A stretch of DNA of 63,410 nt from a virus, in IMG/VR virus record IMGVR_UViG_3300010375_000021, positions 1 through 63,410 of that record. One strand, given 5' to 3'. Each line of letters opens with the position of its first letter. Position 1 is the first letter of the stretch. The notes beneath the pieces were generated by a model. It was given only the letters and a program-made list of their open reading frames with translations, was not told the DNA's origin and ran no database searches. A program made the position numbers and the translations under genes. Of the stretch, positions 1-63,410 are shown one piece after another.

Positions 1-60
1 CCAGCCTGCCTGATTTGCGCGCGTGAAGGTATCTTGTGATGGAGTAGTAGTGGTGGTCAT
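1..60 (-). CDS. N-terminal 20 codons of the tail tip protein (cut by the window edge)
   Basis: On the minus strand an ATG at 60 overlaps the tape measure stop (ATGA) and opens a frame reading MTTTTTPSQDTFTRANQAGW to the window edge. The same DTFTRANQAG motif recurs inside the large protein at 59053-63410, so this is very likely its start. Reading across the two window ends is out of frame by one base. Either one base or 3n+1 bases are missing at the join. Confidence 0.7.
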   Translation of the reverse strand, partial: MTTTTTPSQDTFTRANQAGW

Positions 61-2981
61 CGACTACGAACTCCTGGCTGTCGCCGCATCTCATTCATTT
101 GATGCGTGAACAGCACATCGCCCACCTTGCGCTTATCCAGGTTGATATCAGCCGCCTGGAGTTGCACCACGACGGTGCCGCGATTGGCACTCAGTGCCAA
201 TGTTCCACCCTGAATTGCCAGTGAGGTACCCTGGATCACTTGCGTGCCCGAACCTGAAAACGGGTTGGCGCTCAGTGCCAGTGCTTTCGCGACCTGGAGA
301 GAGGCTCCGGCGACTCCGGGAACACCCGCTTGAATCCCCTCGATAAGCCCTAGCATCAATGATGGCATCCATGTATCTGCGCGACTTGCTGGACCATTTT
401 TCGGTGGGGTAAAGGTGCTGTGGTGAAAGCCCAACGCATTGGCGATGGCGGCAGCGGCATTTCCCACGGCATTTCCCAACGCACCCAGCATAGAATTTAT
501 CCCGTCTATAAGCCCTTGTAAAATACTTCTTCCCCAGCCAAGCGCCGACCTTGCAAGCCCGGAGAAAAAATTTCCAATCCATGACATCAGCCCGTTGAAT
601 ATGTCGTGGACATGCGTCCCCAGCCAATCGAAGGCTCCCCCAACTGCATTTTTTGCCTGGTTGGCGTGCGTCCCCAACATGGAGAAAAAATTGCCCGTAA
701 CTGAACCTGCGCCATCACACCAGCCTCTAACATGTGTGCCCAACCAATCAAAAGCGCCTCCGACCGCATTTCTGGCATTATTTGCGTGCGTCCCCAACAT
801 CGAAAAGAAATTTCCTGTGGTCGATCCAACCGCGTCACACCACTCCTTCACGTGGGTACCAAGCCAATCAAAAGCGCCTCCCACGGCATTTTTTGCGTCA
901 TTTGCGCGAGTACCGATCATGGAGAAGAAATTGCCTACTGCCGTGCCAACCGCGCTGCTCCATTCCCTGATATGGGTACCAAGCCAATCAAAAGCCAGCC
1001 CGATCTTGGTTTTGACTGTGTTGACCGCATCAACCATAGCTTTCCAGTAGTAGTTGTGGTTATAGAGCCAGTCAAAAAACTGTGCAATAGCCTTGATAGC
1101 ATTTGCGCCAAAGTTATGGATAGATGTGCCGAGCCAACTGAACCAGCCTCCAACCGTCGTGACAGCATTGTGTGCCTGCGTTCCTAACCAGGAAAACCAC
1201 CCGCCGATCGCGTTTTTGACTCCGGTAACAAAGTTATGTACGTGGGTACCGAGCCAGTCGAACCAGCCACCCACGGTATTTTTGACTCCAGTAGCAAAGT
1301 CACGCGCCTGCGTACCGAGCCAACTGAACCACCCGCCGATCGCAGCAATAACCGCATGGGCAATGGACCCCAACCCAGAGAATACACCACCGACCCAGGA
1401 CATAATTTGTCCCCAATGTTGGATGACCAGGATAATGATGCCGATCACGATCACGATGGCCAAAATAATGAGATAGACTGGCCAGAATGCGATGACATTT
1501 TCGACCGCAAGGATTCCGACCTCAATAACCCACAGCACGAGCGCTGGGATAATAAGGGAGAGAATGACCAGACCGAGCGTGATCAGCGCCGCCTTGAGCA
1601 GATCCATCGCAATTTCGTTATTTTTAAAAAACGAGACGAGCGCAGATCCCACATTCACCAGGAACGTGATAGTGTTGACCAATCCTGCCAGGATATTCTT
1701 GACGATTCCGCTATCAATCACCCACTGCAAGAACCCGGCGATGATCGGCATGAGGACCGCCATCAATTGCTGGAAGATGGGCATCAACTGTGTGCCGAGT
1801 TGAATCATGAGAGCGCTGAACATGGCCTTGGCTCGGTCCACCTGCACATTCATGTTGCTAAGCGCGACTTCCCATCCGAGCACACCGCTCTTGCTGCCCT
1901 TCATCGCATTCGAGACGGCGAGCGAGTTGGCTGAAAAGTCTTTCATGTGGGTGCCGGTCAGGGATAGGGCAGCCTGTAAGCTACGCGAACCACCAATCAT
2001 GTCACTGAGTGCATTGTTGAATGGGACACTGCCCTCCGGTCCCGCCTTTTTTGCGGCATCGATCACCATCTGCAGGGCGCCTGGCAAGGATATCTTCATT
2101 TCGTTGGCGACGGCAACACTACTCAAGCCAAACTCGGTCATGGCGTTCTTGGCCTTCGCAGTCGGATTCTCCAACGACGCCATCATAAAGCGCAGCGAGG
2201 TTGCTGCTCTGGTTGCCGGGATACCTGCGTTGGTCATGGTGGACATGGCCCCGGCAACGTCGGCAAAGGAGATGCCCAGATTTTTCGCGATTGGCAGGAG
2301 CGGCCCCATGGAGTTCGAGAGTTCTTCCAGGGTGATCTTGCCGCGCTGTACCGCCACGGTGTACCCATTCATGAACTGTGTGGCGTTGAACTGGGACGTG
2401 CCATAATCGGTCATGGCGGTTGTGAGCGCCTTGGCGACATCAACCATCTTGGCCTGCTCAACAACCGACCCCTTGGCGGCGACGGAAAGCGTATCGACTG
2501 CCTGTGCGCCTCGCTGACCACTGGAGATAATCTGATACATCGCGGAGTTCAACCCATCGGTCCCTGAGGTCAGCACGCCCGTTGCAGTGGAGACGGCAAG
2601 GATAGATTGACCCATTTTTGTCATGTTGTCGGTCATGTCACCCGCTCCTGTGACCAGTCGATTCAGTCCCTGTTGGAAATCACCCGCTGCCTTTACTGCT
2701 ACCACGCCGAGCGCAATCGAAACCCCCACTGCGAGCGTGCCCAAAGCTGCACCCAAACCAAGCAAGCCCATGCCCAGCCCTTGTGCACCTTGCTTGATAG
2801 CATCCATGCCGATGGTGCCAGACGTGCCCAGGTTCTTGAATCCAAAGCCAAGATTGCCAACCGAGTTGCTTATCCCGCTAAAAATACCCCTGATCGTGCC
2901 GCCCATGGCACTGATCAGTCCGGTAGCCTGCCCAGTCTGAGCGGTAACCAGCAATTTGAGCGCGATGTCCCCCGCTGCCAT
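57..2981 (-). CDS. Tail tape measure protein
   Basis: This 974-residue protein should set tail length and help inject DNA. Its N-terminal third has the Ala/Gly-rich helical character of TP901-type tape measures. Hydrophobic stretches lie around residues 390-540. Residues about 547-800 hold roughly a dozen repeats built on GG-W/A-F-D/S-WLGTH or FFSMLGTHAN units, separated by short helices such as ARNAV or VHNFVTGVKN. The gene sits directly after the frameshifted chaperone pair and just before the tail tip gene, the standard siphovirus order. Identity is secure from length, composition and position. The role of the WLGT repeats is unknown. Confidence 0.92.
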   Translation of the reverse strand: MAAGDIALKLLVTAQTGQATGLISAMGGTIRGIFSGISNSVGNLGFGFKNLGTSGTIGMDAIKQGAQGLGMGLLGLGAALGTLAVGVSIALGVVAVKAAGDFQQGLNRLVTGAGDMTDNMTKMGQSILAVSTATGVLTSGTDGLNSAMYQIISSGQRGAQAVDTLSVAAKGSVVEQAKMVDVAKALTTAMTDYGTSQFNATQFMNGYTVAVQRGKITLEELSNSMGPLLPIAKNLGISFADVAGAMSTMTNAGIPATRAATSLRFMMASLENPTAKAKNAMTEFGLSSVAVANEMKISLPGALQMVIDAAKKAGPEGSVPFNNALSDMIGGSRSLQAALSLTGTHMKDFSANSLAVSNAMKGSKSGVLGWEVALSNMNVQVDRAKAMFSALMIQLGTQLMPIFQQLMAVLMPIIAGFLQWVIDSGIVKNILAGLVNTITFLVNVGSALVSFFKNNEIAMDLLKAALITLGLVILSLIIPALVLWVIEVGILAVENVIAFWPVYLIILAIVIVIGIIILVIQHWGQIMSWVGGVFSGLGSIAHAVIAAIGGWFSWLGTQARDFATGVKNTVGGWFDWLGTHVHNFVTGVKNAIGGWFSWLGTQAHNAVTTVGGWFSWLGTSIHNFGANAIKAIAQFFDWLYNHNYYWKAMVDAVNTVKTKIGLAFDWLGTHIREWSSAVGTAVGNFFSMIGTRANDAKNAVGGAFDWLGTHVKEWCDAVGSTTGNFFSMLGTHANNARNAVGGAFDWLGTHVRGWCDGAGSVTGNFFSMLGTHANQAKNAVGGAFDWLGTHVHDIFNGLMSWIGNFFSGLARSALGWGRSILQGLIDGINSMLGALGNAVGNAAAAIANALGFHHSTFTPPKNGPASRADTWMPSLMLGLIEGIQAGVPGVAGASLQVAKALALSANPFSGSGTQVIQGTSLAIQGGTLALSANRGTVVVQLQAADINLDKRKVGDVLFTHQMNEMRRQPGVRSR

Positions 2982-2996
2982 GCCCGCTCCTTTCCG

Positions 2997-3221
2997 TTAG
3001 CGTCGATACGACTCAATTTCTGCCTGTTGGTCTGCGTTAATTTGCGCCTCTGCTGAGTGGCGGGCAGCCCACACCGCACGCTGTATGAGCACCTCGCGTA
3101 GTGGCGCTGCCTGGTAGCCCCAATAGCCGCCGAACAGTGGATACAATTCGGCTCTTACGATGGCTTCGGGGACAGGCTCGTCTCGACCCAACTTGTTGAG
3201 GAATGCCCGTTCGCAGACGCG
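2997..3221 (-). CDS. Tail assembly chaperone, frameshifted C-terminal extension (GT-like)
   Basis: This frame is offset by -1 from the upstream gene at 3155-3610 and reads continuously from the slippery site to a stop at 2997 (74 codons). It contains GRDEPVPEAIV and a Trp/Tyr-rich stretch (LFGGYWGYQAAPL), then a Gln/Glu-rich end. An independent TTG start at 3191 is possible but has no good ribosome binding site. Made as a -1 fusion, the product would be about 204 residues. Position between tail tube and tape measure genes fits the conserved lambda G/GT arrangement. Confidence 0.75.
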   Translation of the reverse strand, partial: RVCERAFLNKLGRDEPVPEAIVRAELYPLFGGYWGYQAAPLREVLIQRAVWAARHSAEAQINADQQAEIESYRR

Positions 3222-3610
3222 AAAAAATCTTCCTGTTCCTCCTCCGTCATGGCCTGTGCAAGTTCATCGCAGCGTTCCAGTAGCGGGTTGCTATAGTTGG
3301 CTGGCAGTCGCCTGATGGCCTGTGGGGTCACATCGACCTTGCGCCCATTCACGGCGAGCGTCCAGTCCACAATCATCCGTTCCAGCAACTTCAAGCGCCC
3401 GCTGCCCGCCTGAAAAGTGGGATTCCCTTTCTTGTCTGTGGTCGTGGCGGCATTGCCCACGGCTTCCTGATCGCCCGCACTGAATGACCCACGCAGGATA
3501 ACCAATTCGTGCGCGTCCCATCCCCATTTCTTACGGAAGATTTTCGCCCCAACGGGATCGCCCTCGTCGTTGGGCACCACAATGTTGGCTACCTGATCAA
3601 ATGCACCCAT
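3155..3610 (-). CDS. Tail assembly chaperone (G-like)
   Basis: This 151-residue soluble protein starts at ATG 3610, preceded by AAAGAGG five bases upstream; an earlier in-frame TTG at 3631 is less likely. It contains KKWGWDAHELVILRG and an acidic helix MTEEEQEDFF just before the slippery site. Tail assembly chaperones coat the tape measure protein during tail assembly. The assignment rests on size, position between tube and tape measure genes and the frameshift layout rather than on sequence family recognition. Confidence 0.75.
   Translation of the reverse strand: MGAFDQVANIVVPNDEGDPVGAKIFRKKWGWDAHELVILRGSFSAGDQEAVGNAATTTDKKGNPTFQAGSGRLKLLERMIVDWTLAVNGRKVDVTPQAIRRLPANYSNPLLERCDELAQAMTEEEQEDFFASANGHSSTSWVETSLSPKPS
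3221..3227 (-). promoter_or_regulatory. Probable -1 ribosomal frameshift site (T TTT TTC)
   Basis: On the minus strand the zero frame reads GAT TTT TTC GCG, which gives the classical slippery heptamer T TTTTTC. A one-base backward slip here enters the open frame that ends at 2997. The site lies in the overlap of the two chaperone frames, directly upstream of the tape measure gene. Confidence 0.75.
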
Positions 3611-3640
3611 GTGCGCCTCTTTCTCTATCAATGGATGTGC

Positions 3641-5242
3641 TTATACGTTATAGTTCGGGGGATTCCTCGTAACGATCACGAGCGAGTATGATCCACCAAT
3701 CACCGGGTCATACTCGCAGCGCAGTTTGGGCTTGGCGTAGACATTGGCCTTGCTCGGCTCTGCCTCTTGCGCGTATGTCTCATAGCGGACAGGCAGAGTC
3801 CAGGTCCAGCCCTTGGCGTAGAACACACCACCTGTGAAGCCAATTGGCTCGCCGATCAATGCCACAACCAGATATTGCTTGAGGTTGGTGCGCTCCTGCT
3901 CATATTGCAGCAAGTTCACGATGTCGGTGTTGATGTCTACAGTGCATTCAGGTTTACCTGCATAGATGCGCGTCCATTCCTGCTGGTTGTTGTAGGTCCA
4001 GTGCGCCTCACTCGGCGTCTTGAGGGCAATTTTGATCTCACCTTCCGGGTCGGTGTAGACGGTAGTCTGCGCGGTGCTGGTGATTGGATCAACATAGACC
4101 TGTGTCTGCCAACCAGCGGCTGGCATGTCGGACAATGGTACGCCGAGGGCTGCCACGCGGGACACATTAAGCGGGTTGGTGGTTCTATCGCCGATCGGGA
4201 GCTTATCCTGACAAAGCCCCTTCATGGTGAGTTTCGCCTCGCCGCTCGGGTTTACAGAGAAGTCCGAGTCGGTTGCGCAGAAGCCGGGATGGATCCAGGA
4301 TGCCGAGCCATCAAAGTGCTCAACGGCAAGTGAGGAGCGCGTACCCTCAGAAGTGACTGTACCCTTCCATCCAAAGACACCAGTGATGGTGATTGAGGTA
4401 GCGTTTATAGTGCCGCCTATGCTCGTGATGGTGCTGTAGACGTTGGCGCTGTAGAATGTCCCGTTGCCGGTGATGGTCACGACCTCCTGGACGCTCACCC
4501 CGTAGGATATGCCCACGATCGTGATGGCAGGACTGGCAGTGAAGCCGGTTGCTACGATGATCAGTTTCATGCCTGGCGCAGTCGGCTGGCCTGCGACGGT
4601 CATGCTTGCCGTGATGGTGGCTGTTGCGACGACGGAAAGAGGTGAGGCTGGCAGGGTTGCCCAGGACGGTGAGCCGCAGTTCGCATAGACCCAGTACTCG
4701 TCCAGGTCGCCGTACCAGTCGGCGTCAAACGCGCTGATCTCGGCCTTGACTTCCGTAGCAATCAGCTTTTTGTCGCGCGACATCAGGCCGCTGAACTCGT
4801 TTGGTGAGTAGCGGCCCATCGGGTTGTTACTTTTGAACGCGGTGGTGGGCGCGTTGTACTTGGCCCCCTGCACACCCTTAACGGTGAGTTGCGCACCAGT
4901 CATGCCGCCGGTGGTCGTGATGTTGGTGATGGCCGTGTAGGTGTTGGCCGAGACGTACTCGAAGTTGGCAAGCGCTGGAGACTGCATTTGCTGCAAGGTC
5001 GGCGCGGGAATGTTGACGGTCTCCGTGTTGCCTGGTGTGCCGGTGCCATTTATAGTGAAGCTGCCGCTGGTGAACCATCCGCTGAAGATGACATGCAGCC
5101 TCATCCCAGTGCTGCCAGTAGGCGCGGTGATGCCAACGTTTGTGGCAATGGCGGTCACCGTGGCGAGCAAGGTTACTTCACCGATGGCGGCTTCTACCAT
5201 AACCCCCGTGGTGCCCTTGGCCGATGTTGGAGTAATGGGCAT
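3641..5242 (-). CDS. Major tail (tube) protein with inserted beta-rich domains
   Basis: At 533 residues this is long for a tail tube subunit. The N-terminal 130 and residues about 200-300 are Thr/Gly/Val-rich repeats with related motifs (FTINGTGTPGNTETVNIP and PAITIVGISYGVSVQEVVTITGNGTFYSA). They look like Ig-like or bacterial fibre beta domains inserted into or ahead of a tube fold. The C-terminal half (GWTWTLPVRYETYA, KLRCEYDP) fits a tube protein. The ribosome site is AGGGAG upstream of ATG 5242. It precedes the chaperone genes. A 160-base gap upstream holds the structured element at 5266-5385. Confidence 0.75.
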   Translation of the reverse strand: MPITPTSAKGTTGVMVEAAIGEVTLLATVTAIATNVGITAPTGSTGMRLHVIFSGWFTSGSFTINGTGTPGNTETVNIPAPTLQQMQSPALANFEYVSANTYTAITNITTTGGMTGAQLTVKGVQGAKYNAPTTAFKSNNPMGRYSPNEFSGLMSRDKKLIATEVKAEISAFDADWYGDLDEYWVYANCGSPSWATLPASPLSVVATATITASMTVAGQPTAPGMKLIIVATGFTASPAITIVGISYGVSVQEVVTITGNGTFYSANVYSTITSIGGTINATSITITGVFGWKGTVTSEGTRSSLAVEHFDGSASWIHPGFCATDSDFSVNPSGEAKLTMKGLCQDKLPIGDRTTNPLNVSRVAALGVPLSDMPAAGWQTQVYVDPITSTAQTTVYTDPEGEIKIALKTPSEAHWTYNNQQEWTRIYAGKPECTVDINTDIVNLLQYEQERTNLKQYLVVALIGEPIGFTGGVFYAKGWTWTLPVRYETYAQEAEPSKANVYAKPKLRCEYDPVIGGSYSLVIVTRNPPNYNV

Positions 5243-5265
5243 ATCTTCTTCTCCCTATCACCCCC

Positions 5266-5385
5266 TGCTCAATCAATCCGCTGCCGGAATTTCGCCCCCT
5301 GTATATCCGGCGTGATGCTCAAGGTACGCCTTGACGACGGTCTCTTGACCTTGAGGGAGCCACCCACAAACCGATTGATTGAGCA
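5266..5385. ncRNA. Conserved structured element, copy 1
   Basis: A non-coding segment between two minus-strand genes folds into an outer stem of 13 perfect pairs (5266-5278 with 5373-5385). Inside are three hairpins: GCCGGA/TCCGGC (5283-5288 with 5306-5311), TCAAGG-TACG-CCTTGA (5319-5334) and GGTC-TCTT-GACC (5339-5350). Copy 2 at 33845-33960 keeps the 15-base loop TTCGCCCCCTGTATA and the 15-base tail TTGAGGGAGCCACCC unchanged while its stems differ with pairing kept. Loop CCCT and tail AGGG could pair as a pseudoknot. The transcribed strand is not determined. On the minus strand it would be the leader of the tail tube gene. Confidence 0.75.
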
Positions 5386-5402
5386 CGAGATACAAAAAGA
5401 TG

Positions 5403-5618
5403 CTATTGTTTGGCCTCGGCAACCTGCTCTGGCTCTGATGGTTTTGTTTCATCCTCCGGTGCTGTTGCCGAGGCGTCGGCAGTGGGCGCATCATGTGGAG
5501 GCTGCTCCAGTGGCAGAATGTCGGTCGTGCCATCCTCGTTGACAGTGACTCGGCAGTTTGCAAACTGGCCTGGTACACCGGGAATAACGCCCGGCTCGCG
5601 AAAGATCCATGTAGTCAT
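5403..5618 (-). CDS. Small structural-region protein, Pro/Glu-rich tail
   Basis: The 71-residue product starts at ATG 5618, which overlaps the stop of the upstream gene (ATGA), showing translational coupling. It has a short ordered start (MTTWIFREPGVIPGVPGQF) and a C-terminal half dominated by Pro, Ala and Glu. Position between the tail terminator-like gene and the tail tube gene suggests a small head-tail or tail accessory protein. No family recognised. Confidence 0.65.
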   Translation of the reverse strand: MTTWIFREPGVIPGVPGQFANCRVTVNEDGTTDILPLEQPPHDAPTADASATAPEDETKPSEPEQVAEAKQ

Positions 5619-6109
5619 GAGATAACTCCCGGTGGTGTGACCACCGTCCATTCCTGCCTGGTCGTCACGGTTATGAGATGCGCCTTGACGTTTTGTCCAT
5701 TTCTTACTACCTGCCAGAAGCGCCCGCTCTTTGGCTTGAACTCGGCATGAAATAAGTTAGAGACGCCACCACCAAGCAGGGCATGCGTCTGGAGGGGAAT
5801 CACCAACTGATCGCGCGCTTTGTAGATCTGCCTGGCCAGTGTGGGCGTTTCCAGACTACACATGCTCAAGACATACCAGTCCTGCTCATCCCAAATGCGC
5901 CCGCCAAATCCGCGTCGTTCGCTATCATCTGCGTTGCCGTAGACCTCCACGACTACGCCGCCATCGCTGATCTGTCCGACGACATCCATAATCAGTTCCA
6001 TCTGCGCGACTTTGTAGACCAGCGTCGTATCGGGATATCTGAGTGCTGCGAGATAGGCGACCAGCGCATCTCCCACAGCCAACGTGTTGGGCGCTAAAGT
6101 GGCAGGCAT
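5615..6109 (-). CDS. Tail terminator or neck protein candidate
   Basis: A 164-residue protein without signal or membrane segments, containing GNADDSERRGFGGRIWDEQDWYVLSM and RDQLVIPLQTHALL. The gene follows the HK97 gp10-like gene by one base and precedes the tail tube gene, the usual slot of the tail terminator in siphoviruses. The functional call is inferred from gene order only. Confidence 0.6.
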   Translation of the reverse strand: MPATLAPNTLAVGDALVAYLAALRYPDTTLVYKVAQMELIMDVVGQISDGGVVVEVYGNADDSERRGFGGRIWDEQDWYVLSMCSLETPTLARQIYKARDQLVIPLQTHALLGGGVSNLFHAEFKPKSGRFWQVVRNGQNVKAHLITVTTRQEWTVVTPPGVIS

Positions 6110-6517
6110 TTACAACCCTCCCAGTGCAGCCATGGTGTGTTCTTCCATGATTGCGAGAATGAGATCCTCGTTTTCGTCGATGGCTGGCTGCAGGTAGGGC
6201 CTGGCCCTGTCATTCATTGGCCGACCAATGGCATCCAGGCCACCACCCCCGCCTAACTCTCGGCGGCGCCCATAAGGTACACCGACAGTAAGCGCGATCT
6301 CCTCTGGACTCACTAACTCAAAGCCAATCGAACTGGCGAGTTTGCCGGTCGGATTGTCGAATACGGCCCACGTATTCATCTGTGCAGCCGTCACGAGCAT
6401 TGTCCCAGTTCCCGCGAGCATCGCGACCGTTTCCGGCTCCATGAGTGCCCTGAAGCCCTCTATCTTTGCCAGAGTCGCCAGGGATGGCATGTCCATCATT
6501 GCCGAGAAATTGATCAT
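6110..6517 (-). CDS. HK97 gp10-like head-tail joining protein
   Basis: This 135-residue protein has an N-terminal helix pair followed by TVGVPYGRRRELGG and a C-terminal RPYLQPAIDENEDLI segment. A Gly/Arg turn followed by a PYL-PA helix is typical of gp10-like tail completion proteins as I know them. It overlaps the upstream gene by four bases (ATGA). It should join the head completion complex to the tail. Confidence 0.7.
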   Translation of the reverse strand: MINFSAMMDMPSLATLAKIEGFRALMEPETVAMLAGTGTMLVTAAQMNTWAVFDNPTGKLASSIGFELVSPEEIALTVGVPYGRRRELGGGGGLDAIGRPMNDRARPYLQPAIDENEDLILAIMEEHTMAALGGL

Positions 6518-6873
6518 GCGCCACCTCGCTGCGGGAAGCGCGTCACCGTTACCCGACGCAGCACCTCAAACGTACTGGGGTCTTTCACGTCGAAAACCCG
6601 GTAGGTGATGCCGTTGATGATTAACCGGTCAGGGCTACGTACATCCGTATTGCGTGGCAGTAGCACGGTCTTGAGCACTGCACCGGTCACCTCGTCGGCA
6701 ACGTCTTTCTCGTCTGTTCCAGGCCCTATAATGGCGCATGGTACCTGCTCACTTGCGGTGACGGTCGTCCACGCCGAATTGACTTCGCGCTGAATGGCAC
6801 AACTATCCGTCAGGACGTTGATGGACATCCAATCGCTGACGGTTTGGAGTTCCGATGCATTTACTGCTGGCAT
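6514..6873 (-). CDS. Head closure / head-tail joining protein candidate
   Basis: Start chosen at ATG 6873, four bases after the upstream stop; longer in-frame starts would overlap that gene. The 119-residue product has a PCAIIGPGTDE segment and a C-terminal INGITYRVFDVKDPSTFEVLRR region compatible with the beta barrel of head closure proteins (SPP1 gp16 type). Gene order supports this. Confidence in the specific role is moderate. Confidence 0.6.
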   Translation of the reverse strand: MPAVNASELQTVSDWMSINVLTDSCAIQREVNSAWTTVTASEQVPCAIIGPGTDEKDVADEVTGAVLKTVLLPRNTDVRSPDRLIINGITYRVFDVKDPSTFEVLRRVTVTRFPQRGGA

Positions 6874-6877
6874 GTGC

Positions 6878-7492
6878 TCATCCCTTCGCCATATAATCCA
6901 ACGCAGTGGGAGCCAACGATGGACCCCCATTGCCCGTGCGATCACCATTGCCCGCATCAGAGCGGATTATGGTGAGAGTCCCGGCACGTTGCTGAAGCCT
7001 ATAAAATTTAGCCAGATCGGTCAGGGCTTTGTGCGCCTGGTTGCGTTGCAGTGATTGTCCATCGACGTTGACGCTATAGAGAAGCGCCCATTTCGCCGCC
7101 CATCGCTGAAGCAAGTCAGCAGCACTCCGATAGATATCAAATGATTTGCCCGTGATGTAGACTGGCGGCAGCGTGCTTGTAGCAAAGGTAAACGAACCGG
7201 CAATAGGTTCAGTTGACGCCGGAGTAACAGGTGCGGTCAGATACTGATTGAGTACATAATCCGTCTCCCAATCGGTCCATCCATCCGAATAATAATTCAG
7301 ATACTGGATGGTCGAACCTGTGTACGTGGGCTGTCCAACCAACGGTACATTCACCAGATCTGCTCGTCCTGCATCGAGCACGTCTTGAATATCCTGGTCG
7401 CTGAAAATCTGGCCAGAGCCCGCAGCGAGCGTATCATTAATGAGCAACCTCACCCGGAGGATGAGACTGGACATCGTTCCGCGTACTGCCAT
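6878..7492 (-). CDS. Head-tail adaptor (connector) protein
   Basis: A 204-residue protein, mostly helical at the N-terminus (LRVRLLINDTLAAGSGQIFSDQDIQDVLDAGRAD) and ending with helices (HKALTDLAKFYRLQQ). FSDQDIQDVLD-type helices are common in gp6/gp15-like adaptors that bind under the portal. It follows capsid genes and precedes the closure candidate. The ribosome site AAGGAG lies eight bases before the ATG. Confidence 0.65.
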   Translation of the reverse strand: MAVRGTMSSLILRVRLLINDTLAAGSGQIFSDQDIQDVLDAGRADLVNVPLVGQPTYTGSTIQYLNYYSDGWTDWETDYVLNQYLTAPVTPASTEPIAGSFTFATSTLPPVYITGKSFDIYRSAADLLQRWAAKWALLYSVNVDGQSLQRNQAHKALTDLAKFYRLQQRAGTLTIIRSDAGNGDRTGNGGPSLAPTALDYMAKG

Positions 7493-7520
7493 TCTATAGG
7501 CTCCTTTTCGTTGCTATCAG

Positions 7521-7799
7521 TTACTTGTCCTGCATATGGTCCCAGGTATGGACCCCACCAGTTGCTGAGTGAGGCACGGCGGTGTATTTCTTTGGCTCGC
7601 CACCCTCGCCAACGGTCAAATCAGCGAAATCCCCATCGAGTTTGTCAATGGTCGCCTCGTGCTGCTGTCCACTTTGACTGGTGTAGTGGACCTTGTGTCC
7701 CGGCTCGGTATGTTTGCCGTTGACTTCATGTCCAGGTTTGGCAGGTTGACCCTGGCCGGACTGTGCATGCTGTTCAGGATGATCTTTTTGTTCTGGCAT
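7521..7799 (-). CDS. Small hydrophilic protein with a possible Tudor-like segment
   Basis: The first 35 of 92 residues are His/Gln/Gly/Pro-rich and likely disordered. The rest (GHKVHYTSQSGQQHEATIDKL then DGDFADLTV) resembles a small SH3/Tudor-type barrel. It lies among head genes, so a capsid decoration or accessory role is possible. No family is claimed with confidence. Confidence 0.6.
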   Translation of the reverse strand: MPEQKDHPEQHAQSGQGQPAKPGHEVNGKHTEPGHKVHYTSQSGQQHEATIDKLDGDFADLTVGEGGEPKKYTAVPHSATGGVHTWDHMQDK

Positions 7800-7830
7800 G
7801 GTTATGCTCCTTATCTGAAGTAGGCCCTAC

Positions 7831-8226
7831 TTATGGGCGAGCTAACAACAGGTCTGAAAAGTACGTTATTGTCGGGGTTGAGCCAGCTCCTGCGAATGTT
7901 GCGGTTAATCTGATCTGCGTGCCATTAGCCACGCTGGTAGGGCTGATATCAAATGGCAGGAAGATCTCCCCGGACTGTGCGGTTGTTGACAGGTTAATGA
8001 CAACCGCCAACGACGTGGGAGTCCAGAGTGTGGGGACGCCGTCATAACACACGTCAACTTGGAATGTGACGCTATTGCTACCCGATGCGTTTGTCGCAGC
8101 AGAATAGATCACACGTGCTTTCAGTCCACGACGTGGAGTCCCGCCGGGTAGGATCAGTGCCGCGCCTGAAAAAGTGGCAACCTTGGTTACGCTGGCTTGT
8201 AGAGCTGTAAGAGCGTCTGCGGGCAT
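7831..8226 (-). CDS. Putative capsid decoration or fibre-like beta protein
   Basis: The 131-residue product is rich in Thr, Ser, Ala and Val, with alternating beta-type segments (SVTFQVDVCYDG, TQIRLTATFAGAG) and no charge clusters. It sits four genes after the capsid gene. Such all-beta proteins next to the capsid gene are often head decoration proteins. The call is inferred from composition and position. Confidence 0.6.
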   Translation of the reverse strand: MPADALTALQASVTKVATFSGAALILPGGTPRRGLKARVIYSAATNASGSNSVTFQVDVCYDGVPTLWTPTSLAVVINLSTTAQSGEIFLPFDISPTSVANGTQIRLTATFAGAGSTPTITYFSDLLLARP

Positions 8227-8229
8227 GAT

Positions 8230-8787
8230 TTATACCCCTTTCGCCGGTGTTGAACCGGTGTCACTAGCAGGTGCTACGGGTGCGCCACCTGACTGATTGG
8301 CTTTGAGCGCAGCGTCTTCATCGTCCCGTTTTTTCTGGAGCGCCTCGGCGTCGGCTTTGATCTGGGCGTCCTCGGCAGCGCGGGCGTTGGTAAGTGCTGC
8401 CTGCTGCTCTGACGTGCGAGTCTGGGCATCCTCGGCGGTACGAGCTTTTGCCCGTTCGTCAGCGGCTGTTTTGAGTTCGTCATCTTCGTCAGCGCGTGCC
8501 TTTTTACGCGCCTCTGCGGCAAGGCGTACATCTTCCTGAGCAGCGTCCAGTCCATGAGCGTGTCCCAGGTGAACAAGGAGGTCGGTCAGGAAGCGCCCGA
8601 GATGGAAGTCTTGCTGGCTGATCGCTGCTGCCTGCGCACGCAGTCCCGCAAAGTCCTCAGGTGACATCTTCATGTCAGCCTTTGGCGCAGATTTGGTCTC
8701 CTCTGATTGGGCTGGTTTGTTTTCCTGATCCTGTACTGGCGTGTTGTCCGAGGTGCCAGGATCAACCGGGGAATCTTTCTTTGCCAT
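8230..8787 (-). CDS. Charged coiled-coil protein next to the capsid gene
   Basis: A 185-residue protein with a disordered Pro/Ser/Glu N-terminus, one helical segment near residues 45-80 (PEDFAGLRAQAAAISQQDFH) and then a long Ala/Glu/Arg/Lys coiled coil made of imperfect repeats of the type ARTAEDAQTR. The C-terminus is Gly/Pro/Ala-rich. It follows the capsid gene by 16 bases. It could be an internal head protein or decoration protein. No family recognised. Confidence 0.6.
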   Translation of the reverse strand: MAKKDSPVDPGTSDNTPVQDQENKPAQSEETKSAPKADMKMSPEDFAGLRAQAAAISQQDFHLGRFLTDLLVHLGHAHGLDAAQEDVRLAAEARKKARADEDDELKTAADERAKARTAEDAQTRTSEQQAALTNARAAEDAQIKADAEALQKKRDDEDAALKANQSGGAPVAPASDTGSTPAKGV

Positions 8788-8803
8788 TGCTGTATCCTTT
8801 CGC

Positions 8804-9814
8804 CTACGACATTTTGATCCCGTAGATACGGCCCAGAGAGCGTGTTGACTGGTTCATGAGCCCCACACTCCAGTCGATCAGCGTTCGATAGATCACGCCG
8901 GAATTCAAAAGGCCCAGATCCTGCACGTTGATGTCATCGAACTGCCACCCGAAGAAATGGTCAGTACCGTAATTGACCCCATACACACTGGAATAGGTGC
9001 CGCCTGTATCTGCAAGCCCGGTGGAAAGCTCGGTATTGGTGATAATCCTTGTAGCCTGATCAGCCTTATAGCCGATATCCCGAATAACCGCACCTTTGTA
9101 CATCTCGACGGTACGGTTGAACTGATCTTTGGTGATGTCAAAGCCGCCAGAGGTACCCATCAGGCGAATAACGAAGGGAATGCGCCGTCGCATGACCTCA
9201 TTCATATAGAGGGTTACGCCCTCCCCTGAGGGGGAATCAACAGACCAAAGGAGTTGATCAAGAAATTCGAGGAATTTATTCGCGGTGGCTTGCGTGGCTG
9301 CCGCTTGCGTCAGATCGACACCGCCGCCGTTAACCAGGTTTTCGGGCCTGACGCCAAAGGTGCCACCGTTCGCGATACGGTACTTCAATCCTACGGGTGC
9401 ATTTACGTCGCCGGTGATGTGGTCATTGGAGATGAACTTATAGTTCACGTCGTAAGTGAGCGCCTTTAAGTAAGCGCCAACCTGCATGGCACGCGGGTCC
9501 ATGATAGCGTTCTCGTCCTGCACATACACCTTGTCTACATCGATGCTGTTGCGGATAAGATACACCTGCTCCTGGTAGGCAGTAGGAGTGCCCTTGGTAG
9601 TCACTGGCTCAGCGTTCAGCGGGCTCCAGTTTATTGAGGGGAGGTTGCCCTCAAAGCGTACACCGCTGGCCACGAGGCTTTTTTTGCTGAGAAGTGGAAT
9701 GTCCTGAATGACGTTATCATTCTGAATCAGACTATATGTTACTGCTCGCACTGCTGGACTATTGCTATTAAGCGCGTAGTCAGCAAGGTTTGTCGCGTTA
9801 GCGGATACTGCCAT
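8804..9814 (-). CDS. Major capsid protein
   Basis: Start chosen at ATG 9814 (MAVSANATNLADYALNS), preceded by GAGAG; an upstream in-frame ATG at 9871 would add 19 atypical residues. The 336-residue product contains EGNLPSINWSPLNAEP, GAYLKALTYDVNYKFISND and GEGVTLYMNEVMRRRI, the pattern of capsid proteins of the large Chloroflexi/actinobacterial phage group with an encapsulin-like HK97 fold. It follows the scaffold gene directly. Confidence 0.85.
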   Translation of the reverse strand: MAVSANATNLADYALNSNSPAVRAVTYSLIQNDNVIQDIPLLSKKSLVASGVRFEGNLPSINWSPLNAEPVTTKGTPTAYQEQVYLIRNSIDVDKVYVQDENAIMDPRAMQVGAYLKALTYDVNYKFISNDHITGDVNAPVGLKYRIANGGTFGVRPENLVNGGGVDLTQAAATQATANKFLEFLDQLLWSVDSPSGEGVTLYMNEVMRRRIPFVIRLMGTSGGFDITKDQFNRTVEMYKGAVIRDIGYKADQATRIITNTELSTGLADTGGTYSSVYGVNYGTDHFFGWQFDDINVQDLGLLNSGVIYRTLIDWSVGLMNQSTRSLGRIYGIKMS

Positions 9815-9899
9815 AATGCTACTCTCAATCACCCTCTGCACAAGCACTCCCCGTAGCGAGTGACTGAGCACAAAGTACTAAAAGTTCAGTTGTTCGTTT

Positions 9900-10538
9900 T
9901 TAACGGGACCATTTCAGGTCTTCAAGTGTTATCTGCTTCCCAGGTGCCAGAGTGCCAGGCGGAAGTATGTTCGTGCGTCCTGGATTGCCAACAGGAGTAT
10001 AAGGGACAGCGGACGCAGCACTCGGCGCTGGAGCGGGTGTTGCGAGCACAGGTGGTTCAGCGGCTTGGGGCGCAAAGATCGGATGTGCCTTGATCAATGC
10101 CTCAAACGCCTTATCAAGGTTGGTGGGCATCCCATCATCGCCAATTTCGAGTTTATCTTTAATAGCTAGCGCCGCAAGATCGGGGTCAATAATCCCCTTT
10201 GCGAGTGCCGCCATTTTTATTTCTGCAAGGATTACTCGTTGCTGAACCTGCTGAGTTCGCTGCTCTGCTTCGGCTGCACGCTTTTCTGCCTTTGCAACTT
10301 CCGCCTTTGACCGCTCAACATCGTCGAGTGTCGCCAGGCGTTTTGTTTCTTCGGCGTCCTCGAATGCTTTGAGCCGCTTACGCAGATTGACCGCTTCTGA
10401 GCGCAGTTTGCGTGCTTCTTCCAGGGATATGGTTTCTGTGCCGTCACCCGCCAGGGGTTCAGGGTTGGCCGCCAGGGCCGGGGCTGTCACAGGAGTAGCC
10501 GCCGGGGCTGCTGATGTGGTTGGATCATTTGTTGCCAT
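9900..10538 (-). CDS. Capsid scaffolding protein
   Basis: The 212-residue product has a low-complexity Ala/Pro N-terminus, a long charged coiled coil at residues about 37-95 (EEARKLRSEAVNLRKRLKAFEDAEE) and a helical segment KMAALAKGIIDPDLAALAI. The end is basic (LEDLKWSR), typical for scaffolds that bind capsid protein through a C-terminal helix. The layout resembles minor structural GP20/DUF4355-like scaffolds. It lies immediately upstream of the capsid gene. Confidence 0.75.
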   Translation of the reverse strand: MATNDPTTSAAPAATPVTAPALAANPEPLAGDGTETISLEEARKLRSEAVNLRKRLKAFEDAEETKRLATLDDVERSKAEVAKAEKRAAEAEQRTQQVQQRVILAEIKMAALAKGIIDPDLAALAIKDKLEIGDDGMPTNLDKAFEALIKAHPIFAPQAAEPPVLATPAPAPSAASAVPYTPVGNPGRTNILPPGTLAPGKQITLEDLKWSR

Positions 10539-10590
10539 TAGCGTACATTATTCCTTTGCTCTTGTCAATGATAGTCGTCAATCCGCTTTA

Positions 10591-10650
10591 CTATTTCGTG
10601 GATAACGCGCCCGAGTCCTTGTGGCTTATCGGCTCATTCCACCATTTCAT
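10591..10650 (-). CDS. Possible 19-residue peptide
   Basis: In the 123-base gap between the exonuclease and scaffold genes, AAGGAG lies eight bases before ATG 10650. The frame encodes MKWWNEPISHKDSGALSTK and stops at 10591. The ribosome site is good but the product is very short. It may be a leader peptide or chance. Confidence 0.3.
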   Translation of the reverse strand: MKWWNEPISHKDSGALSTK

Positions 10651-10661
10651 GTGGTGTCTCC

Positions 10662-11258
10662 TTATTGCCACGCGTCATTCCTGACGAGATAGCCCCATAA
10701 CTTCTTGATATGACGAGCGTCGGCAAGGGCATTGTGCTGTCCCCCTTCTTGTGGTGGTAACTCTTCGTCAAAGATACTGCGCTCATCGAGAACGTGTTGG
10801 AGGTCATGAATGTAGTGAGGCCAACCTCGCGGTAAATCCATCATCGTGCCAAACAATTGGCAGAACGCAACCCAATCATAGCCAGCGCACCATCCCCACA
10901 ATTCAAATCCGTCGCTCGGATTGAAGAATACACTAACATCATGCTTCATCTGTTCCCGTGTACGCCATGGGCAATTATGGACAAGACCGCGTTGTCGGTC
11001 TACGCATTGACCATACCTTTGGTGCTCAGCCCTATCAGTGCGATAAAGACCAGATATCCCCAGCACTGATGCATGTGACGACGGACAGGTCAATAGATGA
11101 GTAAGCATGTTTTCCTTCACCCATACAGAGGCTTTTCGGTGGTCAAACTCAACCGATTGGGCATAGTATTCTCTGCCATCCTCGCATACAATTCCGATGC
11201 TGACCAGGTCGATCTCGCGTCCGGTATCGATGAACTCTGTGTCAATGAAGTAACGCAT
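10662..11258 (-). CDS. 3'-5' exoribonuclease (RNase AS / DEDD family)
   Basis: Start chosen at ATG 11258, giving MRYFIDTEFIDTG. D6 and E8 of DTEF are the first DEDDh metal ligands. SIGIVCEDGREYYA and GWCAGYDWVAFCQLFG carry the second and third motif regions, and HNALADARHIKKLW holds the final His/Asp. This matches the small RNase AS-type exonucleases seen in actinobacteria and phages, which act on structured or adenylated RNA. It is the first enzyme gene downstream of the small-gene block between portal and scaffold. Catalytic residues appear complete. Confidence 0.8.
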   Translation of the reverse strand: MRYFIDTEFIDTGREIDLVSIGIVCEDGREYYAQSVEFDHRKASVWVKENMLTHLLTCPSSHASVLGISGLYRTDRAEHQRYGQCVDRQRGLVHNCPWRTREQMKHDVSVFFNPSDGFELWGWCAGYDWVAFCQLFGTMMDLPRGWPHYIHDLQHVLDERSIFDEELPPQEGGQHNALADARHIKKLWGYLVRNDAWQ

Positions 11259-11262
11259 CGTT

Positions 11263-11466
11263 TTATTGGTCCTCCCCAAAGTCTTCCGCAATCACCGTGA
11301 TAAGCATGGCGTTGCCGCCAGCAGGGTGTGTAGTCGTGACAACATTGAATAGCCGAACTTCGTGACCCAGATGTTCCACCATCAATGCGAGTACTTTGTC
11401 GATAGTTCGCTTGATTGATTCCGGATCAAACTCACACGTTCCAGTCGCGTGATAACGTTGGCGCAT
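11263..11466 (-). CDS. Hypothetical 67-residue protein
   Basis: A small soluble protein (MRQRYHATGTCEFDPESIKRT, later EVRLFNVVTTTHPAGGNAMLITVIAEDF) ending four bases upstream of the exonuclease start. It has an alpha-beta pattern but no recognised family. Tight packing with neighbours supports expression as part of the late operon. Confidence 0.6.
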   Translation of the reverse strand: MRQRYHATGTCEFDPESIKRTIDKVLALMVEHLGHEVRLFNVVTTTHPAGGNAMLITVIAEDFGEDQ

Positions 11467-11467
11467 C

Positions 11468-11947
11468 CTACCGCTCCGTCATCCGTCGCACTGCCGCCAG
11501 TCCGTTTTGATATGCCCTTGTGGTTGCCTGCATCAGGTCAGCGTATGCCTGCCGCAGCGCAAATACCTCGCCAATGGCATCTTCCAGGATCTGCGGGCTG
11601 TCATCGTCCTGCGGGCGGCGTTGTCCACTGGCAAGCAATGCCAACGCCCTGCGCATCTCGTCCTCAGTGCGCCTGCGCTGGATTGGCGCAACACGGACAG
11701 TATCACCTCGCAGATCGGCTATGAGCATGTTGGAGGTGAGCAGTTGCGTGCGCAGCGTCTGGACCTGATCGCTCAGGGTGTTGATGTCGTGCCGCAATCC
11801 GCCTAGCCATTCATCTGAGGTTGGCGGTTCTATCTTTACGTCTTGCATGGTACTCGCTTTCTTTAGTTGTGGCCTATGTCGTGATCGTGCTGGCTTTTTG
11901 TTAGCGGGCAATGCCAGTGGTGAGAGTGGTTCAATCTCGTTTGTCAC
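11468..11947 (-). CDS. Hypothetical coiled-coil protein
   Basis: The frame opens at GTG 11947. A later ATG at 11848 (MQDVKIEPPTSDEW) has the same upstream motif GAAAGCGAG seen before several other genes here and may be the real start, giving 126 residues. The product has heptad-like helices (HDINTLSDQVQTLRTQLLT; ALRQAYADLMQATTRAY) and no enzymatic motif. Unknown function. Confidence 0.6.
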   Translation of the reverse strand: MTNEIEPLSPLALPANKKPARSRHRPQLKKASTMQDVKIEPPTSDEWLGGLRHDINTLSDQVQTLRTQLLTSNMLIADLRGDTVRVAPIQRRRTEDEMRRALALLASGQRRPQDDDSPQILEDAIGEVFALRQAYADLMQATTRAYQNGLAAVRRMTER

Positions 11948-12257
11948 GCGTTGACCCTTTCTCTGTAGCCATGTTTAGCGATTCCAGATACATGCTCATG
12001 TGCCTCTCGTTCTGTTTCTCGGTGTAAGCATTCACTCGCTCTATACTGGCTTTCTGCCAATCAATCCAGTCCTGGTTCTGTTCGAAAAGTCGCTGGCTGT
12101 GGCTTTTGTCCCACTCCCTTGTTTCTTTGTTGACTTGCTCAACCTCCGTGCGCCACTGTACGTTCATTTCAACCCACTTGCGGTTGATAGCGTTGCTCTC
12201 CTCTAATGCAGAGGCAATCCGCTCCAAATAGTCGGTCCACTCAAGTTTATCGCTCAT
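11931..12257 (-). CDS. Hypothetical Trp/Glu-rich helical protein
   Basis: A 108-residue, highly charged and probably fully helical protein with regularly spaced Trp residues (RKWVEMNVQWRTEV, TREWDKSH, QDWIDWQKASIERV). It overlaps the upstream gene by four bases (ATGA). It resembles small coiled-coil phage proteins of unknown role. Confidence 0.6.
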   Translation of the reverse strand: MSDKLEWTDYLERIASALEESNAINRKWVEMNVQWRTEVEQVNKETREWDKSHSQRLFEQNQDWIDWQKASIERVNAYTEKQNERHMSMYLESLNMATEKGSTRDKRD

Positions 12258-12463
12258 GTATCGCTCGCTTTCTCAGATAAACATAGTCCAACAATCATAT
12301 CTACCGCTTTGGCAAGTGTGCGACCCATCTCAGCATCCATCACGACCTTGCCGTCTTCACGTACTTCAAGCGGTTCAACGTCTACCCAGGATGTGCCATT
12401 GAACTTTTGCAGCGTAGCACTTCGTATTTTGCCATCACTGGTGAACGTCGTTATGCGATACAT
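12254..12463 (-). CDS. Hypothetical 69-residue protein
   Basis: A small protein starting MYRITTFTSDGKIRSATLQK with a beta-rich N-terminus followed by a helix (AEMGRTLAKAVDMIVGLCLSE). It is followed by a four-base overlap with the next gene. No recognised family. Confidence 0.6.
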   Translation of the reverse strand: MYRITTFTSDGKIRSATLQKFNGTSWVDVEPLEVREDGKVVMDAEMGRTLAKAVDMIVGLCLSEKASDT

Positions 12464-12643
12464 CTACGATCCCCTCTTCTTCGCTGGTACTTTCTTGAGT
12501 CGTGGATTCTTCTTCTTTGCCGCATGTGATGCGTTGCGCGTGCTACTCGCCAGGATAGCGCCCGCTGCTTTCATCGATACTCCGGATTTGCGGGCTATGC
12601 TGGCCTGTGCGCCCTTAAAACCGGGATGGGCCTTACCTGCCAT
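12464..12643 (-). CDS. Small basic phage protein (HPGFKGAQ family)
   Basis: Start chosen at ATG 12643, seven bases after AGGAG. The 59-residue product begins MAGKAHPGFKGAQASIARKSG and contains AGAILASSTRNASHAAKKKNPRLKKV. This pattern recurs in small basic phage proteins of unknown function. The strong positive charge suggests nucleic acid binding. Confidence 0.65.
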   Translation of the reverse strand: MAGKAHPGFKGAQASIARKSGVSMKAAGAILASSTRNASHAAKKKNPRLKKVPAKKRGS

Positions 12644-13028
12644 GATCGTTCTCCTTTGCTTCTGCTTCATGGGCTAATCGCTCTAACTCGGGGCTCTCCT
12701 GGATAAGCCAGTCACGCAGGGAGATGGCTTGATGCGGGAATAAGTCCATTGATGGACGATTCGCATGATCAATACGTACCATAGGCTTATTTATCCAGGG
12801 ATCAGTGGCGTGACGAACATGGGGAGCAAGTCCCTCTGCATTCGGACCTAGCCAACCATCATGCTTCTGTGATGGCTCAGGATGCCCTGGACATAGCCGA
12901 ATCGGCTCGCTCATCTGACCAGGATCTACACTGATGCTGTGTGGGCTGAGTTCCCGAAACTCGATCGTGTACGCAATGCGTTTCCATCCCCCGCATATCG
13001 GGCATAGGTCATTCTCTTGTTCGCTCAA
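12633..13028 (-). CDS. Zinc-ribbon-type hypothetical protein
   Basis: The start is TTG 13028, overlapping the upstream stop (TTGA), with GGAG about ten bases before; an earlier start at 13076 would overlap that gene by 52 bases. The 131-residue product starts MSEQENDLCPICGGW and has a second CPGH, so a C-x2-C...C-x2-H metal site is plausible. The remainder has no recognised family. Confidence 0.6.
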   Translation of the reverse strand: MSEQENDLCPICGGWKRIAYTIEFRELSPHSISVDPGQMSEPIRLCPGHPEPSQKHDGWLGPNAEGLAPHVRHATDPWINKPMVRIDHANRPSMDLFPHQAISLRDWLIQESPELERLAHEAEAKENDHGR

Positions 13029-13237
13029 TCTCGTTCCATCTCCTCTCGCTGCGCCTTGATGTAGCACGACTGACACCAGTGGTCCACATCGGAGAGTTGG
13101 TTATAGGACTCGCTCACCGTGCCGACTACCACTACGGCAAGTGCCCCGCATTCGCATTCAAGACGGCCACCGCTACGCAAATAAATCATGACCGGTTGCC
13201 AGCGGCTGGTACCCTCGGTATTGCCCTCTGCGCTCAA
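13025..13237 (-). CDS. Small zinc-ribbon protein
   Basis: The 70-residue product has a CxC pair (LECECGALA) and a CxxC pair (WCQSCYIKA), which could hold one zinc ion. It overlaps both neighbours by four bases, so it is part of a translationally coupled chain. Function unknown. Confidence 0.6.
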   Translation of the reverse strand: MSAEGNTEGTSRWQPVMIYLRSGGRLECECGALAVVVVGTVSESYNQLSDVDHWCQSCYIKAQREEMERD

Positions 13238-13545
13238 CTCGATTGCTCCTTTGGTAGTTCGGTCAGGTCTGGGATATAAGGAATGACATCCTCTAGTCTT
13301 TGAGTGCCAGAGAACATATTTATGAGATGTGGAACCAACCCAAGTACATGTTCTGCCATCCCATAGGCGTGTTTAGCAATGATAGGTTCCACAACCTGCG
13401 CAATCTTTTCGGGGGTCCAGTTGCACATAAGGCAACCATCAGCGATTTCATGCTCTGCCTCAAGCGCTTCCAATGTGGCGGTTATTTCATCCCAGACACC
13501 CTTAGCAAAGCCCATAAATTGTGTATCGCGTGGATTCTCGCTCAT
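13234..13545 (-). CDS. Hypothetical helical protein
   Basis: A 103-residue mostly helical protein (DEITATLEALEAEHEIADG, HAYGMAEHVLGLVPHLINMF). It overlaps its neighbours by four bases on both sides. No recognised family. Confidence 0.6.
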   Translation of the reverse strand: MSENPRDTQFMGFAKGVWDEITATLEALEAEHEIADGCLMCNWTPEKIAQVVEPIIAKHAYGMAEHVLGLVPHLINMFSGTQRLEDVIPYIPDLTELPKEQSS

Positions 13546-13775
13546 TCCTCTGCCTGCTTTCTCGACTTGCGAGACAATGCCACTGGCGAGCCCGCATCTG
13601 GCTTCTTGGGCAGGCTCTGTGCAAGCTTCTCTGCATCCTCCTGTGTCATCTCCAGACGCAACCCGAGCGCATCTTCGGCGGTCAGAATGTCTAGAAAGAC
13701 GGTGTTACCATCCCACCATACCTCTAGCTTGCTCGGCGGAATGTGGATAGTGGAGCCGAATGTGATTGCTCTCAT
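13542..13775 (-). CDS. Hypothetical 77-residue protein
   Basis: Starts MRAITFGSTIHIPPSKLEVWW with a beta-type N-terminus, then an amphipathic helix and a basic tail (SRKSRKQAEE). Overlaps the portal stop by four bases, so it is translated directly after the portal. No recognised family. Confidence 0.6.
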   Translation of the reverse strand: MRAITFGSTIHIPPSKLEVWWDGNTVFLDILTAEDALGLRLEMTQEDAEKLAQSLPKKPDAGSPVALSRKSRKQAEE

Positions 13776-15301
13776 GGCTGCGTCCCTCCACTGGTGGGTG
13801 CCGGTTGCCCTGGTTTCGCTGGCTCTGGCTGATTGGGTAGTGACGGTGCAGCAGGCACAGCAGCCGGGAATGACGTTGCTGTTTTTTGTGCTTGCTCCAA
13901 TGCCTGAGCATCTTCAGCCAATGAGAGTGCTAACTCCTCTTTGGGGTCATACCCCAACTCTCTCATCAATGTTTGGTCTGATACCCCGATCTCTTTCTTA
14001 GAAACCGCTGTTTGCACCGAGCCAAGGTCATCTTTCGGTAGCGGGGATTGCCAGGAGAGTTCGATGTCAATCTCGCCACTCAGCCCGTTGAGTACCAGCA
14101 ACGCCTTGCTCACATCGATAATCATCTTCCCATAGGTACACCGCTTGGTGTCGGTTTTGTTGAGCAGCGGCTGATACAGCAACTCGATCGTAACACCTGA
14201 GACGGTTCCGCGTGGCATGTCCTTCAATCGCCCGATAGCCACACCTGGCACCGCGCTCATTTCGTCGATGTTGCTGCGCAGATCATCCGCGAATGACAAG
14301 GCTTTCTCAATCTCTGTATGCAACTGGACTGCGGTGATTTTACTTTCAGGCAAGGGGAGCACAATGATCTTACCCGTCTTAATGTCGATCACTGACTGAC
14401 CCACGCCACCTGCATACAGGATAGGATTGCCATAGAACCAGAGCCCCTGCTTGATATCCGATTCAGTGCTGTTGAGCGCCTTGTTTACGCCAATAATGTC
14501 CTCAGTGATATCCGGGTACCCCCAGAAGTCATTGGGCCTGGGCAGATTTTGATTGCTGAATAGCGGCGGAAACGGGTACGCCCACACAATCGGAGCGCCT
14601 GATGGTGTCCATTGCCCGCGCTCTCCTTTACGCGACCAGTGCTGAATTGACCAGGTGACATCCTCGTCCAGACCCTCCGCATCACTATCTCCATATCCAT
14701 CATTGCCCTCGTCTGTGGTCGGATCGACGCGCACGATCTCCTCACGATAGAAGATCTGCTGGGGGTGTCCGTTCACCTTCTCCGATACAGAATATTCAAT
14801 ACAATAGAGTAAGACTGTCTCACAGTCCTGCGGCGCAGTCTTCACGAAAACGATACTGGGATCGACCACCACCAGACGAAATGAGCGCTTGCCACTCTTT
14901 ACAATGCGTAGAAATGCCTGGCCTGCCATCGCGCCATTCATGTCCAGTTTTTGCAAGAGTGGGATACGCGCTTCCTTGCGCCCCCACGTCTTATCGATAA
15001 TCTGCTGTGCTTTCGCAGGCGCACTTTTCTCCACCGAGATCCCCAGTTCCTTGCCAAAGAGCGCATCTCTGCCAGGGTTGACCACGCCTTTGCAGTGGTT
15101 GGTCATAACGTTGTTGTCAGTGCCATCGGGAAGTTTCTTGAGCGGCGGGTCGAGTTCACCATCGTAGGCGACCCAGGCATCGCGAATCCGTTGCTGTCTC
15201 GCTCGGTCCTCATCGCTAATCTCATAGACGGGTTGCGCGAGCGTGGCAAGATCGGGGAGCCTCTGTACTGGCATACGTGATAGAGTGGGCGTTTGTGTCA
15301 T
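13772..15301 (-). CDS. Portal protein
   Basis: The 509-residue size is usual for a portal. Motifs include the N-terminal NNVMTNHCKGVVNPGRDALFG region, a long central helix-turn-helix part (KALNSTESDIKQGLWFYGNP) and VPGVAIGRLKDMPRGTVSGVTIELLY, which fits the phiNIT1/SPP1-like stem and wing. The C-terminal tail is Pro/Ala-rich. It directly follows the large terminase, and head genes lie downstream. Confidence 0.85.
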   Translation of the reverse strand: MTQTPTLSRMPVQRLPDLATLAQPVYEISDEDRARQQRIRDAWVAYDGELDPPLKKLPDGTDNNVMTNHCKGVVNPGRDALFGKELGISVEKSAPAKAQQIIDKTWGRKEARIPLLQKLDMNGAMAGQAFLRIVKSGKRSFRLVVVDPSIVFVKTAPQDCETVLLYCIEYSVSEKVNGHPQQIFYREEIVRVDPTTDEGNDGYGDSDAEGLDEDVTWSIQHWSRKGERGQWTPSGAPIVWAYPFPPLFSNQNLPRPNDFWGYPDITEDIIGVNKALNSTESDIKQGLWFYGNPILYAGGVGQSVIDIKTGKIIVLPLPESKITAVQLHTEIEKALSFADDLRSNIDEMSAVPGVAIGRLKDMPRGTVSGVTIELLYQPLLNKTDTKRCTYGKMIIDVSKALLVLNGLSGEIDIELSWQSPLPKDDLGSVQTAVSKKEIGVSDQTLMRELGYDPKEELALSLAEDAQALEQAQKTATSFPAAVPAAPSLPNQPEPAKPGQPAPTSGGTQP

Positions 15302-15312
15302 GGCTTCCTCCC

Positions 15313-16653
15313 TTAATAGACCCTGGTGCTATAGGTAACGTCGGTTGGTCGGATATCGCGTGCGCAGAGATACCTATCGGCATCCATCCCATGATCGTCC
15401 TCTTTAACTGGGGCATCACCCTTTTTCTGTCCACCGCGCGTATCCCACACATACGAGGGGAACTCTTCAATGGTACAGGTTGGCTTTTTTGCTCGAACAA
15501 GCTCCTGATCGCGCTCCACAAGACAATCCTCAAAATACATCAGGCGCGGTCTATGATCGCCTGCGGGGCGTAAACGTGCAGCCATAGCCTGTATGCCCTC
15601 AGCCACAGCTTTGTGCGCAGGTGTGGTAAGTATACCAGTGTGCCTGGTGAACGTCTCGCGCCCTTCTGCATCATGATCTGCATAAATCACGCGTGGTAGG
15701 GGATCGCCTCCCTGCTGTCCCCAGCGCGAGAGTTGCTTAACCTGTCTTGCGTGCTCCTCAACTAACCGCTTTGTCATGTAGATTTCACGATAGCAGTAGT
15801 AGCGCCCATCAGGGTCTTCTGCGTACCACTTTGCAACGAAGGGGTTTACGTATCCGAAGTCCAGAGACATGTAGCGCGGCCACGCCAGGGGGATATCAAA
15901 ACGCTTAATGACGTTATGAGCCCGATCAAAGCTGTCTTCGTAGACTGTCCCCTCAGCTGCTGCCCAGATGCCATAGCGGTAGCGAGCGAGACGAACGCCC
16001 GTCAGGCCACCCAGGATACCGAAGATGTAGCGCCTGCCTTCTTCTGTCCAGTCCTGCGTATGTAAGTCGAAATAGCGCGGATTGTCTTCATGCCGGGAAA
16101 GCAAGCGCGTCGTGATGCCAGCATTCATTCTCAGGTTGAGCCAGTGCTCCGGTGCGTCGGGGTTAAAATCCATAATTACTTGCTGCCAGGGCATTACTCC
16201 TTTGCGGAGACGCATGCGAGCAAATTCTAAATGATCTATCTCGCACTCAGTCGCCTCATTGATATATACCCCGTCACATTCAAAGCTCTTGAGTCGCCCT
16301 GGTCGATCTAGTCCATTGACGGCGAGGAAGCTCCCATTGGGATAGATAAATCCGGCAGGTTTGACCTTATTGCCACCGAAATAATAAACGCCCTCATGCT
16401 CATTCAGCACGTCGTTCTGATACGTGGACATCGCAGAGGCTGCCAGGTCGGTATTGTAGCGACGAGTGACTAGCCACTTCGCACCGGGATAAGTGAGCAA
16501 GAGAATATGGATATAGTAGAGTATCCCGAAAGTTTTGCCTGTACCCGCAGGCCCATCGATCCCCACCTCGGTATCGTGACAGGACCCGAGTTGCCACACA
16601 CCACCGCGTATCTCAGGCGAGGGAATATGCAGTTCTTGAATGGTGACGTTCAT
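15313..16653 (-). CDS. terL: Terminase large subunit
   Basis: Start chosen at ATG 16653, overlapping the small subunit stop (ATGA). The 446-residue product has the P-loop GPAGTGKT at residues 34-41, a Walker B-type CDGVYINEATE and an RNase H-type nuclease half beginning SLDFGYVNPF. Later acidic sites include YADHDAEGRE and DDHGMDADRY. It should translocate DNA into the prohead and cut it. Motifs appear complete. Confidence 0.92.
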   Translation of the reverse strand: MNVTIQELHIPSPEIRGGVWQLGSCHDTEVGIDGPAGTGKTFGILYYIHILLLTYPGAKWLVTRRYNTDLAASAMSTYQNDVLNEHEGVYYFGGNKVKPAGFIYPNGSFLAVNGLDRPGRLKSFECDGVYINEATECEIDHLEFARMRLRKGVMPWQQVIMDFNPDAPEHWLNLRMNAGITTRLLSRHEDNPRYFDLHTQDWTEEGRRYIFGILGGLTGVRLARYRYGIWAAAEGTVYEDSFDRAHNVIKRFDIPLAWPRYMSLDFGYVNPFVAKWYAEDPDGRYYCYREIYMTKRLVEEHARQVKQLSRWGQQGGDPLPRVIYADHDAEGRETFTRHTGILTTPAHKAVAEGIQAMAARLRPAGDHRPRLMYFEDCLVERDQELVRAKKPTCTIEEFPSYVWDTRGGQKKGDAPVKEDDHGMDADRYLCARDIRPTDVTYSTRVY

Positions 16654-17285
16654 GGGTTCGTTGCCTCCACGACAGGCGGAGGAAGTTGAAGCCACCCCTG
16701 CGGGACCTCGCGGATAATGACCAGGGGCTTTGCGGGTTCGTCGGCAGGTTTGTTCATTCCCATGAGTTCACGCCTGGCTTGGGAGATCTTGAGGATAAGA
16801 GAGGCGTCGGCGTGCTGATCTTCACTGAGTGGATGTTTGTGCTCATTGTCAATGGCGCGATCCCAGAAAGACTCATGCAATTTATCCAGGATCATAGATT
16901 CTTCCCTGCGCAACTCTTCTACATTCTCAACAACTACCCGCTCCAATTCGCGCATGATAGCGTTGCGGGCTGCCCCCGCATTGGCGTAACCGCACTGTTG
17001 CGCAATTTCTTCGTAGGTAAGCTTCTTCGCGCGCAAAGGAAGTGCTAGAGCGAGTCGCTGAACGGCATTCAGGTCGCGGCGTATTACCCCCTGGTGATTA
17101 CTGGTACCCGTAACTGGTAACTGAGGTGTAACTAATTCGGCTCTCTCAGGTGCAAACCACTGCTCTTTGGTTGCTCGTTTTTTGATAGCTTGTCGACTCA
17201 CGCCATACGCACGTTCCATCGCACTGAGGCTCATATTGCCATTCTCATACCGCGAGCGAATTGCTGACCAGTCTACCGTACTCAT
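16650..17285 (-). CDS. terS: Terminase small subunit
   Basis: This 211-residue protein begins with a helix-turn-helix region (MSTVDWSAIRSRYENGNMS, then MERAYGVSRQAIKKRATKE) typical of terminase small subunits. A second HTH-like stretch (TYEEIAQQCGYANAGAARNAI) and a long helix follow. It overlaps both the upstream methyltransferase gene and terL by four bases, so all three are coupled. It should recognise packaging DNA. Confidence 0.85.
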   Translation of the reverse strand: MSTVDWSAIRSRYENGNMSLSAMERAYGVSRQAIKKRATKEQWFAPERAELVTPQLPVTGTSNHQGVIRRDLNAVQRLALALPLRAKKLTYEEIAQQCGYANAGAARNAIMRELERVVVENVEELRREESMILDKLHESFWDRAIDNEHKHPLSEDQHADASLILKISQARRELMGMNKPADEPAKPLVIIREVPQGWLQLPPPVVEATNP

Positions 17286-18631
17286 GCCTCACCCACTTCC
17301 TTATATGCTTGTGCTATTCTTGCCCGCGCGATGTCTGCATACTCTCGCTCTTGCTCTATCAGGATGTAGTGAAACCCATTCTGAATAGCACACACTCCAA
17401 GCGTTCCACTCCCGGCAAACATGTCAAGAATAACGCCGTTTTCTGGACAGATGAGTTTAGATAAATAGGAAATTAAGGATGTGTTTTTCACTGTTGGATG
17501 CGTATTCTCTACCGCACCATTGCTGGACCGGTCTCGCTTGCTTGCCTTGCCGCAATAGAGGAATGGCACATCGGGAGTGAATTGCTGGAAGTAACGGGAA
17601 GCGCCGCCTTGATCGTCATAGCCACGCTCTGTATTCGTTCCTTCCTGCCTTGCCCCGTTTGAGCGATTATAATTATCGCCCCGCATGTCGGCATGTTCAC
17701 CACGAAATGAGCGAACGCTCTTGCGTACTCCCGACTGTCTATCCATCTCAGCGATAGGGCAACCATCGAAGCAGGCATCATCAGTGCAAAAGACGCTATG
17801 AGAGAGCAGGAGGTGAGACGGCCACCTTCCTTGTGGCGCTGACCATTCCTCATGGAGTTTATGGAGCCCTATACCGTAGGTACTGCTATCTTCTCCCTTA
17901 ATATTAGGAGGTTTTCCATGGTACCTATCGCCCCTTGACGTATCATTGCCTACCCGGCATTTATCAATTGCTAGCCCGCCGACTCCCCACTTCAGCACAT
18001 TGGCTGCAAGGCTTTTCTCTGAAAGCGGCTTCCTACACAAAATCCATTGCTCTACAGCAGGCTTTAAAGCAGAGCCATACCCGGCGTACTGCTCGGCTTC
18101 TGGTGTGGCTGGTTTGGTGATATCTACCTGCTTCAAGTACTCAGGAGCAGATCCATGGAACACTTCTTCATCAGTCCTACCATGTCTACCGATGCCAGAA
18201 CGCTTTACCCCTATCACCTCTCGCTCTGCCTTAAAGTGCTTGTCAATCTGCTTATCAATGGCGGTGCTTTTCGGGAAGCCACTACCGAAGATATGGTACA
18301 TACAATCCCTGATTTCAAAACCCGCCTCTTCCAGCGCAAAGGCTGTCCAGTGGCTTGTTCTCGGCAGTGCCCATATCAGCGCATGTCCTCCCGGCTTTAA
18401 GCAGCGCAACGCTTCCCGCATAATCTCAGCAAGCCATGCAATCCAATGGTTACGCCCGCCCCGGTTAGAATCGAACGCTTTACCCATAAAACTAATCCCT
18501 GCCGGTGGGTCACAGCAAATAGCGTCAATGCTGTTCTCAGGCAGGGTACGCAAAACTGAGAGCGCATCACCATGCACCACCGTATCCAGTGGCAAAGACA
18601 ACGCTGCATACTGCGGGAGTGCTACCATCAT
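17282..18631 (-). CDS. DNA adenine/N4-cytosine methyltransferase, DPPA type
   Basis: Start chosen at ATG 18631, overlapping the stop of the 32-residue membrane ORF upstream. The 449-residue enzyme has motif IV as DPPA (residues 41-44, in CDPPAGISFMGK) and the SAM-binding motif DMFAGSGTLG near the C-terminus, so the order is beta class. The middle carries a target-recognition region. DPPA instead of DPPY recurs in phage methylases I remember. A paralogue lies at 37519-38925 (shared GGHAL-WALPRTSHWTA and ALKPAVE-WILCRKPLSE). It probably protects phage DNA from restriction or marks packaging DNA. Confidence 0.88.
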   Translation of the reverse strand: MMVALPQYAALSLPLDTVVHGDALSVLRTLPENSIDAICCDPPAGISFMGKAFDSNRGGRNHWIAWLAEIMREALRCLKPGGHALIWALPRTSHWTAFALEEAGFEIRDCMYHIFGSGFPKSTAIDKQIDKHFKAEREVIGVKRSGIGRHGRTDEEVFHGSAPEYLKQVDITKPATPEAEQYAGYGSALKPAVEQWILCRKPLSEKSLAANVLKWGVGGLAIDKCRVGNDTSRGDRYHGKPPNIKGEDSSTYGIGLHKLHEEWSAPQGRWPSHLLLSHSVFCTDDACFDGCPIAEMDRQSGVRKSVRSFRGEHADMRGDNYNRSNGARQEGTNTERGYDDQGGASRYFQQFTPDVPFLYCGKASKRDRSSNGAVENTHPTVKNTSLISYLSKLICPENGVILDMFAGSGTLGVCAIQNGFHYILIEQEREYADIARARIAQAYKEVGEA

Positions 18632-18726
18632 GCCTCTTGCACCTTCCTCCATACCACATAGCAGCCAACACCCACAGCCAATCCCGCAACAAGCACAACG
18701 AGTTGCACCCATCTACTTTTCGTCAT
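18628..18726 (-). CDS. 32-residue single-pass membrane peptide
   Basis: ATG 18726 opens a frame encoding MTKSRWVQLVVLVAGLAVGV followed by GCYVVWRKVQEA. It has a basic start, about 18 hydrophobic residues and a charged end, so it is a convincing small membrane protein. The start lies inside the 3' end of the upstream gene, and the stop overlaps the methyltransferase ATG (ATGA), matching the coupled style of this operon. Its role is unknown. Confidence 0.6.
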   Translation of the reverse strand: MTKSRWVQLVVLVAGLAVGVGCYVVWRKVQEA

Positions 18727-18910
18727 CGTTCACCTCTGCAATCGGCTCCACCAGATACAGCATGCCCCGGTAGACATGGCCGGTCTCAGGGTCGCGTACC
18801 TCTGCATGGATATAGTAGCGAGGATCAACAAGCCCCGGATGCATGAGGCGCTCTACCTCATCACGCACAATAGCGCGGACAGCGGGATCATTGAGTGCTG
18901 CTGTGCTCAT
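18713..18910 (-). CDS. Hypothetical 65-residue protein
   Basis: Start at ATG 18910 overlaps the upstream stop (TGATG). The product MSTAALNDPAVRAIVRDEVER has an N-terminal helix and a beta-rich C-terminal half (YYIHAEVRDPETGHVYRGMLY). It precedes the small membrane ORF. No recognised family. Confidence 0.6.
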   Translation of the reverse strand: MSTAALNDPAVRAIVRDEVERLMHPGLVDPRYYIHAEVRDPETGHVYRGMLYLVEPIAEVNDDEK

Positions 18911-19176
18911 CAATCCACCCATTCCACTTCATACTTGCCTTGCTTCGTGAGTGCAGCTACCATCGCGTTCATGCTCGGATACCCCGTACCGTTCCCGTTC
19001 TCGAAGTCCAGGGAGACCCGCCCAGAACTGAAGCGTATTCCCTCCGCATGATGCATCTGGAAACGAGTCATGCCACCTGCTTTCACTTTGGAATGGTCGT
19101 ATTTCAGCCGAAAGCGAGCCATCCTAATCACTGGACGCGCATATTGTATGTTTGGCTGTGCTTGTAGTTGGAGCAT
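18910..19176 (-). CDS. Hypothetical protein, first gene of the late leftward operon
   Basis: Start at ATG 19176 lies four bases after GAGGAGG. The 88-residue product is basic in the middle (RMARFRLKYDHSKVKAGG) and has a FENGNGTGYPSMNAMVAALTK segment that looks like a small helix-loop-helix domain. As the first gene after the terminator at 19271-19305, it probably opens the packaging transcript. No family recognised. Confidence 0.6.
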   Translation of the reverse strand: MLQLQAQPNIQYARPVIRMARFRLKYDHSKVKAGGMTRFQMHHAEGIRFSSGRVSLDFENGNGTGYPSMNAMVAALTKQGKYEVEWVD

Positions 19177-19270
19177 ACATCCTCCTCTTGAGGCACCGAA
19201 AGCAGCGAACCCTCTCCCGCCATTCGCTCTCCCGGCCCTCGCCTTCGCACGGTGATAATCTGGACAAATA

Positions 19271-19305
19271 AAAAGGGCACATCACTCTTTGAGAGTGATG
19301 CACCC
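19271..19305 (-). terminator. Rho-independent terminator
   Basis: CATCACTCT (19280-19288) pairs with AGAGTGATG (19292-19300). On the minus strand the hairpin is followed by TTTTTA. It would stop leftward transcripts coming from the tRNA and the gene at 19341-19850 before the late operon starts. Confidence 0.75.
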
Positions 19306-19340
19306 GTCATTAATGCGGTTGAGCTTGCTGTCAGTGCATA

Positions 19341-19850
19341 CTATTTTCGGTAGTTGTCCCGCGATCCTCTTCCACACAAGAAGCGAGTCAAGCGTTCCCA
19401 CCAGCGTGGAGTGCTTTCGCCTTCCATGCAATAGGTATAGGTGACGTGCCCGCCATTTTCTTTGAGTGCGCGCCCGTAGTCTTCATCAAGCATCCGATGA
19501 AAGTCAGCCGATAAATACTTACAGGGAACGAGGACGACCGGGAGTTCGCTGGTATCTTTGATCATAAGCGGCCCCCAGGACCATATTTCTTCAAGGATAC
19601 CATGCAAGGTTCCTAAATACAAGGGAAGCGGATTGAGAGGAATGTGAGTGCTCAGGAGTTGCACCTGAGATACAGGACCAGCCCCGGTACATCCTGCTCG
19701 CGTTTCGGATACGGACCTACTACCGATTCTTCTACTCAGGCACTCTTCTGTCTCTCGACACCCACGGCTATGTATACCTGAAGCCGGGTAAATAGAAGAC
19801 CTCTTTGTGGGGGCAACATTCGCGCTAGTGTCTACCTCTTCCACCATCAC
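19341..19850 (-). CDS. Hypothetical protein
   Basis: The frame of 169 residues has a low-complexity N-terminus (about residues 1-60, Ser/Thr/Arg-rich) that may not be translated, and a better-conserved-looking second half with LGTLHGILEEIWSWG and ELPVVLVPCKYLSADFHRML. The true start may lie downstream. It is followed by a terminator and lies next to the tRNA. No recognised family. Confidence 0.45.
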   Translation of the reverse strand: MMVEEVDTSANVAPTKRSSIYPASGIHSRGCRETEECLSRRIGSRSVSETRAGCTGAGPVSQVQLLSTHIPLNPLPLYLGTLHGILEEIWSWGPLMIKDTSELPVVLVPCKYLSADFHRMLDEDYGRALKENGGHVTYTYCMEGESTPRWWERLTRFLCGRGSRDNYRK

Positions 19851-19928
19851 TCACATGTTTGTCTGTACGAGTCGCAAGAGTCATGCCAAAGCGCGGTATG
19901 TAAACTCATGCTATGAGAGTACAGACGG

Positions 19929-20001
19929 TAGCGAGAGCCGGGATCGAACCGGCGACCTTGTGGTTATGAGCCACACGAGCTGACCACTGCTCTATCTCGC
20001 T
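19929..20001 (-). tRNA. tRNA with anticodon CAU (Met or lysidine-type Ile)
   Basis: The minus strand folds into a full cloverleaf. The acceptor stem is AGCGAGA/TCTCGCT, the D stem GAGC/GCTC, the anticodon stem TGTGG/CCACA with loop CTCATAA, and the T arm GCCGG-TTCGATC-CCGGC. The discriminator base is A and CCA is not encoded. CAU could be elongator Met or Ile2. It lies about 1 kb from the integrase, which invites a check for an attachment site. Confidence 0.92.
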
Positions 20002-20101
20002 TTTCTCCCGGCTCAACCCCCGAGGCCGTCCAGGATTGGTGTAGATAGCTTTATTCAAACAGCACCCGCATAATAGCACGACTACAGCAAGCGTGCAAGT
20101 C

Positions 20102-20509
20102 TCACTCACTTCTCATTTTTGCTTCCAGTGCAGCGATCTGCTTTCTCACCTCGTTCGCGCTTTTCTGGCTCGTCTCCAAGTAAGAACGGTTGTGTACTAT
20201 CTCACTCTCATAATATGCCAAGCTATGACGAAGTTCCCGCAATTTTGCTCCGTTTGTCCCGCTCTCCAAAATGTGCTTTTCCATCCATTCTTCCGGGTCT
20301 TGCATATATTCTGCGATGTCTTTTCCAGCATTCTCTGCAACAGTTCCATGAGAGAGAGTTCCCAATTGATCGGTATATTTCAGCGTCAGCGCATCCTGCC
20401 CCGCTCTTGCCGAAGGGAAAGTAACGCGAATCTCGGTATCACTCTCACCACCATATGAACTATGGTAGTAAGCGATATGGATATCAAATTCACGGCGTTC
20501 GTCCATCAC
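20102..20509 (-). CDS. Hypothetical protein with C-terminal coiled coil
   Basis: The 135-residue product begins MMDERREFDIHIAYYHSSYGG, with an alternating beta pattern, and ends in a long charged helix (LRELRHSLAYYESEIVHNRS, ETSQKSANEVRKQIAALEAK). It overlaps the upstream gene by 20 bases. No family recognised. Confidence 0.6.
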   Translation of the reverse strand: MMDERREFDIHIAYYHSSYGGESDTEIRVTFPSARAGQDALTLKYTDQLGTLSHGTVAENAGKDIAEYMQDPEEWMEKHILESGTNGAKLRELRHSLAYYESEIVHNRSYLETSQKSANEVRKQIAALEAKMRSE

Positions 20510-20810
20510 TCACCTCTTTTTGCGCCATTGTAGCATGTCCTAGCGGCTCACTCATCTTGTGGTCAACAACCTGCTCATATTGCGGAACCAGCACCTCAGT
20601 TCTCCGTCCTAACCACGCCCGCAACGCGTGATACTCTTTGGTCTCATTGCTAAATTGCAATGTCTCTGAAGCAGGCAAGAAGACATATTCTTTCTTGTCC
20701 AGGGATCGGAGCACCACCATACAACTATTCTCATCAGTAAAATCCACATAAACAATATCGCTGGTATTGATAAAGAGCGGTCCTAGCTGAATAAACTGTG
20801 GTTCCAACAT
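20490..20810 (-). CDS. Hypothetical protein
   Basis: A 106-residue protein opening MLEPQFIQLGPLFINTSDIV and containing DENSCMVVLRSLDKKEYVFLP. This is a strand-rich pattern like small regulators of the type that carry an N-terminal beta sheet and a C-terminal helix. It is transcribed away from the integrase. No confident family. Confidence 0.6.
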   Translation of the reverse strand: MLEPQFIQLGPLFINTSDIVYVDFTDENSCMVVLRSLDKKEYVFLPASETLQFSNETKEYHALRAWLGRRTEVLVPQYEQVVDHKMSEPLGHATMAQKEVSDGRTP

Positions 20811-20875
20811 GTCATCTCCTTGTGCTTTTTGCGCCAGTATAGCATACCCGCTACGCTATCCCGCTCATAGAACAC

Positions 20876-20911
20876 TTGTACGTGGCAAAAATACCGCATA
20901 TAGGGTATACT
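20876..20911 (+). promoter_or_regulatory. Candidate integrase promoter
   Basis: TTGTAC (20876-20881) and TATAGG (20899-20904) are 17 bases apart; a second -10-like TATACT follows at 20906-20911. This lies just upstream of the integrase frame. The match is moderate. Confidence 0.4.
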
Positions 20912-20975
20912 GCAAACACCTCCGTTTGTCATGCAAAATGTGTCGCCTTGTGTGACAAGAATGGAGCAAGCACCA

Positions 20976-21938
20976 ATGACACCTCCGAAGCCAAAGCCCC
21001 GACGCAAGTATAAATATTTTAGCGACAAGATCTGGAATGCCTGCATGGAAAGCTTTCTAGCCTCGCTCGGCACTGCAAAGAGCAGAGCCACCTACGAGCC
21101 AACCCTCAAGGCCCTGTTTCGTGATAGAACACGCAGCCCCGCAGGCTACACCCGCCAAGAGATAGAAGCATTTCTCAGTCGTCCAACCAGGCAGGGCAAG
21201 CCGCCAATGCCACGCGGCTATAATATGCGCCTGATGATTATTCAGTCTTTTTACGATTATGCCCTGAAATACCCCCTTGGCAATGGCTATCTCATGAAAC
21301 GGGCCAGTCCTACCACCGGCATCAAGCGGAAAGAAGCCGCCGAAACCATGCGCACCTTTGAGGAAGAGGAGATTGGCCGACTCTTTGCCGTTATGCCGCG
21401 TGATACGGTGCTCGGCCTGCGTAGTTATGCATTCTTCTTGTCTCTCTTTCTCACCGCCAGGCGAGACAGTGAAATCAGGGAGATGAAATGGGGAGACATC
21501 AGCGTAGGCATTGACGGAGTTGCGTACTATAAGTGGACCGGAAAAGGGATGTATGGCACCTATAAGCGTGCCGAGTTGCCACAAGAGGCCCTGGCCGCCA
21601 TCAAGGACTATCTACGATTGGACGGCAGACTGGACGGGATGAAACCAGAACATTATATTTTCAAGGCCCAGGGCGAACTCCAGAATCGCCCGGTCGACCG
21701 GTATACCATGAACGTGGTGATCCGCCGCCACCTCAAACAGGCAGACATCAAGGCTGGGAGTGCGCACTGGTTGCGGCATACATCGGCCTATTTGCGCATG
21801 ATGGATGGCGCAAAGTTAGAGGAATTGATGGTTTTCCTTGGTCATAGCGACCCCAAGACAACTATGGCCTACCTGGAAAAATGGAAGAATCCGAATCGTG
21901 ACACGCGGGCAAGCAAGTTGGCATTACTTGCCAGGTGA
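20976..21938 (+). CDS. int: Tyrosine recombinase (phage integrase)
   Basis: Start chosen at ATG 20976, nine bases after GGAG; in-frame starts at 20931 and 20961 are possible. The 320-residue protein has an N-terminal SAM-like core-binding region and the catalytic set: Arg in FLTARRDSEIREMKW, H-x-x-R in SAHWLRHTSAY, His in FLGHSDPKTT and the nucleophile Tyr in TMAYLEK. It should integrate and excise the prophage, so the phage is probably temperate. It is transcribed against its minus-strand neighbours, and a hairpin and terminator follow. Confidence 0.92.
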   Translation: MTPPKPKPRRKYKYFSDKIWNACMESFLASLGTAKSRATYEPTLKALFRDRTRSPAGYTRQEIEAFLSRPTRQGKPPMPRGYNMRLMIIQSFYDYALKYPLGNGYLMKRASPTTGIKRKEAAETMRTFEEEEIGRLFAVMPRDTVLGLRSYAFFLSLFLTARRDSEIREMKWGDISVGIDGVAYYKWTGKGMYGTYKRAELPQEALAAIKDYLRLDGRLDGMKPEHYIFKAQGELQNRPVDRYTMNVVIRRHLKQADIKAGSAHWLRHTSAYLRMMDGAKLEELMVFLGHSDPKTTMAYLEKWKNPNRDTRASKLALLAR

Positions 21939-21967
21939 TAGACTGTACGTGTCCTTGCGTTTTTGAC

Positions 21968-21997
21968 TGGCATCTGAGCGCTTCTTTCGCCAGATGC
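21968..21997. repeat. Covarying hairpin, copy 1 (integrase 3' side)
   Basis: GCATCTG (21970-21976) and CAGATGC (21991-21997) enclose the 14-base loop AGCGCTTCTTTCGC. Copy 2 at 34126-34157 has the loop AGCGCTTCTTCAGC and stem GCACCTG/CAGGTGC, so one T-A pair became C-G. Position right after the integrase suggests a recombination or transcript-end function. Confidence 0.6.
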
Positions 21998-21998
21998 A

Positions 21999-22038
21999 AC
22001 AAGGCGGCAGGAAATTCAATCCTGCCGCCTTGTTCTTT
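21999..22038 (+). terminator. Strong hairpin terminator after the integrase
   Basis: A 13-base stem pairs ACAAGGCGGCAGG (21999-22011) with CCTGCCGCCTTGT (22021-22033) around a 9-base loop, followed by TCTTTGT. It lies between convergent genes (integrase on plus, 22045-22647 on minus) and may act in both directions. Confidence 0.7.
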
Positions 22039-22044
22039 GTGCTA

Positions 22045-22647
22045 TCAGATGATTCGCTCCCCCTCAGCGTTCTCGACATGGAAGAAGAGTCCATCCGAGA
22101 ACCGGGCCGTCTCGTCCTGGATCGCCTCTGGCTCGCTCATTGTCGATGTCGGATAGGTACAGAAGTAGCACTTGCAGCCACTCTCACCCGTACAACGGTA
22201 CCACAGTGTGAAATCATCATAAGTAAGCCGTCTCGCATCCGGGCAGAGGCAATGAACGAAGTACTCAGGAGTGTCCAACGACCAGCACGCTTTGAGGTCG
22301 TACGGAGGATCTATCTCAACCTCTGTGATATCACGCCAGTCGAGACCGGCACACCAGTTGATACTTCTGAGCGCCAATCTCACTAATAGCATCTCAGGAC
22401 GGCGCATTAAGGATAGAAACAGGCGGCGGCGCTCCTGTAACTCTTCCTCGCCCATGAGATCGTCTGCCCGTTCCCAAGTGTGGATATCAGCCCCCGGACT
22501 CTCCCAGAAAACGGGCTGAACTATCGCCCCCTGATACCAATCGTACACACGCGACCCGTCGACACTCCATCCGATACGCCCGTATTGCGCAGGATTGCGT
22601 TGTAGGTAGACACGCTGGTTAACCTCATATACAGTCTGCTCGCTCAT
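22045..22647 (-). CDS. Hypothetical protein with a Cys cluster
   Basis: The 200-residue product starts MSEQTVYEVNQRVYLQRNPA and contains WSVDGSRVYDWYQGAIVQPVF, an SH3-like strand pattern. Further on, TGESGCKCYFCTYPT gives a CxCxxC group and VHCLCP another pair, so a metal site is possible. It overlaps the upstream gene by four bases. No family recognised. Confidence 0.55.
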   Translation of the reverse strand: MSEQTVYEVNQRVYLQRNPAQYGRIGWSVDGSRVYDWYQGAIVQPVFWESPGADIHTWERADDLMGEEELQERRRLFLSLMRRPEMLLVRLALRSINWCAGLDWRDITEVEIDPPYDLKACWSLDTPEYFVHCLCPDARRLTYDDFTLWYRCTGESGCKCYFCTYPTSTMSEPEAIQDETARFSDGLFFHVENAEGERII

Positions 22648-22898
22648 CGATTTTTTCTCCTATTGACCCTGACCGGCTTCGCAGTTCCATGAATGGCATC
22701 GTGGGCATAGTGAGCAATGCGCTCTGCCGACACGATGAACGCCGCACTAATAATGCTGTCTTGCTGCGCTTCGGTAAGCGTCTCCCATTGGTCGTGCAAT
22801 TGCACACCAAACAACTTGCCCTTGCTCTCGGTCTTGATATACCGGCGCAATCCGTCGAGATACTTATTGAATAACGCATGTTCCGTTGCTCTATCCAT
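22644..22898 (-). CDS. Hypothetical helical protein
   Basis: Start chosen at ATG 22898, nine bases after AGAGGA. The 84-residue product is helical (DRATEHALFNKYLDGLRRYI, EAQQDSIISAAFIVSAERIA) with a basic C-terminus. It lies in the recombination-type operon downstream of the P-loop ATPase. Unknown role. Confidence 0.6.
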   Translation of the reverse strand: MDRATEHALFNKYLDGLRRYIKTESKGKLFGVQLHDQWETLTEAQQDSIISAAFIVSAERIAHYAHDAIHGTAKPVRVNRRKNR

Positions 22899-22942
22899 TG
22901 TCCATTCCTCTTGCGCAGGCATCCGTGCCCGCTTTGTTACTC

Positions 22943-23833
22943 TTATGCCGTCTTATTCCGGCTTTGTCTGTATTCCAAACTCAGATCAGCAATCAACTGC
23001 TTCGCTTCCTGATAGTTTGCAGGTTGTGGTACCTGTTTCTTCAGGTATTGGCAAAGCTTTGTGAGACTGGCGGCCTGCTGCTCAGATACCGGGGTATCAT
23101 CCTGAACAGGTGCTATAGTACGCTCAGGAGATGGCTCGCCTGCTAGCCATGCGTCAAGGGCTGCTGCAACCTCTGGGCCTGGCTTCTCAATCACCTGTCC
23201 CGAGAGGTCAGAGCAGCGGGATTTCTGTACAATCATCGTGTTTTCGATGGTCATCTCAGCATAGACATCAAACTCATACTCAATATCAGCCCTTTGAACT
23301 GGGGCCATGCCCACCTTGCGCGGGGTACTCTTGCCGTTGACCTGCTCAAGGACATATTCGGTCTTTGAGCGCATCGTCACAATAATGTGTAGCGGAGAGC
23401 GGGTGACGGTGTCTATCAGTTGGTTCTGAATCTTCGTGCCCTCTCCCCAAGCGTTAAAGGTATTCTTGCTTTGCGTACGCTTTGCCGCGTTATCTACGAT
23501 CTCTAGCACACCGCCTACGCTATTCCAGGCATGAGTCAGACTATCGATCACCAGGACAGCATAGCCGCCCTGCTCGGCCTCGTGGATCGCATTAATATAG
23601 TGTTGGGGGTTATAGTTGGTCAACTCTTGTACATCGAACTCAAAGCCCTGCCCGTCTTTCGTCAGAGCATATTTAGAAGCGCTTCCTCGCTCAGTATCGA
23701 TCACCGCAACTGGTTTGCCACCAGCGAGCGCACAGGCCAATGTGAGAGCGGTATACGTCTTGCCAGAGCCCGACGGTCCAGCGAGGGCCAATCGTAACTT
23801 CGCCCCGTATTTTACGGCCTTTTGAAATGGCAT
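22943..23833 (-). CDS. RecA-like P-loop ATPase (Sak4 / AAA_24 type)
   Basis: Start chosen at ATG 23833 (MPFQKAVKYGAKLRLALAGP) with GAGGTG upstream. The 296-residue protein has the P-loop GPSGSGKT at 19-26, the Walker B stretch GYAVLVIDSLTHAW and a sensor-like LHIIVTMRSKTEYV segment. This is the pattern of phage single-strand annealing or RecA-like ATPases (Sak4/AAA_24). The C-terminal extension is acidic and probably a protein-binding tail. It is the main recombination enzyme visible here. Confidence 0.8.
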   Translation of the reverse strand: MPFQKAVKYGAKLRLALAGPSGSGKTYTALTLACALAGGKPVAVIDTERGSASKYALTKDGQGFEFDVQELTNYNPQHYINAIHEAEQGGYAVLVIDSLTHAWNSVGGVLEIVDNAAKRTQSKNTFNAWGEGTKIQNQLIDTVTRSPLHIIVTMRSKTEYVLEQVNGKSTPRKVGMAPVQRADIEYEFDVYAEMTIENTMIVQKSRCSDLSGQVIEKPGPEVAAALDAWLAGEPSPERTIAPVQDDTPVSEQQAASLTKLCQYLKKQVPQPANYQEAKQLIADLSLEYRQSRNKTA

Positions 23834-23882
23834 ATCCATCACCTCAGAGAACGGGCCGACCACTACAGCCAGCCCTGACACA

Positions 23883-24077
23883 CTACTTACGCTTCCCCTG
23901 CTCAGATTGTGCTTGCAGGACGACTCTTTTTACTTGCGGGATTGTGAGCCCCGAACGCTCTGCAACAGACTGTAACGTGATCGGGATCTGCTCATCGCGC
24001 AATTGGCGCATGGCTATCCTGACCAGATCAGCATCAGGGATCGAAAAACAAAAGTCCTTACCGGTTATCTCGGCCAT
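23883..24077 (-). CDS. Small HTH-like protein
   Basis: Start at ATG 24077, nine bases after GGAG and close behind the upstream stop. The 64-residue product contains PITLQSVAERSGLTIPQVKR, which reads as a helix-turn-helix. It could regulate the leftward operon or assist the ATPase. Confidence 0.6.
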   Translation of the reverse strand: MAEITGKDFCFSIPDADLVRIAMRQLRDEQIPITLQSVAERSGLTIPQVKRVVLQAQSEQGKRK

Positions 24078-24081
24078 TGCC

Positions 24082-24321
24082 CTACACTCCTTCGCCTGCA
24101 ACATAAACTGACTTGAGATCGCACAAAGCCAGGAAGAACACGTGAGCCGATGCGCGTGTCTCAAAGTAAAAATCGATGCCATCATAGCCGCGTGGCTCTC
24201 GATCAAGCGTCACAGCATACTGCTGTGTCTCATCGTCGTGCCACTCAGCAACCTCGTCTCCCTGACTAGTAAAGCCTGTATAGTCGATGAGATTGCAACC
24301 AGACTGCAAAGATCCATTCAT
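24082..24321 (-). CDS. Hypothetical protein
   Basis: Start chosen at ATG 24321 with AGGAGA ten bases upstream; an earlier frame start lacks a ribosome site. The 79-residue product MNGSLQSGCNLIDYTGFTSQ is acidic and strand-rich (QYAVTLDREPRGYDGIDFYFE). No recognised family. Confidence 0.55.
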   Translation of the reverse strand: MNGSLQSGCNLIDYTGFTSQGDEVAEWHDDETQQYAVTLDREPRGYDGIDFYFETRASAHVFFLALCDLKSVYVAGEGV

Positions 24322-24385
24322 GGTTAGAGATCTCCTTGAACGGGCTGGCAAGGGTGCCTCAGCACAGCCAGCCCTGCTGCACTAC

Positions 24386-24574
24386 TTACGCACTACGAGA
24401 CGCACGCCACGCCTGATACTTTTGCTCTGCGTGCTCTGAACAAATACCGTGTGATCCCTCACCCATCTCTTCGCCCGCTTCTGAGCGGCACCACGCACAC
24501 ACTGTCTCTTCCTGCTCAGCTTCCTGATCCTGCTCTAATTCCTTTTGCAGGACTACCCATACTTGCTCCCTCAT
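24386..24574 (-). CDS. Small acidic zinc-binding-type protein
   Basis: The 62-residue product is very Gln/Glu-rich at the start and holds CAWCRSE and ICSEHAEQK, which together give C-x2-C...C-x2-H and could bind zinc. It may be a small regulator. No family recognised. Confidence 0.55.
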   Translation of the reverse strand: MREQVWVVLQKELEQDQEAEQEETVCAWCRSEAGEEMGEGSHGICSEHAEQKYQAWRASRSA

Positions 24575-24697
24575 GGTAATATTTCCTTGTTACGTGGACT
24601 CTACGCCCTCGTCCGGCTGAGTCCAAGATCGGGCTGCTTTTTCTTGAGAGCAGCCCTGTCCGTCTACAACGCACTACGATTCCGATAACCCGACTAA

Positions 24698-24922
24698 CTA
24701 TCTCACCGCTGTCTTGAATGCCAACACATAGCACTCTCGCAGCGCCATAAGCTCTACATCATCACATGATCCGGGTAAGCGATACTCAGCCATCTCATGC
24801 GAGTCGAGGTACATCGTGTCCGAACTGATGCGCAATCCGGGTCGCCTACGTCGGTAGTCCGCCGCGTCCGCCTCTGCTTGACGCATAAGCGAGAGCAATA
24901 CCCGATCAAGTGAAGCTAACAT
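24698..24922 (-). CDS. Hypothetical 74-residue protein
   Basis: Starts MLASLDRVLLSLMRQAEADA, with an amphipathic N-terminal helix and a second helix VELMALRECYVLAFKTAV. The upstream gene ends one base before this start. A 123-base gap to the next gene downstream shows no clear feature. Confidence 0.55.
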   Translation of the reverse strand: MLASLDRVLLSLMRQAEADAADYRRRRPGLRISSDTMYLDSHEMAEYRLPGSCDDVELMALRECYVLAFKTAVR

Positions 24923-24923
24923 C

Positions 24924-25121
24924 TCAATTCCCCTTTTCTTCTGCTTGCAGTGTCACACGCTCAACGCCGCGTTTTCTCATCTCGTCCCACATATGGACCA
25001 GCCTGTTAGCCAGATCTTCCCGAGCCGCTTGGGTGCCCTCATCTTCGGGCGTCTCCAGCAGGGCTTCCATAGCCAGTGTCAGGACATACACATCATCAAA
25101 ACTCAATTCACCTATGTTCAT
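24924..25121 (-). CDS. Hypothetical acidic helical protein
   Basis: The 65-residue product MNIGELSFDDVYVLTLAMEA is acidic and helical with no recognised motif. It lies between two packed genes in the leftward early operon. Confidence 0.55.
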   Translation of the reverse strand: MNIGELSFDDVYVLTLAMEALLETPEDEGTQAAREDLANRLVHMWDEMRKRGVERVTLQAEEKGN

Positions 25122-25133
25122 CTCAATTCTCCT

Positions 25134-25622
25134 TTAACTCGCTCGTCTCATCGGGATAAACCCGAACCCGGTCTCTTCAACACTATGCCCGCTCGGTTGG
25201 AGCGGAGCACTTGCCCGGCGCTCCCTCTCCAGAATGGCATACTCTTGCTTGATAATCTCTTCAGTTTGCTGCTCACCGCTGAACTCATCCTCGACATGTA
25301 CCTCAATTTCACCGACCAGCACTGGGGCAAGCGCGATTGCCTCACACATCTCTTCAATGCGCTTCTCTTCGGCTGCCAGTGCCAACTTCACATGTCCACA
25401 AGTCTTGCGGTAGGAGAAGCCTGTGCAAGTCTCGTTATCGTCGGCGTGACAGCACCCGGTGGCTTTGCCATCGACGATCGTCACGTGGTGGATTTTCTCT
25501 TCGCCTTTGATCACATAGACGATTGCGTTGATCTGCTTGAAAGCAACGCGGGCGATTAACACGGGCAATGGCTTCTCAGCTTTGGCTTTGCGGCTCTTGC
25601 GCTCTTTGGTGGCTACTGGCAT
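25134..25622 (-). CDS. First gene of the leftward early operon, possible SWIM-type zinc protein
   Basis: The 162-residue protein has a basic N-terminus (TKERKSRKAKAEKP) and a middle region with paired Cys (ATGCCHADDNETCTGF) ending in TCGHVKLALAAEE, which fits a C-x-C...C-x-H SWIM-like or similar zinc site. The C-terminus is acidic then basic. It is the first gene driven by the leftward promoter at 25657-25685, which suggests an early or regulatory role. Confidence 0.6.
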   Translation of the reverse strand: MPVATKERKSRKAKAEKPLPVLIARVAFKQINAIVYVIKGEEKIHHVTIVDGKATGCCHADDNETCTGFSYRKTCGHVKLALAAEEKRIEEMCEAIALAPVLVGEIEVHVEDEFSGEQQTEEIIKQEYAILERERRASAPLQPSGHSVEETGFGFIPMRRAS

Positions 25623-25656
25623 TGTATTGACTCCTTGTTCTTTCTTCTATGTTTTA

Positions 25657-25736
25657 ATTATAACACGATGTCGTGTCAAAGTCAAGCTTTTTTGACACAT
25701 TTTAGACTTGACAACGAATTTACGTCGTGTTATAGT
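25657..25736. promoter_or_regulatory. Divergent promoter pair with operators (switch 1)
   Basis: Leftward: -10 TATAAT (plus coordinates 25657-25662) and -35 TTGACT (25680-25685), spacer 17. Rightward: TTGACA (25708-25713), spacer 17, TATAGT (25731-25736). The leftward spacer contains the palindrome ACACGA-TG-TCGTGT (25663-25676). The rightward spacer ends with the half site ACGTCGTGT. A repressor bound there would block both. The small gene at 25767 is the natural candidate. Confidence 0.85.
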
Positions 25737-25766
25737 TGTGTCATAACCTACTAGGAGGTGAAACAA

Positions 25767-26078
25767 GTGCCGGTCCTATACACGGCAAAAGAAATACAGG
25801 AGGTGCTGAGAGAGTTGCGCATTAAACCCAAAGACGGCAAAGTCAATGGGAGAGAAGCGGCTCAGATCCTTACTTGGAGAGCGAAGCAAGAACGGGATAT
25901 AGAACATATATATCTCGATTCGGCAATCAGGAGTCATGTTAAATATGGAAATCTCAAGGTTGCTGAGCAGGTGAACTCAAGATTTAACCTGTATCGAGTG
26001 GAAGATATCTTCGATCTAAATCTTTCTCCAAGAAAAGGCATCACTTCTCAGGAGGATGGCGCCAAAAAAGCCGCTTAG
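25767..26078 (+). CDS. Candidate regulator of switch 1
   Basis: GTG 25767 lies eight bases after AGGAGG; an earlier GTG at 25758 is too close to it. The 103-residue product contains GKVNGREAAQILTWRAKQE and then HVKYGNLKVAEQVNSRFNLY followed by RVEDIFDLNL, which reads like a MerR/excisionase-type winged HTH. It is the first rightward gene from the divergent promoters and probably an operator-binding repressor or activator. Confidence 0.65.
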   Translation: MPVLYTAKEIQEVLRELRIKPKDGKVNGREAAQILTWRAKQERDIEHIYLDSAIRSHVKYGNLKVAEQVNSRFNLYRVEDIFDLNLSPRKGITSQEDGAKKAA

Positions 26079-26082
26079 GCCA

Positions 26083-26118
26083 GGCCTGTTCACTCCGCTT
26101 CCAACGTGCGAACAGGCC
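26083..26118 (+). terminator. Hairpin terminator after the switch 1 regulator
   Basis: GGCCTGTTC (26083-26091) pairs with GAACAGGCC (26110-26118), followed by CCCACCTTTTATT. It could limit rightward transcription before IscB. A similar arrangement follows the switch 2 regulator at 35480-35530, and both start after the shared bases GCTTAGGCC. Confidence 0.65.
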
Positions 26119-26149
26119 AGTCCCACCTTTTATTATAACATTGATTAAG

Positions 26150-26414
26150 CACAGATGTGTGTTCTTTGACTCCTTCGCGTTTCATGGTCTGGAAGCCGTT
26201 CACAGTCAACAGCTAAAGCAACTGGGACCAGACTCAGCTCTTCGAGGGCTACGTTAGAAGCGAATACATAGGTACATCCGAGTGCGACGCCAGCTCGGAT
26301 CTCTACGGTGTAACATTAAACAGGTGAAGCGACCGGACGAAGCCAGTGTGTTGCACATTAAACCGCTTACTAACCTTGTCGAGGCGAACCTTACCCTAGC
26401 AATAGGAGGCTCAA
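26150..26414 (+). ncRNA. IscB-associated omega-RNA (HEARO type)
   Basis: The 330 bases between the regulator and IscB hold no gene. They contain paired segments GTCTGG/CCAGAC (26187-26192 with 26228-26233) and ATCCGAG/CTCGGAT (26276-26282 with 26294-26300), the repeated CATTAAAC around GTGTAAC and GTGTTGC, and a Shine-Dalgarno AGGAGG just before the IscB start. HEARO RNAs lie directly upstream of iscB and act as its guide-scaffold. The guide would be about 16 bases at the 5' end, outside the element. The exact 5' boundary is not visible. Confidence 0.7.
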
Positions 26415-27701
26415 TTGAGCAACGTTTTTGTCCTTGATGCTAATAAGCAAATTTTGAATCCTGTCCATCCTGGAGGGGCTCGTCGTTTGCTCTCATCAGG
26501 TAAAGCGTCTGTATTCAAACGTTACCCTTTTACAATTATCCTCAAACAGTCCGTAGAAAAGCCAGATATACGACCACTCAGAATCAAGATAGATCCTGGG
26601 AGCAAAACGACAGGAATCGCAATAACGAATGATGCAAGTGGAGATGTGATCTTTGCTGCCGAATTAACCCATAGGGGACAATCTATCAAGCTTGCGATAG
26701 ATAATCGCACGGTCGTGAGGCGCTCGAGGCGTCAGAGGAATACAAGATATCGCAAGCCTCGCTTTCTTAACAGGAGAAAACGTAATGGATGGTTAGCGCC
26801 ATCCTTAGAGAGCAGGCTGTCCAATATCATAACCTGGGTTAGTCGGTTAAAGAGACTAACGCCGATCACTGCTCTTTCTCTGGAATTAGTAAAATTCGAT
26901 TTCCAGAAAATGGACAATCCTGAAATCGGTGGAGTGGAGTATCAACAGGGCGTATTAGCAGGCTATGAGGTGAGAGAGTACCTGCTGGAAAAATGGGGAC
27001 GTACATGTGCCTATTGCGGGGCACGGGATATTCCATTGCAAGTAGAACATATTCAACCCAAAGCCAGAGGAGGTACTGACCGAGTCAGCAACCTCTGTTT
27101 AGCCTGTGAACCATGCAATAACGCCAAAGGAAAACAAGATGTAAAAGTATTCCTGTCGAACAAGCCAGAGTCACTAATGCATATTCTCTCACAAGCAAAA
27201 GCACCATTAAAAGATGCTAGTGCCGTCAATTCGACCCGTTGGGCGCTTTTCAATCGCCTTAAGGCGTTAGGCTTACCTGTTGAATGCGGGTCTGGAGGGC
27301 GCACGAAGTTCAATCGGGTGTCCAGGGGGCTATCAAAGAAGCATTGGATTGACGCGGTTTGTGTAGGTAAAAGCACCCCTGGACACGTCAAGGTTGCTCA
27401 TGTTGTCCCTCTGCTTATTACCGCCAAAGGACATGGCCACAGGCGAATGTGCCACACCAATAAGTACGGATTTCCCAAGCAGCACAGACAGCGCCACAAG
27501 CAGTACTTTGGCTTTCAGACAGGAGACATGGTGAAGGTGACTATTCCACGCGGTAAATATGCAGGGGTATATGTCACAAGAATAACTGTGAGATCGCGCG
27601 GCGCTTTCGAATCACGTTTAAATGGACGGAATGTCTCGTTCAATCACAAACATTGTACTGCTCTTCATCATGGCGACGGTTACCAGTATGCTTACAAGTA
27701 G
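26415..27701 (+). CDS. iscB: IscB RNA-guided nuclease
   Basis: The 428-residue protein starts at TTG 26415, five bases after AGGAGG. It has the PLMP-type N-terminus (VFVLDANKQILNPVHPGGAR), RuvC-I with D60 (IKIDPGSKTTGIAI), an Arg-rich bridge helix near residues 102-123, RuvC-II with E157 (ALSLELVKF) and YQQGVLAGYEVREYLLEKWG. An HNH domain follows with CAYC, EH at 211-212 and CLACEPC. RuvC-III has H310 and D313, and the C-terminus ends FGFQTGDMVKV-type. All catalytic residues appear present. It would cut DNA guided by the upstream omega-RNA. No transposase (TnpA) is adjacent. Confidence 0.93.
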   Translation: MSNVFVLDANKQILNPVHPGGARRLLSSGKASVFKRYPFTIILKQSVEKPDIRPLRIKIDPGSKTTGIAITNDASGDVIFAAELTHRGQSIKLAIDNRTVVRRSRRQRNTRYRKPRFLNRRKRNGWLAPSLESRLSNIITWVSRLKRLTPITALSLELVKFDFQKMDNPEIGGVEYQQGVLAGYEVREYLLEKWGRTCAYCGARDIPLQVEHIQPKARGGTDRVSNLCLACEPCNNAKGKQDVKVFLSNKPESLMHILSQAKAPLKDASAVNSTRWALFNRLKALGLPVECGSGGRTKFNRVSRGLSKKHWIDAVCVGKSTPGHVKVAHVVPLLITAKGHGHRRMCHTNKYGFPKQHRQRHKQYFGFQTGDMVKVTIPRGKYAGVYVTRITVRSRGAFESRLNGRNVSFNHKHCTALHHGDGYQYAYK

Positions 27702-27716
27702 TAAAGGAGAGGATAC

Positions 27717-28061
27717 ATGGCAGATGAGTTGACCACAGAGCAGCGCTTAACCGCGTTAGAGCAACAATTTTCTGAGTTCAAACGGGACGCAGCCGCTCGG
27801 CAGACAGAGCAAGAGACACTCGACGCGGCTCTGCTTGCCCGGATTGATAGCTTTCTCGCATCCCAAGCCAGACAGGAGCGCTCGCAACTGACCATCTATC
27901 AGCAAACGATGGCAGCACACAAGGAGCACGATCGGGACCTTGCCGCCTTAAAAAAAGATGTTGCTGAGGTCTTCGCCAACCATAAGCAAGCGCTTGATGA
28001 GTTGCTGGCAGGGCAAGCACAGATTATCGCTCTTCTTACAGGGCAGAAGCGGAACGATTAG
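27717..28061 (+). CDS. Hypothetical coiled-coil protein
   Basis: A 114-residue acidic helical protein (TTEQRLTALEQQFSEFKRDA, ALKKDVAEVFANHKQALDEL) with a likely long coiled coil. Its ribosome site AAAGGAGAGG lies right after the iscB stop. It resembles small tail or lysis-region coiled coils but lies in the accessory region. Function unknown. Confidence 0.6.
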   Translation: MADELTTEQRLTALEQQFSEFKRDAAARQTEQETLDAALLARIDSFLASQARQERSQLTIYQQTMAAHKEHDRDLAALKKDVAEVFANHKQALDELLAGQAQIIALLTGQKRND

Positions 28062-28069
28062 GAGGTCGT

Positions 28070-28291
28070 ATGGAAGCGTTAACCGCAGAGCGTGTCATTA
28101 AAATATTCCTCGCCAATGCACCGATTGAGTGGCAGGCCTATGCGGCGCACCTCGTAACGCAACGCGAGAAAGATCCCGATACAGATGATTGGGATATCAG
28201 AGTGAATGATGAAAGTGTCGGGACTGTACGTCGATTAGGACAAAGAATCTATGTAGCATTCACTCGCTATCCGAGAGAGGTTGGTCTATAA
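28070..28291 (+). CDS. Hypothetical 73-residue protein
   Basis: Starts MEALTAERVIKIFLANAPIE with AGGAGG upstream and ends with strand-type RRLGQRIYVAFTRYPREV. Ten bases separate it from the regulator gene downstream. No recognised family. Confidence 0.6.
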   Translation: MEALTAERVIKIFLANAPIEWQAYAAHLVTQREKDPDTDDWDIRVNDESVGTVRRLGQRIYVAFTRYPREVGL

Positions 28292-28301
28292 GGGGTGTAT
28301 C

Positions 28302-29447
28302 ATGGGCAAGAACGAACACCTGATCCAAGCACGAAAATTGCGCGGGTGGTCACAGCAACGGGTTGCCTCTGAGGTTGGGACGGATGAGAAGCGCGTATCT
28401 GCCTGGGAACGTGGCGACAATCTACCAGCCGCGCATTTTCAAGAGAAATTGTGCGCATTATTTGGCAAGAATGCCGAAGATCTTGGCTTTTTAGCGCGTT
28501 CGATTATCGTCGTTAGTTCGTTCACGATGGGAGATGCTATGAGCGAGAGCCTGGACCAGGCCGAAAGTATCATCGAATTAGCCTGGGAGACATGGTTCGC
28601 CTCACGACCACAGCAGGCGCAATCGGCAGTACTCAAGATACTGCCACGACTTGAACACATCAGACATTCAACCGCAGCACACCTTTACACTCTCAGAGCA
28701 CAATACCTTACGATCCGCGCCTATGGGCTACTAGGGGCCATCTACCTGGATAAAATGGAGAATGATATCTCGCTCTACCACTACAGCGAAGCGCTCAGGA
28801 TTGCCGATGAAATCCACGACATAGACCAGGCCGTGACGTGCCTTGCCCTGATCGGTGATGTGCTCAGGAGAAAAGACAATAAGATTGAGGCCATTAGCCG
28901 GATGGAGCTGGCTAGGGAGCAAGCCACGCTACACCAGGCTGAGCGAGCCACACGCGGACACATTCTCCAGTTGCTCGCGTATACCTACGCCGATACTGGC
29001 CATGCACATGAGTTTGAGTCCACGATCAAAGAGGCGGTAGACCTGCTAGGGCATTCTGGTGAGGGACTGGACACCGCACAAAAGGAGTTCATCCCGTTCG
29101 AACTCTATGAAATTTGGGGCAAAGCCAAGCGGGATCTTGGCTCGCCACTGGAAGCAATCACGTACCTGGACCTGGCTGAAAAGTCCCTGACCAACCAGAT
29201 TGTTACGCCACGCTGGTATGCGCTCTTAAAGATCAGCAAGGCGCAAGCGCTCTGTGACGCAGGCGATTTGGAGAATGGCATCGAACTGGCAGAGAATGGC
29301 TTTAAAATGGCGCATGCCTGCCAGTCGCCACGGCAGATGAATCGCGTGCGTAAACTAGCAAGAAAACTGGAGAGCAACGGATACCGGGAAGATCGACACG
29401 TCAAGGACTTGAAAGAACTGCTCTATGAGTACACCCTACCCTCTTGA
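28302..29447 (+). CDS. XRE-type HTH regulator with helical repeats (host-like)
   Basis: Start at ATG 28302. The 381-residue protein has an N-terminal XRE HTH (LIQARKLRGWSQQRVASEVG, TDEKRVSAWERGDNLP) followed by KLCALFGKNAEDLGFL and a long helical-repeat body with TPR-like pairs. This architecture is one I remember as very frequent in Ktedonobacteria genomes. It may regulate prophage or host genes. It supports a Chloroflexota host. Confidence 0.75.
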   Translation: MGKNEHLIQARKLRGWSQQRVASEVGTDEKRVSAWERGDNLPAAHFQEKLCALFGKNAEDLGFLARSIIVVSSFTMGDAMSESLDQAESIIELAWETWFASRPQQAQSAVLKILPRLEHIRHSTAAHLYTLRAQYLTIRAYGLLGAIYLDKMENDISLYHYSEALRIADEIHDIDQAVTCLALIGDVLRRKDNKIEAISRMELAREQATLHQAERATRGHILQLLAYTYADTGHAHEFESTIKEAVDLLGHSGEGLDTAQKEFIPFELYEIWGKAKRDLGSPLEAITYLDLAEKSLTNQIVTPRWYALLKISKAQALCDAGDLENGIELAENGFKMAHACQSPRQMNRVRKLARKLESNGYREDRHVKDLKELLYEYTLPS

Positions 29448-29706
29448 TAGGGGGTAGATCACGAAGAGATAGGGGGTTGCTACGGTTCTTTAAAGGCGAG
29501 AAAACGAGCATACTTGAAACAAGCACTCCGGTGTGGTGATGCAAGGAGAGATGGTCCCTAAGGTACGCACCGGAGTTCGCTTCCTCTTAACTACATGAAA
29601 TACCTGTCATGACTGATTGTCAGTCAGTTACACAAGTGGTAAAAAGATACACGATTTATCGTTTTATTTGTGGGCGAAATAACCATTGCAAGCAAGCGGT
29701 GTTTGC

Positions 29707-29774
29707 GGATACGATTGGTGTAGACTACCAGGACAACCTTACCCGCGGGTAAGTGGTAGCCCTCAATCGTATCC
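29707..29774. repeat. Three-level nested palindrome
   Basis: GGATACGATTG (29707-29717) pairs with CAATCGTATCC (29764-29774). CTACCA (29725-29730) pairs with TGGTAG (29754-29759). TTACCCGCGGGTAA (29739-29752) is itself a perfect palindrome. Such symmetry suits a replication origin, a protein site or an RNA stem. Confidence 0.8.
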
Positions 29775-30092
29775 ACTCGATAGACACAAAAGGGGTTTTC
29801 CGTAGACAGGAGTGTGGCACCTGTCCATTTCACGCAGTATGCTAGCGCATAGCGCCCACTTTTTTCTTTTCATTTGCTTCTGGAGGACTCGCTTCTGAAA
29901 GAAGCCACCCGTTCTCATTCTTGCTGCCATTCGGGCAGAAATACCCTCTCAGGTCGTGTTGTCCCGACTCTGTCTGTGACGAGAGGAGGTGAGAGTCATG
30001 AGAGCGAGGGCACCCGCTCACGGATTACGATAGGTGCTGGAACAATCGAGCAAAGTCTTCTGAACAATCACTTTGCTGACAATCTGGAGCGT

Positions 30093-30110
30093 AAGTCAAC
30101 CGGTTGACTT
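30093..30110. promoter_or_regulatory. Perfect 18-base palindrome
   Basis: AAGTCAACCGGTTGACTT is fully self-complementary. It lies 86 bases before the small basic gene at 30196. Length and symmetry fit the operator of a dimeric repressor. Confidence 0.65.
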
Positions 30111-30195
30111 CCCTTATCTTATCACGGAAACTCAATTCTCAACATGTTATTTGCCCGGACAGTATCACGTGTCTTTCTAAAGAAAGAGATCGAGC

Positions 30196-30372
30196 ATGCT
30201 CAGCAAAAAACCAAAGAAGTATGCAGCCAAACGAAAAGAGTTCTTACGAAGTAAAGAAAAGAACGCCAGCAAAACAGACAAGGTAACAGAGTCTGGGGCT
30301 GCCGAATCGAACTCCGTTATGAACATCCACGATCGCAAAGGTGGCCGTTCACGCAAGGCACGTCGAGGATAA
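30196..30372 (+). CDS. Small basic protein (58 residues)
   Basis: ATG 30196 with an upstream AGAAAGAGA encodes MLSKKPKKYAAKRKEFLRSK, then a Ser/Thr/Glu middle and an Arg/Lys/Gly tail (DRKGGRSRKARRG). The strong positive charge suggests DNA or RNA binding. No recognised family. Confidence 0.55.
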   Translation: MLSKKPKKYAAKRKEFLRSKEKNASKTDKVTESGAAESNSVMNIHDRKGGRSRKARRG

Positions 30373-30552
30373 CTTATTTTACCGTCAAACTCTTCACATC
30401 TATCTCCTTGACTGGAGATGTAGTTCTTTCAACAATTGCATAGTGTGCTCTCATCCAATCGAAAGAGCGGATCTTATCCTCTACCGGCATGACTGTTGCT
30501 AAATCTGAGCCCTATGTTCAACGGGCCAGCGGGGAAGAGCCACCCTTTATTT

Positions 30553-30774
30553 CTACTCATCTGGGACTGATTCAATGAGTTCGGATGCATCAACACCGAG
30601 CGCTCTGGCTATCCGATCAAGGACCACCAGGGTAAGGTTAATGTCATCAGTTGTTGCACCTGGTCGCATTAACTCACGGAGTCGATCTGCATTCACCTCT
30701 GCCAGGTGGGTCAGCTTTGTTTGCGTGACGCCCTTTCTCGTAGCTATCTCGCTGATCCGGTATCTAATCGCCAT
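30553..30774 (-). CDS. Small XRE-family repressor
   Basis: The 73-residue product is a single HTH_XRE domain (YRISEIATRKGVTQTKLTHL, NADRLRELMRPG, VLDRIARALGVDASELIESV), like short Cro/CI-type regulators. It is transcribed leftward from a region with two inverted repeats (30822-30852), probable operators. It may take part in lysogeny control. Confidence 0.8.
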   Translation of the reverse strand: MAIRYRISEIATRKGVTQTKLTHLAEVNADRLRELMRPGATTDDINLTLVVLDRIARALGVDASELIESVPDE

Positions 30775-30821
30775 CCTACAAGCCTTTAGGCCAGTATAGA
30801 GATAGCTGTGAGGATTGAGCA

Positions 30822-30852
30822 GTACTGAACTAGGAGTACACAGTATTGTGTA
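30822..30852. promoter_or_regulatory. Inverted repeats upstream of the XRE repressor
   Basis: GTACT (30822-30826) and AGTAC (30835-30839) form one inverted repeat; TACACA (30837-30842) and TGTGTA (30847-30852) form a second that overlaps it. They lie 48-78 bases before the repressor start. Confidence 0.5.
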
Positions 30853-30945
30853 TAGCCCATTTGGTAATCAGTATGCTACAATGCCCCTGGCGCCAATTGT
30901 GGCGCTATCCATTCAATAGAAACCCACAGACTACGGCAAATTGTT

Positions 30946-30985
30946 GCAAAGAGAGACATCGCAGGGCATTGATGTCTCTCTTTGC
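30946..30985. terminator. 15-base perfect stem-loop
   Basis: GCAAAGAGAGACATC (30946-30960) pairs perfectly with GATGTCTCTCTTTGC (30971-30985) around a 10-base loop. It lies between divergently oriented or unrelated units and may act as a two-way terminator. No long T run follows. Confidence 0.55.
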
Positions 30986-31096
30986 ATTCAGTGATAGAAT
31001 ATGGTTGCCAAGCTCGTTGGGGTTTTTCGCTTGGTTGCACTATCGCGTTATCGGAGCCGTACCCCTACACACCCTTTACGGCTCCGATCCCCTTCG

Positions 31097-31771
31097 CTAT
31101 ACACTGAGCTCCCACGTCACCAACTCGTTAGACAGGAGATCTGGGGTAAACTCCAGCCTGAACTTCTTGAGACTCTTCGGCACTTCATAAACCAGTGTGC
31201 CTTTGATCGATGACCCGGCGTTGACATCACCATCGGGGCTAGTGGGCGCATCCGAAACAAAGGTGATGCTGTACTCCTGTCCATCTTCATCGCGCATTTT
31301 CCAAGAAAGCAGACTGGACGCTGTCTTTTTCTCGCTGGCAATGTTCTTCTCGCTGACCGAGATTTCCAGGAAGATATTCCCAGATTTCAGCGTATCGAAC
31401 TCACCCCCTTTGGATGTCTTCACACTGTTGACTTTCACTTCCCAGTCCCCGGACGTGACCACATCTCCTATCTTGAATGTCTTCGGAGCGGCGCTGGTCG
31501 GTGTAACATTGGCCTGCGTGGGAACGGTGGTTCCCGCTGTTCCGTTATTTGTGTTCGTTGTAGGCGCTCCCACACGGGAAGCAGCAATACACGCGAACAG
31601 CACGATCAGGACAATCCCAAACGACACGAGAAACGCCCAGAGTGGTGGTCTCTTCTTCTTTGCTGGTGGCGGCGGCGGTGGTTGCCATCCGGGCGGTTGT
31701 GGTTGATAATCGGGATACGATTGCTGCTGATACGGTGGTGGTGCTTGATTCGATGAATCGGGTTGTTGCAT
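31097..31771 (-). CDS. Membrane-anchored DUF4352-type protein
   Basis: Start chosen at ATG 31771. The 224-residue protein has a Pro/Gln-rich cytoplasmic start, a membrane segment near residues 50-70 (FLVSFGIVLIVLFACIAAS), a Thr/Asn/Pro linker and a beta domain (KIGDVVTSGDWEVKVNSVKT, then IFLEISVSEKN). This fits the DUF4352/telokin-like family of surface proteins. It stands alone on the minus strand, as lysogenic conversion genes often do. It may alter the host surface or block superinfection. Confidence 0.7.
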   Translation of the reverse strand: MQQPDSSNQAPPPYQQQSYPDYQPQPPGWQPPPPPPAKKKRPPLWAFLVSFGIVLIVLFACIAASRVGAPTTNTNNGTAGTTVPTQANVTPTSAAPKTFKIGDVVTSGDWEVKVNSVKTSKGGEFDTLKSGNIFLEISVSEKNIASEKKTASSLLSWKMRDEDGQEYSITFVSDAPTSPDGDVNAGSSIKGTLVYEVPKSLKKFRLEFTPDLLSNELVTWELSV

Positions 31772-31911
31772 GAGTTTCTCTTTTCTTTGGAAAAGCATAA
31801 AAACAACAATGAGGAGTGGAACCACTCTTAGCACGTAGCAACAGTGCATTTGGATATTTAATGAGCGTTATACAAGAATTAGAGAACACAAATTTAAAGG
31901 AGTCACGACTG

Positions 31912-32229
31912 ATGTATACTATTAAGCTTATCAATTCAAAAGGCAACATGGAAGGCCTAGCTATGGCTTCAAATGAAAAAATCATCGAAGATTTGCAAGT
32001 CTACCTGCAAGGGCTCCAGCAGAAACCCAAGGGAGCAAGGATCGAGATAGTTCACGAGGAAGAGGGCACTGATACGTCCGATCTTTCCAAACAGATCAAA
32101 ACTGATGCACTGGCCCGTATTGATGCGCTGAACGAGCAATCCGAGTCATACGGTGAATATCGCATGGTTCAGTTCTTTGAGGAGGATATAGCCTTGCTGC
32201 GCGCAGCGATAACCGGGAACCCGTCATGA
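31912..32229 (+). CDS. Hypothetical protein
   Basis: Start chosen at ATG 31912, nine bases after AGGAG. The 105-residue product MYTIKLINSKGNMEGLAMAS has an alpha-beta start and a helical acidic end. It overlaps the next gene by four bases (ATGA). No recognised family. Confidence 0.55.
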   Translation: MYTIKLINSKGNMEGLAMASNEKIIEDLQVYLQGLQQKPKGARIEIVHEEEGTDTSDLSKQIKTDALARIDALNEQSESYGEYRMVQFFEEDIALLRAAITGNPS

Positions 32230-32432
32230 ACGAGGCGGCGCAAGAAGTAAATCCGAAGCCTCATAAAAGTAAGAGAGTCACTTTCATTCCAATCAGGCGA
32301 GACTACTACACGTTCGGATTTGAGTTCGTCTACGATCCGCACTATTGGATCAGGTGGTCTGTAAAGTTTGGAACACGCGTCTGGACTTGGGAGTATGACT
32401 TGCTCTATAAACTCAAGGAGCAAGAGCCGTGA
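32226..32432 (+). CDS. Hypothetical 68-residue protein
   Basis: Basic start (NPKPHKSKRVTFIPIRRDYY) and aromatic-rich middle (FEFVYDPHYWIRWSVKFGT). It overlaps genes on both sides by four bases. Unknown role. Confidence 0.55.
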   Translation: MNEAAQEVNPKPHKSKRVTFIPIRRDYYTFGFEFVYDPHYWIRWSVKFGTRVWTWEYDLLYKLKEQEP

Positions 32433-32545
32433 TTATCGTCCTGACCGTCCTCAACGAGGGCAAGAGTGACCCGGAACCGGGAGACGACGATGGAACCAAT
32501 GAGGATATAGATACAAGAGGAATTAGATGTATAGCAAGCAAATAG
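32429..32545 (+). CDS. Small 38-residue ORF
   Basis: GTG 32429 overlaps the previous stop (GTGA), with AGGAG eight bases upstream. It encodes MIIVLTVLNEGKSDPEPGDD and continues acidic to the stop. The coupling supports translation. Function unknown. Confidence 0.45.
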   Translation: MIIVLTVLNEGKSDPEPGDDDGTNEDIDTRGIRCIASK

Positions 32546-32553
32546 GGCATATC

Positions 32554-32700
32554 ATGAAAGCTGATGTAACAATCGTCCTAATCCTTATCATCGTCATTAC
32601 TTTTCTCACCTGGCTTCTTACAACGCTCCCAAACTTGCTTGCAGGCCTTATCATTGGATTAGCAGTGTATTGCCTTATTCGTCAGAGAGGAGCCAGATAG
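32554..32700 (+). CDS. Two-pass small membrane protein (48 residues)
   Basis: ATG 32554 encodes MKADVTIVLILIIVITFLTW, a PNLLAG turn and a second hydrophobic segment (LIIGLAVYCLI), ending RQRGAR. The second stop base overlaps the next GTG (TAGTG). It could be a holin-like or membrane-modifying peptide. No clear ribosome site. Confidence 0.5.
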   Translation: MKADVTIVLILIIVITFLTWLLTTLPNLLAGLIIGLAVYCLIRQRGAR

Positions 32701-32990
32701 TGGGCGAATTTTACCCCACGCGGGACGAAGAACAAGAGATGCTCAATGAGTTGTGGGCTGCCGATCCTGAATTTTACAACTACGCGAAGAATGCCAGGTA
32801 CGAGATTACCGCAGAGCAAGCATTGGCAGCACAGCAGGCCCTCATTACCATGCTAGAGGGCAAGTACTGCATTCATTGCCGAGCGCCCATTGAGCGTAAA
32901 GAGCAGGTCGGCAGGTGTGTCTATGCGCGGCCTTGTGGGCATCGGCAGTATCAGGGCGAAGTCAACCTGGGAACCGAGCAAAAGTCGTGA
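32700..32990 (+). CDS. Hypothetical zinc-binding-type protein
   Basis: GTG 32700 overlaps the previous stop. The 96-residue product MGEFYPTRDEEQEMLNELWA has an acidic helical start and, at the end, CIHCRAP then CVYARPCGH, a C-x2-C...C...C-x-H zinc pattern. It overlaps the next gene by four bases. Confidence 0.55.
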   Translation: MGEFYPTRDEEQEMLNELWAADPEFYNYAKNARYEITAEQALAAQQALITMLEGKYCIHCRAPIERKEQVGRCVYARPCGHRQYQGEVNLGTEQKS

Positions 32991-33196
32991 GTGACGAGCC
33001 ATCCACAACACTCTCGACCGTCGTGCCCATCAGCAAGCAGTGCAACCGCCTCCGACGCGCACTCAAATATATTTGCTCGGAGAATGACAACTGGAGAGAC
33101 GCAGTAGGCCCTGCGCTCACCACCATCGATTTACTAGAAGAGAACCTGGAGAAGATCAAGCAAGCCATTCTCCAATTGGATGCACAGGGCAAATAA
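32987..33196 (+). CDS. Hypothetical helical protein
   Basis: GTG 32987 overlaps the previous stop (GTGA). The 69-residue product is helical (NRLRRALKYICSENDNWRDA, LLEENLEKIKQAILQLDAQG). Unknown function. Confidence 0.5.
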   Translation: MSDEPSTTLSTVVPISKQCNRLRRALKYICSENDNWRDAVGPALTTIDLLEENLEKIKQAILQLDAQGK

Positions 33197-33249
33197 AAAC
33201 ATCTACAGCGGGTAAAACACCGTGATTTTCGACACTTTGGATGGTGAGC

Positions 33250-33483
33250 ATGAGCTATAAGCATAAGTATCCTGCCAAATATGAACGGGGCAAAGAGATA
33301 GGACAGGCATACATCAAAGATCTGCAACAACAACCAGAGGAGATGGCAAAGTGTGTCCAGATATTTTACCGCATTCTCCAGGAAGACTTGCTCTATCTGG
33401 CGGGAGATCCACTAGAAGCAGTCACTGATGCAGTTGAGCAAAATGCCGCGCTTCATGAGGGTATTCTCTCCTGCTTCGATTGA
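33250..33483 (+). CDS. Hypothetical protein
   Basis: Start chosen at ATG 33250. The 77-residue product MSYKHKYPAKYERGKEIGQA begins basic and is helical throughout. It is preceded by repeat copy A. No recognised family. Confidence 0.5.
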   Translation: MSYKHKYPAKYERGKEIGQAYIKDLQQQPEEMAKCVQIFYRILQEDLLYLAGDPLEAVTDAVEQNAALHEGILSCFD

Positions 33484-33579
33484 CCCTCTCACTTATAGAA
33501 CACACAAATCGCGAGTTTGCTGCAAGTATTTTGCCGTGTTTTTGAACATTTTTGAAAGAAACCTACGATTGAGGTGGAT

Positions 33580-33819
33580 ATGATTGAGTTGCCAGAGAGA
33601 GCGCTGAGCCGCCACATTGCAGAAGTCATCCTCTGGAGTAACGGCGTGGTGATGGTGTTCGATCACAATGGAGAGCCGGTCCCAGAGTTACAAGGGACAT
33701 TTCATGTTGTCGTTGAACGTATCAACGCACTTTTTGATCGTGAGGCGTGGCTGTACGCCGACTGGAGAACCGGCTTCAATATCCCGCTCAATCAGATCCC
33801 TTGTCTTCATCATAGGTAA
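33580..33819 (+). CDS. Hypothetical protein
   Basis: Start chosen at ATG 33580, with GAGGT four bases upstream. The 79-residue product MIELPERALSRHIAEVILWS has a strand-rich middle (GVVMVFDHNGEPVPELQGTF) and an aromatic end. Unknown role. Confidence 0.5.
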   Translation: MIELPERALSRHIAEVILWSNGVVMVFDHNGEPVPELQGTFHVVVERINALFDREAWLYADWRTGFNIPLNQIPCLHHR

Positions 33820-33844
33820 AACACCGTGTTTTTGAGCATTTTTG

Positions 33845-33960
33845 CCTGTTAGATGGGGTTCCGAGCTTCGCCCCCTGTATACTCGGAAAGTGGATGCTCA
33901 AAGTACGCTTTGACGACGGCTCTCGCCTTGAGGGAGCCACCCAATGAGCACTCTATCAGG
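33845..33960. ncRNA. Conserved structured element, copy 2
   Basis: Same layout as the element at 5266-5385. Outer stem CCTGTTAGA/TCTATCAGG (33845-33853 with 33952-33960, one T-T mismatch); hairpin TTCCGAG/CTCGGAA (33859-33865 with 33882-33888); TCAAAG-TACG-CTTTGA (33898-33913); GGC-TCTC-GCC (33918-33927). Loop TTCGCCCCCTGTATA and tail TTGAGGGAGCCACCC are identical to copy 1. Stem bases differ between copies but pairing is kept. It lies between repeats at 33815 and 34004. Confidence 0.75.
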
Positions 33961-34125
33961 GACATTGGCGATTCACTATGAGGTGCGTCACAAAATCAGC
34001 CGAAGTAAAACCCCGTGATTCGGAGCATTTTCTTGCATATTATGCGATAATGACAGCGCCAAGTGTTTTAATGACAGCTAACTACAGCGTTACGATTTGT
34101 CTTTGGGCTTGTCTTACGTACTTGA

Positions 34126-34157
34126 CCGGCACCTGAGCGCTTCTTCAGCCAGGTGCC
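34126..34157. repeat. Covarying hairpin, copy 2
   Basis: GGCACCTG (34128-34135) and CAGGTGCC (34150-34157) enclose AGCGCTTCTTCAGC. It matches the hairpin 30 bases after the integrase gene, with one compensated stem change. A second inverted repeat, TACTTCGTT/AACGAAGTA, follows at about 34177-34203. Confidence 0.55.
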
Positions 34158-34237
34158 ATCTCTACAAAAAAGCTGCTACTTCGTTAACATTGTCAACGAA
34201 GTAAGACGAGGCTTCGCGATCGAACGAGCACAACAAA

Positions 34238-34266
34238 AAAGAGAGCCACCCTCAGGCAGCCCTCTC
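34238..34266 (-). terminator. Terminator of the leftward gene 34273-34665
   Basis: On the minus strand, right after the stop at 34273, GAGAGGGCTGCC and GGTGGCTCTC form an imperfect hairpin followed by TTTTTT. It ends the leftward unit of switch 2. Confidence 0.65.
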
Positions 34267-34272
34267 TCAATC

Positions 34273-34665
34273 CTACGCCGCGAAATAGTCCCGCACCTCA
34301 CGTGTCGCCTTGACTGCATTAATGCACTTCTTCACGACTCGCTCATCACTAGCGCTGCAATGATAGACAATCGGCTCACGCTCACTACTGCGCACATCGG
34401 CCACCACCACATAGAACCGGCGCTCAAATGTGCTGCTTGCCACAAAGTGGAAGAACTCGCCCTGATGCACAATCAACTCCCCGGCGGTAAACGTCTTATT
34501 GGCGCGGCGAAACTGGACAGGGCCTTTATTTGCTTCACTGGCGACCAGCGAGACGGTTTCTTTCAGGACATGCGGGGCAATTGTGCGAGCGTTCTGTGTG
34601 CGTGATCCTTGGGACAGGCGCTGTTTGGCGCTGATACTCTGGCGGGATGTTGCGAGACCGTTCAT
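34273..34665 (-). CDS. Hypothetical protein
   Basis: The 130-residue product starts MNGLATSRQSISAKQRLSQG and contains TFTAGELIVHQGEFFHFVAS and RRFYVVVADVRSS, an alternating strand pattern with a basic helical C-terminus (VVKKCINAVKATREVRDYF). It is downstream of the HTH gene at 34779-35030 in the same direction. No recognised family. Confidence 0.55.
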   Translation of the reverse strand: MNGLATSRQSISAKQRLSQGSRTQNARTIAPHVLKETVSLVASEANKGPVQFRRANKTFTAGELIVHQGEFFHFVASSTFERRFYVVVADVRSSEREPIVYHCSASDERVVKKCINAVKATREVRDYFAA

Positions 34666-34778
34666 ATGCTATACTCCTTATGTGCTTCTGGCTTTCCTTG
34701 GTCGGTGTGCCAGTTGCCGAAATCCGGTTGACTCTTGAGGCGATCCAGGTTGGCGCTTGGATCGCTTCTGCGTTCCTC

Positions 34779-35030
34779 TTACGCTACTACTTGACGCCGC
34801 GCCCAGTAGGCTTTCTCCCAGCGCCAGAACCCATACTCGCTCCGCATCTTCAGGATGCCGTGATCTTCTTTGTTGAGGAACGCGATCGCCTGCATCACTT
34901 CGACGCGAGACAGGCCAGAAGCCCTGAGACCGTCGAACTCAAAACAGCCATTCTTATCGATGATCTGTCTCAACGTATCGAGGACGATGTTCATGTTGCT
35001 GCGGATCTGCTCGGTGATCGTTGCGTTCAT
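34779..35030 (-). CDS. Small winged-helix-type protein, leftward gene of switch 2
   Basis: Start chosen at ATG 35030 after AAGGAG. The 83-residue product MNATITEQIRSNMNIVLDTL contains SGLSRVEVMQAIAFLNKED, a likely recognition helix, and a C-terminal FWRWEKAYWARR. It is driven by the leftward promoter at 35071-35099. It may act with or against the XRE gene at 35202. Confidence 0.6.
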   Translation of the reverse strand: MNATITEQIRSNMNIVLDTLRQIIDKNGCFEFDGLRASGLSRVEVMQAIAFLNKEDHGILKMRSEYGFWRWEKAYWARRQVVA

Positions 35031-35070
35031 TTTATTTCTCCTTCGCTTTAGTACTCTCTTCATTGATCTA

Positions 35071-35166
35071 AGTATACCACATAATTAAGCCGTTTGCAAT
35101 AGATTTAAGCCAATAACTTACCAATTCTTACCATGTGTTGACAAATCGGCTTAATTAGTATAAAAT
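35071..35166. promoter_or_regulatory. Divergent promoter pair with operators (switch 2)
   Basis: Leftward: -10 TATACT (plus 35071-35076) and -35 TTGCAA (35094-35099), spacer 17. Rightward: TTGACA (35138-35143), spacer 17, TAAAAT (35161-35166). The bases CGGCTTAATTA occur in both spacers in matching promoter orientation (35147-35157 rightward; complement at 35082-35092 leftward), with a partial third copy at 35102-35111. Same design as switch 1 with a different operator. Confidence 0.85.
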
Positions 35167-35201
35167 TAACCTATCAAGTTCACAAAGGGGAGGTACCTCA
35201 A

Positions 35202-35477
35202 GTGCAAAATAAAGACAAGTATACCCTGCGGGAACTTTATGACAATCTTCCTGTCACGCTAGCAGAGTTGGGGAGACAGGCTAAATTGAATGAAGTTACC
35301 GTAGCGCGTATTAGGGACGGAGAACGCGCCAGGAGAGGCACTGCAAATAGTCTATTGAGGGCTATGAGCGCTATCTATGGACGCGAGTTCACATTGGCAA
35401 ACGTAACTGGGATCAATGTTCAGGGAAGTGGAGCAGCCTCAGGTCAGGATGACAACTCACTAGATGAGGTTGCTTAG
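35202..35477 (+). CDS. XRE-type HTH regulator of switch 2
   Basis: GTG 35202 lies eight bases after GGGAGG. The 91-residue product has LAELGRQAKLNEVTVARIRD followed by GERARRGTANSLLRAMSAIY, a clear HTH. The Gly/Ser/Asp tail looks flexible. It is the first rightward gene of the divergent pair and the likely repressor of CGGCTTAATTA sites. Confidence 0.8.
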   Translation: MQNKDKYTLRELYDNLPVTLAELGRQAKLNEVTVARIRDGERARRGTANSLLRAMSAIYGREFTLANVTGINVQGSGAASGQDDNSLDEVA

Positions 35478-35479
35478 GC

Positions 35480-35530
35480 CCAAGTCGGTGGCCTTTCGCG
35501 GCGGCTAACCTGAAACCACCACCGACTTGG
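35480..35530 (+). terminator. Hairpin after the switch 2 regulator
   Basis: CCAAGTCGGTGG (35480-35491) pairs with CCACCGACTTGG (35519-35530), a 12-base stem. There is no clean T run, so it may be an attenuator or RNA end structure. It starts after the bases GCTTAGGCC, also present after the switch 1 regulator. Confidence 0.6.
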
Positions 35531-35604
35531 TTGCAACACTGTAATTATACATCAGATGATGGACAAATAAGACAAGTCCGCTTTAAGCAGCCAAGGAAGT
35601 TGCC

Positions 35605-36621
35605 ATGATAATCACTGAGAAGCGTTGCACAAAATGCGGAGAGGTAAAGCCTCTCATTGATTTTCCACTGAAGAAAAGTTCACCTGATTTGCACTCAACC
35701 TGGTGCAAGATTTGCTATCGCGCCCACCAGCGACAGAAGTACATCCCCAAAGGGGAGCCAAAGGTCAGAACGTGGGAGATGTATCGGGACGAGCAAAGCA
35801 AGTCGTGTACCCGATGCGGTCAGGTCAAGGACCTTTCAGAGTATCATCTAAGGGGAGATGCCCGAGACGGTCGATCTAGTTGGTGTATGGATTGCGTCCA
35901 TGCCCACCAGAAAAGCAAACGTCAACCCAAATTCGTCCCACAGGTAAGCACTGTTCGTAGACCGAAGCCTGTTCCAAAGCCAACCAAAGAAGAAATTCAT
36001 GTTGAGGCTGGAATGAAAGTCTGCACAAAATGCGAATCCGTGAAGACGCTAAAGGAATTTCACAAACGGTCTAGCGCTATGGATGGTCTTGCACATTGGT
36101 GTAAGGATTGTATGCAGAACAAAGCGAAAGAGCGGCGCGCCCGAATGAAAGCGCAAGTTGAAATTCAGAGTATTGCCATACCAGAAGCAAAGACTTGTGT
36201 CCGATGCGGCGAAGTGAAACCGGCAGACTCATTCGGTAAAGATGTCATAAAAGGGCTTTCCTGTTGGTGCAAGGAATGCATGATGACGCGGAGAAAAGAG
36301 ACATTCTCTAACAAGAGGCATCACCTGAAGAAATATGGGCTCACCCTGGAGCAATACAACCAGATAAAACAAGATCAGGGAGGAGCGTGCGCAATTTGTC
36401 ATAAAATCCCGCCTCCCGGCAGGCAGGGGCTTGTACTCGACCACGATCACGCAACGGGCAAATTTCGAGGATTAATCTGCAACACGTGTAACTCAAGAGT
36501 AGGGGTAGTTGAAGGTAAGAGAAGGGCTAAGAGGAGGAGCCACATGCCGCAATCTGCTATAGGTCCGGTAACCGATTATCTCAATGACCCGCCAGGACAG
36601 CGATTTTTGAGAGGTGCCTAA
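35605..36621 (+). CDS. Endonuclease VII/HNH-type nuclease with four zinc fingers
   Basis: The 338-residue protein has four repeats of the form C-x2-CGEVKPL...F...W-C-x2-C at about residues 8-40, 67-95, 138-165 and 198-225. Each should hold one zinc. The C-terminal domain (YGLTLEQYNQIKQDQGGACA, then LVLDHDHATGKFRGLICNTC) is a recombination endonuclease VII/HNH-like nuclease with its DHDH and CNTCN signature. It could resolve branched DNA or act as a homing nuclease. It is followed by the small frame and the stem-loop at 36756. Confidence 0.8.
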   Translation: MIITEKRCTKCGEVKPLIDFPLKKSSPDLHSTWCKICYRAHQRQKYIPKGEPKVRTWEMYRDEQSKSCTRCGQVKDLSEYHLRGDARDGRSSWCMDCVHAHQKSKRQPKFVPQVSTVRRPKPVPKPTKEEIHVEAGMKVCTKCESVKTLKEFHKRSSAMDGLAHWCKDCMQNKAKERRARMKAQVEIQSIAIPEAKTCVRCGEVKPADSFGKDVIKGLSCWCKECMMTRRKETFSNKRHHLKKYGLTLEQYNQIKQDQGGACAICHKIPPPGRQGLVLDHDHATGKFRGLICNTCNSRVGVVEGKRRAKRRSHMPQSAIGPVTDYLNDPPGQRFLRGA

Positions 36622-36755
36622 TGGAGAGTGAGAGGTTGAGATCAGGTAAAGGTTGCGCTTATCTGGTTCAGATATTCACCTTGAACTGTTTTTATTTTGA
36701 ACCTACTATCCCTCAAGCAAATTTCAAGGTAAAATCTGAGAGTACCTATTTGATC

Positions 36756-36805
36756 GGTAGCTTCCTGGCGCTCCGTTTGTCAGGCCGAGAAACCGGGAAG
36801 CTGCC
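36756..36805 (+). ncRNA. Strong stem-loop with two G-T positions
   Basis: GGTAGCTTCCTGG (36756-36768) pairs with CCGGGAAGCTGCC (36793-36805) around a 24-base loop. Thirteen pairs include two that would be U-G in plus-strand RNA but A-C in the opposite strand. This favours a rightward transcript as the functional form. Confidence 0.6.
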
Positions 36806-36902
36806 ACGAACAACATTATTTACGCTCAAAACGCCGTGCGAAGACGCATGAAAACAATGTCTCTTCAATTATACCGATTGCAAAAAACGAAAACAATGGT
36901 GG

Positions 36903-36928
36903 TGACGGTTTCTGACGGATTGTGACGG
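36903..36928 (+). repeat. Three TGACGG direct repeats with 10-base spacing
   Basis: TGACGG starts at 36903, 36913 and 36923, exactly one helical turn apart, 41 bases before the HTH gene at 36969. The phasing suits cooperative binding of a protein on one DNA face. Confidence 0.65.
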
Positions 36929-36968
36929 ATTTTTACAGGCATTTATAGACAATACGGGCAGGCTAACA

Positions 36969-37202
36969 ATGGGCATCAATGAGTATTTCTTGACCACAAG
37001 TGAGTTGCAAGAGCGCTGGCATGTATCGGAATCAACACTCTATCGGATGCGCAAACGTGGCGATTTGACAGAGGTGGATCTGGAGGATAAGAAGCCAGGT
37101 CCAGGTCGGCGGCTGGTGCGGTTCTCACTGAAAGATATTTTGCAATGGGAACATGATCATCGTAAGACGTGCAACGGACAGCGGACGCAACGAGCGCAGT
37201 AG
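36969..37202 (+). CDS. Excisionase/MerR-type HTH protein
   Basis: The 77-residue product contains LTTSELQERWHVSESTLYRM, then RKRGDLTEVDLEDKKPGPGR and RFSLKDILQWEHDH. This is the winged HTH layout of excisionase-family DNA-binding proteins. The C-terminus is basic. Three phased TGACGG repeats sit just upstream and may be its sites. It could be the recombination directionality factor, but other HTH genes here compete for that role. Confidence 0.7.
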   Translation: MGINEYFLTTSELQERWHVSESTLYRMRKRGDLTEVDLEDKKPGPGRRLVRFSLKDILQWEHDHRKTCNGQRTQRAQ

Positions 37203-37324
37203 AACGATAATGGCGGCCCCGATCAAGTTTGTGCAGAAATCGGAACCGCCATCAGTAAGCCACCCTTAGCTTAACTCACCCTCCCTTGGGTGTCAATATA
37301 AAGGCGGCGGGAGATCTTCGTGAC

Positions 37325-37522
37325 ATGCATAATTATAATCTCTTCGATAGGTCAAGGCAAGGGCAAAGCCAAAAAGGCTATGAAATAGGCGGTATGCTGG
37401 ATCGGCCTGTAGAGCCAATTGGTGGGAAATCTTCCCAAAATGCTTGTTTTGCAGCTCAAGCCGCCATACAAGCGGGCTGGCGGGATCAGCCAATCGCAAT
37501 TAGTCGCGAGGTGGCAAGATGA
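37325..37522 (+). CDS. Hypothetical 65-residue protein
   Basis: Start chosen at ATG 37325 with GGGAG eleven bases before. The product MHNYNLFDRSRQGQSQKGYE is hydrophilic and ends SREVAR. It overlaps the methyltransferase start by four bases (ATGA). No recognised family. Confidence 0.5.
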   Translation: MHNYNLFDRSRQGQSQKGYEIGGMLDRPVEPIGGKSSQNACFAAQAAIQAGWRDQPIAISREVAR

Positions 37523-38925
37523 GAAATCAAATCCTCTGCGGCGATTCGCTCACCATCCTCAAGACTCTTCCCAATGAGAGTGTGCATTCCATCGTTTGCG
37601 ACCCACCTGCAGGAATTAGTTTCATGGGCAAGGACTGGGATGGAGCAAAAGGCGGGCGTATTGCCTGGATATCCTGGCTCTCTGAGGTCATGACTGAGGC
37701 ACTGCGAGTCCTCAATCCCGGTGGTCATGCGCTGGTGTGGGCGCTGCCGAGAACATCACATTGGACAGCGTGCGCACTGGAAGATGCGGGCTTCGAGATC
37801 AGAGATAAGCTTTATCACATCTTCGCCAGCGGATTTCCCAAGTCGTATGACATCGCAAAAGGCATCGAGGGTATTCTGATGCAGGGAAGTGCCAACTGGA
37901 CCGATTGGAAGCACTTACCAGGCGAGCGCCAAGAGGGTGAGAACGTCGCGTATGGCATGACACGCACCAACGCGGAGACGGGCAACAGGCCGCGTACATA
38001 CGTCAGCACAGGGGCATTTGAGTTAGATGCTACCACTGAAGAAGCAAAGAAGTGGAATGGTTGGGGCACGGCATTGAAGCCAGCAGTCGAAGAGTGGATC
38101 TTGTGCCGTAAGCCTCTCTCTGAATCCTCGATTGCTCGCAATGTGCTGGAATGGGGCTGCGGTGGGCTGAACATCAATGGATCACGAATCGCGGGGGAAA
38201 TCTGGCAAAGATCAACACCCTATAAAGATGATATCCGCAATGGACATCTCCATGCAGCAAAGGAGCAAAAAACCTACGAAGTAGGTCCACAACAAGGAAA
38301 TGGATTAGGGCGCTATCCTGCACACCTCCTACTCTCCCATACCGAAGAGTGCCAGCCCGGTGCGTGCGTTGAGGGGTGCCCTGCTCTGGAATTGGATAAA
38401 CAGAGCGGGATACGTAAGTCTGGCGTGCTTACCTTAGATCCCTGTAGCCCTAGCACCAGGAATGCATATGGGGAGTATGGGCAACGCAGTTTGACAACCT
38501 ATGGAGACGAAGGCGGCGCAAGTCGCTACTTTACCCAATTCTACTACGCTCCGAAAGCCAGCACCGCCGAACGCAACCTTGGATGCGAGACGCCTAACAT
38601 GCACCCAACCGTGAAGAATCAGCAACTTATGCGCTGGCTCTGCCGCCTCATCACTCCACCACAAGGAATTGTCTTGGATTGCTTTGCTGGCTCTGGAAGC
38701 ACCGGGGTAGCAGCCATTGCAGAGGGCTTCCATTTCATCGGCATTGAACTCGATCCCGAGTACGCCGCGATTGCCCAGGCCAGATTGAACTACGCAATAG
38801 CCGAATATGAGGCAGAGGCAAAGCGAGAGAAGCAACTGGCGCTCTTCGACGTTCCCATAGTGAAGAAAACAACACCACCGAAGCCCATCACACGCGAACT
38901 GTGGGAAGTGGAGGCAGTAGGATGA
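37519..38925 (+). CDS. DNA methyltransferase, second DPPA-type paralogue
   Basis: The 468-residue enzyme has motif IV DPPA at residues 28-31 (VCDPPAGISFMGKDW) and the SAM motif DCFAGSGSTG near residue 395. It shares long stretches with the enzyme at 17282-18631 (GGHAL-WALPRTSHWTA-ALE-AGFEIRD and TALKPAVEEWILCRKPLSE), but the middle target-recognition parts differ. It also overlaps its neighbours by four bases on both sides. Likely protection of phage DNA. Confidence 0.88.
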   Translation: MRNQILCGDSLTILKTLPNESVHSIVCDPPAGISFMGKDWDGAKGGRIAWISWLSEVMTEALRVLNPGGHALVWALPRTSHWTACALEDAGFEIRDKLYHIFASGFPKSYDIAKGIEGILMQGSANWTDWKHLPGERQEGENVAYGMTRTNAETGNRPRTYVSTGAFELDATTEEAKKWNGWGTALKPAVEEWILCRKPLSESSIARNVLEWGCGGLNINGSRIAGEIWQRSTPYKDDIRNGHLHAAKEQKTYEVGPQQGNGLGRYPAHLLLSHTEECQPGACVEGCPALELDKQSGIRKSGVLTLDPCSPSTRNAYGEYGQRSLTTYGDEGGASRYFTQFYYAPKASTAERNLGCETPNMHPTVKNQQLMRWLCRLITPPQGIVLDCFAGSGSTGVAAIAEGFHFIGIELDPEYAAIAQARLNYAIAEYEAEAKREKQLALFDVPIVKKTTPPKPITRELWEVEAVG

Positions 38926-39146
38926 AATCAACACAGAATATCGATGCAGCCCGCCTCCTTCATGACGTGGACGCCGTGCGCATCTCGCGTGGTGTCACCT
39001 GGAATCAGGTCTTCCACCAGACATGGATCACCAACCTCTCACAGGTCAGGCGTGGATTGAAGCCACTCTCTCTGACTAATGCGCACAAGCTGGCCGAGTG
39101 GGCAGGGCTGGACCTGCGCCAGTATGAGCAAGAGGTGGCGGTATGA
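38922..39146 (+). CDS. Small HTH-type protein
   Basis: Start chosen at ATG 38922, overlapping the methyltransferase stop. The 74-residue product contains SRGVTWNQVFHQTWITNLSQ and then VRRGLKPLSLTNAHKLAEW, an XRE-like HTH. It overlaps the next gene by four bases. Possible early regulator. Confidence 0.6.
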   Translation: MKSTQNIDAARLLHDVDAVRISRGVTWNQVFHQTWITNLSQVRRGLKPLSLTNAHKLAEWAGLDLRQYEQEVAV

Positions 39147-39367
39147 GTTACTTCAAGTGTGACAATTGCCGTACTCCCATCATGCGCTATCTCAATGGCG
39201 TCTGGACCTGCCTCAACTGCCTGCTTTTTGCAGCAATCTACAGCAATCGAGACGATACTGAGCGAGTCCGGTTGCTGGCATTGGCAGACAGCACAAAGCA
39301 GGCGAGCATCAATCAGCGCGCCAGGGAGCGCGGCATGTGGGTAGTTGAACGAGGAGATGCAAGATGA
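39143..39367 (+). CDS. Small zinc-ribbon protein
   Basis: The 74-residue product begins MSYFKCDNCRTPIMRYLNGV and continues TCLNCLLFAA, giving two CxxC pairs (one zinc ribbon), then a charged helix. Four-base overlaps link it to both neighbours. Confidence 0.6.
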   Translation: MSYFKCDNCRTPIMRYLNGVWTCLNCLLFAAIYSNRDDTERVRLLALADSTKQASINQRARERGMWVVERGDAR

Positions 39368-39648
39368 ATCTTTTTCTCACCCAACTGCATCTCTCCGCTT
39401 TCGTCCCGCTAGAGATCCGCGAGTTGCAACGCCAGGGCGGCCCCTCGGAGTGGCATTTCGAGGCAGTCAGCGAACTCTCACAACTCATCGCAGAGAAGGG
39501 GGATAGCTTCCAATTCGGTGGTAAGAAGGGCGAGGCAGCCTCCTACATGGGCAAACTCACTGAGGCACTGGCAGTTATGGCATTCATCCCCGGCGGCGTG
39601 ACCGCGTTCGGGTTGCACTTTGAGGCAGAAAGTGAGGCTCAGCAATGA
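39364..39648 (+). CDS. Hypothetical helical protein
   Basis: The 94-residue product MNLFLTQLHLSAFVPLEIRE contains a Gly-rich loop (FQFGGKKGEAAS) between helices and ends acidic. Part of the coupled gene chain. No recognised family. Confidence 0.55.
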   Translation: MNLFLTQLHLSAFVPLEIRELQRQGGPSEWHFEAVSELSQLIAEKGDSFQFGGKKGEAASYMGKLTEALAVMAFIPGGVTAFGLHFEAESEAQQ

Positions 39649-40142
39649 CCTACACCCAACCCTCGCTCTTTGATGCCGTATCCGAGCAGCCAGCAAAGAA
39701 ACCCGCAACATGTCACTTCAGAGGGTGTGCAGAGCCTGTAGTTGGCTCATCCACGGTAAAGCGGGATGGCTACGTATGTAAGTGCCACAACGATATTGAG
39801 TGGGCAACTGCGCTATCTCGTGGCAACGATGGCTACTGGAGAAAGTTTGGGCAGTGCTGGCTTGATGAGATGGAAGGAAGAGAGCCAATGAGCAACATCC
39901 TCACCAGAGCAGCACTCGACACACTGCTCCTTGCGAACGGATGTGCGACATCCGAGTTCCAGCACAAAAAAATCCATACGAAGCAGGGTGAGACGTATGG
40001 CTACGTTGTTTCCACCGTCTATGCAGGCAAGCCTATCAGGCTCGGACGATGGGACGAACTGAACCAGCATGGCCCTGCGCATGTGCTGGAACTGATAGTC
40101 AAGAAAATCTCAGACGAGAAGCGAAAGGCGGTCAGCGCATGA
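39645..40142 (+). CDS. Hypothetical protein with a Cys/His cluster
   Basis: The 165-residue protein has TCHFRGCAEPVVGSSTVKRD and VCKCHNDIEWA, a set of Cys and His that could bind zinc near residues 23-50. The rest is helical and mixed. It overlaps its neighbours by four bases. Unknown role. Confidence 0.55.
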   Translation: MTYTQPSLFDAVSEQPAKKPATCHFRGCAEPVVGSSTVKRDGYVCKCHNDIEWATALSRGNDGYWRKFGQCWLDEMEGREPMSNILTRAALDTLLLANGCATSEFQHKKIHTKQGETYGYVVSTVYAGKPIRLGRWDELNQHGPAHVLELIVKKISDEKRKAVSA

Positions 40143-40471
40143 TCACTACTACCCCCGATGTCCTGACCTGGCACAACATCTACTCCTGGGCAGAGAGCCT
40201 GCCCGATACATGGACTGCTCGCCCCGGCTCCTGCATCGAGTGCCCAATTGCGCAGTATCTGAATGACGTGGCGGCGTCGGCTCAAGATTGGATCGTGGGC
40301 ACTGACGCCGCGGTACTGGACATGGACAGCAGCCAAACAGAGAAAATCGACATGCCGCGTTGGATTGCTTTCTTTATCGACTGCGTGGACGTACACAGCC
40401 AGCCAATCAGCAAGGCCCGTGTGCTTGAACTCCTTGAGCGCTGCAAACCGGGGAGTGAGGCCAGCCAATGA
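40139..40471 (+). CDS. Hypothetical acidic protein
   Basis: Start chosen at ATG 40139, overlapping the previous stop. The 110-residue product MITTTPDVLTWHNIYSWAES contains SCIECPIAQYLNDVA and is acidic and helical. Coupled to both neighbours. No recognised family. Confidence 0.55.
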   Translation: MITTTPDVLTWHNIYSWAESLPDTWTARPGSCIECPIAQYLNDVAASAQDWIVGTDAAVLDMDSSQTEKIDMPRWIAFFIDCVDVHSQPISKARVLELLERCKPGSEASQ

Positions 40472-40740
40472 AGCATCACATTGTCAAGCGCTTCAACTTT
40501 GAGCCAGTGGCAGGCCGCGTTCAGGAGATGATTGAGACGCAAATCGCCTATGCACTCTCCGATCTCTCGCGGGAGAATCGACGGGCGATGAAGCCAACGA
40601 GCATCACGTTTCAGACCATCGCAGGTGAGACCTATATGGTGCTCGTTGCCGATCCTGTTGCCAGTGACTACGACCGCGCCATTGTGGATGCAATCAGGCG
40701 TATTGAGCACACGATCAACCCGCCTATCACGACACACTAA
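40468..40740 (+). CDS. Hypothetical protein
   Basis: The 90-residue product MKHHIVKRFNFEPVAGRVQE is basic at the start and has a strand-helix end (YMVLVADPVASDYDRAIVDA). It is the last gene of the coupled chain from 37519. Unknown role. Confidence 0.55.
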   Translation: MKHHIVKRFNFEPVAGRVQEMIETQIAYALSDLSRENRRAMKPTSITFQTIAGETYMVLVADPVASDYDRAIVDAIRRIEHTINPPITTH

Positions 40741-40800
40741 TTATTTTCGCAGGGGGATGGCATGGATATGTATTTTATCGAGATTAATCGAGATTTACCA

Positions 40801-40829
40801 TTGCACAACAAGATTAAACGTGGTATACT
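40801..40829 (+). promoter_or_regulatory. Promoter for the HTH gene at 40859
   Basis: TTGCAC (40801-40806), spacer of 17, TATACT (40824-40829). It is followed by AAGGGGG and ATG 40859. Good sigma-70 type match. Confidence 0.7.
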
Positions 40830-40858
40830 ATCAGGGTATCCACTGAAAGGGGGTACGT

Positions 40859-41050
40859 ATGGCCGTTGTGACCGACGAATTATTCACCGTAGAGGAGGTA
40901 GCTCAGAAGCTGAAGCTTCATACGGATACAGTCAAACGACTTCTGCGAACTGGACAACTAACCGGATACAAGATCTTGAGGGAATGGCGAGTCAAACAGT
41001 CAGACCTGGACAAGTTTATGGAAGACAGGATCAACAAACCGCAGGAGTAA
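40859..41050 (+). CDS. Excisionase-family HTH protein
   Basis: The 63-residue product has the standard pattern FTVEEVAQKLKLHTDTVKRL, then LRTGQLTGYKILREWRVKQS and DLDKFMED. This is the DNA-binding domain family used by excisionases and small transcription factors. It has its own promoter and ribosome site. It may control excision or local transcription. Confidence 0.75.
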   Translation: MAVVTDELFTVEEVAQKLKLHTDTVKRLLRTGQLTGYKILREWRVKQSDLDKFMEDRINKPQE

Positions 41051-41064
41051 ACATCAGCTTTTCA

Positions 41065-41124
41065 GTAGCGCATCCGTGGCCTACAGTTTCTCAGGCCTTA
41101 AGCCACGGACGTTGTTCACGCTAC
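41065..41124 (+). ncRNA. Nested stem-loop between genes
   Basis: GTAGCG (41065-41070) pairs with CGCTAC (41119-41124), and inside it CCGTGGC (41074-41080) pairs with GCCACGG (41102-41108). An alternative inner pair GGCCT/AGGCC is possible. It lies in the 172-base gap after the excisionase-type gene. No T run follows, so it is not a simple terminator. Confidence 0.55.
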
Positions 41125-41222
41125 CTTATTGCCTATTATCTCACCTTGCCCAACACAAAGCAACATAAGCCAACACTTGGGCGACAGTATGATAGGCAAG
41201 GGGTAGTTGGGAGGGATTCACT

Positions 41223-41552
41223 ATGAATAAGCCATTCACCGAACTACCAGCACCTAAACGTACACACCGTCTCTCTATTGTTGCGGTGTGGAACCCCATT
41301 GATCCTCCGACCATGCAATGTGAGCACACCGGATGCAAGCAGGATGACCTTGAAGAAATTAGTCAATGTCCTGTCTGTGGGCGCTGGATGTGTGAAACCT
41401 GTTTCGGTTATCAGCCGGTTATGGTTGTTCTTCCTCGAATAGATATGGACGCCGCCTGCTGCTCATTCCCTTGTTGTGACGATTGCGCAAAGCTCACCAA
41501 CGAAGAGCGGCAAATCATCATGGCTCTGCGCATCAATCTGGACCAAATCTAA
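41223..41552 (+). CDS. Hypothetical zinc-finger protein
   Basis: The 109-residue product has several Cys pairs (MQCEHTGCKQD, SQCPVCGRWMCETCF, SFPCCDDC), enough for two zinc sites of RING or B-box-like type. The C-terminus is helical. Function unknown. Confidence 0.55.
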   Translation: MNKPFTELPAPKRTHRLSIVAVWNPIDPPTMQCEHTGCKQDDLEEISQCPVCGRWMCETCFGYQPVMVVLPRIDMDAACCSFPCCDDCAKLTNEERQIIMALRINLDQI

Positions 41553-41622
41553 CTCATCCCGCCAGTAACGCTGGCATAACGCACTTATCACCGGGTAACC
41601 GGTTCACGATAGAGGTACGCCC

Positions 41623-42759
41623 ATGGAACTCACATTTGGAAGTCTTTTCTCTGGTATTGGAGGACTCGATTTAGGCTTAGAAAGAGCCGGGATGCGCTGT
41701 GCCTGGCAAGTGGAGATAGACGATTATGCGACGAAAGTCCTTGCCAAACACTGGCCCGACGTTACCCGGTTTCGAGATGTGCGAAGCGTCGGGCGCCACA
41801 ACGGAAGCATTAGCACCTGCTATTATCCCCTCGCTCCTGTTGACTGTCTCATCGGAGGCTTCCCTTGTCAGCCCCATAGCCAAGCAGGCGAACGCAAAGC
41901 GAGCTCGGACGAGCGGGATCTCTGGCCAGAATTCGCCCGGATTATTCGCGAGATTAAGCCCACTTGGGTCGTGGCTGAGAACGTCCTGGGACTTCTTAGC
42001 AGCGAGAATGGCGCATTCTTCGGCGGTGTTCTCAGGGACCTGGCCACGCTCGGGTATGATGTGCGATGGCAAGTGCTATCGGCTACCCAGTTCGGCGCGC
42101 CACACCTCAGAGAACGAGTCATCATTGTGGCCCACACCAGTGGTGCCGAATGGTGGCAGAGTACCGAAGAATGGGGCGATGTCGCTGACTGGTCGGACAC
42201 CGGATGGAAAGAAGCGGCAAGTAGATCTGAACTTTGCTGTGAAGAACTGGCCTACTCCAACCGCAACAGCAGGGGATGGACGCAGCGAGCAAACCCCGGA
42301 AGTATGGCTGGCACGTGCGGAGAGGACCCTGAGAGAAAAGGGCGTTCACAATGGGATGCCGCTCAACGTGGCGGTGCAAATGAGTTGGCCAACCCCTACA
42401 GCCAGGGACTACCGGAATGCAGGGTCTCCTGCTGTATCCCGCAGGAGACGGACAATGGGACATCAGCAAGCGCTGAACGAGGAAGTAGTGCATGGACCAA
42501 CTGGGCAGAGTGGGCGACTCAACCCGGAATGGGTGGAGCAGTTAATGGGCTTTCCTGTTGGTTGGACCGATATCGATGGCCTTCCAGGCCCGGTCAGAAC
42601 CAGGAGGCGTGGGAAGCGCCAAGAGTGGTAACCGAGAAGAAGATAAACCGCACTGCGAGACTCAAAGGGTTGGGGAATGCGGTTGTGCCAGCATTGGCTG
42701 AATTCGTCGGACGTTGCATCATGGCCTCCGCTATGGCAGAGAGGCAGGGTGTAGCATGA
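41623..42759 (+). CDS. Cytosine-5 DNA methyltransferase (Dcm type)
   Basis: The 378-residue enzyme has motif I FSGIGGLDLGLE (residues 9-20), motif IV GGFPCQPHS with catalytic C82, the ENV motif (VVAENVLGLL), FGAPHLRERV and motif X LKGLGNAVVP near the end. The middle part around the target-recognition region is Trp/Gly/Ser-rich. A long second frame (41726-42631) lies inside it. Probable protection of phage DNA from restriction. The stop overlaps the next gene by four bases. Confidence 0.9.
   Translation: MELTFGSLFSGIGGLDLGLERAGMRCAWQVEIDDYATKVLAKHWPDVTRFRDVRSVGRHNGSISTCYYPLAPVDCLIGGFPCQPHSQAGERKASSDERDLWPEFARIIREIKPTWVVAENVLGLLSSENGAFFGGVLRDLATLGYDVRWQVLSATQFGAPHLRERVIIVAHTSGAEWWQSTEEWGDVADWSDTGWKEAASRSELCCEELAYSNRNSRGWTQRANPGSMAGTCGEDPERKGRSQWDAAQRGGANELANPYSQGLPECRVSCCIPQETDNGTSASAERGSSAWTNWAEWATQPGMGGAVNGLSCWLDRYRWPSRPGQNQEAWEAPRVVTEKKINRTARLKGLGNAVVPALAEFVGRCIMASAMAERQGVA
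41726..42631 (+). CDS. Overlapping ORF inside the methyltransferase gene
   Basis: This 301-codon frame is +1 relative to the methyltransferase. The product has LGSWLRTSWDFLAARMAHSS, FSGTWPRSGMMCDG, SSLWPTPVVPNGGRVP, WPTPTARDYRN and LNPEWVEQLMGFPVGWTD. That set matches a family I recall next to or overlapping phage cytosine methyltransferases, where WPTPTA and LNPxWVExLMGFPxGWT are repeated. Its function is not known to me. No obvious ribosome site at ATG 41726. Confidence 0.6.
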   Translation: MRRKSLPNTGPTLPGFEMCEASGATTEALAPAIIPSLLLTVSSEASLVSPIAKQANAKRARTSGISGQNSPGLFARLSPLGSWLRTSWDFLAARMAHSSAVFSGTWPRSGMMCDGKCYRLPSSARHTSENESSLWPTPVVPNGGRVPKNGAMSLTGRTPDGKKRQVDLNFAVKNWPTPTATAGDGRSEQTPEVWLARAERTLREKGVHNGMPLNVAVQMSWPTPTARDYRNAGSPAVSRRRRTMGHQQALNEEVVHGPTGQSGRLNPEWVEQLMGFPVGWTDIDGLPGPVRTRRRGKRQEW

Positions 42760-44270
42760 CTGACTCTACTTTTGAGGGCTTCCCGCTGCCTACCAAGAAT
42801 TTCTTTTCAATGCCCAATGAGTTCGTCAATATCATTTCAGATATCACGAACCTGGCAGAGTTAAAGGTCATTATCTACGTTATTCGTCACACCTGGGGCT
42901 TCCATGAATACGGCAAACCAAAGGCTATCAGTGTAGATGAGTTTATGAATGGGCGTAGATTTGCTGATGGCAAAACCCGCATGGACAAGGGCACCGGCCT
43001 CTCTCATCACAGCGTGATCGATGGACTCAAGCGGGCTGTCGATCACGGATATTTGCTCTGTGATGTGGATGACACTGACCTTGCCCGTGTGAAGAAATCC
43101 TATTCCTTAAAGATGATAAGTGCTAGTGCAGATGTTACACCGGGTGAAGAACTTGCACCCCCTGAAGAATTTGCACCGGGTGCAGAAAGTTCCAAGAGGG
43201 GTGCAGAATCTTCCATTGGCAGTGCAGAATCTTCAGATCGATCAGAGAAATACACTAAAGAAAGACACTCTAAGAAATACAGGGATACGAAGGGCATATC
43301 GCAATCATCCGAAAACGAGGCATCGGCTACGCCGTCCACGCCCACTGAAAATGAAATACCCTATCAACCTGATTTCACGAGCAATGAGGAGCAAGCATCC
43401 CTCACTGAGGAATCTCCTATAGCCGAGTCATTGGGAACGGACGGCTACGAGAAGAAAGAAGACGAAGATGGAACTATGGCAATGGTTAGTGGTGCTGCTC
43501 ATCGCAGTGGGGCCGCTGTTACTTCTAGCAAGCATACAAGCGCGAATCAACTTCTCACAAGTGAAAATCAACTTCATAGCGCTCAAGAGAGCCGGGCGGG
43601 ACACTGTGACCCTGTTTCACCTTCAGCAACAAATAACCCAACTCCAGGCAAAGGTGGAGGAACTGGAAAGCCAGCAGAGCAACCCCAACAGCCAACGCTC
43701 TTGATTGTTGAGCCTGGTCCACTGGTGTTACCTGCCGAGTCTGCGAAGTGGTGCGCAAAAACCGCCGTCTCTCTCTCAGAGGTTCTGCGTGGGAAACGCT
43801 ACACCGCCGATCAGGAGAAGAATCAGCTGCGGGCCGCGCAGAAGATGTTCACGCTCTTCCCTGATCTGACCCGCGCACAATTTGAGCCAGCCTTTGTGGA
43901 CTGGGCGAAGTGGTGGAAAGACAACGGCAAGGGCATCTTTACCCTGGCAGACTTGCTAGCCAAGAAGTATGGCAGTAATGAGATACGCCTGCGCTCTACC
44001 CTCGACCGCATGGAAGCTACACAAGCAAAGCCGGTCACGCCCGCTACAGAGCAGCCACCATCTGACGAGGACGCAGAGCACGAAGCGCGCAATAAGCGTA
44101 ACAAAGAGCGTAGTCGGCAAGGGGCTATTGCAGCCTTGCAGGCTCGTATTGAGCGCAATGGCAAATTTCAGCTCTACGAACTTGAAATGATGGTGGAGCG
44201 ATTCGGGATGACTCTTCCACCGCATCTACTTTCACAGTATCAGGCCACCAGGCCAGTAGCCATAAACTGA
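42756..44270 (+). CDS. Replication initiation protein (phage O-like)
   Basis: Start chosen at ATG 42756, overlapping the methyltransferase stop. The 504-residue protein has an N-terminal winged helix (FFSMPNEFVNIISDITNLAE, LKVIIYVIRHTWGF, SHHSVIDGLKRAVDHGYLL) of phage replication protein O type. A long disordered Ser/Glu/Pro linker (residues about 130-330) and a C-terminal helical domain (FTLADLLAKKYGSNE) follow. It should bind the origin and recruit helicase through the DnaC-like loader next to it. Confidence 0.75.
   Translation: MTDSTFEGFPLPTKNFFSMPNEFVNIISDITNLAELKVIIYVIRHTWGFHEYGKPKAISVDEFMNGRRFADGKTRMDKGTGLSHHSVIDGLKRAVDHGYLLCDVDDTDLARVKKSYSLKMISASADVTPGEELAPPEEFAPGAESSKRGAESSIGSAESSDRSEKYTKERHSKKYRDTKGISQSSENEASATPSTPTENEIPYQPDFTSNEEQASLTEESPIAESLGTDGYEKKEDEDGTMAMVSGAAHRSGAAVTSSKHTSANQLLTSENQLHSAQESRAGHCDPVSPSATNNPTPGKGGGTGKPAEQPQQPTLLIVEPGPLVLPAESAKWCAKTAVSLSEVLRGKRYTADQEKNQLRAAQKMFTLFPDLTRAQFEPAFVDWAKWWKDNGKGIFTLADLLAKKYGSNEIRLRSTLDRMEATQAKPVTPATEQPPSDEDAEHEARNKRNKERSRQGAIAALQARIERNGKFQLYELEMMVERFGMTLPPHLLSQYQATRPVAIN
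43468..43704 (+). CDS. Overlapping ORF: membrane segment plus coiled coil
   Basis: In another frame inside the disordered linker of the replication protein, ATG 43468 opens 78 codons: MELWQWLVVLLIAVGPLLLL, then a basic stretch and a heptad-like coiled coil (FHLQQQITQLQAKVEELESQ). The pattern of N-terminal anchor plus coiled coil resembles inner-membrane spanins. Purine-rich bases precede the ATG but no real Shine-Dalgarno is seen. Confidence 0.35.
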   Translation: MELWQWLVVLLIAVGPLLLLASIQARINFSQVKINFIALKRAGRDTVTLFHLQQQITQLQAKVEELESQQSNPNSQRS

Positions 44271-44283
44271 TAGGAGACAACTC

Positions 44284-45099
44284 ATGCAAAAGATAATGAG
44301 CATTGACCCGCTCCACGCAAGCACAGAAATAGCTGTGGTGAACCAGAACACCATGCAAAGTGTCGGTAAACGAACCGCGCAAGAGGCCACATGGGCCTGC
44401 TCCACGTGCGGAATAATTCCGGCCTATCAGGTCCAATCAGGGGTTATCAAAGGTCTCTGGATACGCGGGCGCTGCAAATGTCAGGCAGCAGAGGAGATTG
44501 CCAGATACAGCGATGAACTAGCAGAGGTCATGCAGCGCAACCTCCGAACCAAATCCTTTGCCTGGCTTGGCAATGAGTATGCAGACCTGGACCTGAGCCT
44601 GAAAACCTTCGAGACGTTCGATCGGACTGCGCAACCAGAAGCATTTGAAGCCGCGTCAGACTTCGCTGTCGATCTGCAGGGCAATATTATCCTGCACAGT
44701 GAAGAGTTCGGAACGGGCAAATCACACTTGCTAGCCGCCATTTGCAATAAGTTGAGCAAGCGCGGCATAGCCAGTCACTTTGTCGCAGCCCCCAAGCTTT
44801 TCCGGGTGATTCAGTCTCGCATTCAGAACAATGAGCCCTACGACGATATCATCCTGAAAGCCATCTCTATCCCCTTCCTGGTCCTGGACGACATCGACAA
44901 GGCCAAGCCCTCAGAGTTTCGTGAATCGTGCTACTTCGAGATTCTGGACGAGCGTAGCAAGGCAGGCAGGCCTACCGGCGTCTCCACCAACAAAATCAAG
45001 AGTCTCGATGTCTATGTTGGCGGAGCTGGCAAATCACGATTGAGCATCGGACAAGTTGAGGTACAGATGCTCCCGAAAGACTACCGTAAACAACTCTAA
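44284..45099 (+). CDS. DnaC-like helicase loader ATPase
   Basis: The 271-residue protein has an N-terminal zinc-type Cys set (CSTCG at 39-43, CKC at 64-66), a P-loop with FGTGKS near residues 142-147 and Walker B FLVLDDIDKAKP near 198-209. This is the layout of phage DnaC/DnaI-type loaders that place the replicative helicase. It follows the replication initiator. No phage helicase or polymerase gene is visible, so the phage probably uses the host replisome. Confidence 0.85.
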   Translation: MQKIMSIDPLHASTEIAVVNQNTMQSVGKRTAQEATWACSTCGIIPAYQVQSGVIKGLWIRGRCKCQAAEEIARYSDELAEVMQRNLRTKSFAWLGNEYADLDLSLKTFETFDRTAQPEAFEAASDFAVDLQGNIILHSEEFGTGKSHLLAAICNKLSKRGIASHFVAAPKLFRVIQSRIQNNEPYDDIILKAISIPFLVLDDIDKAKPSEFRESCYFEILDERSKAGRPTGVSTNKIKSLDVYVGGAGKSRLSIGQVEVQMLPKDYRKQL

Positions 45100-45126
45100 G
45101 CACAAGTAGAAGAAAGGTAAACAATC

Positions 45127-45399
45127 ATGAAAACAATTTGGAAATACAGCGTTGGCGAACAGACAAAATTCACTCTTAATTTACCAAGGGGAGCGCAGGT
45201 TCTCAGTGTGCAAGAGCAACGGGAAGAGGCGCAATTGTGGGCACTCGTTGACCCTGACGAGCAACGGGAATTACGCACATTTTGTATCTTTGGAACCGGG
45301 TGGGATATTGACGACGCAGGGTTGGCCTATCTTGGCACATTTCAGGTCCACGGAGGCACATTTGTCTTCCATCTCTTTGAAAAGAAAACTCAGGCATAA
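45127..45399 (+). CDS. DUF7352-type protein
   Basis: The 90-residue product MKTIWKYSVGEQTKFTLNLP with GAQVLSVQEQREEAQLWALV and FGTGWDID matches a small family I know from many phages and bacteria (MKTIxKYxL...GAxxLSVxxQ...LWALVD...FGTG). Function unknown. Confidence 0.75.
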   Translation: MKTIWKYSVGEQTKFTLNLPRGAQVLSVQEQREEAQLWALVDPDEQRELRTFCIFGTGWDIDDAGLAYLGTFQVHGGTFVFHLFEKKTQA

Positions 45400-45413
45400 G
45401 AAAGCGAGAAATC

Positions 45414-45632
45414 ATGAAAACCATGACAACGACACCCGCTATTGAACTTTGGACCGTCAGTGAAGTGGCAGCACGTCTGCGTGTGGATAATACCACTGTG
45501 CGCCGTTGGATCAAGGATGGCGCACTAGAGGCTATCACGCTGCCGCACAATGGCAAGCGCATAGCCTATCGGGTACCCGGTCGGGTGATGGACGCAATAT
45601 TGGCAGAGCAGACTCAGGACGGAGGCGAATAG
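45414..45632 (+). CDS. Excisionase-family HTH protein
   Basis: The 72-residue product ELWTVSEVAARLRVDNTTVR then RWIKDGALEAITLPHNGKRI and AYRVPGRVMD is a standard HTH_17-type domain. It is preceded by GAAAGCGAG, six bases before the ATG, not a standard ribosome site. Third excisionase-like gene in this window. Confidence 0.75.
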   Translation: MKTMTTTPAIELWTVSEVAARLRVDNTTVRRWIKDGALEAITLPHNGKRIAYRVPGRVMDAILAEQTQDGGE

Positions 45633-46076
45633 GTGGCTGATTTTTTGAGTGCGATTCTCCACGTAGGCGAGTTCCTGTACAACATCTTCCACGGCTTGCA
45701 CCGGGCCTGGGATGCGATAGGCGGTTGGAGCGGGCTATCTTACGGGCTAATCCTGGCTGGCTGCGTGCTCGTCCTTGCCTGGACACTCAAAGCCTACTGG
45801 CCCAAGGCAACTGCCCCGATTGCAAGCGATGAGGCTGAAGAGCAGATGCCAGCGGTTACCATAGAGCAGATTGCCGCGCCATTTGCCTACGACCCGATCA
45901 AGGAGGCCGGTGAGTGGGAAGGCTATCTTGAGTTGACCGAGGAAGAGTGGGAGAACTGGCACGACCCGGAGAAGTATTTCCCACCGTCCTATAGCGCGGT
46001 AGTTGAGGCAGAGGGTGTTGTGGCGATGTATCTGAGGGGATTGAAACAGGAGCAGGAACGAGGAGAGCAGGCATGA
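45633..46076 (+). CDS. Membrane protein with acidic cytoplasmic tail
   Basis: GTG 45633 lies seven bases after GGAGG and directly after the previous stop. The 147-residue product has a membrane-associated start (SAILHVGEFLYNIFHGLHRA) and a clear membrane helix (YGLILAGCVLVLAWTLKAYW), then an acidic tail with YLELTEEEWENWHDPEKYFP. Coupled to the next gene by four bases. Unknown role. Confidence 0.6.
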   Translation: MADFLSAILHVGEFLYNIFHGLHRAWDAIGGWSGLSYGLILAGCVLVLAWTLKAYWPKATAPIASDEAEEQMPAVTIEQIAAPFAYDPIKEAGEWEGYLELTEEEWENWHDPEKYFPPSYSAVVEAEGVVAMYLRGLKQEQERGEQA

Positions 46077-46270
46077 AAGCAAGAGTGTTGGCTGAAGGAC
46101 AGTTCCATGGTCAGATTGCAGAAGTCATCAAGCAGGATAAGCATGGCAACTACAAACTCGCGACCAAGTGGAATGATGATCTTCCCTATCCCGCGTGGTT
46201 TAGCCCGAATGAAGTCGAGATTATTGAAGAGCAGAAGCAGGAAGAAGAAGCGAAGCATGAGCCACTTTGA
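46073..46270 (+). CDS. Hypothetical 65-residue protein
   Basis: Starts MKARVLAEGQFHGQIAEVIK and ends with a Gln/Glu-rich helix. The N-terminal half looks like a small barrel or SH3-like fold. Coupled to the membrane gene upstream. The 180 bases downstream contain no clear gene. Confidence 0.55.
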   Translation: MKARVLAEGQFHGQIAEVIKQDKHGNYKLATKWNDDLPYPAWFSPNEVEIIEEQKQEEEAKHEPL

Positions 46271-46448
46271 TTGACTCGACATCGATTCATCCGGTCGTTG
46301 AGAGAGCCGTCTAGAATGCCCATAGCGCCGAGTGGATTTTGGAACATCTCATGATAGGGCAAAGAGGCGCTTCACGGGCTGGCGATGAAAAGGAATCGAT
46401 TTTCTGATGGTTGTAGCGCCGTATCCCTACGGCAGATTGTGAAAAAGC

Positions 46449-46556
46449 ATGAATAGTTGGCCGATATGGCTGCTCATTTTCGCGTTGGTTGTGCCTTGCG
46501 TGCTGTACGCGATGGCACGTGATGAGGAGCCGGATGATGAAGGCTGGTATTGGTAG
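46449..46556 (+). CDS. 35-residue single-pass membrane peptide
   Basis: ATG 46449 encodes MNSWPIWLLIFALVVPCVLY, then AMARDEEPDDEGWYW. One hydrophobic helix and an acidic tail. No strong ribosome site. Confidence 0.4.
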   Translation: MNSWPIWLLIFALVVPCVLYAMARDEEPDDEGWYW

Positions 46557-46685
46557 CCTCAGGTTGGCTGAGGAGTGTCAAGCATAAAAACGGGAGGTGG
46601 CCACGCCTGATTTCGAGCAAAAGGTGGCCAAGTACTCCCCTCTTCTTAACGATTGAGGAGGGCAAATGGAAAAGGAAATTCTTAC

Positions 46686-47615
46686 ATGAACGTAAAAGAG
46701 CGTGTACGACGCATGATGACCGGCGGTGGTGATGCAAACACCGCTGCCTTTGCCACCGGCTTTGTTCTGATCGTGATGCTGATTATTGCCGTGATTGCCC
46801 TATTCCTGGATATCGTGTATATCACTATGGTCTGGGATGGCTTACCCAAAGGCTTTTTGCAGATCGTTGCAGCCGGCGGCGCGGTTCTGGTAAGCCCGGT
46901 GGTTATCCTGATCTTGCTGGCTAAGTTATTCTACTTCCGTTCAGGCGGTCAACTCATCTTTTCCTACTTCGCTTTCGCGGTAGATCTGGCGTTCGCAGGG
47001 CTCAATACCTATTGTGCATTCCAGATTGCCTGGCATGATGAAAATGCGTTCGTCGTTGGGTGGCGTAGTCTCTCTACCATCATGCCCTGCGCGATCCTGA
47101 TGCTGCTCTCTATCCTCCTCATCCTTGACCCGAATGCCAAGCGTCGCAACAAAGAGCGCGACCATACTGAGAAAGAGCGCGACCTGGAACTGAGGTTCCA
47201 GCACGAAGAGAATGCGCGCAAGATGGCATTGCGTGAACTGCAAGCTGAGTTTGAAGCGACGAAGCAAGAGGCTGCCATAGAGGTGCGTGCGGAGGCGTTG
47301 GAAGAGTACAAAAGGATGCTACGAGAGGAATTATTAAACGATCAGACACGCGCTGTCCTGCGCGAAGGAGCCCGACGATTAGGTGAGACAGCGATCTATG
47401 ACCTGACTGGACTGTCCCGGCCGAGTGGTCACACCTCGATCTCGCCCGCATCTTCCAGTCCGAGATTAGAGCCACCGAAGCAACCGTCTGCTCCACAGCC
47501 ATCCTTTGCTGATGAACTGGCAGACTCGGTCATACCCGCAGCAAAAAGTCCAATTACTGAGGATTTGTCCCCTTTACCAGTAGCCCCGGAGAGGTCGAAA
47601 AACGGGGCGCATTAG
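46686..47615 (+). CDS. Membrane protein with long charged C-terminus
   Basis: Start chosen at ATG 46686. The 309-residue protein has about four membrane helices (residues 20-150: FVLIVMLIIAVIALFLDIVY, GGAVLVSPVVILILLAKLFY and two more). A highly charged coiled coil follows (KRRNKERDHTEKERDLELRF) and then a Pro/Ser-rich end. A slippery-like G AAA AAC at 47597-47603 could add the -1 frame downstream. A possible membrane anchor for replication or a signalling scaffold; no family recognised. Confidence 0.6.
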   Translation: MNVKERVRRMMTGGGDANTAAFATGFVLIVMLIIAVIALFLDIVYITMVWDGLPKGFLQIVAAGGAVLVSPVVILILLAKLFYFRSGGQLIFSYFAFAVDLAFAGLNTYCAFQIAWHDENAFVVGWRSLSTIMPCAILMLLSILLILDPNAKRRNKERDHTEKERDLELRFQHEENARKMALRELQAEFEATKQEAAIEVRAEALEEYKRMLREELLNDQTRAVLREGARRLGETAIYDLTGLSRPSGHTSISPASSSPRLEPPKQPSAPQPSFADELADSVIPAAKSPITEDLSPLPVAPERSKNGAH

Positions 47616-47625
47616 CACCGGCACT

Positions 47626-48320
47626 GGCAATAAAAAATATTGCCGATTCGAGCGTAAATGGCAATAAAAATGGGGGTGACGATGCAATAAAAAGTATTGC
47701 CGCTCCCCTATCTGCCGGCAATAAAAATGCATTGCCGGCACTACTTGGGAGAGCAGGACGAGTACACACGGATGACGATGTTGACGACATTCTCAGGACG
47801 ATGTTACGCGACGGCAAAGCTCCCTATGGCAAAGCTAGGCAACAGTACAATTATCGATTTCACGTGCGTTTAGCGGATATAGCGGAAAGATTAGTACAAG
47901 ATGGAGGAACGTTACATGAAAGATTTAGAAGTAGATCATTCTGGCGAGAGTGGAGCACAAGGACTCAGCAACCACTCAGCACCGGGTTCTATCGCCTCAT
48001 TGCCTAAAGTGCCGGCAGTTCGTCAAAAGGTGCTCTTCTACACGGCACGCAATACTTTTATTGCCGAAAGAATTGCCGATTCGAGCGTGGAAACTATGCC
48101 GGCAATAAAATTTGATGCGTTCATTTCTTCGCTTTTCGGGAGCATTCCTGACATCGATCGCGAGGCCTGGGCACTTGCTGATCGTATCTACGCCTTGAAC
48201 GCGGCACTTTCTCAGCAGCAAGTGCGCATCAACGATCAGCAGATCTATATCAGACTGGATTTATTGCCATCAGGCGACCTGCTCATTTCGGCAATAAATC
48301 CCCAGGAGTCGGCAATAAAA
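47626..48320 (+). repeat. Cluster of GGCAATAAAA repeats
   Basis: Exact GGCAATAAAA occurs at 47626, 47660, 47717, 48101 and 48311, and its complement TTTTATTGCC at 48056. Near copies are at 47683, 48260 and 48290. Several are part of palindromes: GGCAATA/TATTGCC (47626-47644) and CCGGCAAT/ATTGCCGG (47715-47738). A 17-base exact repeat attgccgattcgagcgt occurs at 47639 and 48072. All lie within overlapping reading frames shortly after the replication genes. Confidence 0.8.
47732..48007 (+). CDS. Hypothetical protein without a clear start
   Basis: The frame is open from 47561 to 48007 but its first ATG/GTG/TTG is the TTG at 47732, which has no ribosome site. The reading GRAGRVHTDDDVDDILRTML then APYGKARQQYNYRFHVRLAD looks protein-like. 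It may be a -1 extension of the membrane gene. The upstream part of the frame encodes the GGCAATAAAA repeats as AIKN and GNKN motifs. Confidence 0.45.
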   Translation: MPALLGRAGRVHTDDDVDDILRTMLRDGKAPYGKARQQYNYRFHVRLADIAERLVQDGGTLHERFRSRSFWREWSTRTQQPLSTGFYRLIA

Positions 48321-48353
48321 AGCGAAGAGTCACTATCAGATGGAGCGGCATAG
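47916..48353 (+). CDS. Hypothetical protein encoded across the repeat cluster
   Basis: Start chosen at ATG 47916 with GGAGG eight bases upstream. The 145-residue product MKDLEVDHSGESGAQGLSNH has a helical middle (DREAWALADRIYALNAALSQ) and strands (IYIRLDLLPSGDLLISA). It overlaps the previous frame by 92 bases. It contains IADSSV, also encoded by the other repeat copy upstream. Confidence 0.5.
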   Translation: MKDLEVDHSGESGAQGLSNHSAPGSIASLPKVPAVRQKVLFYTARNTFIAERIADSSVETMPAIKFDAFISSLFGSIPDIDREAWALADRIYALNAALSQQQVRINDQQIYIRLDLLPSGDLLISAINPQESAIKSEESLSDGAA

Positions 48354-48364
48354 GAGGATCGATC

Positions 48365-48565
48365 ATGGGGAATGAGATTTTACACTTGGTATTCCGTTGC
48401 GGGGAGTGCGGCAGCGATATGTCTCGCACTGGCGAATCGGACGCACTGCATGACTTTTATCAGTGTACTGCGGGCCATGTCTACCGTAAGCCCCGCAGGC
48501 GGCAAAACAATCCGAGGAGTTCACGCCCGCAGCCATTTCGACGCGGGCCAAATAACGCAGCGTAG
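48365..48565 (+). CDS. Small zinc-finger protein
   Basis: ATG 48365 is seven bases after AGGAGG. The 66-residue product has FRCGECGSDMSRTGESDALH and then QCTAGHVYRKPRR, one C-x2-C...C-x3-H zinc site, and an Arg-rich tail. Possible nucleic-acid binding. Confidence 0.6.
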   Translation: MGNEILHLVFRCGECGSDMSRTGESDALHDFYQCTAGHVYRKPRRRQNNPRSSRPQPFRRGPNNAA

Positions 48566-48573
48566 GAGTTGAG

Positions 48574-48759
48574 ATGTTTGTTGATCGGAGAAAGAAAGCT
48601 CGTGAATTGGAAGCGTTGGACAAAGGCGTCCGGCGCAAGCCGCTAGATCGCGAAGTGAACAGAGAGGCCATAGCAAAGCTTGTTTTCTGGCTAACTGTGT
48701 TCGTGCTCGTCCTACTGTTCGCGCTGTTCTGGACGTGGCCGGGCCTTGTCCAGTATTGA
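48574..48759 (+). CDS. Small membrane protein (61 residues)
   Basis: A charged, basic N-terminus (MFVDRRKKARELEALDKGVR) precedes one hydrophobic helix (AKLV FWLTVFVLVLLFALFW written without gap) and a short WPGLVQY end. Typical small phage membrane protein. Unknown role. Confidence 0.55.
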   Translation: MFVDRRKKARELEALDKGVRRKPLDREVNREAIAKLVFWLTVFVLVLLFALFWTWPGLVQY

Positions 48760-48772
48760 GAGAGGAGACATT

Positions 48773-49003
48773 ATGGGAGAGTACCTGTACGTCTGTGAGC
48801 ATTTCCACGCAGGAAATCACTTCAGAGCCCTGACACCGGCTATAGAACAGGACGCAGATGGCATGATCCATGAAGTAGACGCCTTGTGTTCCTGTGGTGG
48901 GAATGCCCGCAGAGTGCGCCAGGATGACGCCTTGATGGCCCTGCCTGCTGAGGATCTGGTCGGGCAGCCATTGCCGAGCCGAGAGACGGAGAAATTGCGA
49001 TGA
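48773..49003 (+). CDS. Hypothetical protein with a Cys/His site
   Basis: Start chosen at ATG 48773 after GAGGAGA. The 76-residue product MGEYLYVCEHFHAGNHFRAL contains CEHFH and CSCGGN, possible metal ligands, then an acidic end. It overlaps the next gene by four bases. Confidence 0.5.
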   Translation: MGEYLYVCEHFHAGNHFRALTPAIEQDADGMIHEVDALCSCGGNARRVRQDDALMALPAEDLVGQPLPSRETEKLR

Positions 49004-49311
49004 AGATTGAACGAGCATTGCTTTTGAGCAGTATAAGGCAGGCAGGATCTTGGGAGGGAACAAGATACACGTTTTTTGGTCTACCCATGATGGCTAAACA
49101 ATACCGCTTCCTGGTTACTGATAATCGGGTCTCGGGTAAGGGATTACTTCTCGAAATCTCCTGTACACGCCGAGAGGATGTGGGTGGGAAAATGGCAGAT
49201 GTCGTTTCACCACCACATGTAAGCGAGTCTTTTACAGATTTGGATGAACTGCATGATTTCCAACAGCGCTTCCAGATCGATGACGAGAACTGGTACCCAA
49301 TAGAAGAGTAG
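49000..49311 (+). CDS. Hypothetical protein
   Basis: The 103-residue product MKIERALLLSSIRQAGSWEG has mixed strand and helix and an acidic end (FTDLDELHDFQQRFQIDDEN). Coupled to the gene upstream. No recognised family. Confidence 0.5.
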   Translation: MKIERALLLSSIRQAGSWEGTRYTFFGLPMMAKQYRFLVTDNRVSGKGLLLEISCTRREDVGGKMADVVSPPHVSESFTDLDELHDFQQRFQIDDENWYPIEE

Positions 49312-49351
49312 TTTGATGCTTGATGGGGAGCGTTAAGGAAAGGACTTCATT

Positions 49352-50179
49352 ATGAGCAGTAGCGTCCACCGTCGTTCTTTCGGAGCGTGGCTCTATGGCC
49401 TGTTCAATCGGCCATATCGTCACGTGGACACCGGATGGATAAGAAAAGAACCTGTAGAGCAACCCGTAGCACAAGCACCTGTACAGCCACCTATAGTGCA
49501 ACCGACCACAACTGTGTATCCTGTCCTGCCGCCTCGTCCCTATGTGAATGGCGATAGTGTGCGAACCTACCGTCATTCACACCCGGTGGGACCGACCGTT
49601 GCCCCGAAGATCGTCCACCTAACCGAGCTCCCAAAGGAGCAATACTTCCAGGCCACAAATGGCATGAGTAAAGAGACAATCCAGAATACCAATACCCTCA
49701 AGCGACTCTCGCCTGAGATGTTCCCGCCTCAGATCTCCGGGCAGATCCCGGTTGCCTCTGGCATGTTGCCAAACAACAAGGAAATCATGGAACGTGCCCG
49801 CCTGGGACATTCCACACACCTTGAGCCAGTGCCACCAGGGCAGGTGAGCCAATCGTTGTGGATAGAGCATCCTGCCGAGCACCCGCCCGTATCTGCTTTT
49901 CTTGGTGATCCAAACAGCCATACGAGCCCGCTGCATGGGACATGGAACGCTGAAGAACAAGTACCACCAGTTACCCCGGAATGGCTCACCGAGGAGCCGA
50001 CACTGCCAACAAGGCCATCAGGCTACTTGCTAGCAAAACAGCAGCACCCAACGCTCTATTTCTGGGAGCAATTCACACAATTGGCAGAGCAGCGTAAGAG
50101 CGAGGAAGAGACACCAACAGCCCAGGTACCATCCGTGATGAGACAACGTGTAGAGCGACGATATAAAGAAAGCGAGTGA
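49352..50179 (+). CDS. Hypothetical Pro-rich protein
   Basis: The 275-residue product is Pro/Val/Thr/His-rich and mostly without predicted secondary structure (repeated VQPP, VAQAP, TTTVYPVLPPRP). Short conserved-looking parts include MERARLGHSTHLEPV and WIEHPAEH. It could be a flexible linker or scaffold protein. No recognised family. Confidence 0.5.
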   Translation: MSSSVHRRSFGAWLYGLFNRPYRHVDTGWIRKEPVEQPVAQAPVQPPIVQPTTTVYPVLPPRPYVNGDSVRTYRHSHPVGPTVAPKIVHLTELPKEQYFQATNGMSKETIQNTNTLKRLSPEMFPPQISGQIPVASGMLPNNKEIMERARLGHSTHLEPVPPGQVSQSLWIEHPAEHPPVSAFLGDPNSHTSPLHGTWNAEEQVPPVTPEWLTEEPTLPTRPSGYLLAKQQHPTLYFWEQFTQLAEQRKSEEETPTAQVPSVMRQRVERRYKESE

Positions 50180-50183
50180 GCCC

Positions 50184-50480
50184 ATGAATGTTCGGCAGCA
50201 AGCGGGGCAGGCTGTTTTTGCTCCTCTCGCTTTGCCAGTATTGCCTACCTATTTTCGGTTTTTAACATACAAACTGCACATACATAGCCTGATTGCCCGT
50301 GATATCGAAGAAGATCCCTCCATGTGTGAGCCAGATGTCGGCTATGCTCGTTGGCCACCAGAGGGACCAGATCCGGTGATAGCCGAGATGGAGACGGACC
50401 CGGAGACGCGGGCGAGTGAGCAGACATTGCGGGATCACAATGCAACGAAGCCGATCTGGCAATGGGAATATGTCGAATGA
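50184..50480 (+). CDS. Hypothetical protein
   Basis: The 98-residue product MNVRQQAGQAVFAPLALPVL is hydrophobic at the start and acidic later (PDPVIAEMETDPETRASEQT). GAAAGCGAG lies seven bases before its ATG. A terminator follows. Confidence 0.5.
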   Translation: MNVRQQAGQAVFAPLALPVLPTYFRFLTYKLHIHSLIARDIEEDPSMCEPDVGYARWPPEGPDPVIAEMETDPETRASEQTLRDHNATKPIWQWEYVE

Positions 50481-50490
50481 GGAAAAGACC

Positions 50491-50526
50491 ATAGAGAGAC
50501 TGCTGCAATGGTGGTCTCTCTATTTT
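50491..50526 (+). terminator. Rho-independent terminator
   Basis: ATAGAGAGAC (50491-50500) pairs with GTCTCTCTAT (50514-50523), followed by TTT. It ends the unit at 50184-50480 and comes before the gene at 50596. Confidence 0.7.
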
Positions 50527-50595
50527 GTGGCTTGACAAACCGTGACAAATCGGGTATTTAGTTTAAAAAGTGTTTTAGTCGAAAGAGAGGCAACC

Positions 50596-51492
50596 ATGCA
50601 AGAATTGGATACATTCATCGAAGAGACACCACTGGAAGAGTTGGACGTAGTAGAACAGCCAGAAGTGAGCCCTGTCCCTGTTGTGAGCGTGCTGGATATG
50701 CCCGTTGCACGTCTTCAGATCGTCCAGACTGGCGAGGTCATGAGAGAGGGCTATCCTACTCGCCCGGATGTAGAGCCGACACTTGCTCAGAACAGTGATG
50801 GTCTCTGGCTTATCACGGTGCGACGACAGGGAGAACACGGCAAGTTTGGAGTGCCTTATATTGGCTCAGAGATCCTGCTAGCAGATGCTGAGATGGGCTT
50901 CGTTGTCGTGTTAGTGGCGTATCATGGCACGGAGACGTATGGTAGGAAGCGCGATAAGCACGTCTCAAAAGGTCAGTTCTACCGTTTCTATCGCCAGATT
51001 GAGACGGGGGAATGGCAGCGCCAGAACTGGCAGAAATTGAATGATGAGACACGTCAGATGGTGCTCGGACTGGAAAAGCCGGAATGGGCGCGCAAGCCTG
51101 GGAAGCTTTCCAGTGAGCGCAAACCACCGGCAAAAATGGTCGAGATGGTCTCCTATAAGGTCGTCAGAGTGATAGGCGGGCGTTACTACTCGCTGTATAA
51201 GCCTGATGTGGAGTATGTTCTGGGCCAGCGCATGAAGCAACCGGCAAGGCCTGGACATGCCGGGGGATACTTCACGTTTCCAACGAGTGAGATGGGAGTA
51301 AAAAATCTGGAGATTTGGACACACTGTCTGCCATTTCACGATGAGATAGAGACGCCTGAGTTAGCGCTACTTGAATGTGAGATAGGCGGAAAAGTAATTT
51401 CGTATGGACATAAACTTTGCTCCACATATCTTTGTCCAATACGAGTCATCAAGGTTGTAAATAGAGACTCGCATGCGCATTGCCACGTGTAA
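50596..51492 (+). CDS. Gene carrying the GIY-YIG cassette at its 3' end
   Basis: Start chosen at ATG 50596 with GAGAGG upstream. The 298-residue product has an acidic start and a strand-rich body (YKVVRVIGGRYYSLYKPDVE, YFTFPTSEMGVKNLEIWTHC). The end reads EIGGKVISYGHKLCSTYLCP. The same end (EIGGRIINYGHKLASTYLCP) is found again after the GIY-YIG gene at 52446-52541. So the coding end appears to have been replaced by the incoming cassette. Function unknown. Confidence 0.65.
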   Translation: MQELDTFIEETPLEELDVVEQPEVSPVPVVSVLDMPVARLQIVQTGEVMREGYPTRPDVEPTLAQNSDGLWLITVRRQGEHGKFGVPYIGSEILLADAEMGFVVVLVAYHGTETYGRKRDKHVSKGQFYRFYRQIETGEWQRQNWQKLNDETRQMVLGLEKPEWARKPGKLSSERKPPAKMVEMVSYKVVRVIGGRYYSLYKPDVEYVLGQRMKQPARPGHAGGYFTFPTSEMGVKNLEIWTHCLPFHDEIETPELALLECEIGGKVISYGHKLCSTYLCPIRVIKVVNRDSHAHCHV

Positions 51493-51502
51493 AGCCGACT
51501 CG

Positions 51503-51586
51503 TGGTATAATGAAGAGGTAAATGTTTTGCCCTGGCGCTGCTTGCGACGGCCCAGGGCGCGACGATAAGCATAGGAGGCTTACCGT
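51503..51586 (+). promoter_or_regulatory. Promoter and leader of the GIY-YIG gene
   Basis: TGGTATAAT at 51503-51511 is an extended -10. The leader then reads ATGTTTTGCCC and holds a hairpin GCCCTGG/CCAGGGC (51529-51535 with 51552-51558) before AGGAGG and the ATG at 51587. The same order of parts precedes the HNH gene at 56157-56242. Confidence 0.7.
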
Positions 51587-52450
51587 ATGGACACTATATC
51601 TCACATTGCCCTCAAGAACAACCCCAAGTATTATGTTTATGCCCTGTCTTATCCCGAATCTATGGGCGGCCATGTCTTCTACATAGGCAAAGGTAAACGA
51701 AACAGAATTTCCTCCCACGAATGGCAAGCTAAAAAAGGTGCCAAATCTTATAAGTGCAATGTTATCCGTAAAATTTGGGCGCGTGCGGAGAATGTTGTCA
51801 GGTCAATACTGGCATTTTTTGAGACGGAGCAAGAAGCCTACGAATATGAAAAAGCACTAATTTTCTTCATGGATGGACTTACAAACCAAACAGACGGTGG
51901 AGATGGGACATCTGGATATATTCCCACAGATGAACTTAGACAAAAATGGAGTGAAACACGAAAGTCCAGTCCAGCCTATCAAGAGGCGCGCCGAAAGTTG
52001 GCAGAGTCGCGCAAAGGTTCAAGGCACTCAGAGGAGACACGGCAGAGGATGAGTGAATCAGGCAAGAAGAAACCCCCTCTGACAGAAGACGCACGTCGCA
52101 AAATTGTCGAGGCCAACACTGGTCGCCATTTTCCAAAGGAATTTGGGATGAGAGTAGCCGAGCGGAATCGACTTCGCGGCCCGACTTCAGAAGAAACACG
52201 GCAAAAAATGAGCGATGCGCACAAGGGACAAAAACGCCCGCCGCGCTCAGAAGAATGGCGACGCAATATGCGCGAGTCCCACATGAGGCGTAAATTAGGG
52301 CTAGTAGTAAAGGAAATGGAAACCAAGTATTGCGAACATTGTGGAGATCCATTGCCGCCTCAGCCAGCTAACGGGCGACGATATAAATATTGTCATCCCC
52401 CTAAAAAGTGTAAATACCTCGCTAGGCGGCTACGAGAGAAGTCCCACTGA
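51587..52450 (+). CDS. GIY-YIG homing endonuclease
   Basis: The 287-residue protein has the GIY-YIG core (KYYVYALSYPESMGGHVFYI then GKGKRNR), a family-type ETEQEAYEYEKALIFFMDGL segment and, after residue 120, repeated SEETRQRMSESGKKK-type NUMOD3 DNA-binding motifs. The C-terminus has a Cys pair set (CEHCGDP...CHPPKKC). Members of this family cut one site and spread by homing. Here it lies between an intact-looking host gene copy and its orphaned 3' end. Confidence 0.9.
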   Translation: MDTISHIALKNNPKYYVYALSYPESMGGHVFYIGKGKRNRISSHEWQAKKGAKSYKCNVIRKIWARAENVVRSILAFFETEQEAYEYEKALIFFMDGLTNQTDGGDGTSGYIPTDELRQKWSETRKSSPAYQEARRKLAESRKGSRHSEETRQRMSESGKKKPPLTEDARRKIVEANTGRHFPKEFGMRVAERNRLRGPTSEETRQKMSDAHKGQKRPPRSEEWRRNMRESHMRRKLGLVVKEMETKYCEHCGDPLPPQPANGRRYKYCHPPKKCKYLARRLREKSH

Positions 52451-52541
52451 GATCGGCGGTAGGATAATCAACTATGGGCATAAGCTCGCCAGTACGTATC
52501 TTTGTCCGATTCGTATACTGGAGATCCGCCAACGATCGTGA
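52446..52541 (+). pseudogene. Orphaned 3' end of the interrupted gene
   Basis: Thirty-one codons reading TEIGGRIINYGHKLASTYLC then PIRILEIRQRS match the C-terminus of the gene at 50596-51492. No start codon or promoter fits a separate gene. It overlaps the GIY-YIG stop by five bases. Confidence 0.75.
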
Positions 52542-52563
52542 GGGGAATGAGAGACCACCACGA

Positions 52564-52596
52564 GGGGCCAGGCTGGTTGTGCTCTGGCCCCTTTTT
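52564..52596 (+). terminator. Rho-independent terminator
   Basis: GGGGCCAG (52564-52571) pairs with CTGGCCCC (52584-52591), followed by TTTTT. It ends the interrupted gene and its cassette. Confidence 0.85.
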
Positions 52597-52678
52597 CGTA
52601 GAGAGCGCCGGGAGCGATTCGCGATGTTCTATCTTATACAGACGCGTTCTTTCTGGGAATATGAAATCCGGCAACAAA

Positions 52679-52712
52679 AAAGAGCAAACGGAATACAAAA
52701 CGTCTGCTCTTT
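52679..52712. terminator. Hairpin in the gap after the GIY-YIG region
   Basis: AAAGAGCA (52679-52686) pairs with TGCTCTTT (52705-52712). A second hairpin GAAGAGGCG/CGCCTCTTC follows at 52771-52801. Both lie in a gap without clear genes. Confidence 0.5.
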
Positions 52713-52926
52713 GAGCAACTGTCATGCTCAAGGGATGAGACGTGCATCGACCGAACAATCTGAAAAGTGGGAAGAGGCGACCTTGTAATGTGCGCCTCTT
52801 CATAGGGATTTAGGGTGGCAATGGGAGTTGCCTCTACCTACATAGACACAATCACGTCGAAAGTATGACAATTCCCTGACATTTTTGGGACTTTTGGGTA
52901 AGTGGGCAAATTGGCATGAGAAACAC

Positions 52927-52955
52927 TTGACAATTAATCAGATTTATATTAGAAT
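52927..52955 (+). promoter_or_regulatory. Promoter for 52993-54541
   Basis: TTGACA (52927-52932), 17 bases, TAGAAT (52950-52955). The first gene starts 38 bases later after AAGGAG. Confidence 0.75.
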
Positions 52956-52992
52956 ACTAATAGACAAGAAACACAAATCAAGGAGAAGAAAA

Positions 52993-53229
52993 ATGGACCT
53001 GCGAACTGCTTTAAAAGAGACGGGCATTGCTGAAGCCACCGTGAATAGTCTTGTTTATACCGTCACTGATGACAATGCTGATGAGAGCAACGACTTCAAG
53101 GACTTTGCTCTTGCTATTCAGGTTGGCGCAATGCCACCGCATTCTACTAAATTTTATTCCACTCTTGATGAGATTGAGCAGGCATGTTCTGATCTCGAAT
53201 GGAGCGCTGTGGAACCGGAGGAAATCTAG
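52993..53229 (+). CDS. Hypothetical protein
   Basis: Start chosen at ATG 52993 with AAGGAG upstream. The 78-residue product MDLRTALKETGIAEATVNSL begins with an HTH-like helix pair and ends acidic. The next GTG overlaps its stop. Confidence 0.5.
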   Translation: MDLRTALKETGIAEATVNSLVYTVTDDNADESNDFKDFALAIQVGAMPPHSTKFYSTLDEIEQACSDLEWSAVEPEEI

Positions 53230-53678
53230 TGGCTGGCAAAGGAGCCCCAGAGGGCAATCAATACGCAAAGAAGGAAGAAAAAGGTCGGACTATCAGTCTC
53301 TACCTTGCCGGTGATGATTTTGCCCTTATCCGTCAGATCCTGCAGGATCGAGGCGAGGATAGTTCGGACGAGAAGTGTGTTGAGTTAGCAAAAATGGCTG
53401 CTAAAAGTGGCGTTTATCAGTTGGTGATAGCCAAGAAGAGTGAGAACGATCAATCACTTGAAGCAGCCATGCGCGAGACGGTTGATCGACTTTTTAATAT
53501 GGTACGAACTAAAAAAGAGAATAAATTGTTCTATACCATTATTCTCTATCGAAAGCACTGCAATGATCTTGTTGAGGTGCTCCACCCCGAGGAGAAGTTG
53601 GCAGAAGTCTCCTTTAATGAAAAATCGTATCCCGTAGAATGGTACACATCAGTAGACGGGTTGGTCTACGTAGATTGA
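53229..53678 (+). CDS. Hypothetical protein
   Basis: GTG 53229 overlaps the previous stop. The 149-residue product MAGKGAPEGNQYAKKEEKGR has the short KGAPxGNQYA motif common to small phage packaging-type and other DNA-binding proteins, then helices (DFALIRQILQDRG). No definite family. Confidence 0.5.
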   Translation: MAGKGAPEGNQYAKKEEKGRTISLYLAGDDFALIRQILQDRGEDSSDEKCVELAKMAAKSGVYQLVIAKKSENDQSLEAAMRETVDRLFNMVRTKKENKLFYTIILYRKHCNDLVEVLHPEEKLAEVSFNEKSYPVEWYTSVDGLVYVD

Positions 53679-53689
53679 GGAGGTCCATT

Positions 53690-54181
53690 TTGACTACACC
53701 TAAACTCGTGATATTTGACGTGGATGGCACGCTCCATGCTACTAAATCAGGTGGACAATTCCGTGAAACCGCTGATGATTGGGAGTGGATGCCAGGACGG
53801 CTGGAGAAGCTAGCCCAACTCAGAGAGCAGGGCGCGATGATCGCCTTATGCACTAACCAAAGAGGCGTGTGCTTCCCCTGGTCCAAGTTCACTGAGGAGC
53901 AAATACAGATGATGCTTGATGCCTGCGCTGCTGAGATCGGAGCATCTATCGTCAAGGTCTCGTATGCCAGCACTCACGCTAAGGCACTGGACAAGTATCG
54001 TGTGGCAGTTGATGAACGCAGTAAACCTGCTGGTACGATGGTTAAGGAGATCCTGGATGAGACCGGCATCGCAAAGGAAGGTGCCTTGTTCGTTGGGGAT
54101 CGAGACGAAGACAAGGCCTGCGCAGAGGCGGCGGGTGTTGCGTTCCAGTGGGCGAAAGATTTCTTCGAAGATCAGCAATAA
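53690..54181 (+). CDS. HAD-family phosphatase
   Basis: TTG 53690 is six bases after GGAGG. The 163-residue protein has motif I FDVDGTLH, motif II CTNQRGV, a Lys-containing AKALDKYRVAVDER region and motif IV VGDRDEDKAC. This is the pattern of histidinol-phosphatase/PNKP-type HAD enzymes. It may remove 3' or sugar phosphates during DNA or nucleotide repair. Confidence 0.75.
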   Translation: MTTPKLVIFDVDGTLHATKSGGQFRETADDWEWMPGRLEKLAQLREQGAMIALCTNQRGVCFPWSKFTEEQIQMMLDACAAEIGASIVKVSYASTHAKALDKYRVAVDERSKPAGTMVKEILDETGIAKEGALFVGDRDEDKACAEAAGVAFQWAKDFFEDQQ

Positions 54182-54268
54182 CTCTGATGTTTTTCAGTAA
54201 TCCTCTGATGCCAATCGGGGCGGAAGAGGGTACGATTGAGAGGGCAAATGCCCAGGAAGGAATAAGAC

Positions 54269-54541
54269 ATGCTTCAAGACCAGGAAAGACTTAATGCTGT
54301 ACGTAAAGCAATCGACGAATATCGCGTTCAGATCCCCAATGAGGTACATCGCGATGCCGGAAATATTCTCAGAGCGCTGGCGTATATTGATGCGGCGAGA
54401 CACGAGATGATTATCAATCAGCATGACCCGTTTCGCAATGAAGCAGAGAAACGGATTAAGCAATTTGAAATTGAGTTATACGAGTGGTGCGCCGCAGGGA
54501 CATCTAGCCCTCGGATCGGTTATGTACCACCAGAGTCATAA
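54269..54541 (+). CDS. Hypothetical protein
   Basis: The 90-residue product MLQDQERLNAVRKAIDEYRV is helical and charged. It is the last rightward gene before the lysis genes on the other strand. A strong terminator follows. Confidence 0.5.
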   Translation: MLQDQERLNAVRKAIDEYRVQIPNEVHRDAGNILRALAYIDAARHEMIINQHDPFRNEAEKRIKQFEIELYEWCAAGTSSPRIGYVPPES

Positions 54542-54560
54542 TGGTTCCATAGCATAAAGA

Positions 54561-54588
54561 AGCCTCGGTAGTGCTACCGAGGCTTCTT
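54561..54588. terminator. Strong terminator between convergent operons
   Basis: AGCCTCGGTAG (54561-54571) pairs with CTACCGAGGCT (54574-54584) around TG, then TCTTTTCG. It separates rightward genes from the leftward lysis genes and probably works in both directions. Confidence 0.85.
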
Positions 54589-54667
54589 TTCGTTTTCTTA
54601 CATCACACACCTCTCAGCGCTCTTCAACGACAGCCGAGTATGGATGATATGTACTCAGTATACCACA

Positions 54668-55129
54668 CTACTCAGGTTGTACTGCTGGCATGCTTTGCGA
54701 TGCCGTGAACAGTGCCGGATCAGGGGCTGCGCTTTGCACAACCACAGGCTGGAGATAGGCTTGCAATGCCTCGCTCACGGCCTGTTTGATGGCTTCCTGG
54801 CTCTGGGTGTAGGTCACGGCTGGCAAGTCTTTCTGTCCCTCTGCCCTCGCTGCGTCCAGGAGTACTGAGAGCGGTATCTCACCCGATGCTTTGAAGTACT
54901 TGGAGAGCACGGTAACGCCGACGAGAGCGCCCTCTCCGACCACTGAGATGATAAATGAACGCCAGTCAATAATCTGCCCATTGGTGAGCAGGGCAAAGCC
55001 CGCGATAGCCATATTGAGTACAACAGCGATAGCCACGTACTCAATGAGGCGCATCGTGGCGCGTTCGGCAGGCGTCTTGTCAGGCGGGACGACTACCTGA
55101 GGTGTGACGACAGGTGGTGTTTGCGTCAT
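54668..55129 (-). CDS. Holin candidate
   Basis: The 153-residue product has a Pro-rich start, two hydrophobic helices (VAIAVVLNMAIAGFALLTNG and FIISVVGEGALVGVTVLSKY) and a C-terminal Gln/Ala/Pro-rich tail. Two membrane helices next to the endolysin gene are typical for class II holins. It overlaps the endolysin stop by four bases. Confidence 0.65.
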   Translation of the reverse strand: MTQTPPVVTPQVVVPPDKTPAERATMRLIEYVAIAVVLNMAIAGFALLTNGQIIDWRSFIISVVGEGALVGVTVLSKYFKASGEIPLSVLLDAARAEGQKDLPAVTYTQSQEAIKQAVSEALQAYLQPVVVQSAAPDPALFTASQSMPAVQPE

Positions 55130-56121
55130 CCCGATATCCCCAGTTTCGCGAACAGATCAGCTATCGCAATGTTGGCCGTCTTTGCACTCGCTAGCACTGC
55201 GGGATTGACGCCTCCGTTGCCCAGTGTCAGCCCTGGAATGAGCTTCAAGAGTTCCGGGTTATCGAGATGCGCGATATAGGCATCCTCTAGCCCAGGCTGG
55301 CTGTCAAGCGCATGCGTTGGATCGTAGACCAATACCATGCGCTCAAAGATTTGCACCACTATCTTGACGCCCTTGATGGTCAGAGAGAGTTCGCCAGTCA
55401 GGGGCAATCCGGGCAATGGCAGGCTTTTACCATCAGGAGAGAGTTGCTTGTACAGGCCAAGGATGCCAAATGCCACGGTTTTCTTGTTCTGTTTGCAGGT
55501 CCACACGTCGCCTTTTTTGTTGGCGCTGTACCATGAGTCAAAACCAGGAGTAGAGGGTGAGTAGGTTTGCACTGAGGTATCCTCTCCAGTCTTCAGATAG
55601 TTGAACAATTCCGACCACGGGTAGTTCCCTGGACAGCGTGCCCGCGAGATAGGGCTGATATCCTTGTGTCCGATGATCCCGCCCGCTGCGTCACCTGCGC
55701 GCATGGGGATGTTGTGCCGCTCGCAAATACCCTTGATGAGTTTGAATGAGGCCTGCTTCTGCGCATCGGTCAGCGGCGTGCTGTTATCGTCGGTAGGATC
55801 AACGTGCTCAATGCTAATGGTGAGCAGGTTCAGGTTGATGTTTGTCGGAAGAAATGGGGCGTGGCCTTGCTGAAGCACACCATTTGCGCCCGCGCCATCG
55901 CTTTCTGAGACACACTGAACTATCGTGCCATCTTGACCGACGATATAATGTGAACTGGCCTGATTCGGATCGTGCTGGAAGAAGTTTGCTATGTTCTGAG
56001 GCGAGCCTCCACTCGCCGTTTTATGTAGCACAATCCATTTTGGTTTGTTACCCCAATAGCCGGGGAAGATATTGTTTGCCGGGACTGGCATTTGAATCGC
56101 CCCAGACTGACCTGCTGACAT
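55126..56121 (-). CDS. Endolysin: N-acetylmuramoyl-L-alanine amidase
   Basis: The 331-residue enzyme has an Amidase_2/PGRP domain with zinc ligands in WIVLHKTASGG (H33), SIEHVD and GIIGHKDISPISRARCPG. A C-terminal region with GLPLTGELSLTIKGVKIVVQ and ILGLYKQLSPDGKSLPLPGL looks like a cell-wall-binding part. The ribosome site AGGAGGAT lies before ATG 56121. It breaks the amide bond in peptidoglycan. Confidence 0.88.
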   Translation of the reverse strand: MSAGQSGAIQMPVPANNIFPGYWGNKPKWIVLHKTASGGSPQNIANFFQHDPNQASSHYIVGQDGTIVQCVSESDGAGANGVLQQGHAPFLPTNINLNLLTISIEHVDPTDDNSTPLTDAQKQASFKLIKGICERHNIPMRAGDAAGGIIGHKDISPISRARCPGNYPWSELFNYLKTGEDTSVQTYSPSTPGFDSWYSANKKGDVWTCKQNKKTVAFGILGLYKQLSPDGKSLPLPGLPLTGELSLTIKGVKIVVQIFERMVLVYDPTHALDSQPGLEDAYIAHLDNPELLKLIPGLTLGNGGVNPAVLASAKTANIAIADLFAKLGISG

Positions 56122-56156
56122 AGTATCCTCCTAAAGTGGATTAAAAAGTGGGAATA

Positions 56157-56242
56157 TGGTAAAATGTAGGGGTAATAATGTTTTGCCCCTGTAAGTGCTG
56201 ATAACACTCCAGGGGCGTGATGATAGCATTGGAGGTGCTACC
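56157..56242 (+). promoter_or_regulatory. Promoter and leader of the HNH gene
   Basis: TGGTAAAAT (56157-56165) is an extended -10. The leader reads ATGTTTTGCCCC, holds the hairpin GCCCCTG/CAGGGGC (56185-56191 with 56210-56216) and ends with GGAGG seven bases before the ATG at 56243. The whole arrangement mirrors the leader of the GIY-YIG gene. Confidence 0.7.
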
Positions 56243-57067
56243 ATGAGTGACACTATACCCCAAGACATCCCCAAGAAGCAATGCACTACTTGTCTGGTAT
56301 ACTTCCCTGCCACTACTGAGTATTTTCATGTAGGAAAAGACACCTTGTATGGATTGAGAAACCGGTGCAAACGTTGTCAAAAAGATCATGATAGATCTAG
56401 ATATCAGGCGCGCAAGGAGTCTGCTCAGGATATCCCACTTCCTGGTATCCTGTTCTGTCAGCAATGCAAGACAGAGCAACCTATAGATCGCTTCCACAAA
56501 AACCCCACCGGAAGATTTGGGATGGCGTCGCGTTGCAAAGATTGCGCTCAGGAGAGCACAGAAAACTATTACAAGTCCCCCAAGGGGCATGCTGTGCGCA
56601 AGATCTACAATAAGCAAAGATATGCAGAGAACAAAGATATCCAAGGAGCGAACCACAAGGTTTGGTACAAAAACAACAGAGACTATGTGCTGGCAAAAGA
56701 TCGGCAGTTTAGGAAAGACCATCCCGAGATCCTGAGTATGCGATGGAAGCGTTGGGCAAAAACAGAGAGAGGATACGAGCGATGTCGCATCCGCGTGCGC
56801 AATCGACAGGCAAGGAGAAAAGGAGCGGGGGGCAACTATGTCTATGCTGATATAGAGAAGCAATACAACCAGCAAAAAGGCTGCTGTTATTATTGCAATA
56901 TTAAGATAGGAAAAGGCAAGAGCGCCTATCATGTCGATCACATTGTTCCCATTTCTCGTGGAGGCTCGAATGATCCATCAAACCTAGTTCTGGCCTGTGC
57001 TAGTTGCAATTTAAGCAAGGGAGACAAACTCCTTTCTGAATGGCCTCAGGGTGGCAAATTGCTCTGA
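56243..57067 (+). CDS. HNH homing endonuclease with zinc fingers
   Basis: Start chosen at ATG 56243. The 274-residue protein has two treble-clef-like zinc repeats (CTTCLVYFPA...CKRCQKDH; CQQCKTEQPIDRF...CKDCAQE), a basic middle and an HNH domain with CYYC, VDHIVPISRGGSNDPSNLVL and CASCNLSKG. It points against the leftward lysis/tail genes, a usual sign of a recent homing insertion between genes. Confidence 0.85.
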   Translation: MSDTIPQDIPKKQCTTCLVYFPATTEYFHVGKDTLYGLRNRCKRCQKDHDRSRYQARKESAQDIPLPGILFCQQCKTEQPIDRFHKNPTGRFGMASRCKDCAQESTENYYKSPKGHAVRKIYNKQRYAENKDIQGANHKVWYKNNRDYVLAKDRQFRKDHPEILSMRWKRWAKTERGYERCRIRVRNRQARRKGAGGNYVYADIEKQYNQQKGCCYYCNIKIGKGKSAYHVDHIVPISRGGSNDPSNLVLACASCNLSKGDKLLSEWPQGGKLL

Positions 57068-57115
57068 TTGTGCCAGGACAGGGCCGAGTAGTGCCATGAT
57101 AAGTGCTGCGGTCAT
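57011..57115 (-). CDS. Small gene truncated or fused by the HNH insertion
   Basis: ATG 57115 has AAAGGAG three bases upstream and overlaps the stop region of 57124-57693. It encodes MTAALIMALLGPVLAQSEQF and runs into the antisense of the HNH gene, stopping at 57011. The first 16 residues look like the start of a small hydrophobic phage protein whose 3' part was lost. Confidence 0.45.
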   Translation of the reverse strand: MTAALIMALLGPVLAQSEQFATLRPFRKEFVSLA

Positions 57116-57123
57116 ATGCTCCT

Positions 57124-57693
57124 TTACCTCGTCGTTACCACGATTATCGTGATGATGATGCTGATTACCCCGACAAGCCCTGCAATCACGCCCATCACAG
57201 CCGACAGGTTGCCACGCATATCAACGCTGCCTGCTCGTGTGGTTGCTACCTGCTCAGTAGCGCCCAACTTGATTGCTTCAATAGCAATCAGTCGGTCTTT
57301 GATATCCGTGATTTTGTCGTCACTGGCCCGGTTGGATGTGGCCAGTAACGTTTCCAGGGCCTTAATCCGCTCTAAGGCGGCTGTTTCTAGTTTCGCGATA
57401 GACTCCCGGAAGAAGTTGGTTTGTGCAGCCCCGGCTTCTTTCTGAGCTGCCAGAGCTGCGTTGAGCGCGTTGGTCGTGTCCTGCTTTTGCTCGGCTGTGC
57501 GGGCGTCAAGCATGTTAAATCGTATCTCAATCCTGACGAATCGCTCCGAAAACAGAGCGTCGAGATGCGCTATTTCTGACAAGATCAGTTCCCGCAGCAT
57601 CTTTTCCATGCGTGCGCTCGCTTCCGTGGTCAGTACGGTTGGATCAGGAATAGGGCGAATATCACCCTGCCGGCTGTCGGGTGCCTGGGTCAT
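57124..57693 (-). CDS. Coiled-coil protein with C-terminal membrane anchor
   Basis: The 189-residue product has long helices with heptads (EASARMEKMLRELILSEIAH, NFFRESIAKLETAALERIKA) and a C-terminal hydrophobic segment (LSAVMGVIAGLVGVISIIIT). This layout occurs next to lysis genes in many phages and may act in lysis or in membrane attachment. Ends just before the truncated small gene. Confidence 0.65.
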   Translation of the reverse strand: MTQAPDSRQGDIRPIPDPTVLTTEASARMEKMLRELILSEIAHLDALFSERFVRIEIRFNMLDARTAEQKQDTTNALNAALAAQKEAGAAQTNFFRESIAKLETAALERIKALETLLATSNRASDDKITDIKDRLIAIEAIKLGATEQVATTRAGSVDMRGNLSAVMGVIAGLVGVISIIITIIVVTTR

Positions 57694-57750
57694 GCTCTCA
57701 CCTCTGGCATGTTACCTCCTCTACGGGTTTGTATAAATCTCAGAGCACGC

Positions 57751-58077
57751 CTATTCTCCGATGATCGATATTGTTGCTGAGACGGATGTCTCTTCAAAGG
57801 TCGAGACATCCAACTGCACGCGATCGCCAAATACTAATGCTGTTGCAAGCCCTGCGCCAATCTCCAGCGAAATCATGCCCTCTGCCGGTTGGCTTCTCAC
57901 AAGTGGAAAAAGCGTATCGAATGCATCTAAACGTGATAAGGTGAATGTCGCACTGCCGGTCCAATCGACTGCTGTCACGTTTAAGGCCACCCAGAGCCTG
58001 CTGTAGGCACTGACATCGAGCACGCCGGAAGTGCTGCTGGTTGCGTCTACCAATGTGTCGCTATAGATGGTTGCCAT
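57751..58077 (-). CDS. Tail-region beta protein
   Basis: The 108-residue product MATIYSDTLVDATSSTSGVL is strand-rich with Thr/Ser/Val (TGSATFTLSRLDAFDTLFPL). Probably a small tail fibre or tip component given its place between fibre-like and lysis genes. No family recognised. Confidence 0.55.
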   Translation of the reverse strand: MATIYSDTLVDATSSTSGVLDVSAYSRLWVALNVTAVDWTGSATFTLSRLDAFDTLFPLVRSQPAEGMISLEIGAGLATALVFGDRVQLDVSTFEETSVSATISIIGE

Positions 58078-58088
58078 GATTTTCTCCT

Positions 58089-59039
58089 TTAGAGCAATGT
58101 TGATGCTCCGACCGAGTAAACTGCACTATTTGCGTTATTTGCCACTACCTGCACACGCCAGGTGTGCGGAAGCGTGTCGTTTGCAGAGACATTTGCCGTT
58201 ATCGTCGCGCCCGGAAAGACCGTGTAAATGTTGGTGCTATTGGTCGTAACTGCCACGCCTGCGAGCAGCGTATAGTATTTGCCTGATGCGACATCCTTGC
58301 CCTGGATGGTAAGTGTGACGTTTCCGGTCCCTACGGTTGTCATATCCAGCACGACCTTGACTCCGCGCGCGTCCACGTTGGTGAAATCGGCGCTGGTCTG
58401 GGTGGTCGTGCGGGCAGCCGAAGCCAGGATAGTGCTGTCAGCGCCTGCACGAGAAACCAGCCAGGGCGTCGTATTGGGCGTGTTGCCCGGTTGGACTGTC
58501 CATGCGCCTGCCTGGTTGGCATTGACCACGCGTGGGCCAAGGGTGAACGGCAGCGCGTAGGCATTCACAGTCACATTTCCTGCTGAAGTACCGCTGGTAC
58601 GGCAGCGCACCGTCTGGAGTCCCGACGCATTCGCTAGTTCGTAGAGGTGCGTGGTGGTCGTCACAGATCCTACTGCTGTGAGAGCAACAGTATTCGTGCC
58701 GAACTGATTCACCCAGAGCGGATCGTAGTTCGCGTTTGGCCCGGCGCCCTCAAAATTCACTGTCCCGGTGAACCCGGTCATGATCACCTCGAAGAGCACG
58801 CTGCCCATGCCGGTGATCGTCAGCGGTGTCCCGTTGGCGTTGCCGGTCTGCGCATTCTGCAGTTGACCAGTCAGGACCAATGACTGGTCCAGGGCTACAG
58901 ATGCGGCAGAGACGGCCCCCGAGGCATCTGTTGTGGTGTTTGGCGAGCCTTTGAGTACGACCCATCCGACATTCGGCACCCACTGCTGTGAAACTGGTAC
59001 CCCTTCTGGGCTGGACTTGATTGTATTTGAGAACGCCAT
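58089..59039 (-). CDS. Tail fibre or baseplate protein, beta-rich
   Basis: The 316-residue product is Thr/Asn/Val-rich with alternating strands (GSVLFEVIMTGFTGTVNFEG, NVTLTIQGKDVASGKYYTLL) and no charge clusters, the style of a fibre protein. It follows the tail tip gene. Host binding is possible. Confidence 0.6.
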   Translation of the reverse strand: MAFSNTIKSSPEGVPVSQQWVPNVGWVVLKGSPNTTTDASGAVSAASVALDQSLVLTGQLQNAQTGNANGTPLTITGMGSVLFEVIMTGFTGTVNFEGAGPNANYDPLWVNQFGTNTVALTAVGSVTTTTHLYELANASGLQTVRCRTSGTSAGNVTVNAYALPFTLGPRVVNANQAGAWTVQPGNTPNTTPWLVSRAGADSTILASAARTTTQTSADFTNVDARGVKVVLDMTTVGTGNVTLTIQGKDVASGKYYTLLAGVAVTTNSTNIYTVFPGATITANVSANDTLPHTWRVQVVANNANSAVYSVGASTLL

Positions 59040-59052
59040 ACGTTCACCTCCT

Positions 59053-62000
59053 TTATGTCAGCAAAATGCCACTAGCCAGCAGCTTCTGCCAACTGCCGGG
59101 ATTGCTCAACTCACTGGCGCTTATCACATATTGATAAAGCATGGTATTGCCTGGCTGTGTGCGCACCGTTACATCGGACGAGAGGATGAGCATGGGCGCG
59201 TCAAAGATGTTCTCCTCGGGCAGGAAGACATTCAGTATCTGCCCAACCGCCAGGCCATTCCGGTAGGTCGCGAACGTGATGGTGCGCCCCTCAATGCCCC
59301 AACGCGCAATGAGTTGGTTGGCATAGGCCACTGCCGCCTGGTAGGACATATTGCGATTGCTCACATCCTCTACCGCCTCCACGATGCCCGATCCGCCCTC
59401 TTTGGCTGCGAGAAGCGCCTGCAGTCCCGCGCTCTCCACCATGATCGAGCCGGGGTAGGTGCCGGTAAACGTCACAATCAGGCGGTCGGTGCTGATGAGT
59501 TTGGGTAAGTTGTTATCCTGTGCAATCACCGAGTCATTGTAAGCAAAGTACCACTGTCCGCCTGTGGTGCCCTTTTGTTGGACTTTCTGCGCGACGTTGT
59601 TCAGGGTGATAATAGGTAGGGTTCCAGGCGCGACGGGATAGTCCAAGGTGAACGAGGTTGTTTGACTGTCCCCCTCGAAGTTGTTGGTAAATGGCGCAAC
59701 AATATTCACGCCGGTGAGCCATTGGCGATTCCGGTAAAGGTCGTTGCTTACATCCACGGCAAGATTATTATCTGCTTCCAGGTCCGAGGGCAACATCAGG
59801 GCATTCGATTGCAGTATCCATGGCGCTGGAATGGCGCTTCGAGAGCGGAAATACGGCACCTTGTTGGCGTCAATCCACCAGGCATAGTTACTCTGTTTCG
59901 CGCAGTCGTTAAGTAATTCACTGATGAACTTCTGCCTGTAGTCGGCGCTGGGGATAAGCGCCCCTACGCCGATCGTATTACTGTACACGCCTATGGTCAG
60001 GTCCAGCACCTGCGGCGTCAACGTGGCATCGGTGGTTGCGAGTCGGAGCCTGGTCACAATGGTTTTTCCAGCGGTGCTGTCGCCCATGGGCTGCATCCAG
60101 AACTGATACCACCTGGCTTGCGTTGGTGTACCACTGGTAGTACCCAGATCAAGCGTTGGCCCGAATGTACGCAGTGCATAGTTGGTGGTAAGCCCGCCCG
60201 TCTGGTAGAGTCCTACCTGTCCAGCTGCGAGAGGACTGCTATCCGTATACGTCAGGGTTTGCACACCGTCGAATGAGGCGGTGATCACGCCGTCCAGGTT
60301 AGTCACGCGCACGCGGTAATACATGCCACGCTGAAAGGCAATCGTGCCGGTCGCAAGGGTGCTCTGAACCGCGCCGACTGTCTTGTAAAGCGTCATCCTG
60401 TTCTTCGTGCCGATTGACGCTTGATTATCTGCCACAATCAAGCCATAGTAGTTCTGTGCATCGACATAGTTGAAGACCATACCCGCTGCGTCCGCATAGT
60501 CCATATCACAGAAAAGATCGATATTGGCGATAGCGATGAAGTTGTAGAGATAGATGGCTGACGCGCCATTGGTCGCCACAATCCGACTATAGGCCGTGTC
60601 ATAGGTCCACGTAGCCACGCCTCCGCTGTAGCCAATCGTTGAGATATAGTTGGCGCTGGTGTCGCTATTGAACCCGTCCACTGTCGGATCGGGTTGGCCG
60701 TTGAGTCCTGGAAGCGCCCCACCATTCTGGGCGCTGACATCAGTCCAGGTGATACCGTTGTCCAGGCTCACATCCACCCCGAGCGTGGTTGCGCTGGTTG
60801 GCAGATTGACATTCCATGCCACCAGGCTGCTGCCCACGCGCCCCACCGGCGTGAGCGAGAGTGCGGGATCAGGATACTGTGTCGCACGAAAGTTGGTATA
60901 TTGGATCGTATCAGTGAGCGGGGCCACGGCCATCAATCCGTAACCACCGCTCGAGATCGACGCGTCTATGGTTGTCAGGAACCACGTAGCGGGCTCGGTG
61001 GTACCATCTGCCCATATGCGCCCCTGAAGCGTTGTGCCTTGCACGCGAAAACGCAGCCAATACCACGTGCCAGAGGTGACACCGAGCGCCACGTCGCCGG
61101 TGATATTGGTAAACGCCCCGCCAACCTTCTTGTTGATAGCGAGCGACGACATTTTGAGGTTGAGTCGATACCAGTTACTGTCATCCACCAGACGCAGGAA
61201 GATCCCAGAGACGCCATTGCCCAGTGGACTTGTCGGGTTGACGCGTACCACCGCCTCCATATCGGTGCCCGTCGCGCTGCCCAGTTGCACATGCATCTCT
61301 GCCGTGGTTGCCGTCGCCTGCCCGACGTTGCCGGTGATCGAGAGGGTACCTGTGCCTGAGAGCGTGTTCCACGTTTGCCCATCGGTGGAGGTGCCAAGGC
61401 CTGCCTGATTGGCACGCGTGAAGGTATCGTAACCGAGCGGCGCTGTGCTGCGTGTGCCAGTGAGCGTATAGCCACCAAGCACGGTCCAGGTCAGGCTTTT
61501 GAGATCAGGCATGGTTGCCGTGGTAGTGTTGGAGAGCGTGACTTTGATCAGGACGCTTTTACCGGTTCCCGAGGTGCCATTCGTCAAACCGGGGATAACC
61601 GCGCCATTTGCACAGGTCTGCCAGCTCCCCCCCGCATCAATGGAGGACTGGACAAGGATGGTCCCCCCGGCTGAGAGGCTCTGATCCCAGGATAGGGCGC
61701 TATTGGAAATGCCCGCAATGGCGTTGATGCTGGTTGAGGCACTTTGCCAGGTTCCCGAAAGCGCACTCATGATGCCGAAGTTATCAAAGGTCGCGGTCGA
61801 GTACCCCCCGGTGCCATTATAGAAACGTAGTCCCACATATCCGGCACTCGGGTAGGTCGAATCTGTGGCATTGATGTAGCGCGTTCCGTTGATAAACACC
61901 TGGTGACTGTTCCCGCTGACCACGACGCGCATGCGCACGCTTGTCCCCACTGAGAGCGAGATCGATGCATTCGCCACACTGGTAAAACTTCCGCTGCCTG

Positions 62001-63410
62001 AGGAGCTATTCGTCCCGCGCCCAAAGGAGACTTGTGAAGAGGAAAGCGTTGCCATGTAGGCAAAGGTATTGTTGTTATTGGACCACCCGGTAGTGCGCCA
62101 GACAAAGCCGATTTGCCCGCCAGTATGTGGCACGAGGACATCAGCTTCCATGGTGAAATTTTGCCAGGCACTACCCGCAAAGTCCAGGCGCGAGCGTACA
62201 TCGGTAGGGCTACCAGAGGTGAGAAAGCAGTTGAATCCACTTGCACTCTGGAGCGGGGAAATTGCCCCAAAGAGTGTCTGTCCGCTCAGGCTGCCATTGT
62301 CCCAGTTCCTGGTATAGCCAAACAGCGAGATGTCCCCGCCTGCGTTGACCTGTACGTTGGTCAGTGTCCCGGCATTCCAATCAGCGGCTATGGCATAGGT
62401 CACCGCAACAGAAGAGGAGGGGCTCAACTCCAGATCGCCAGTATCCACGTTGCTGGTAGCCACCGTGTTGGTGAGCGTCCCTGCTGCCCACTCGGCCTGC
62501 GTGCTGTCGTAGCGCTGTGCATACGGAGCGGTAACACCCTCTGCCGCGAGTGCGTCCCCGATGGCATCAAAGACGATCTTACTGGCGTAGGTTGGCGTGG
62601 CGTAGAGCCTGTTCGATGTGCGCTTATCCGCGAAATACTCATTGCCCGCAGTATCAATCTGATGCTCGATCAAACTGTTGGGATAGGCGTTGTTCTTATC
62701 GTACTTGTCATCAATCACGACCCCAGAGAAGAGCGTGCCCAGTATCGGATCTTTGACGGTGATTTGCTGTCTTGCGGTATAGACAGCGTTGCCAGGATAG
62801 TCCAGCACCGTACACTGAAAGCGTTGCCTCTCGTCGGCTTTGTAGTGCAACTGAAACGAGTCTTCGTCAAAAGTGACGGGGTTGCCCGCGATGGCCACGC
62901 CGACCTGCGCAAGTTGTGTGACTCGGTAGTTATCAAAGAAAATGGTATCGCCTGCCGTTGCCGGGTTGGCATAGATACCAAACTGGCCTGCGACATTCCA
63001 ATAGGTCTGATCGTAGCAGGTCAGCAGGTACCCTGCAGGCTCTGCTTGCCCGTCAGGCCATACATTGATGCTATAGGTGTAGTCGGTGACATTGACATGA
63101 ATCTGGTAATTGGTGCTGGCCAGGATCGTCACCGATGCGGTAGGCGAAAATGGCGTCCCCACACAGAGGTAATTCTTGAGGAAACGTACCAGGCCATTAC
63201 TGACCTCTGCGCGGATGTAGTTGCACGTATCGCTGAATTTGAGCATGATACCAGCCAGAGACGCTGCGCTGGTTGAGGAGTAACGTACAAAGAAATCAGC
63301 GTTGGTCTGCTTGGTGGTCCCCAGGATCAGGTCGTTGGAGCCGACCGCCCCCGTCACGGTGCCGCGATTGCTCGCAATGGCCAGTGTTGCGGCTCCCTCG
63401 GCACGTGTCC
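59053..63410 (-). CDS. Tail tip / baseplate protein with lectin-like domains (cut by window edge)
   Basis: The frame continues to the right edge; its first GTG inside the window is at 63357, but the true start is probably the ATG at position 60. At least 1,434 residues. Several concanavalin A/laminin G-like domains are seen (YDTFTRANQAGLGTSTDGQTW; SGTWYWLRFRVQGTTLQGRI; YYRVRVTNLDGVITASFDGV), and a C-terminal part resembling a tail-associated DUF (QSNYAWWIDANKVPYFRSRS, ILSSDVTVRTQPGNTMLYQY). The gene follows the tape measure and probably forms the tail tip and binds cell-surface sugars. Confidence 0.8.
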   Translation of the reverse strand, partial: TRAEGAATLAIASNRGTVTGAVGSNDLILGTTKQTNADFFVRYSSTSAASLAGIMLKFSDTCNYIRAEVSNGLVRFLKNYLCVGTPFSPTASVTILASTNYQIHVNVTDYTYSINVWPDGQAEPAGYLLTCYDQTYWNVAGQFGIYANPATAGDTIFFDNYRVTQLAQVGVAIAGNPVTFDEDSFQLHYKADERQRFQCTVLDYPGNAVYTARQQITVKDPILGTLFSGVVIDDKYDKNNAYPNSLIEHQIDTAGNEYFADKRTSNRLYATPTYASKIVFDAIGDALAAEGVTAPYAQRYDSTQAEWAAGTLTNTVATSNVDTGDLELSPSSSVAVTYAIAADWNAGTLTNVQVNAGGDISLFGYTRNWDNGSLSGQTLFGAISPLQSASGFNCFLTSGSPTDVRSRLDFAGSAWQNFTMEADVLVPHTGGQIGFVWRTTGWSNNNNTFAYMATLSSSQVSFGRGTNSSSGSGSFTSVANASISLSVGTSVRMRVVVSGNSHQVFINGTRYINATDSTYPSAGYVGLRFYNGTGGYSTATFDNFGIMSALSGTWQSASTSINAIAGISNSALSWDQSLSAGGTILVQSSIDAGGSWQTCANGAVIPGLTNGTSGTGKSVLIKVTLSNTTTATMPDLKSLTWTVLGGYTLTGTRSTAPLGYDTFTRANQAGLGTSTDGQTWNTLSGTGTLSITGNVGQATATTAEMHVQLGSATGTDMEAVVRVNPTSPLGNGVSGIFLRLVDDSNWYRLNLKMSSLAINKKVGGAFTNITGDVALGVTSGTWYWLRFRVQGTTLQGRIWADGTTEPATWFLTTIDASISSGGYGLMAVAPLTDTIQYTNFRATQYPDPALSLTPVGRVGSSLVAWNVNLPTSATTLGVDVSLDNGITWTDVSAQNGGALPGLNGQPDPTVDGFNSDTSANYISTIGYSGGVATWTYDTAYSRIVATNGASAIYLYNFIAIANIDLFCDMDYADAAGMVFNYVDAQNYYGLIVADNQASIGTKNRMTLYKTVGAVQSTLATGTIAFQRGMYYRVRVTNLDGVITASFDGVQTLTYTDSSPLAAGQVGLYQTGGLTTNYALRTFGPTLDLGTTSGTPTQARWYQFWMQPMGDSTAGKTIVTRLRLATTDATLTPQVLDLTIGVYSNTIGVGALIPSADYRQKFISELLNDCAKQSNYAWWIDANKVPYFRSRSAIPAPWILQSNALMLPSDLEADNNLAVDVSNDLYRNRQWLTGVNIVAPFTNNFEGDSQTTSFTLDYPVAPGTLPIITLNNVAQKVQQKGTTGGQWYFAYNDSVIAQDNNLPKLISTDRLIVTFTGTYPGSIMVESAGLQALLAAKEGGSGIVEAVEDVSNRNMSYQAAVAYANQLIARWGIEGRTITFATYRNGLAVGQILNVFLPEENIFDAPMLILSSDVTVRTQPGNTMLYQYVISASELSNPGSWQKLLASGILLT

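Follow-up and report, generated by a model that had tools for sequence, protein, structure and literature searches.

Homing endonucleases must cut the DNA of rivals and spare that of their own phage, and little is known about how free-standing members are restrained outside T4-like phages. In the T4-type genes I-TevI, I-TevII, I-TevIII, mobE and segB, the ribosome-binding site is borne on a hairpin beside the gene's own promoter (PMC2988022, PMC3014915). These hairpins are separate for each gene and act in the sense mRNA through the choice of late promoter, with no antisense RNA reported. In IS10, the 69 nt RNA-OUT is complementary through its first 35 nt to the initiation region (PMC5006887), and in symE-symR the antisense RNA overlies the Shine-Dalgarno of the toxin mRNA (PMC3874152).

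The window analysed here, the full 63,410 nucleotides of the IMG/VR virus record IMGVR_UViG_3300010375_000021, contains a GIY-YIG and an HNH homing endonuclease gene behind a leader of common design. The best reading of this leader, to which a probability of about 0.75 is assigned, is a portable homing-gene module in which two convergent promoters are combined with a cis-antisense RNA whose 5' end lies at the start codon and which overlies the Shine-Dalgarno. This arrangement recalls RNA-IN/RNA-OUT of IS10/Tn10, in that a mobile nuclease-type gene, driven by a sense promoter of its own, is overlain at its translation start by a short folded RNA of the opposite strand. IS10/Tn10 is, however, one element with one transposase family, whereas the cassette serves unrelated nuclease families that have two covarying stem-loops in common. 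A reverse promoter inside the gene is shared with symE-symR, other 5'-overlapping type I toxin-antitoxin pairs and the EcoRI and Eco29kI antisense RNAs. Unlike symE-symR and the EcoRI and Eco29kI systems, whose products are host toxins or restriction enzymes, the genes here encode phage homing nucleases, and no sequence homology to those systems was detected by Rfam search. The T4-type genes share the hairpin-borne ribosome-binding site adjoining an own promoter, but not the single conserved leader or a fold kept on the antisense strand. A structured RNA immediately 5' of a phage HNH nuclease is also characteristic of HEARO RNA (RF02033, the omega RNA of IscB), a nuclease-bound guide RNA of about 200 nt. 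Although the window contains a HEARO RNA at 26205-26394, neither leader matches HEARO, nor any other Rfam 15 covariance model at E values up to 5.

The GIY-YIG gene (51587-52450, + strand; PF01541, with NUMOD3, PF22945 and PF07460) and the HNH gene (56243-57067, + strand; PF01844, E 2.6e-14) belong to different nuclease families by Pfam, as the preliminary description had held. Its alignment of their leaders from end to end was reproduced, and the likeness runs on into the coding sequence (MDTI.. and MSDTI..). Each leader opens with an extended -10 of the sense promoter, TGGTATAAT at 51503-51511 (+ strand, from sequence) and TGGTAAAAT at 56157-56165 (+ strand, from sequence and the family pattern). 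There follow two stem-loops, P2 and P3, which are placed on the - strand and supported by covariation and folding. The P2 stems differ in sequence and retain pairing, again in agreement with the first account: GCCCTGG/CCAGGGC (51529-51535/51552-51558) within the GIY-YIG stem-loop at 51529-51558, and GCCCCTG/CAGGGGC (56185-56191/56210-56216) within the HNH stem-loop at 56185-56216. P3 lies at 51562-51586 (- strand; supported by covariation, mismatch counts and folding) and at 56220-56244 (- strand), and both present the Shine-Dalgarno in the sense-strand loop (GGAGG at 56231-56235 in the HNH leader). The inferred antisense core, in which P3 would be the first stem-loop and P2 the second, spans 51527-51587 (- strand) and 56183-56245 (- strand). 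A short frame beginning MFCP was correctly noted in both leaders, and ATGTTTTGCCC has exactly two copies in the record. With 3 occurrences among 61 family members the frame is not conserved; it is probably incidental, and a leader-peptide role for the micro-ORF was rejected.

Both window leaders scored E ~1e-21 to 1e-23 against a covariance model built from 12 leaders, a training set that included the two themselves; together with the covariation described below, this extends their similarity beyond chance promoter elements. The model recovered 44 leaders from 91 sources, and a further 861 kb of phage DNA contained no match. The search of other phages that had been proposed for this leader thus places the ~100-base cassette at more than 60 separate sites, which lie in IMG/VR phages, cultured phages and one plasmid, of Fructilactobacillus. 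The range takes in Lactobacillaceae, Bacillus and GC-rich soil phages, and the cultured carriers include Lactobacillus phages AQ113 (a phage of Lactobacillus helveticus, with its leader at about 516-620 of HE956704.1) and CR191 and Bacillus phage vB_BhaS-171; the cultured members were reached solely through one leader, L310. A second model without either promoter, R2, matched the window cores at E 1.5e-13 (GIY-YIG) and 1.6e-11 (HNH) and added six sites (L304, L305, L306, L309, L310 and L311), all of which carry both promoters. The model that collected most leaders included the antisense -10 columns, and only these six sites escape that bias; the leaders are moreover related rather than independent, so that the counts exceed the true number of events. 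BLAST with the window leaders found no significant match among known phages. No leader was present in ten records that encode related HNH proteins, be they cultured phages, plasmids or named entries (Mycobacterium, Gordonia, Streptomyces, Synechococcus, Rhizobium, Arthrobacter, cyanobacterial, Deinococcus and uncultured phage), or, a weak negative, in 398 whole genomes from the phylum to which an Oscillospiraceae MAG belongs. Candidates L129 (a pattern match in that MAG), L307 and L308 and matches in Streptococcus IPP61 and Enterococcus Efs 1-1-1 were discarded as false or unsupported.

The leader stands before homing nucleases drawn from four or more unrelated superfamilies, which bears out the earlier suggestion of a shared control module for homing genes. 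The genes on its 3' side encode HNH, HNH_3/AP2, NUMOD4-HNH, endonuclease VII, GIY-YIG, Vsr/DUF559 and LAGLIDADG-like nucleases, the last with a LAGLIDADG_3 match of 22.3 bits, just under the Pfam cut-off of 22.5. The domains are thus those expected of homing endonucleases (GIY-YIG, HNH, LAGLIDADG or Vsr-type, often with NUMOD or AP2). At the 23 sites in whole phage records that were found by model only, an ORF follows in 22, and nearly all of these are recognizable nucleases. Insertions are missing in related phages: compared with AQ113, CR191 lacks precisely the ORF and retains the leader, and in P185 the terminase genes are adjacent. Homing itself is inferred. Two homologous phages also carry different nucleases at one site, LAGLIDADG-like in L161 and HNH in L303/L181, and the breakpoint falls within the leader, between P2 and P3.

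P2 and P3 covary very strongly (score 0.526, against 0.160 for shuffled and at most 0.101 for slid alignments; antisense core 0.672 against 0.242). The mismatches are informative about the strand. The outer P2 pairs, read on the sense strand in a fixed-arm count, comprise 395 Watson-Crick pairs, 30 A.C and no G.U, and P3 has 62 A.C and 3 G.U, with one A.C pair in the P3 of each window leader. Since an A.C on the sense strand reads as G.U on the other, the fold is evidently maintained on the antisense strand, and on these sequence grounds it behaves as an antisense-strand RNA. The suggestion of an RNA regulator therefore survives in its essentials, with the strand corrected to antisense and the promoter placed inside the first nuclease codons. 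The antisense core is also predicted to be the more stable strand in 58 of 62 leaders (mean -27.0 against -21.4 kcal/mol; shuffled difference +0.2). The whole HNH antisense core folds at -30.8 kcal/mol (z -5.3) and that of the GIY-YIG leader at -28.4 kcal/mol (z -3.0); in the latter the sense strand is nearly equal (-28.0), which counts against the antisense reading. The architecture is strict, and unpaired bases are kept in a UGAYGA-like linker and a CUGNAA-like P2 loop. A further inverted complementarity, P1, joins GAGGTA (51515-51520) to TATCTC (51597-51602) across 51515-51602 of the GIY-YIG leader and GGGGTA (56169-56174) to TACCCC (56256-56261) across 56169-56261 of the HNH leader, with no strand assigned. 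It is greater within leaders than in between-leader shuffles and is not universal: a closing helix of a three-way junction, promising in 12 leaders, was ~75% paired in 37, showed no strand preference and was absent from distant members. P1 remains unexplained by the antisense model.

Promoter elements face each other across these stem-loops. A sense -10 (at least 5/6 matches) occupies a fixed place in 60 of 61 leaders, with TTG at its -35 in 30. On the other strand, an antisense -10 (TAnnnT, at least 4/6) lies at a fixed place in the first codons of 57 of the 61, compared with 1-5 in shifted windows and at most 5 of 61 in shifted/sense controls. Its per-position information profile resembles that of a sigma-70 -10, and about 17 bases further a -35 TTG occurs in 33 of 61, against at most 2 in comparison windows. 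The codon at this -10 is NTA in 50 of 61 leaders, whereas only 20% of NTN codons in the same ORFs end in A, and in 10 leaders the element falls in a different reading frame. Its position accounts for the 'MDTIP'-like start common to unrelated nucleases. In the window, the antisense -10 is TATAGT in both genes (51593-51598, GIY-YIG codons 3-4, and 56252-56257, first HNH codons; - strand, from the fixed-place motif and codon bias), preceded on the - strand by TTGTTC at 51616-51621 (spacer of 17 bases) and TTGCTT at 56276-56281 (18 bases). Single -35 elements are weak, and a simple scanner misses both promoters in the window. A reverse promoter within the first codons is one of the features by which 5'-overlapping cis-antisense control was judged, and its elements are present.

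The conserved leader, its gene association, the covariation, the strand bias and the antisense -10 (with a -35 in about half) are thus demonstrated; the antisense RNA, its repressive effect and its 3' end are inferred, as transcripts have been observed from neither strand. In the proposed mechanism, the sense promoter (TTGCTT-17-TGGTATAAT) would yield nuclease mRNA starting ~70 bases 5' of the start codon, and the facing promoter, within the first ~12 codons, would yield a short antisense RNA from about the start codon. Its predicted 5' ends, ~51586 (GIY-YIG, from the -10) and ~56245 (HNH), are unmapped, and no intrinsic terminator for it was found. By sequence and fold prediction alone, this RNA has stable stem-loops and is complementary to the start codon and the Shine-Dalgarno. 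P3', whose loop contains the Shine-Dalgarno complement, would come first, followed by P2'. Pairing with the mRNA 5' leader would mask both signals and keep nuclease synthesis low, possibly helped by RNase III cleavage and collision of sense and antisense polymerases. The single A.C mismatch in P3 of the mRNA at the ribosome-binding site, a stable G.U in the antisense P3, would leave the mRNA hairpin openable and the antisense hairpin intact.

The well-documented T4 precedent (PMC2988022, PMC3014915) suggests instead that the fold acts in the sense mRNA alone. P3, with P1, would hide the ribosome-binding site in read-through transcripts, and transcripts from the own promoter, lacking the P1 5' arm, would be translated, as for I-TevI, mobE and segB. 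The Shine-Dalgarno does lie within P3, as a hairpin-borne ribosome-binding site requires; the P1 5' arm overlaps the expected transcription start, P1 appears in folds of read-through RNAs, and its complementarity within leaders exceeds that of shuffles. In part of the leaders P1 agrees with an own-promoter transcript that lacks the 5' arm, but P3 lies entirely 3' of the promoter. Sense-strand selection should, however, leave many G.U and few A.C pairs in the stems, and the opposite is observed, even in P2, at a distance from the ribosome-binding site; P1 is absent or poor in many leaders, and the conserved antisense -10 and NTA codon would go unexplained. Sense action alone is accordingly unlikely, though it may supplement antisense control.

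The same strand bias weighs against the sense leader as an operator for a phage or host translational repressor, or as a small-molecule sensor, with the antisense -10 incidental. The conserved unpaired bases and strict architecture would suit such a role, which would need one ligand across Lactobacillaceae, Bacillus and GC-rich soil phages and is considered quite improbable. Still harder to credit is that the stem-loops act as folded single-stranded DNA, marking the 5' boundary of a mobile cassette as a site of recombination or transposition. The nuclease exchange between P2 and P3 and the leader kept without an ORF in CR191 would fit, but flanking homology suffices for the exchange, and the location on the Shine-Dalgarno and start codon, with convergent promoters properly spaced to the stem-loops, suits RNA control. 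Chance, or merely common promoter elements, has only the shortness of the two leaders in its favour and is refuted by covariation, alongside more than 60 leaders and none in the 861 kb of control DNA.

With one control module common to nucleases of the HNH, GIY-YIG, Vsr-type and LAGLIDADG-like kinds, control and not the nuclease would be the stable part of such mobile genes. A speculative extension is an 'antisense operating system' of selfish nuclease genes, independent of family, beneath which unrelated nucleases are exchanged. Stems and loops might diversify like plasmid incompatibility groups, with a resident RNA silencing same-group incomers in trans (multicopy inhibition) and the nucleases of one phage insulated from each other. 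Because phages of Lactobacillus helveticus and Bacillus that are in culture carry the cassette, it is directly testable, and the two covariance models (R1 and R2) provide a sequence handle for new homing genes. The closest portal protein to that of the window phage is from a Microcystis phage (29%).

Two leaders, upstream of a GIY-YIG gene (51503-51589) and of an HNH gene (56157-56245), stand where the preliminary description had placed them and align along their length as it had claimed; their core, ATGTTTTGCCC, occurs twice in the whole record, exactly at these leaders. The hairpin it had noted, with stems that differ but pair (P2), is joined by a second stem-loop of the same kind that it had missed (P3; stems AAGC/GCTT and AGCA/TGCT), with the Shine-Dalgarno in its loop, and the similarity extends into the first codons (ATGGACACTATA / ATGAGTGACACTATA). 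The GIY-YIG gene is flanked on one side by the 3' end of gene 50542-51492 (51380-51492) and on the other by a diverged duplicate of it (52450-52541; 19/29 residues identical), as if a replacement gene end had perhaps been brought along by the homing event.

Leaders of this family typically carry two predicted promoters. The sense promoter is TTGCTT-17-TGGTATAAT, with the -10 present in 60/61 leaders and TTG at -35 in 30. On the antisense strand, a TAnnnT hexamer agreeing with TATAAT at four or more positions occurs at constant spacing from P3 in 57/61 leaders, compared with 1 to 5/61 when the window is shifted by 20-70 bases or read on the other strand, and TTG follows 16-18 bases further upstream in 33 leaders (0 to 2 in controls). 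The information profile of this hexamer (T1 1.37, A2 1.39, T3 0.39, A4 0.68, N5 0.08 and T6 1.04 bits) matches the one expected for a bacterial -10. The site falls within nuclease codons 2-5, which accounts for the MDTIP-like start common to the nucleases. The hexamer is not itself a protein feature, since the codon at this position ends in A in 50/61 leaders (20% for NTN codons of the same ORFs; the hexamer choice required TA, making the count somewhat favourable) and 10 leaders have it in another reading frame. Given that R1, a covariance model built from 12 leaders, includes the antisense -10 columns, sites outside the build set of R2, a model of the antisense core without promoter columns, were checked: both promoters are present in six R2-found sites not used in building it (L304, L305, L306, L309, L310 and L311), of which L310 and L311 also matched a prior pattern scan using the sense, not the antisense, promoter.

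The fold is supported by covariation (score 0.526 for 37 distinct leaders; 0.160, sd 0.011, shuffled; at most 0.101 in slid controls), with double changes in 22/25 pairs; P2 comprises 7-bp and 4-bp stems separated by a one-base bulge, and P3 about nine pairs. As this alignment was fitted to the model, equal reliance is placed on MAFFT alignments, which agree. RNA helices tolerate G.U but not A.C pairs. Outer P2 read on the sense strand has 395 Watson-Crick, 30 A.C (spread over five different pair positions) and no G.U pairs, while P3 has 62 A.C against 3 G.U, usually exactly one A.C per hairpin in either orientation; all these A.C pairs become G.U on the antisense strand. The antisense core is the better fold in 58/62 cases (mean -27.0 vs -21.4 kcal/mol; difference in shuffled controls +0.2). 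A.C and G.U are products of the same kinds of transition, so a 30-to-0 split is hard to ascribe to mutational bias. Taken alone, the A.C pairs of P3 could reflect selection to keep the mRNA hairpin at the ribosome site weak, but P2, with the same bias, is away from the ribosome site.

Without RNA data, repression of nuclease translation by antisense pairing is inferred, by analogy with IS10 RNA-OUT (PMC5006887) and SymR (PMC3874152). Placed about 7 bases past its -10, the predicted start of the antisense RNA would coincide with the nuclease start codon, making P3' (the counterpart of P3) the 5' stem-loop of the putative RNA, its loop holding the Shine-Dalgarno complement, followed by P2'; the sense and antisense transcripts would share an overlap of roughly 70 bases, the whole 5' leader. 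The single A.C of P3 may leave the ribosome site openable in mRNA, and the corresponding G.U would keep the antisense stem-loop firm. No terminator for the antisense RNA was found. The main rival is a T4-type scheme (PMC2988022; PMC3014915), which may act in addition to antisense control through P1, a long-range inverted complementarity that is stronger within leaders than in between-leader shuffles (4.54 vs 3.87; reached by 0/300) and covaries (GGGG/CCCC, GAGG/CCTC, GGTG/CACC), but is not universal. At 51515-51602, 56169-56261 and in most close relatives, P1 joins sense-start-site bases with codons 4-6. A search of the open-access literature (subscription papers not covered) revealed no previous description of homing endonucleases under antisense control.

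The covariance search of other phages suggested in the preliminary description returned many matches, before homing nucleases of several families. IMG/VR pattern scans gave more leaders upstream of HNH and GIY-YIG genes, and a protein-alignment search 80 HNH relatives. In 91 sources R1 identified 44 leaders, 37 of them distinct, whereas 861 kb of other phage DNA yielded no hit. A scan of 48 whole phage records gave 60 sites spread over 38 records; 23 of the 60 were not chosen by any gene, and 22 of these precede an ORF, nearly all recognisable nucleases. Counts are not independent events, as leaders share kinship, and source records are mostly metagenomic with unknown hosts. Leader-bearing genes encode HNH, HNH_3 with AP2, NUMOD4-HNH, endonuclease VII, GIY-YIG with NUMOD3 (one GIY-YIG-like ORF lacks a Pfam match) and Vsr/DUF559 with NUMOD3 repeats, the last (L278, G012:41036; L294, G005:93357) being phage-borne homing nucleases of a PD-(D/E)XK-like kind. 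Two leaders lie back to back in L283 (G021:15721-15833 and 16073-16178), about 240 bases apart and in opposite directions, each with its own HNH-type gene. In L309 (G050:10744-10810), a degenerate leader retains both promoters but is not followed by an intact nuclease, and probably marks a decayed homing gene.

R2 added sites, one of them in a phage closely related to those of Lactobacillus. From this site the leader was traced to two cultured phages of Lactobacillus helveticus, AQ113 and CR191 (S193 and T280 also appear in the blastn listing), as well as to Bacillus phage vB_BhaS-171 and a plasmid of Fructilactobacillus ixorae. The downstream gene in these members is HNH except in CR191, which differs from AQ113 at this locus by the ORF alone, removed cleanly from start codon to stop. 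Two homologous phages have a LAGLIDADG-like (L161) and an HNH (L303) gene at the same place, with 83.7% homology through the upstream flank and leader to the P2-P3 linker, a break, and resumption downstream. On these comparisons, the leader stays constant and the nuclease is exchangeable. The CR191 leader (L319, 1231-1291) is retained at 96% identity to AQ113. A HEARO (omega) RNA (RF02033, 101.8 bits) is positioned directly 5' of an IscB-like gene (RRXRR and HNH), RNA and gene together spanning 26205-27701; this RNA-guided element represents a third type of nuclease element in the window phage.
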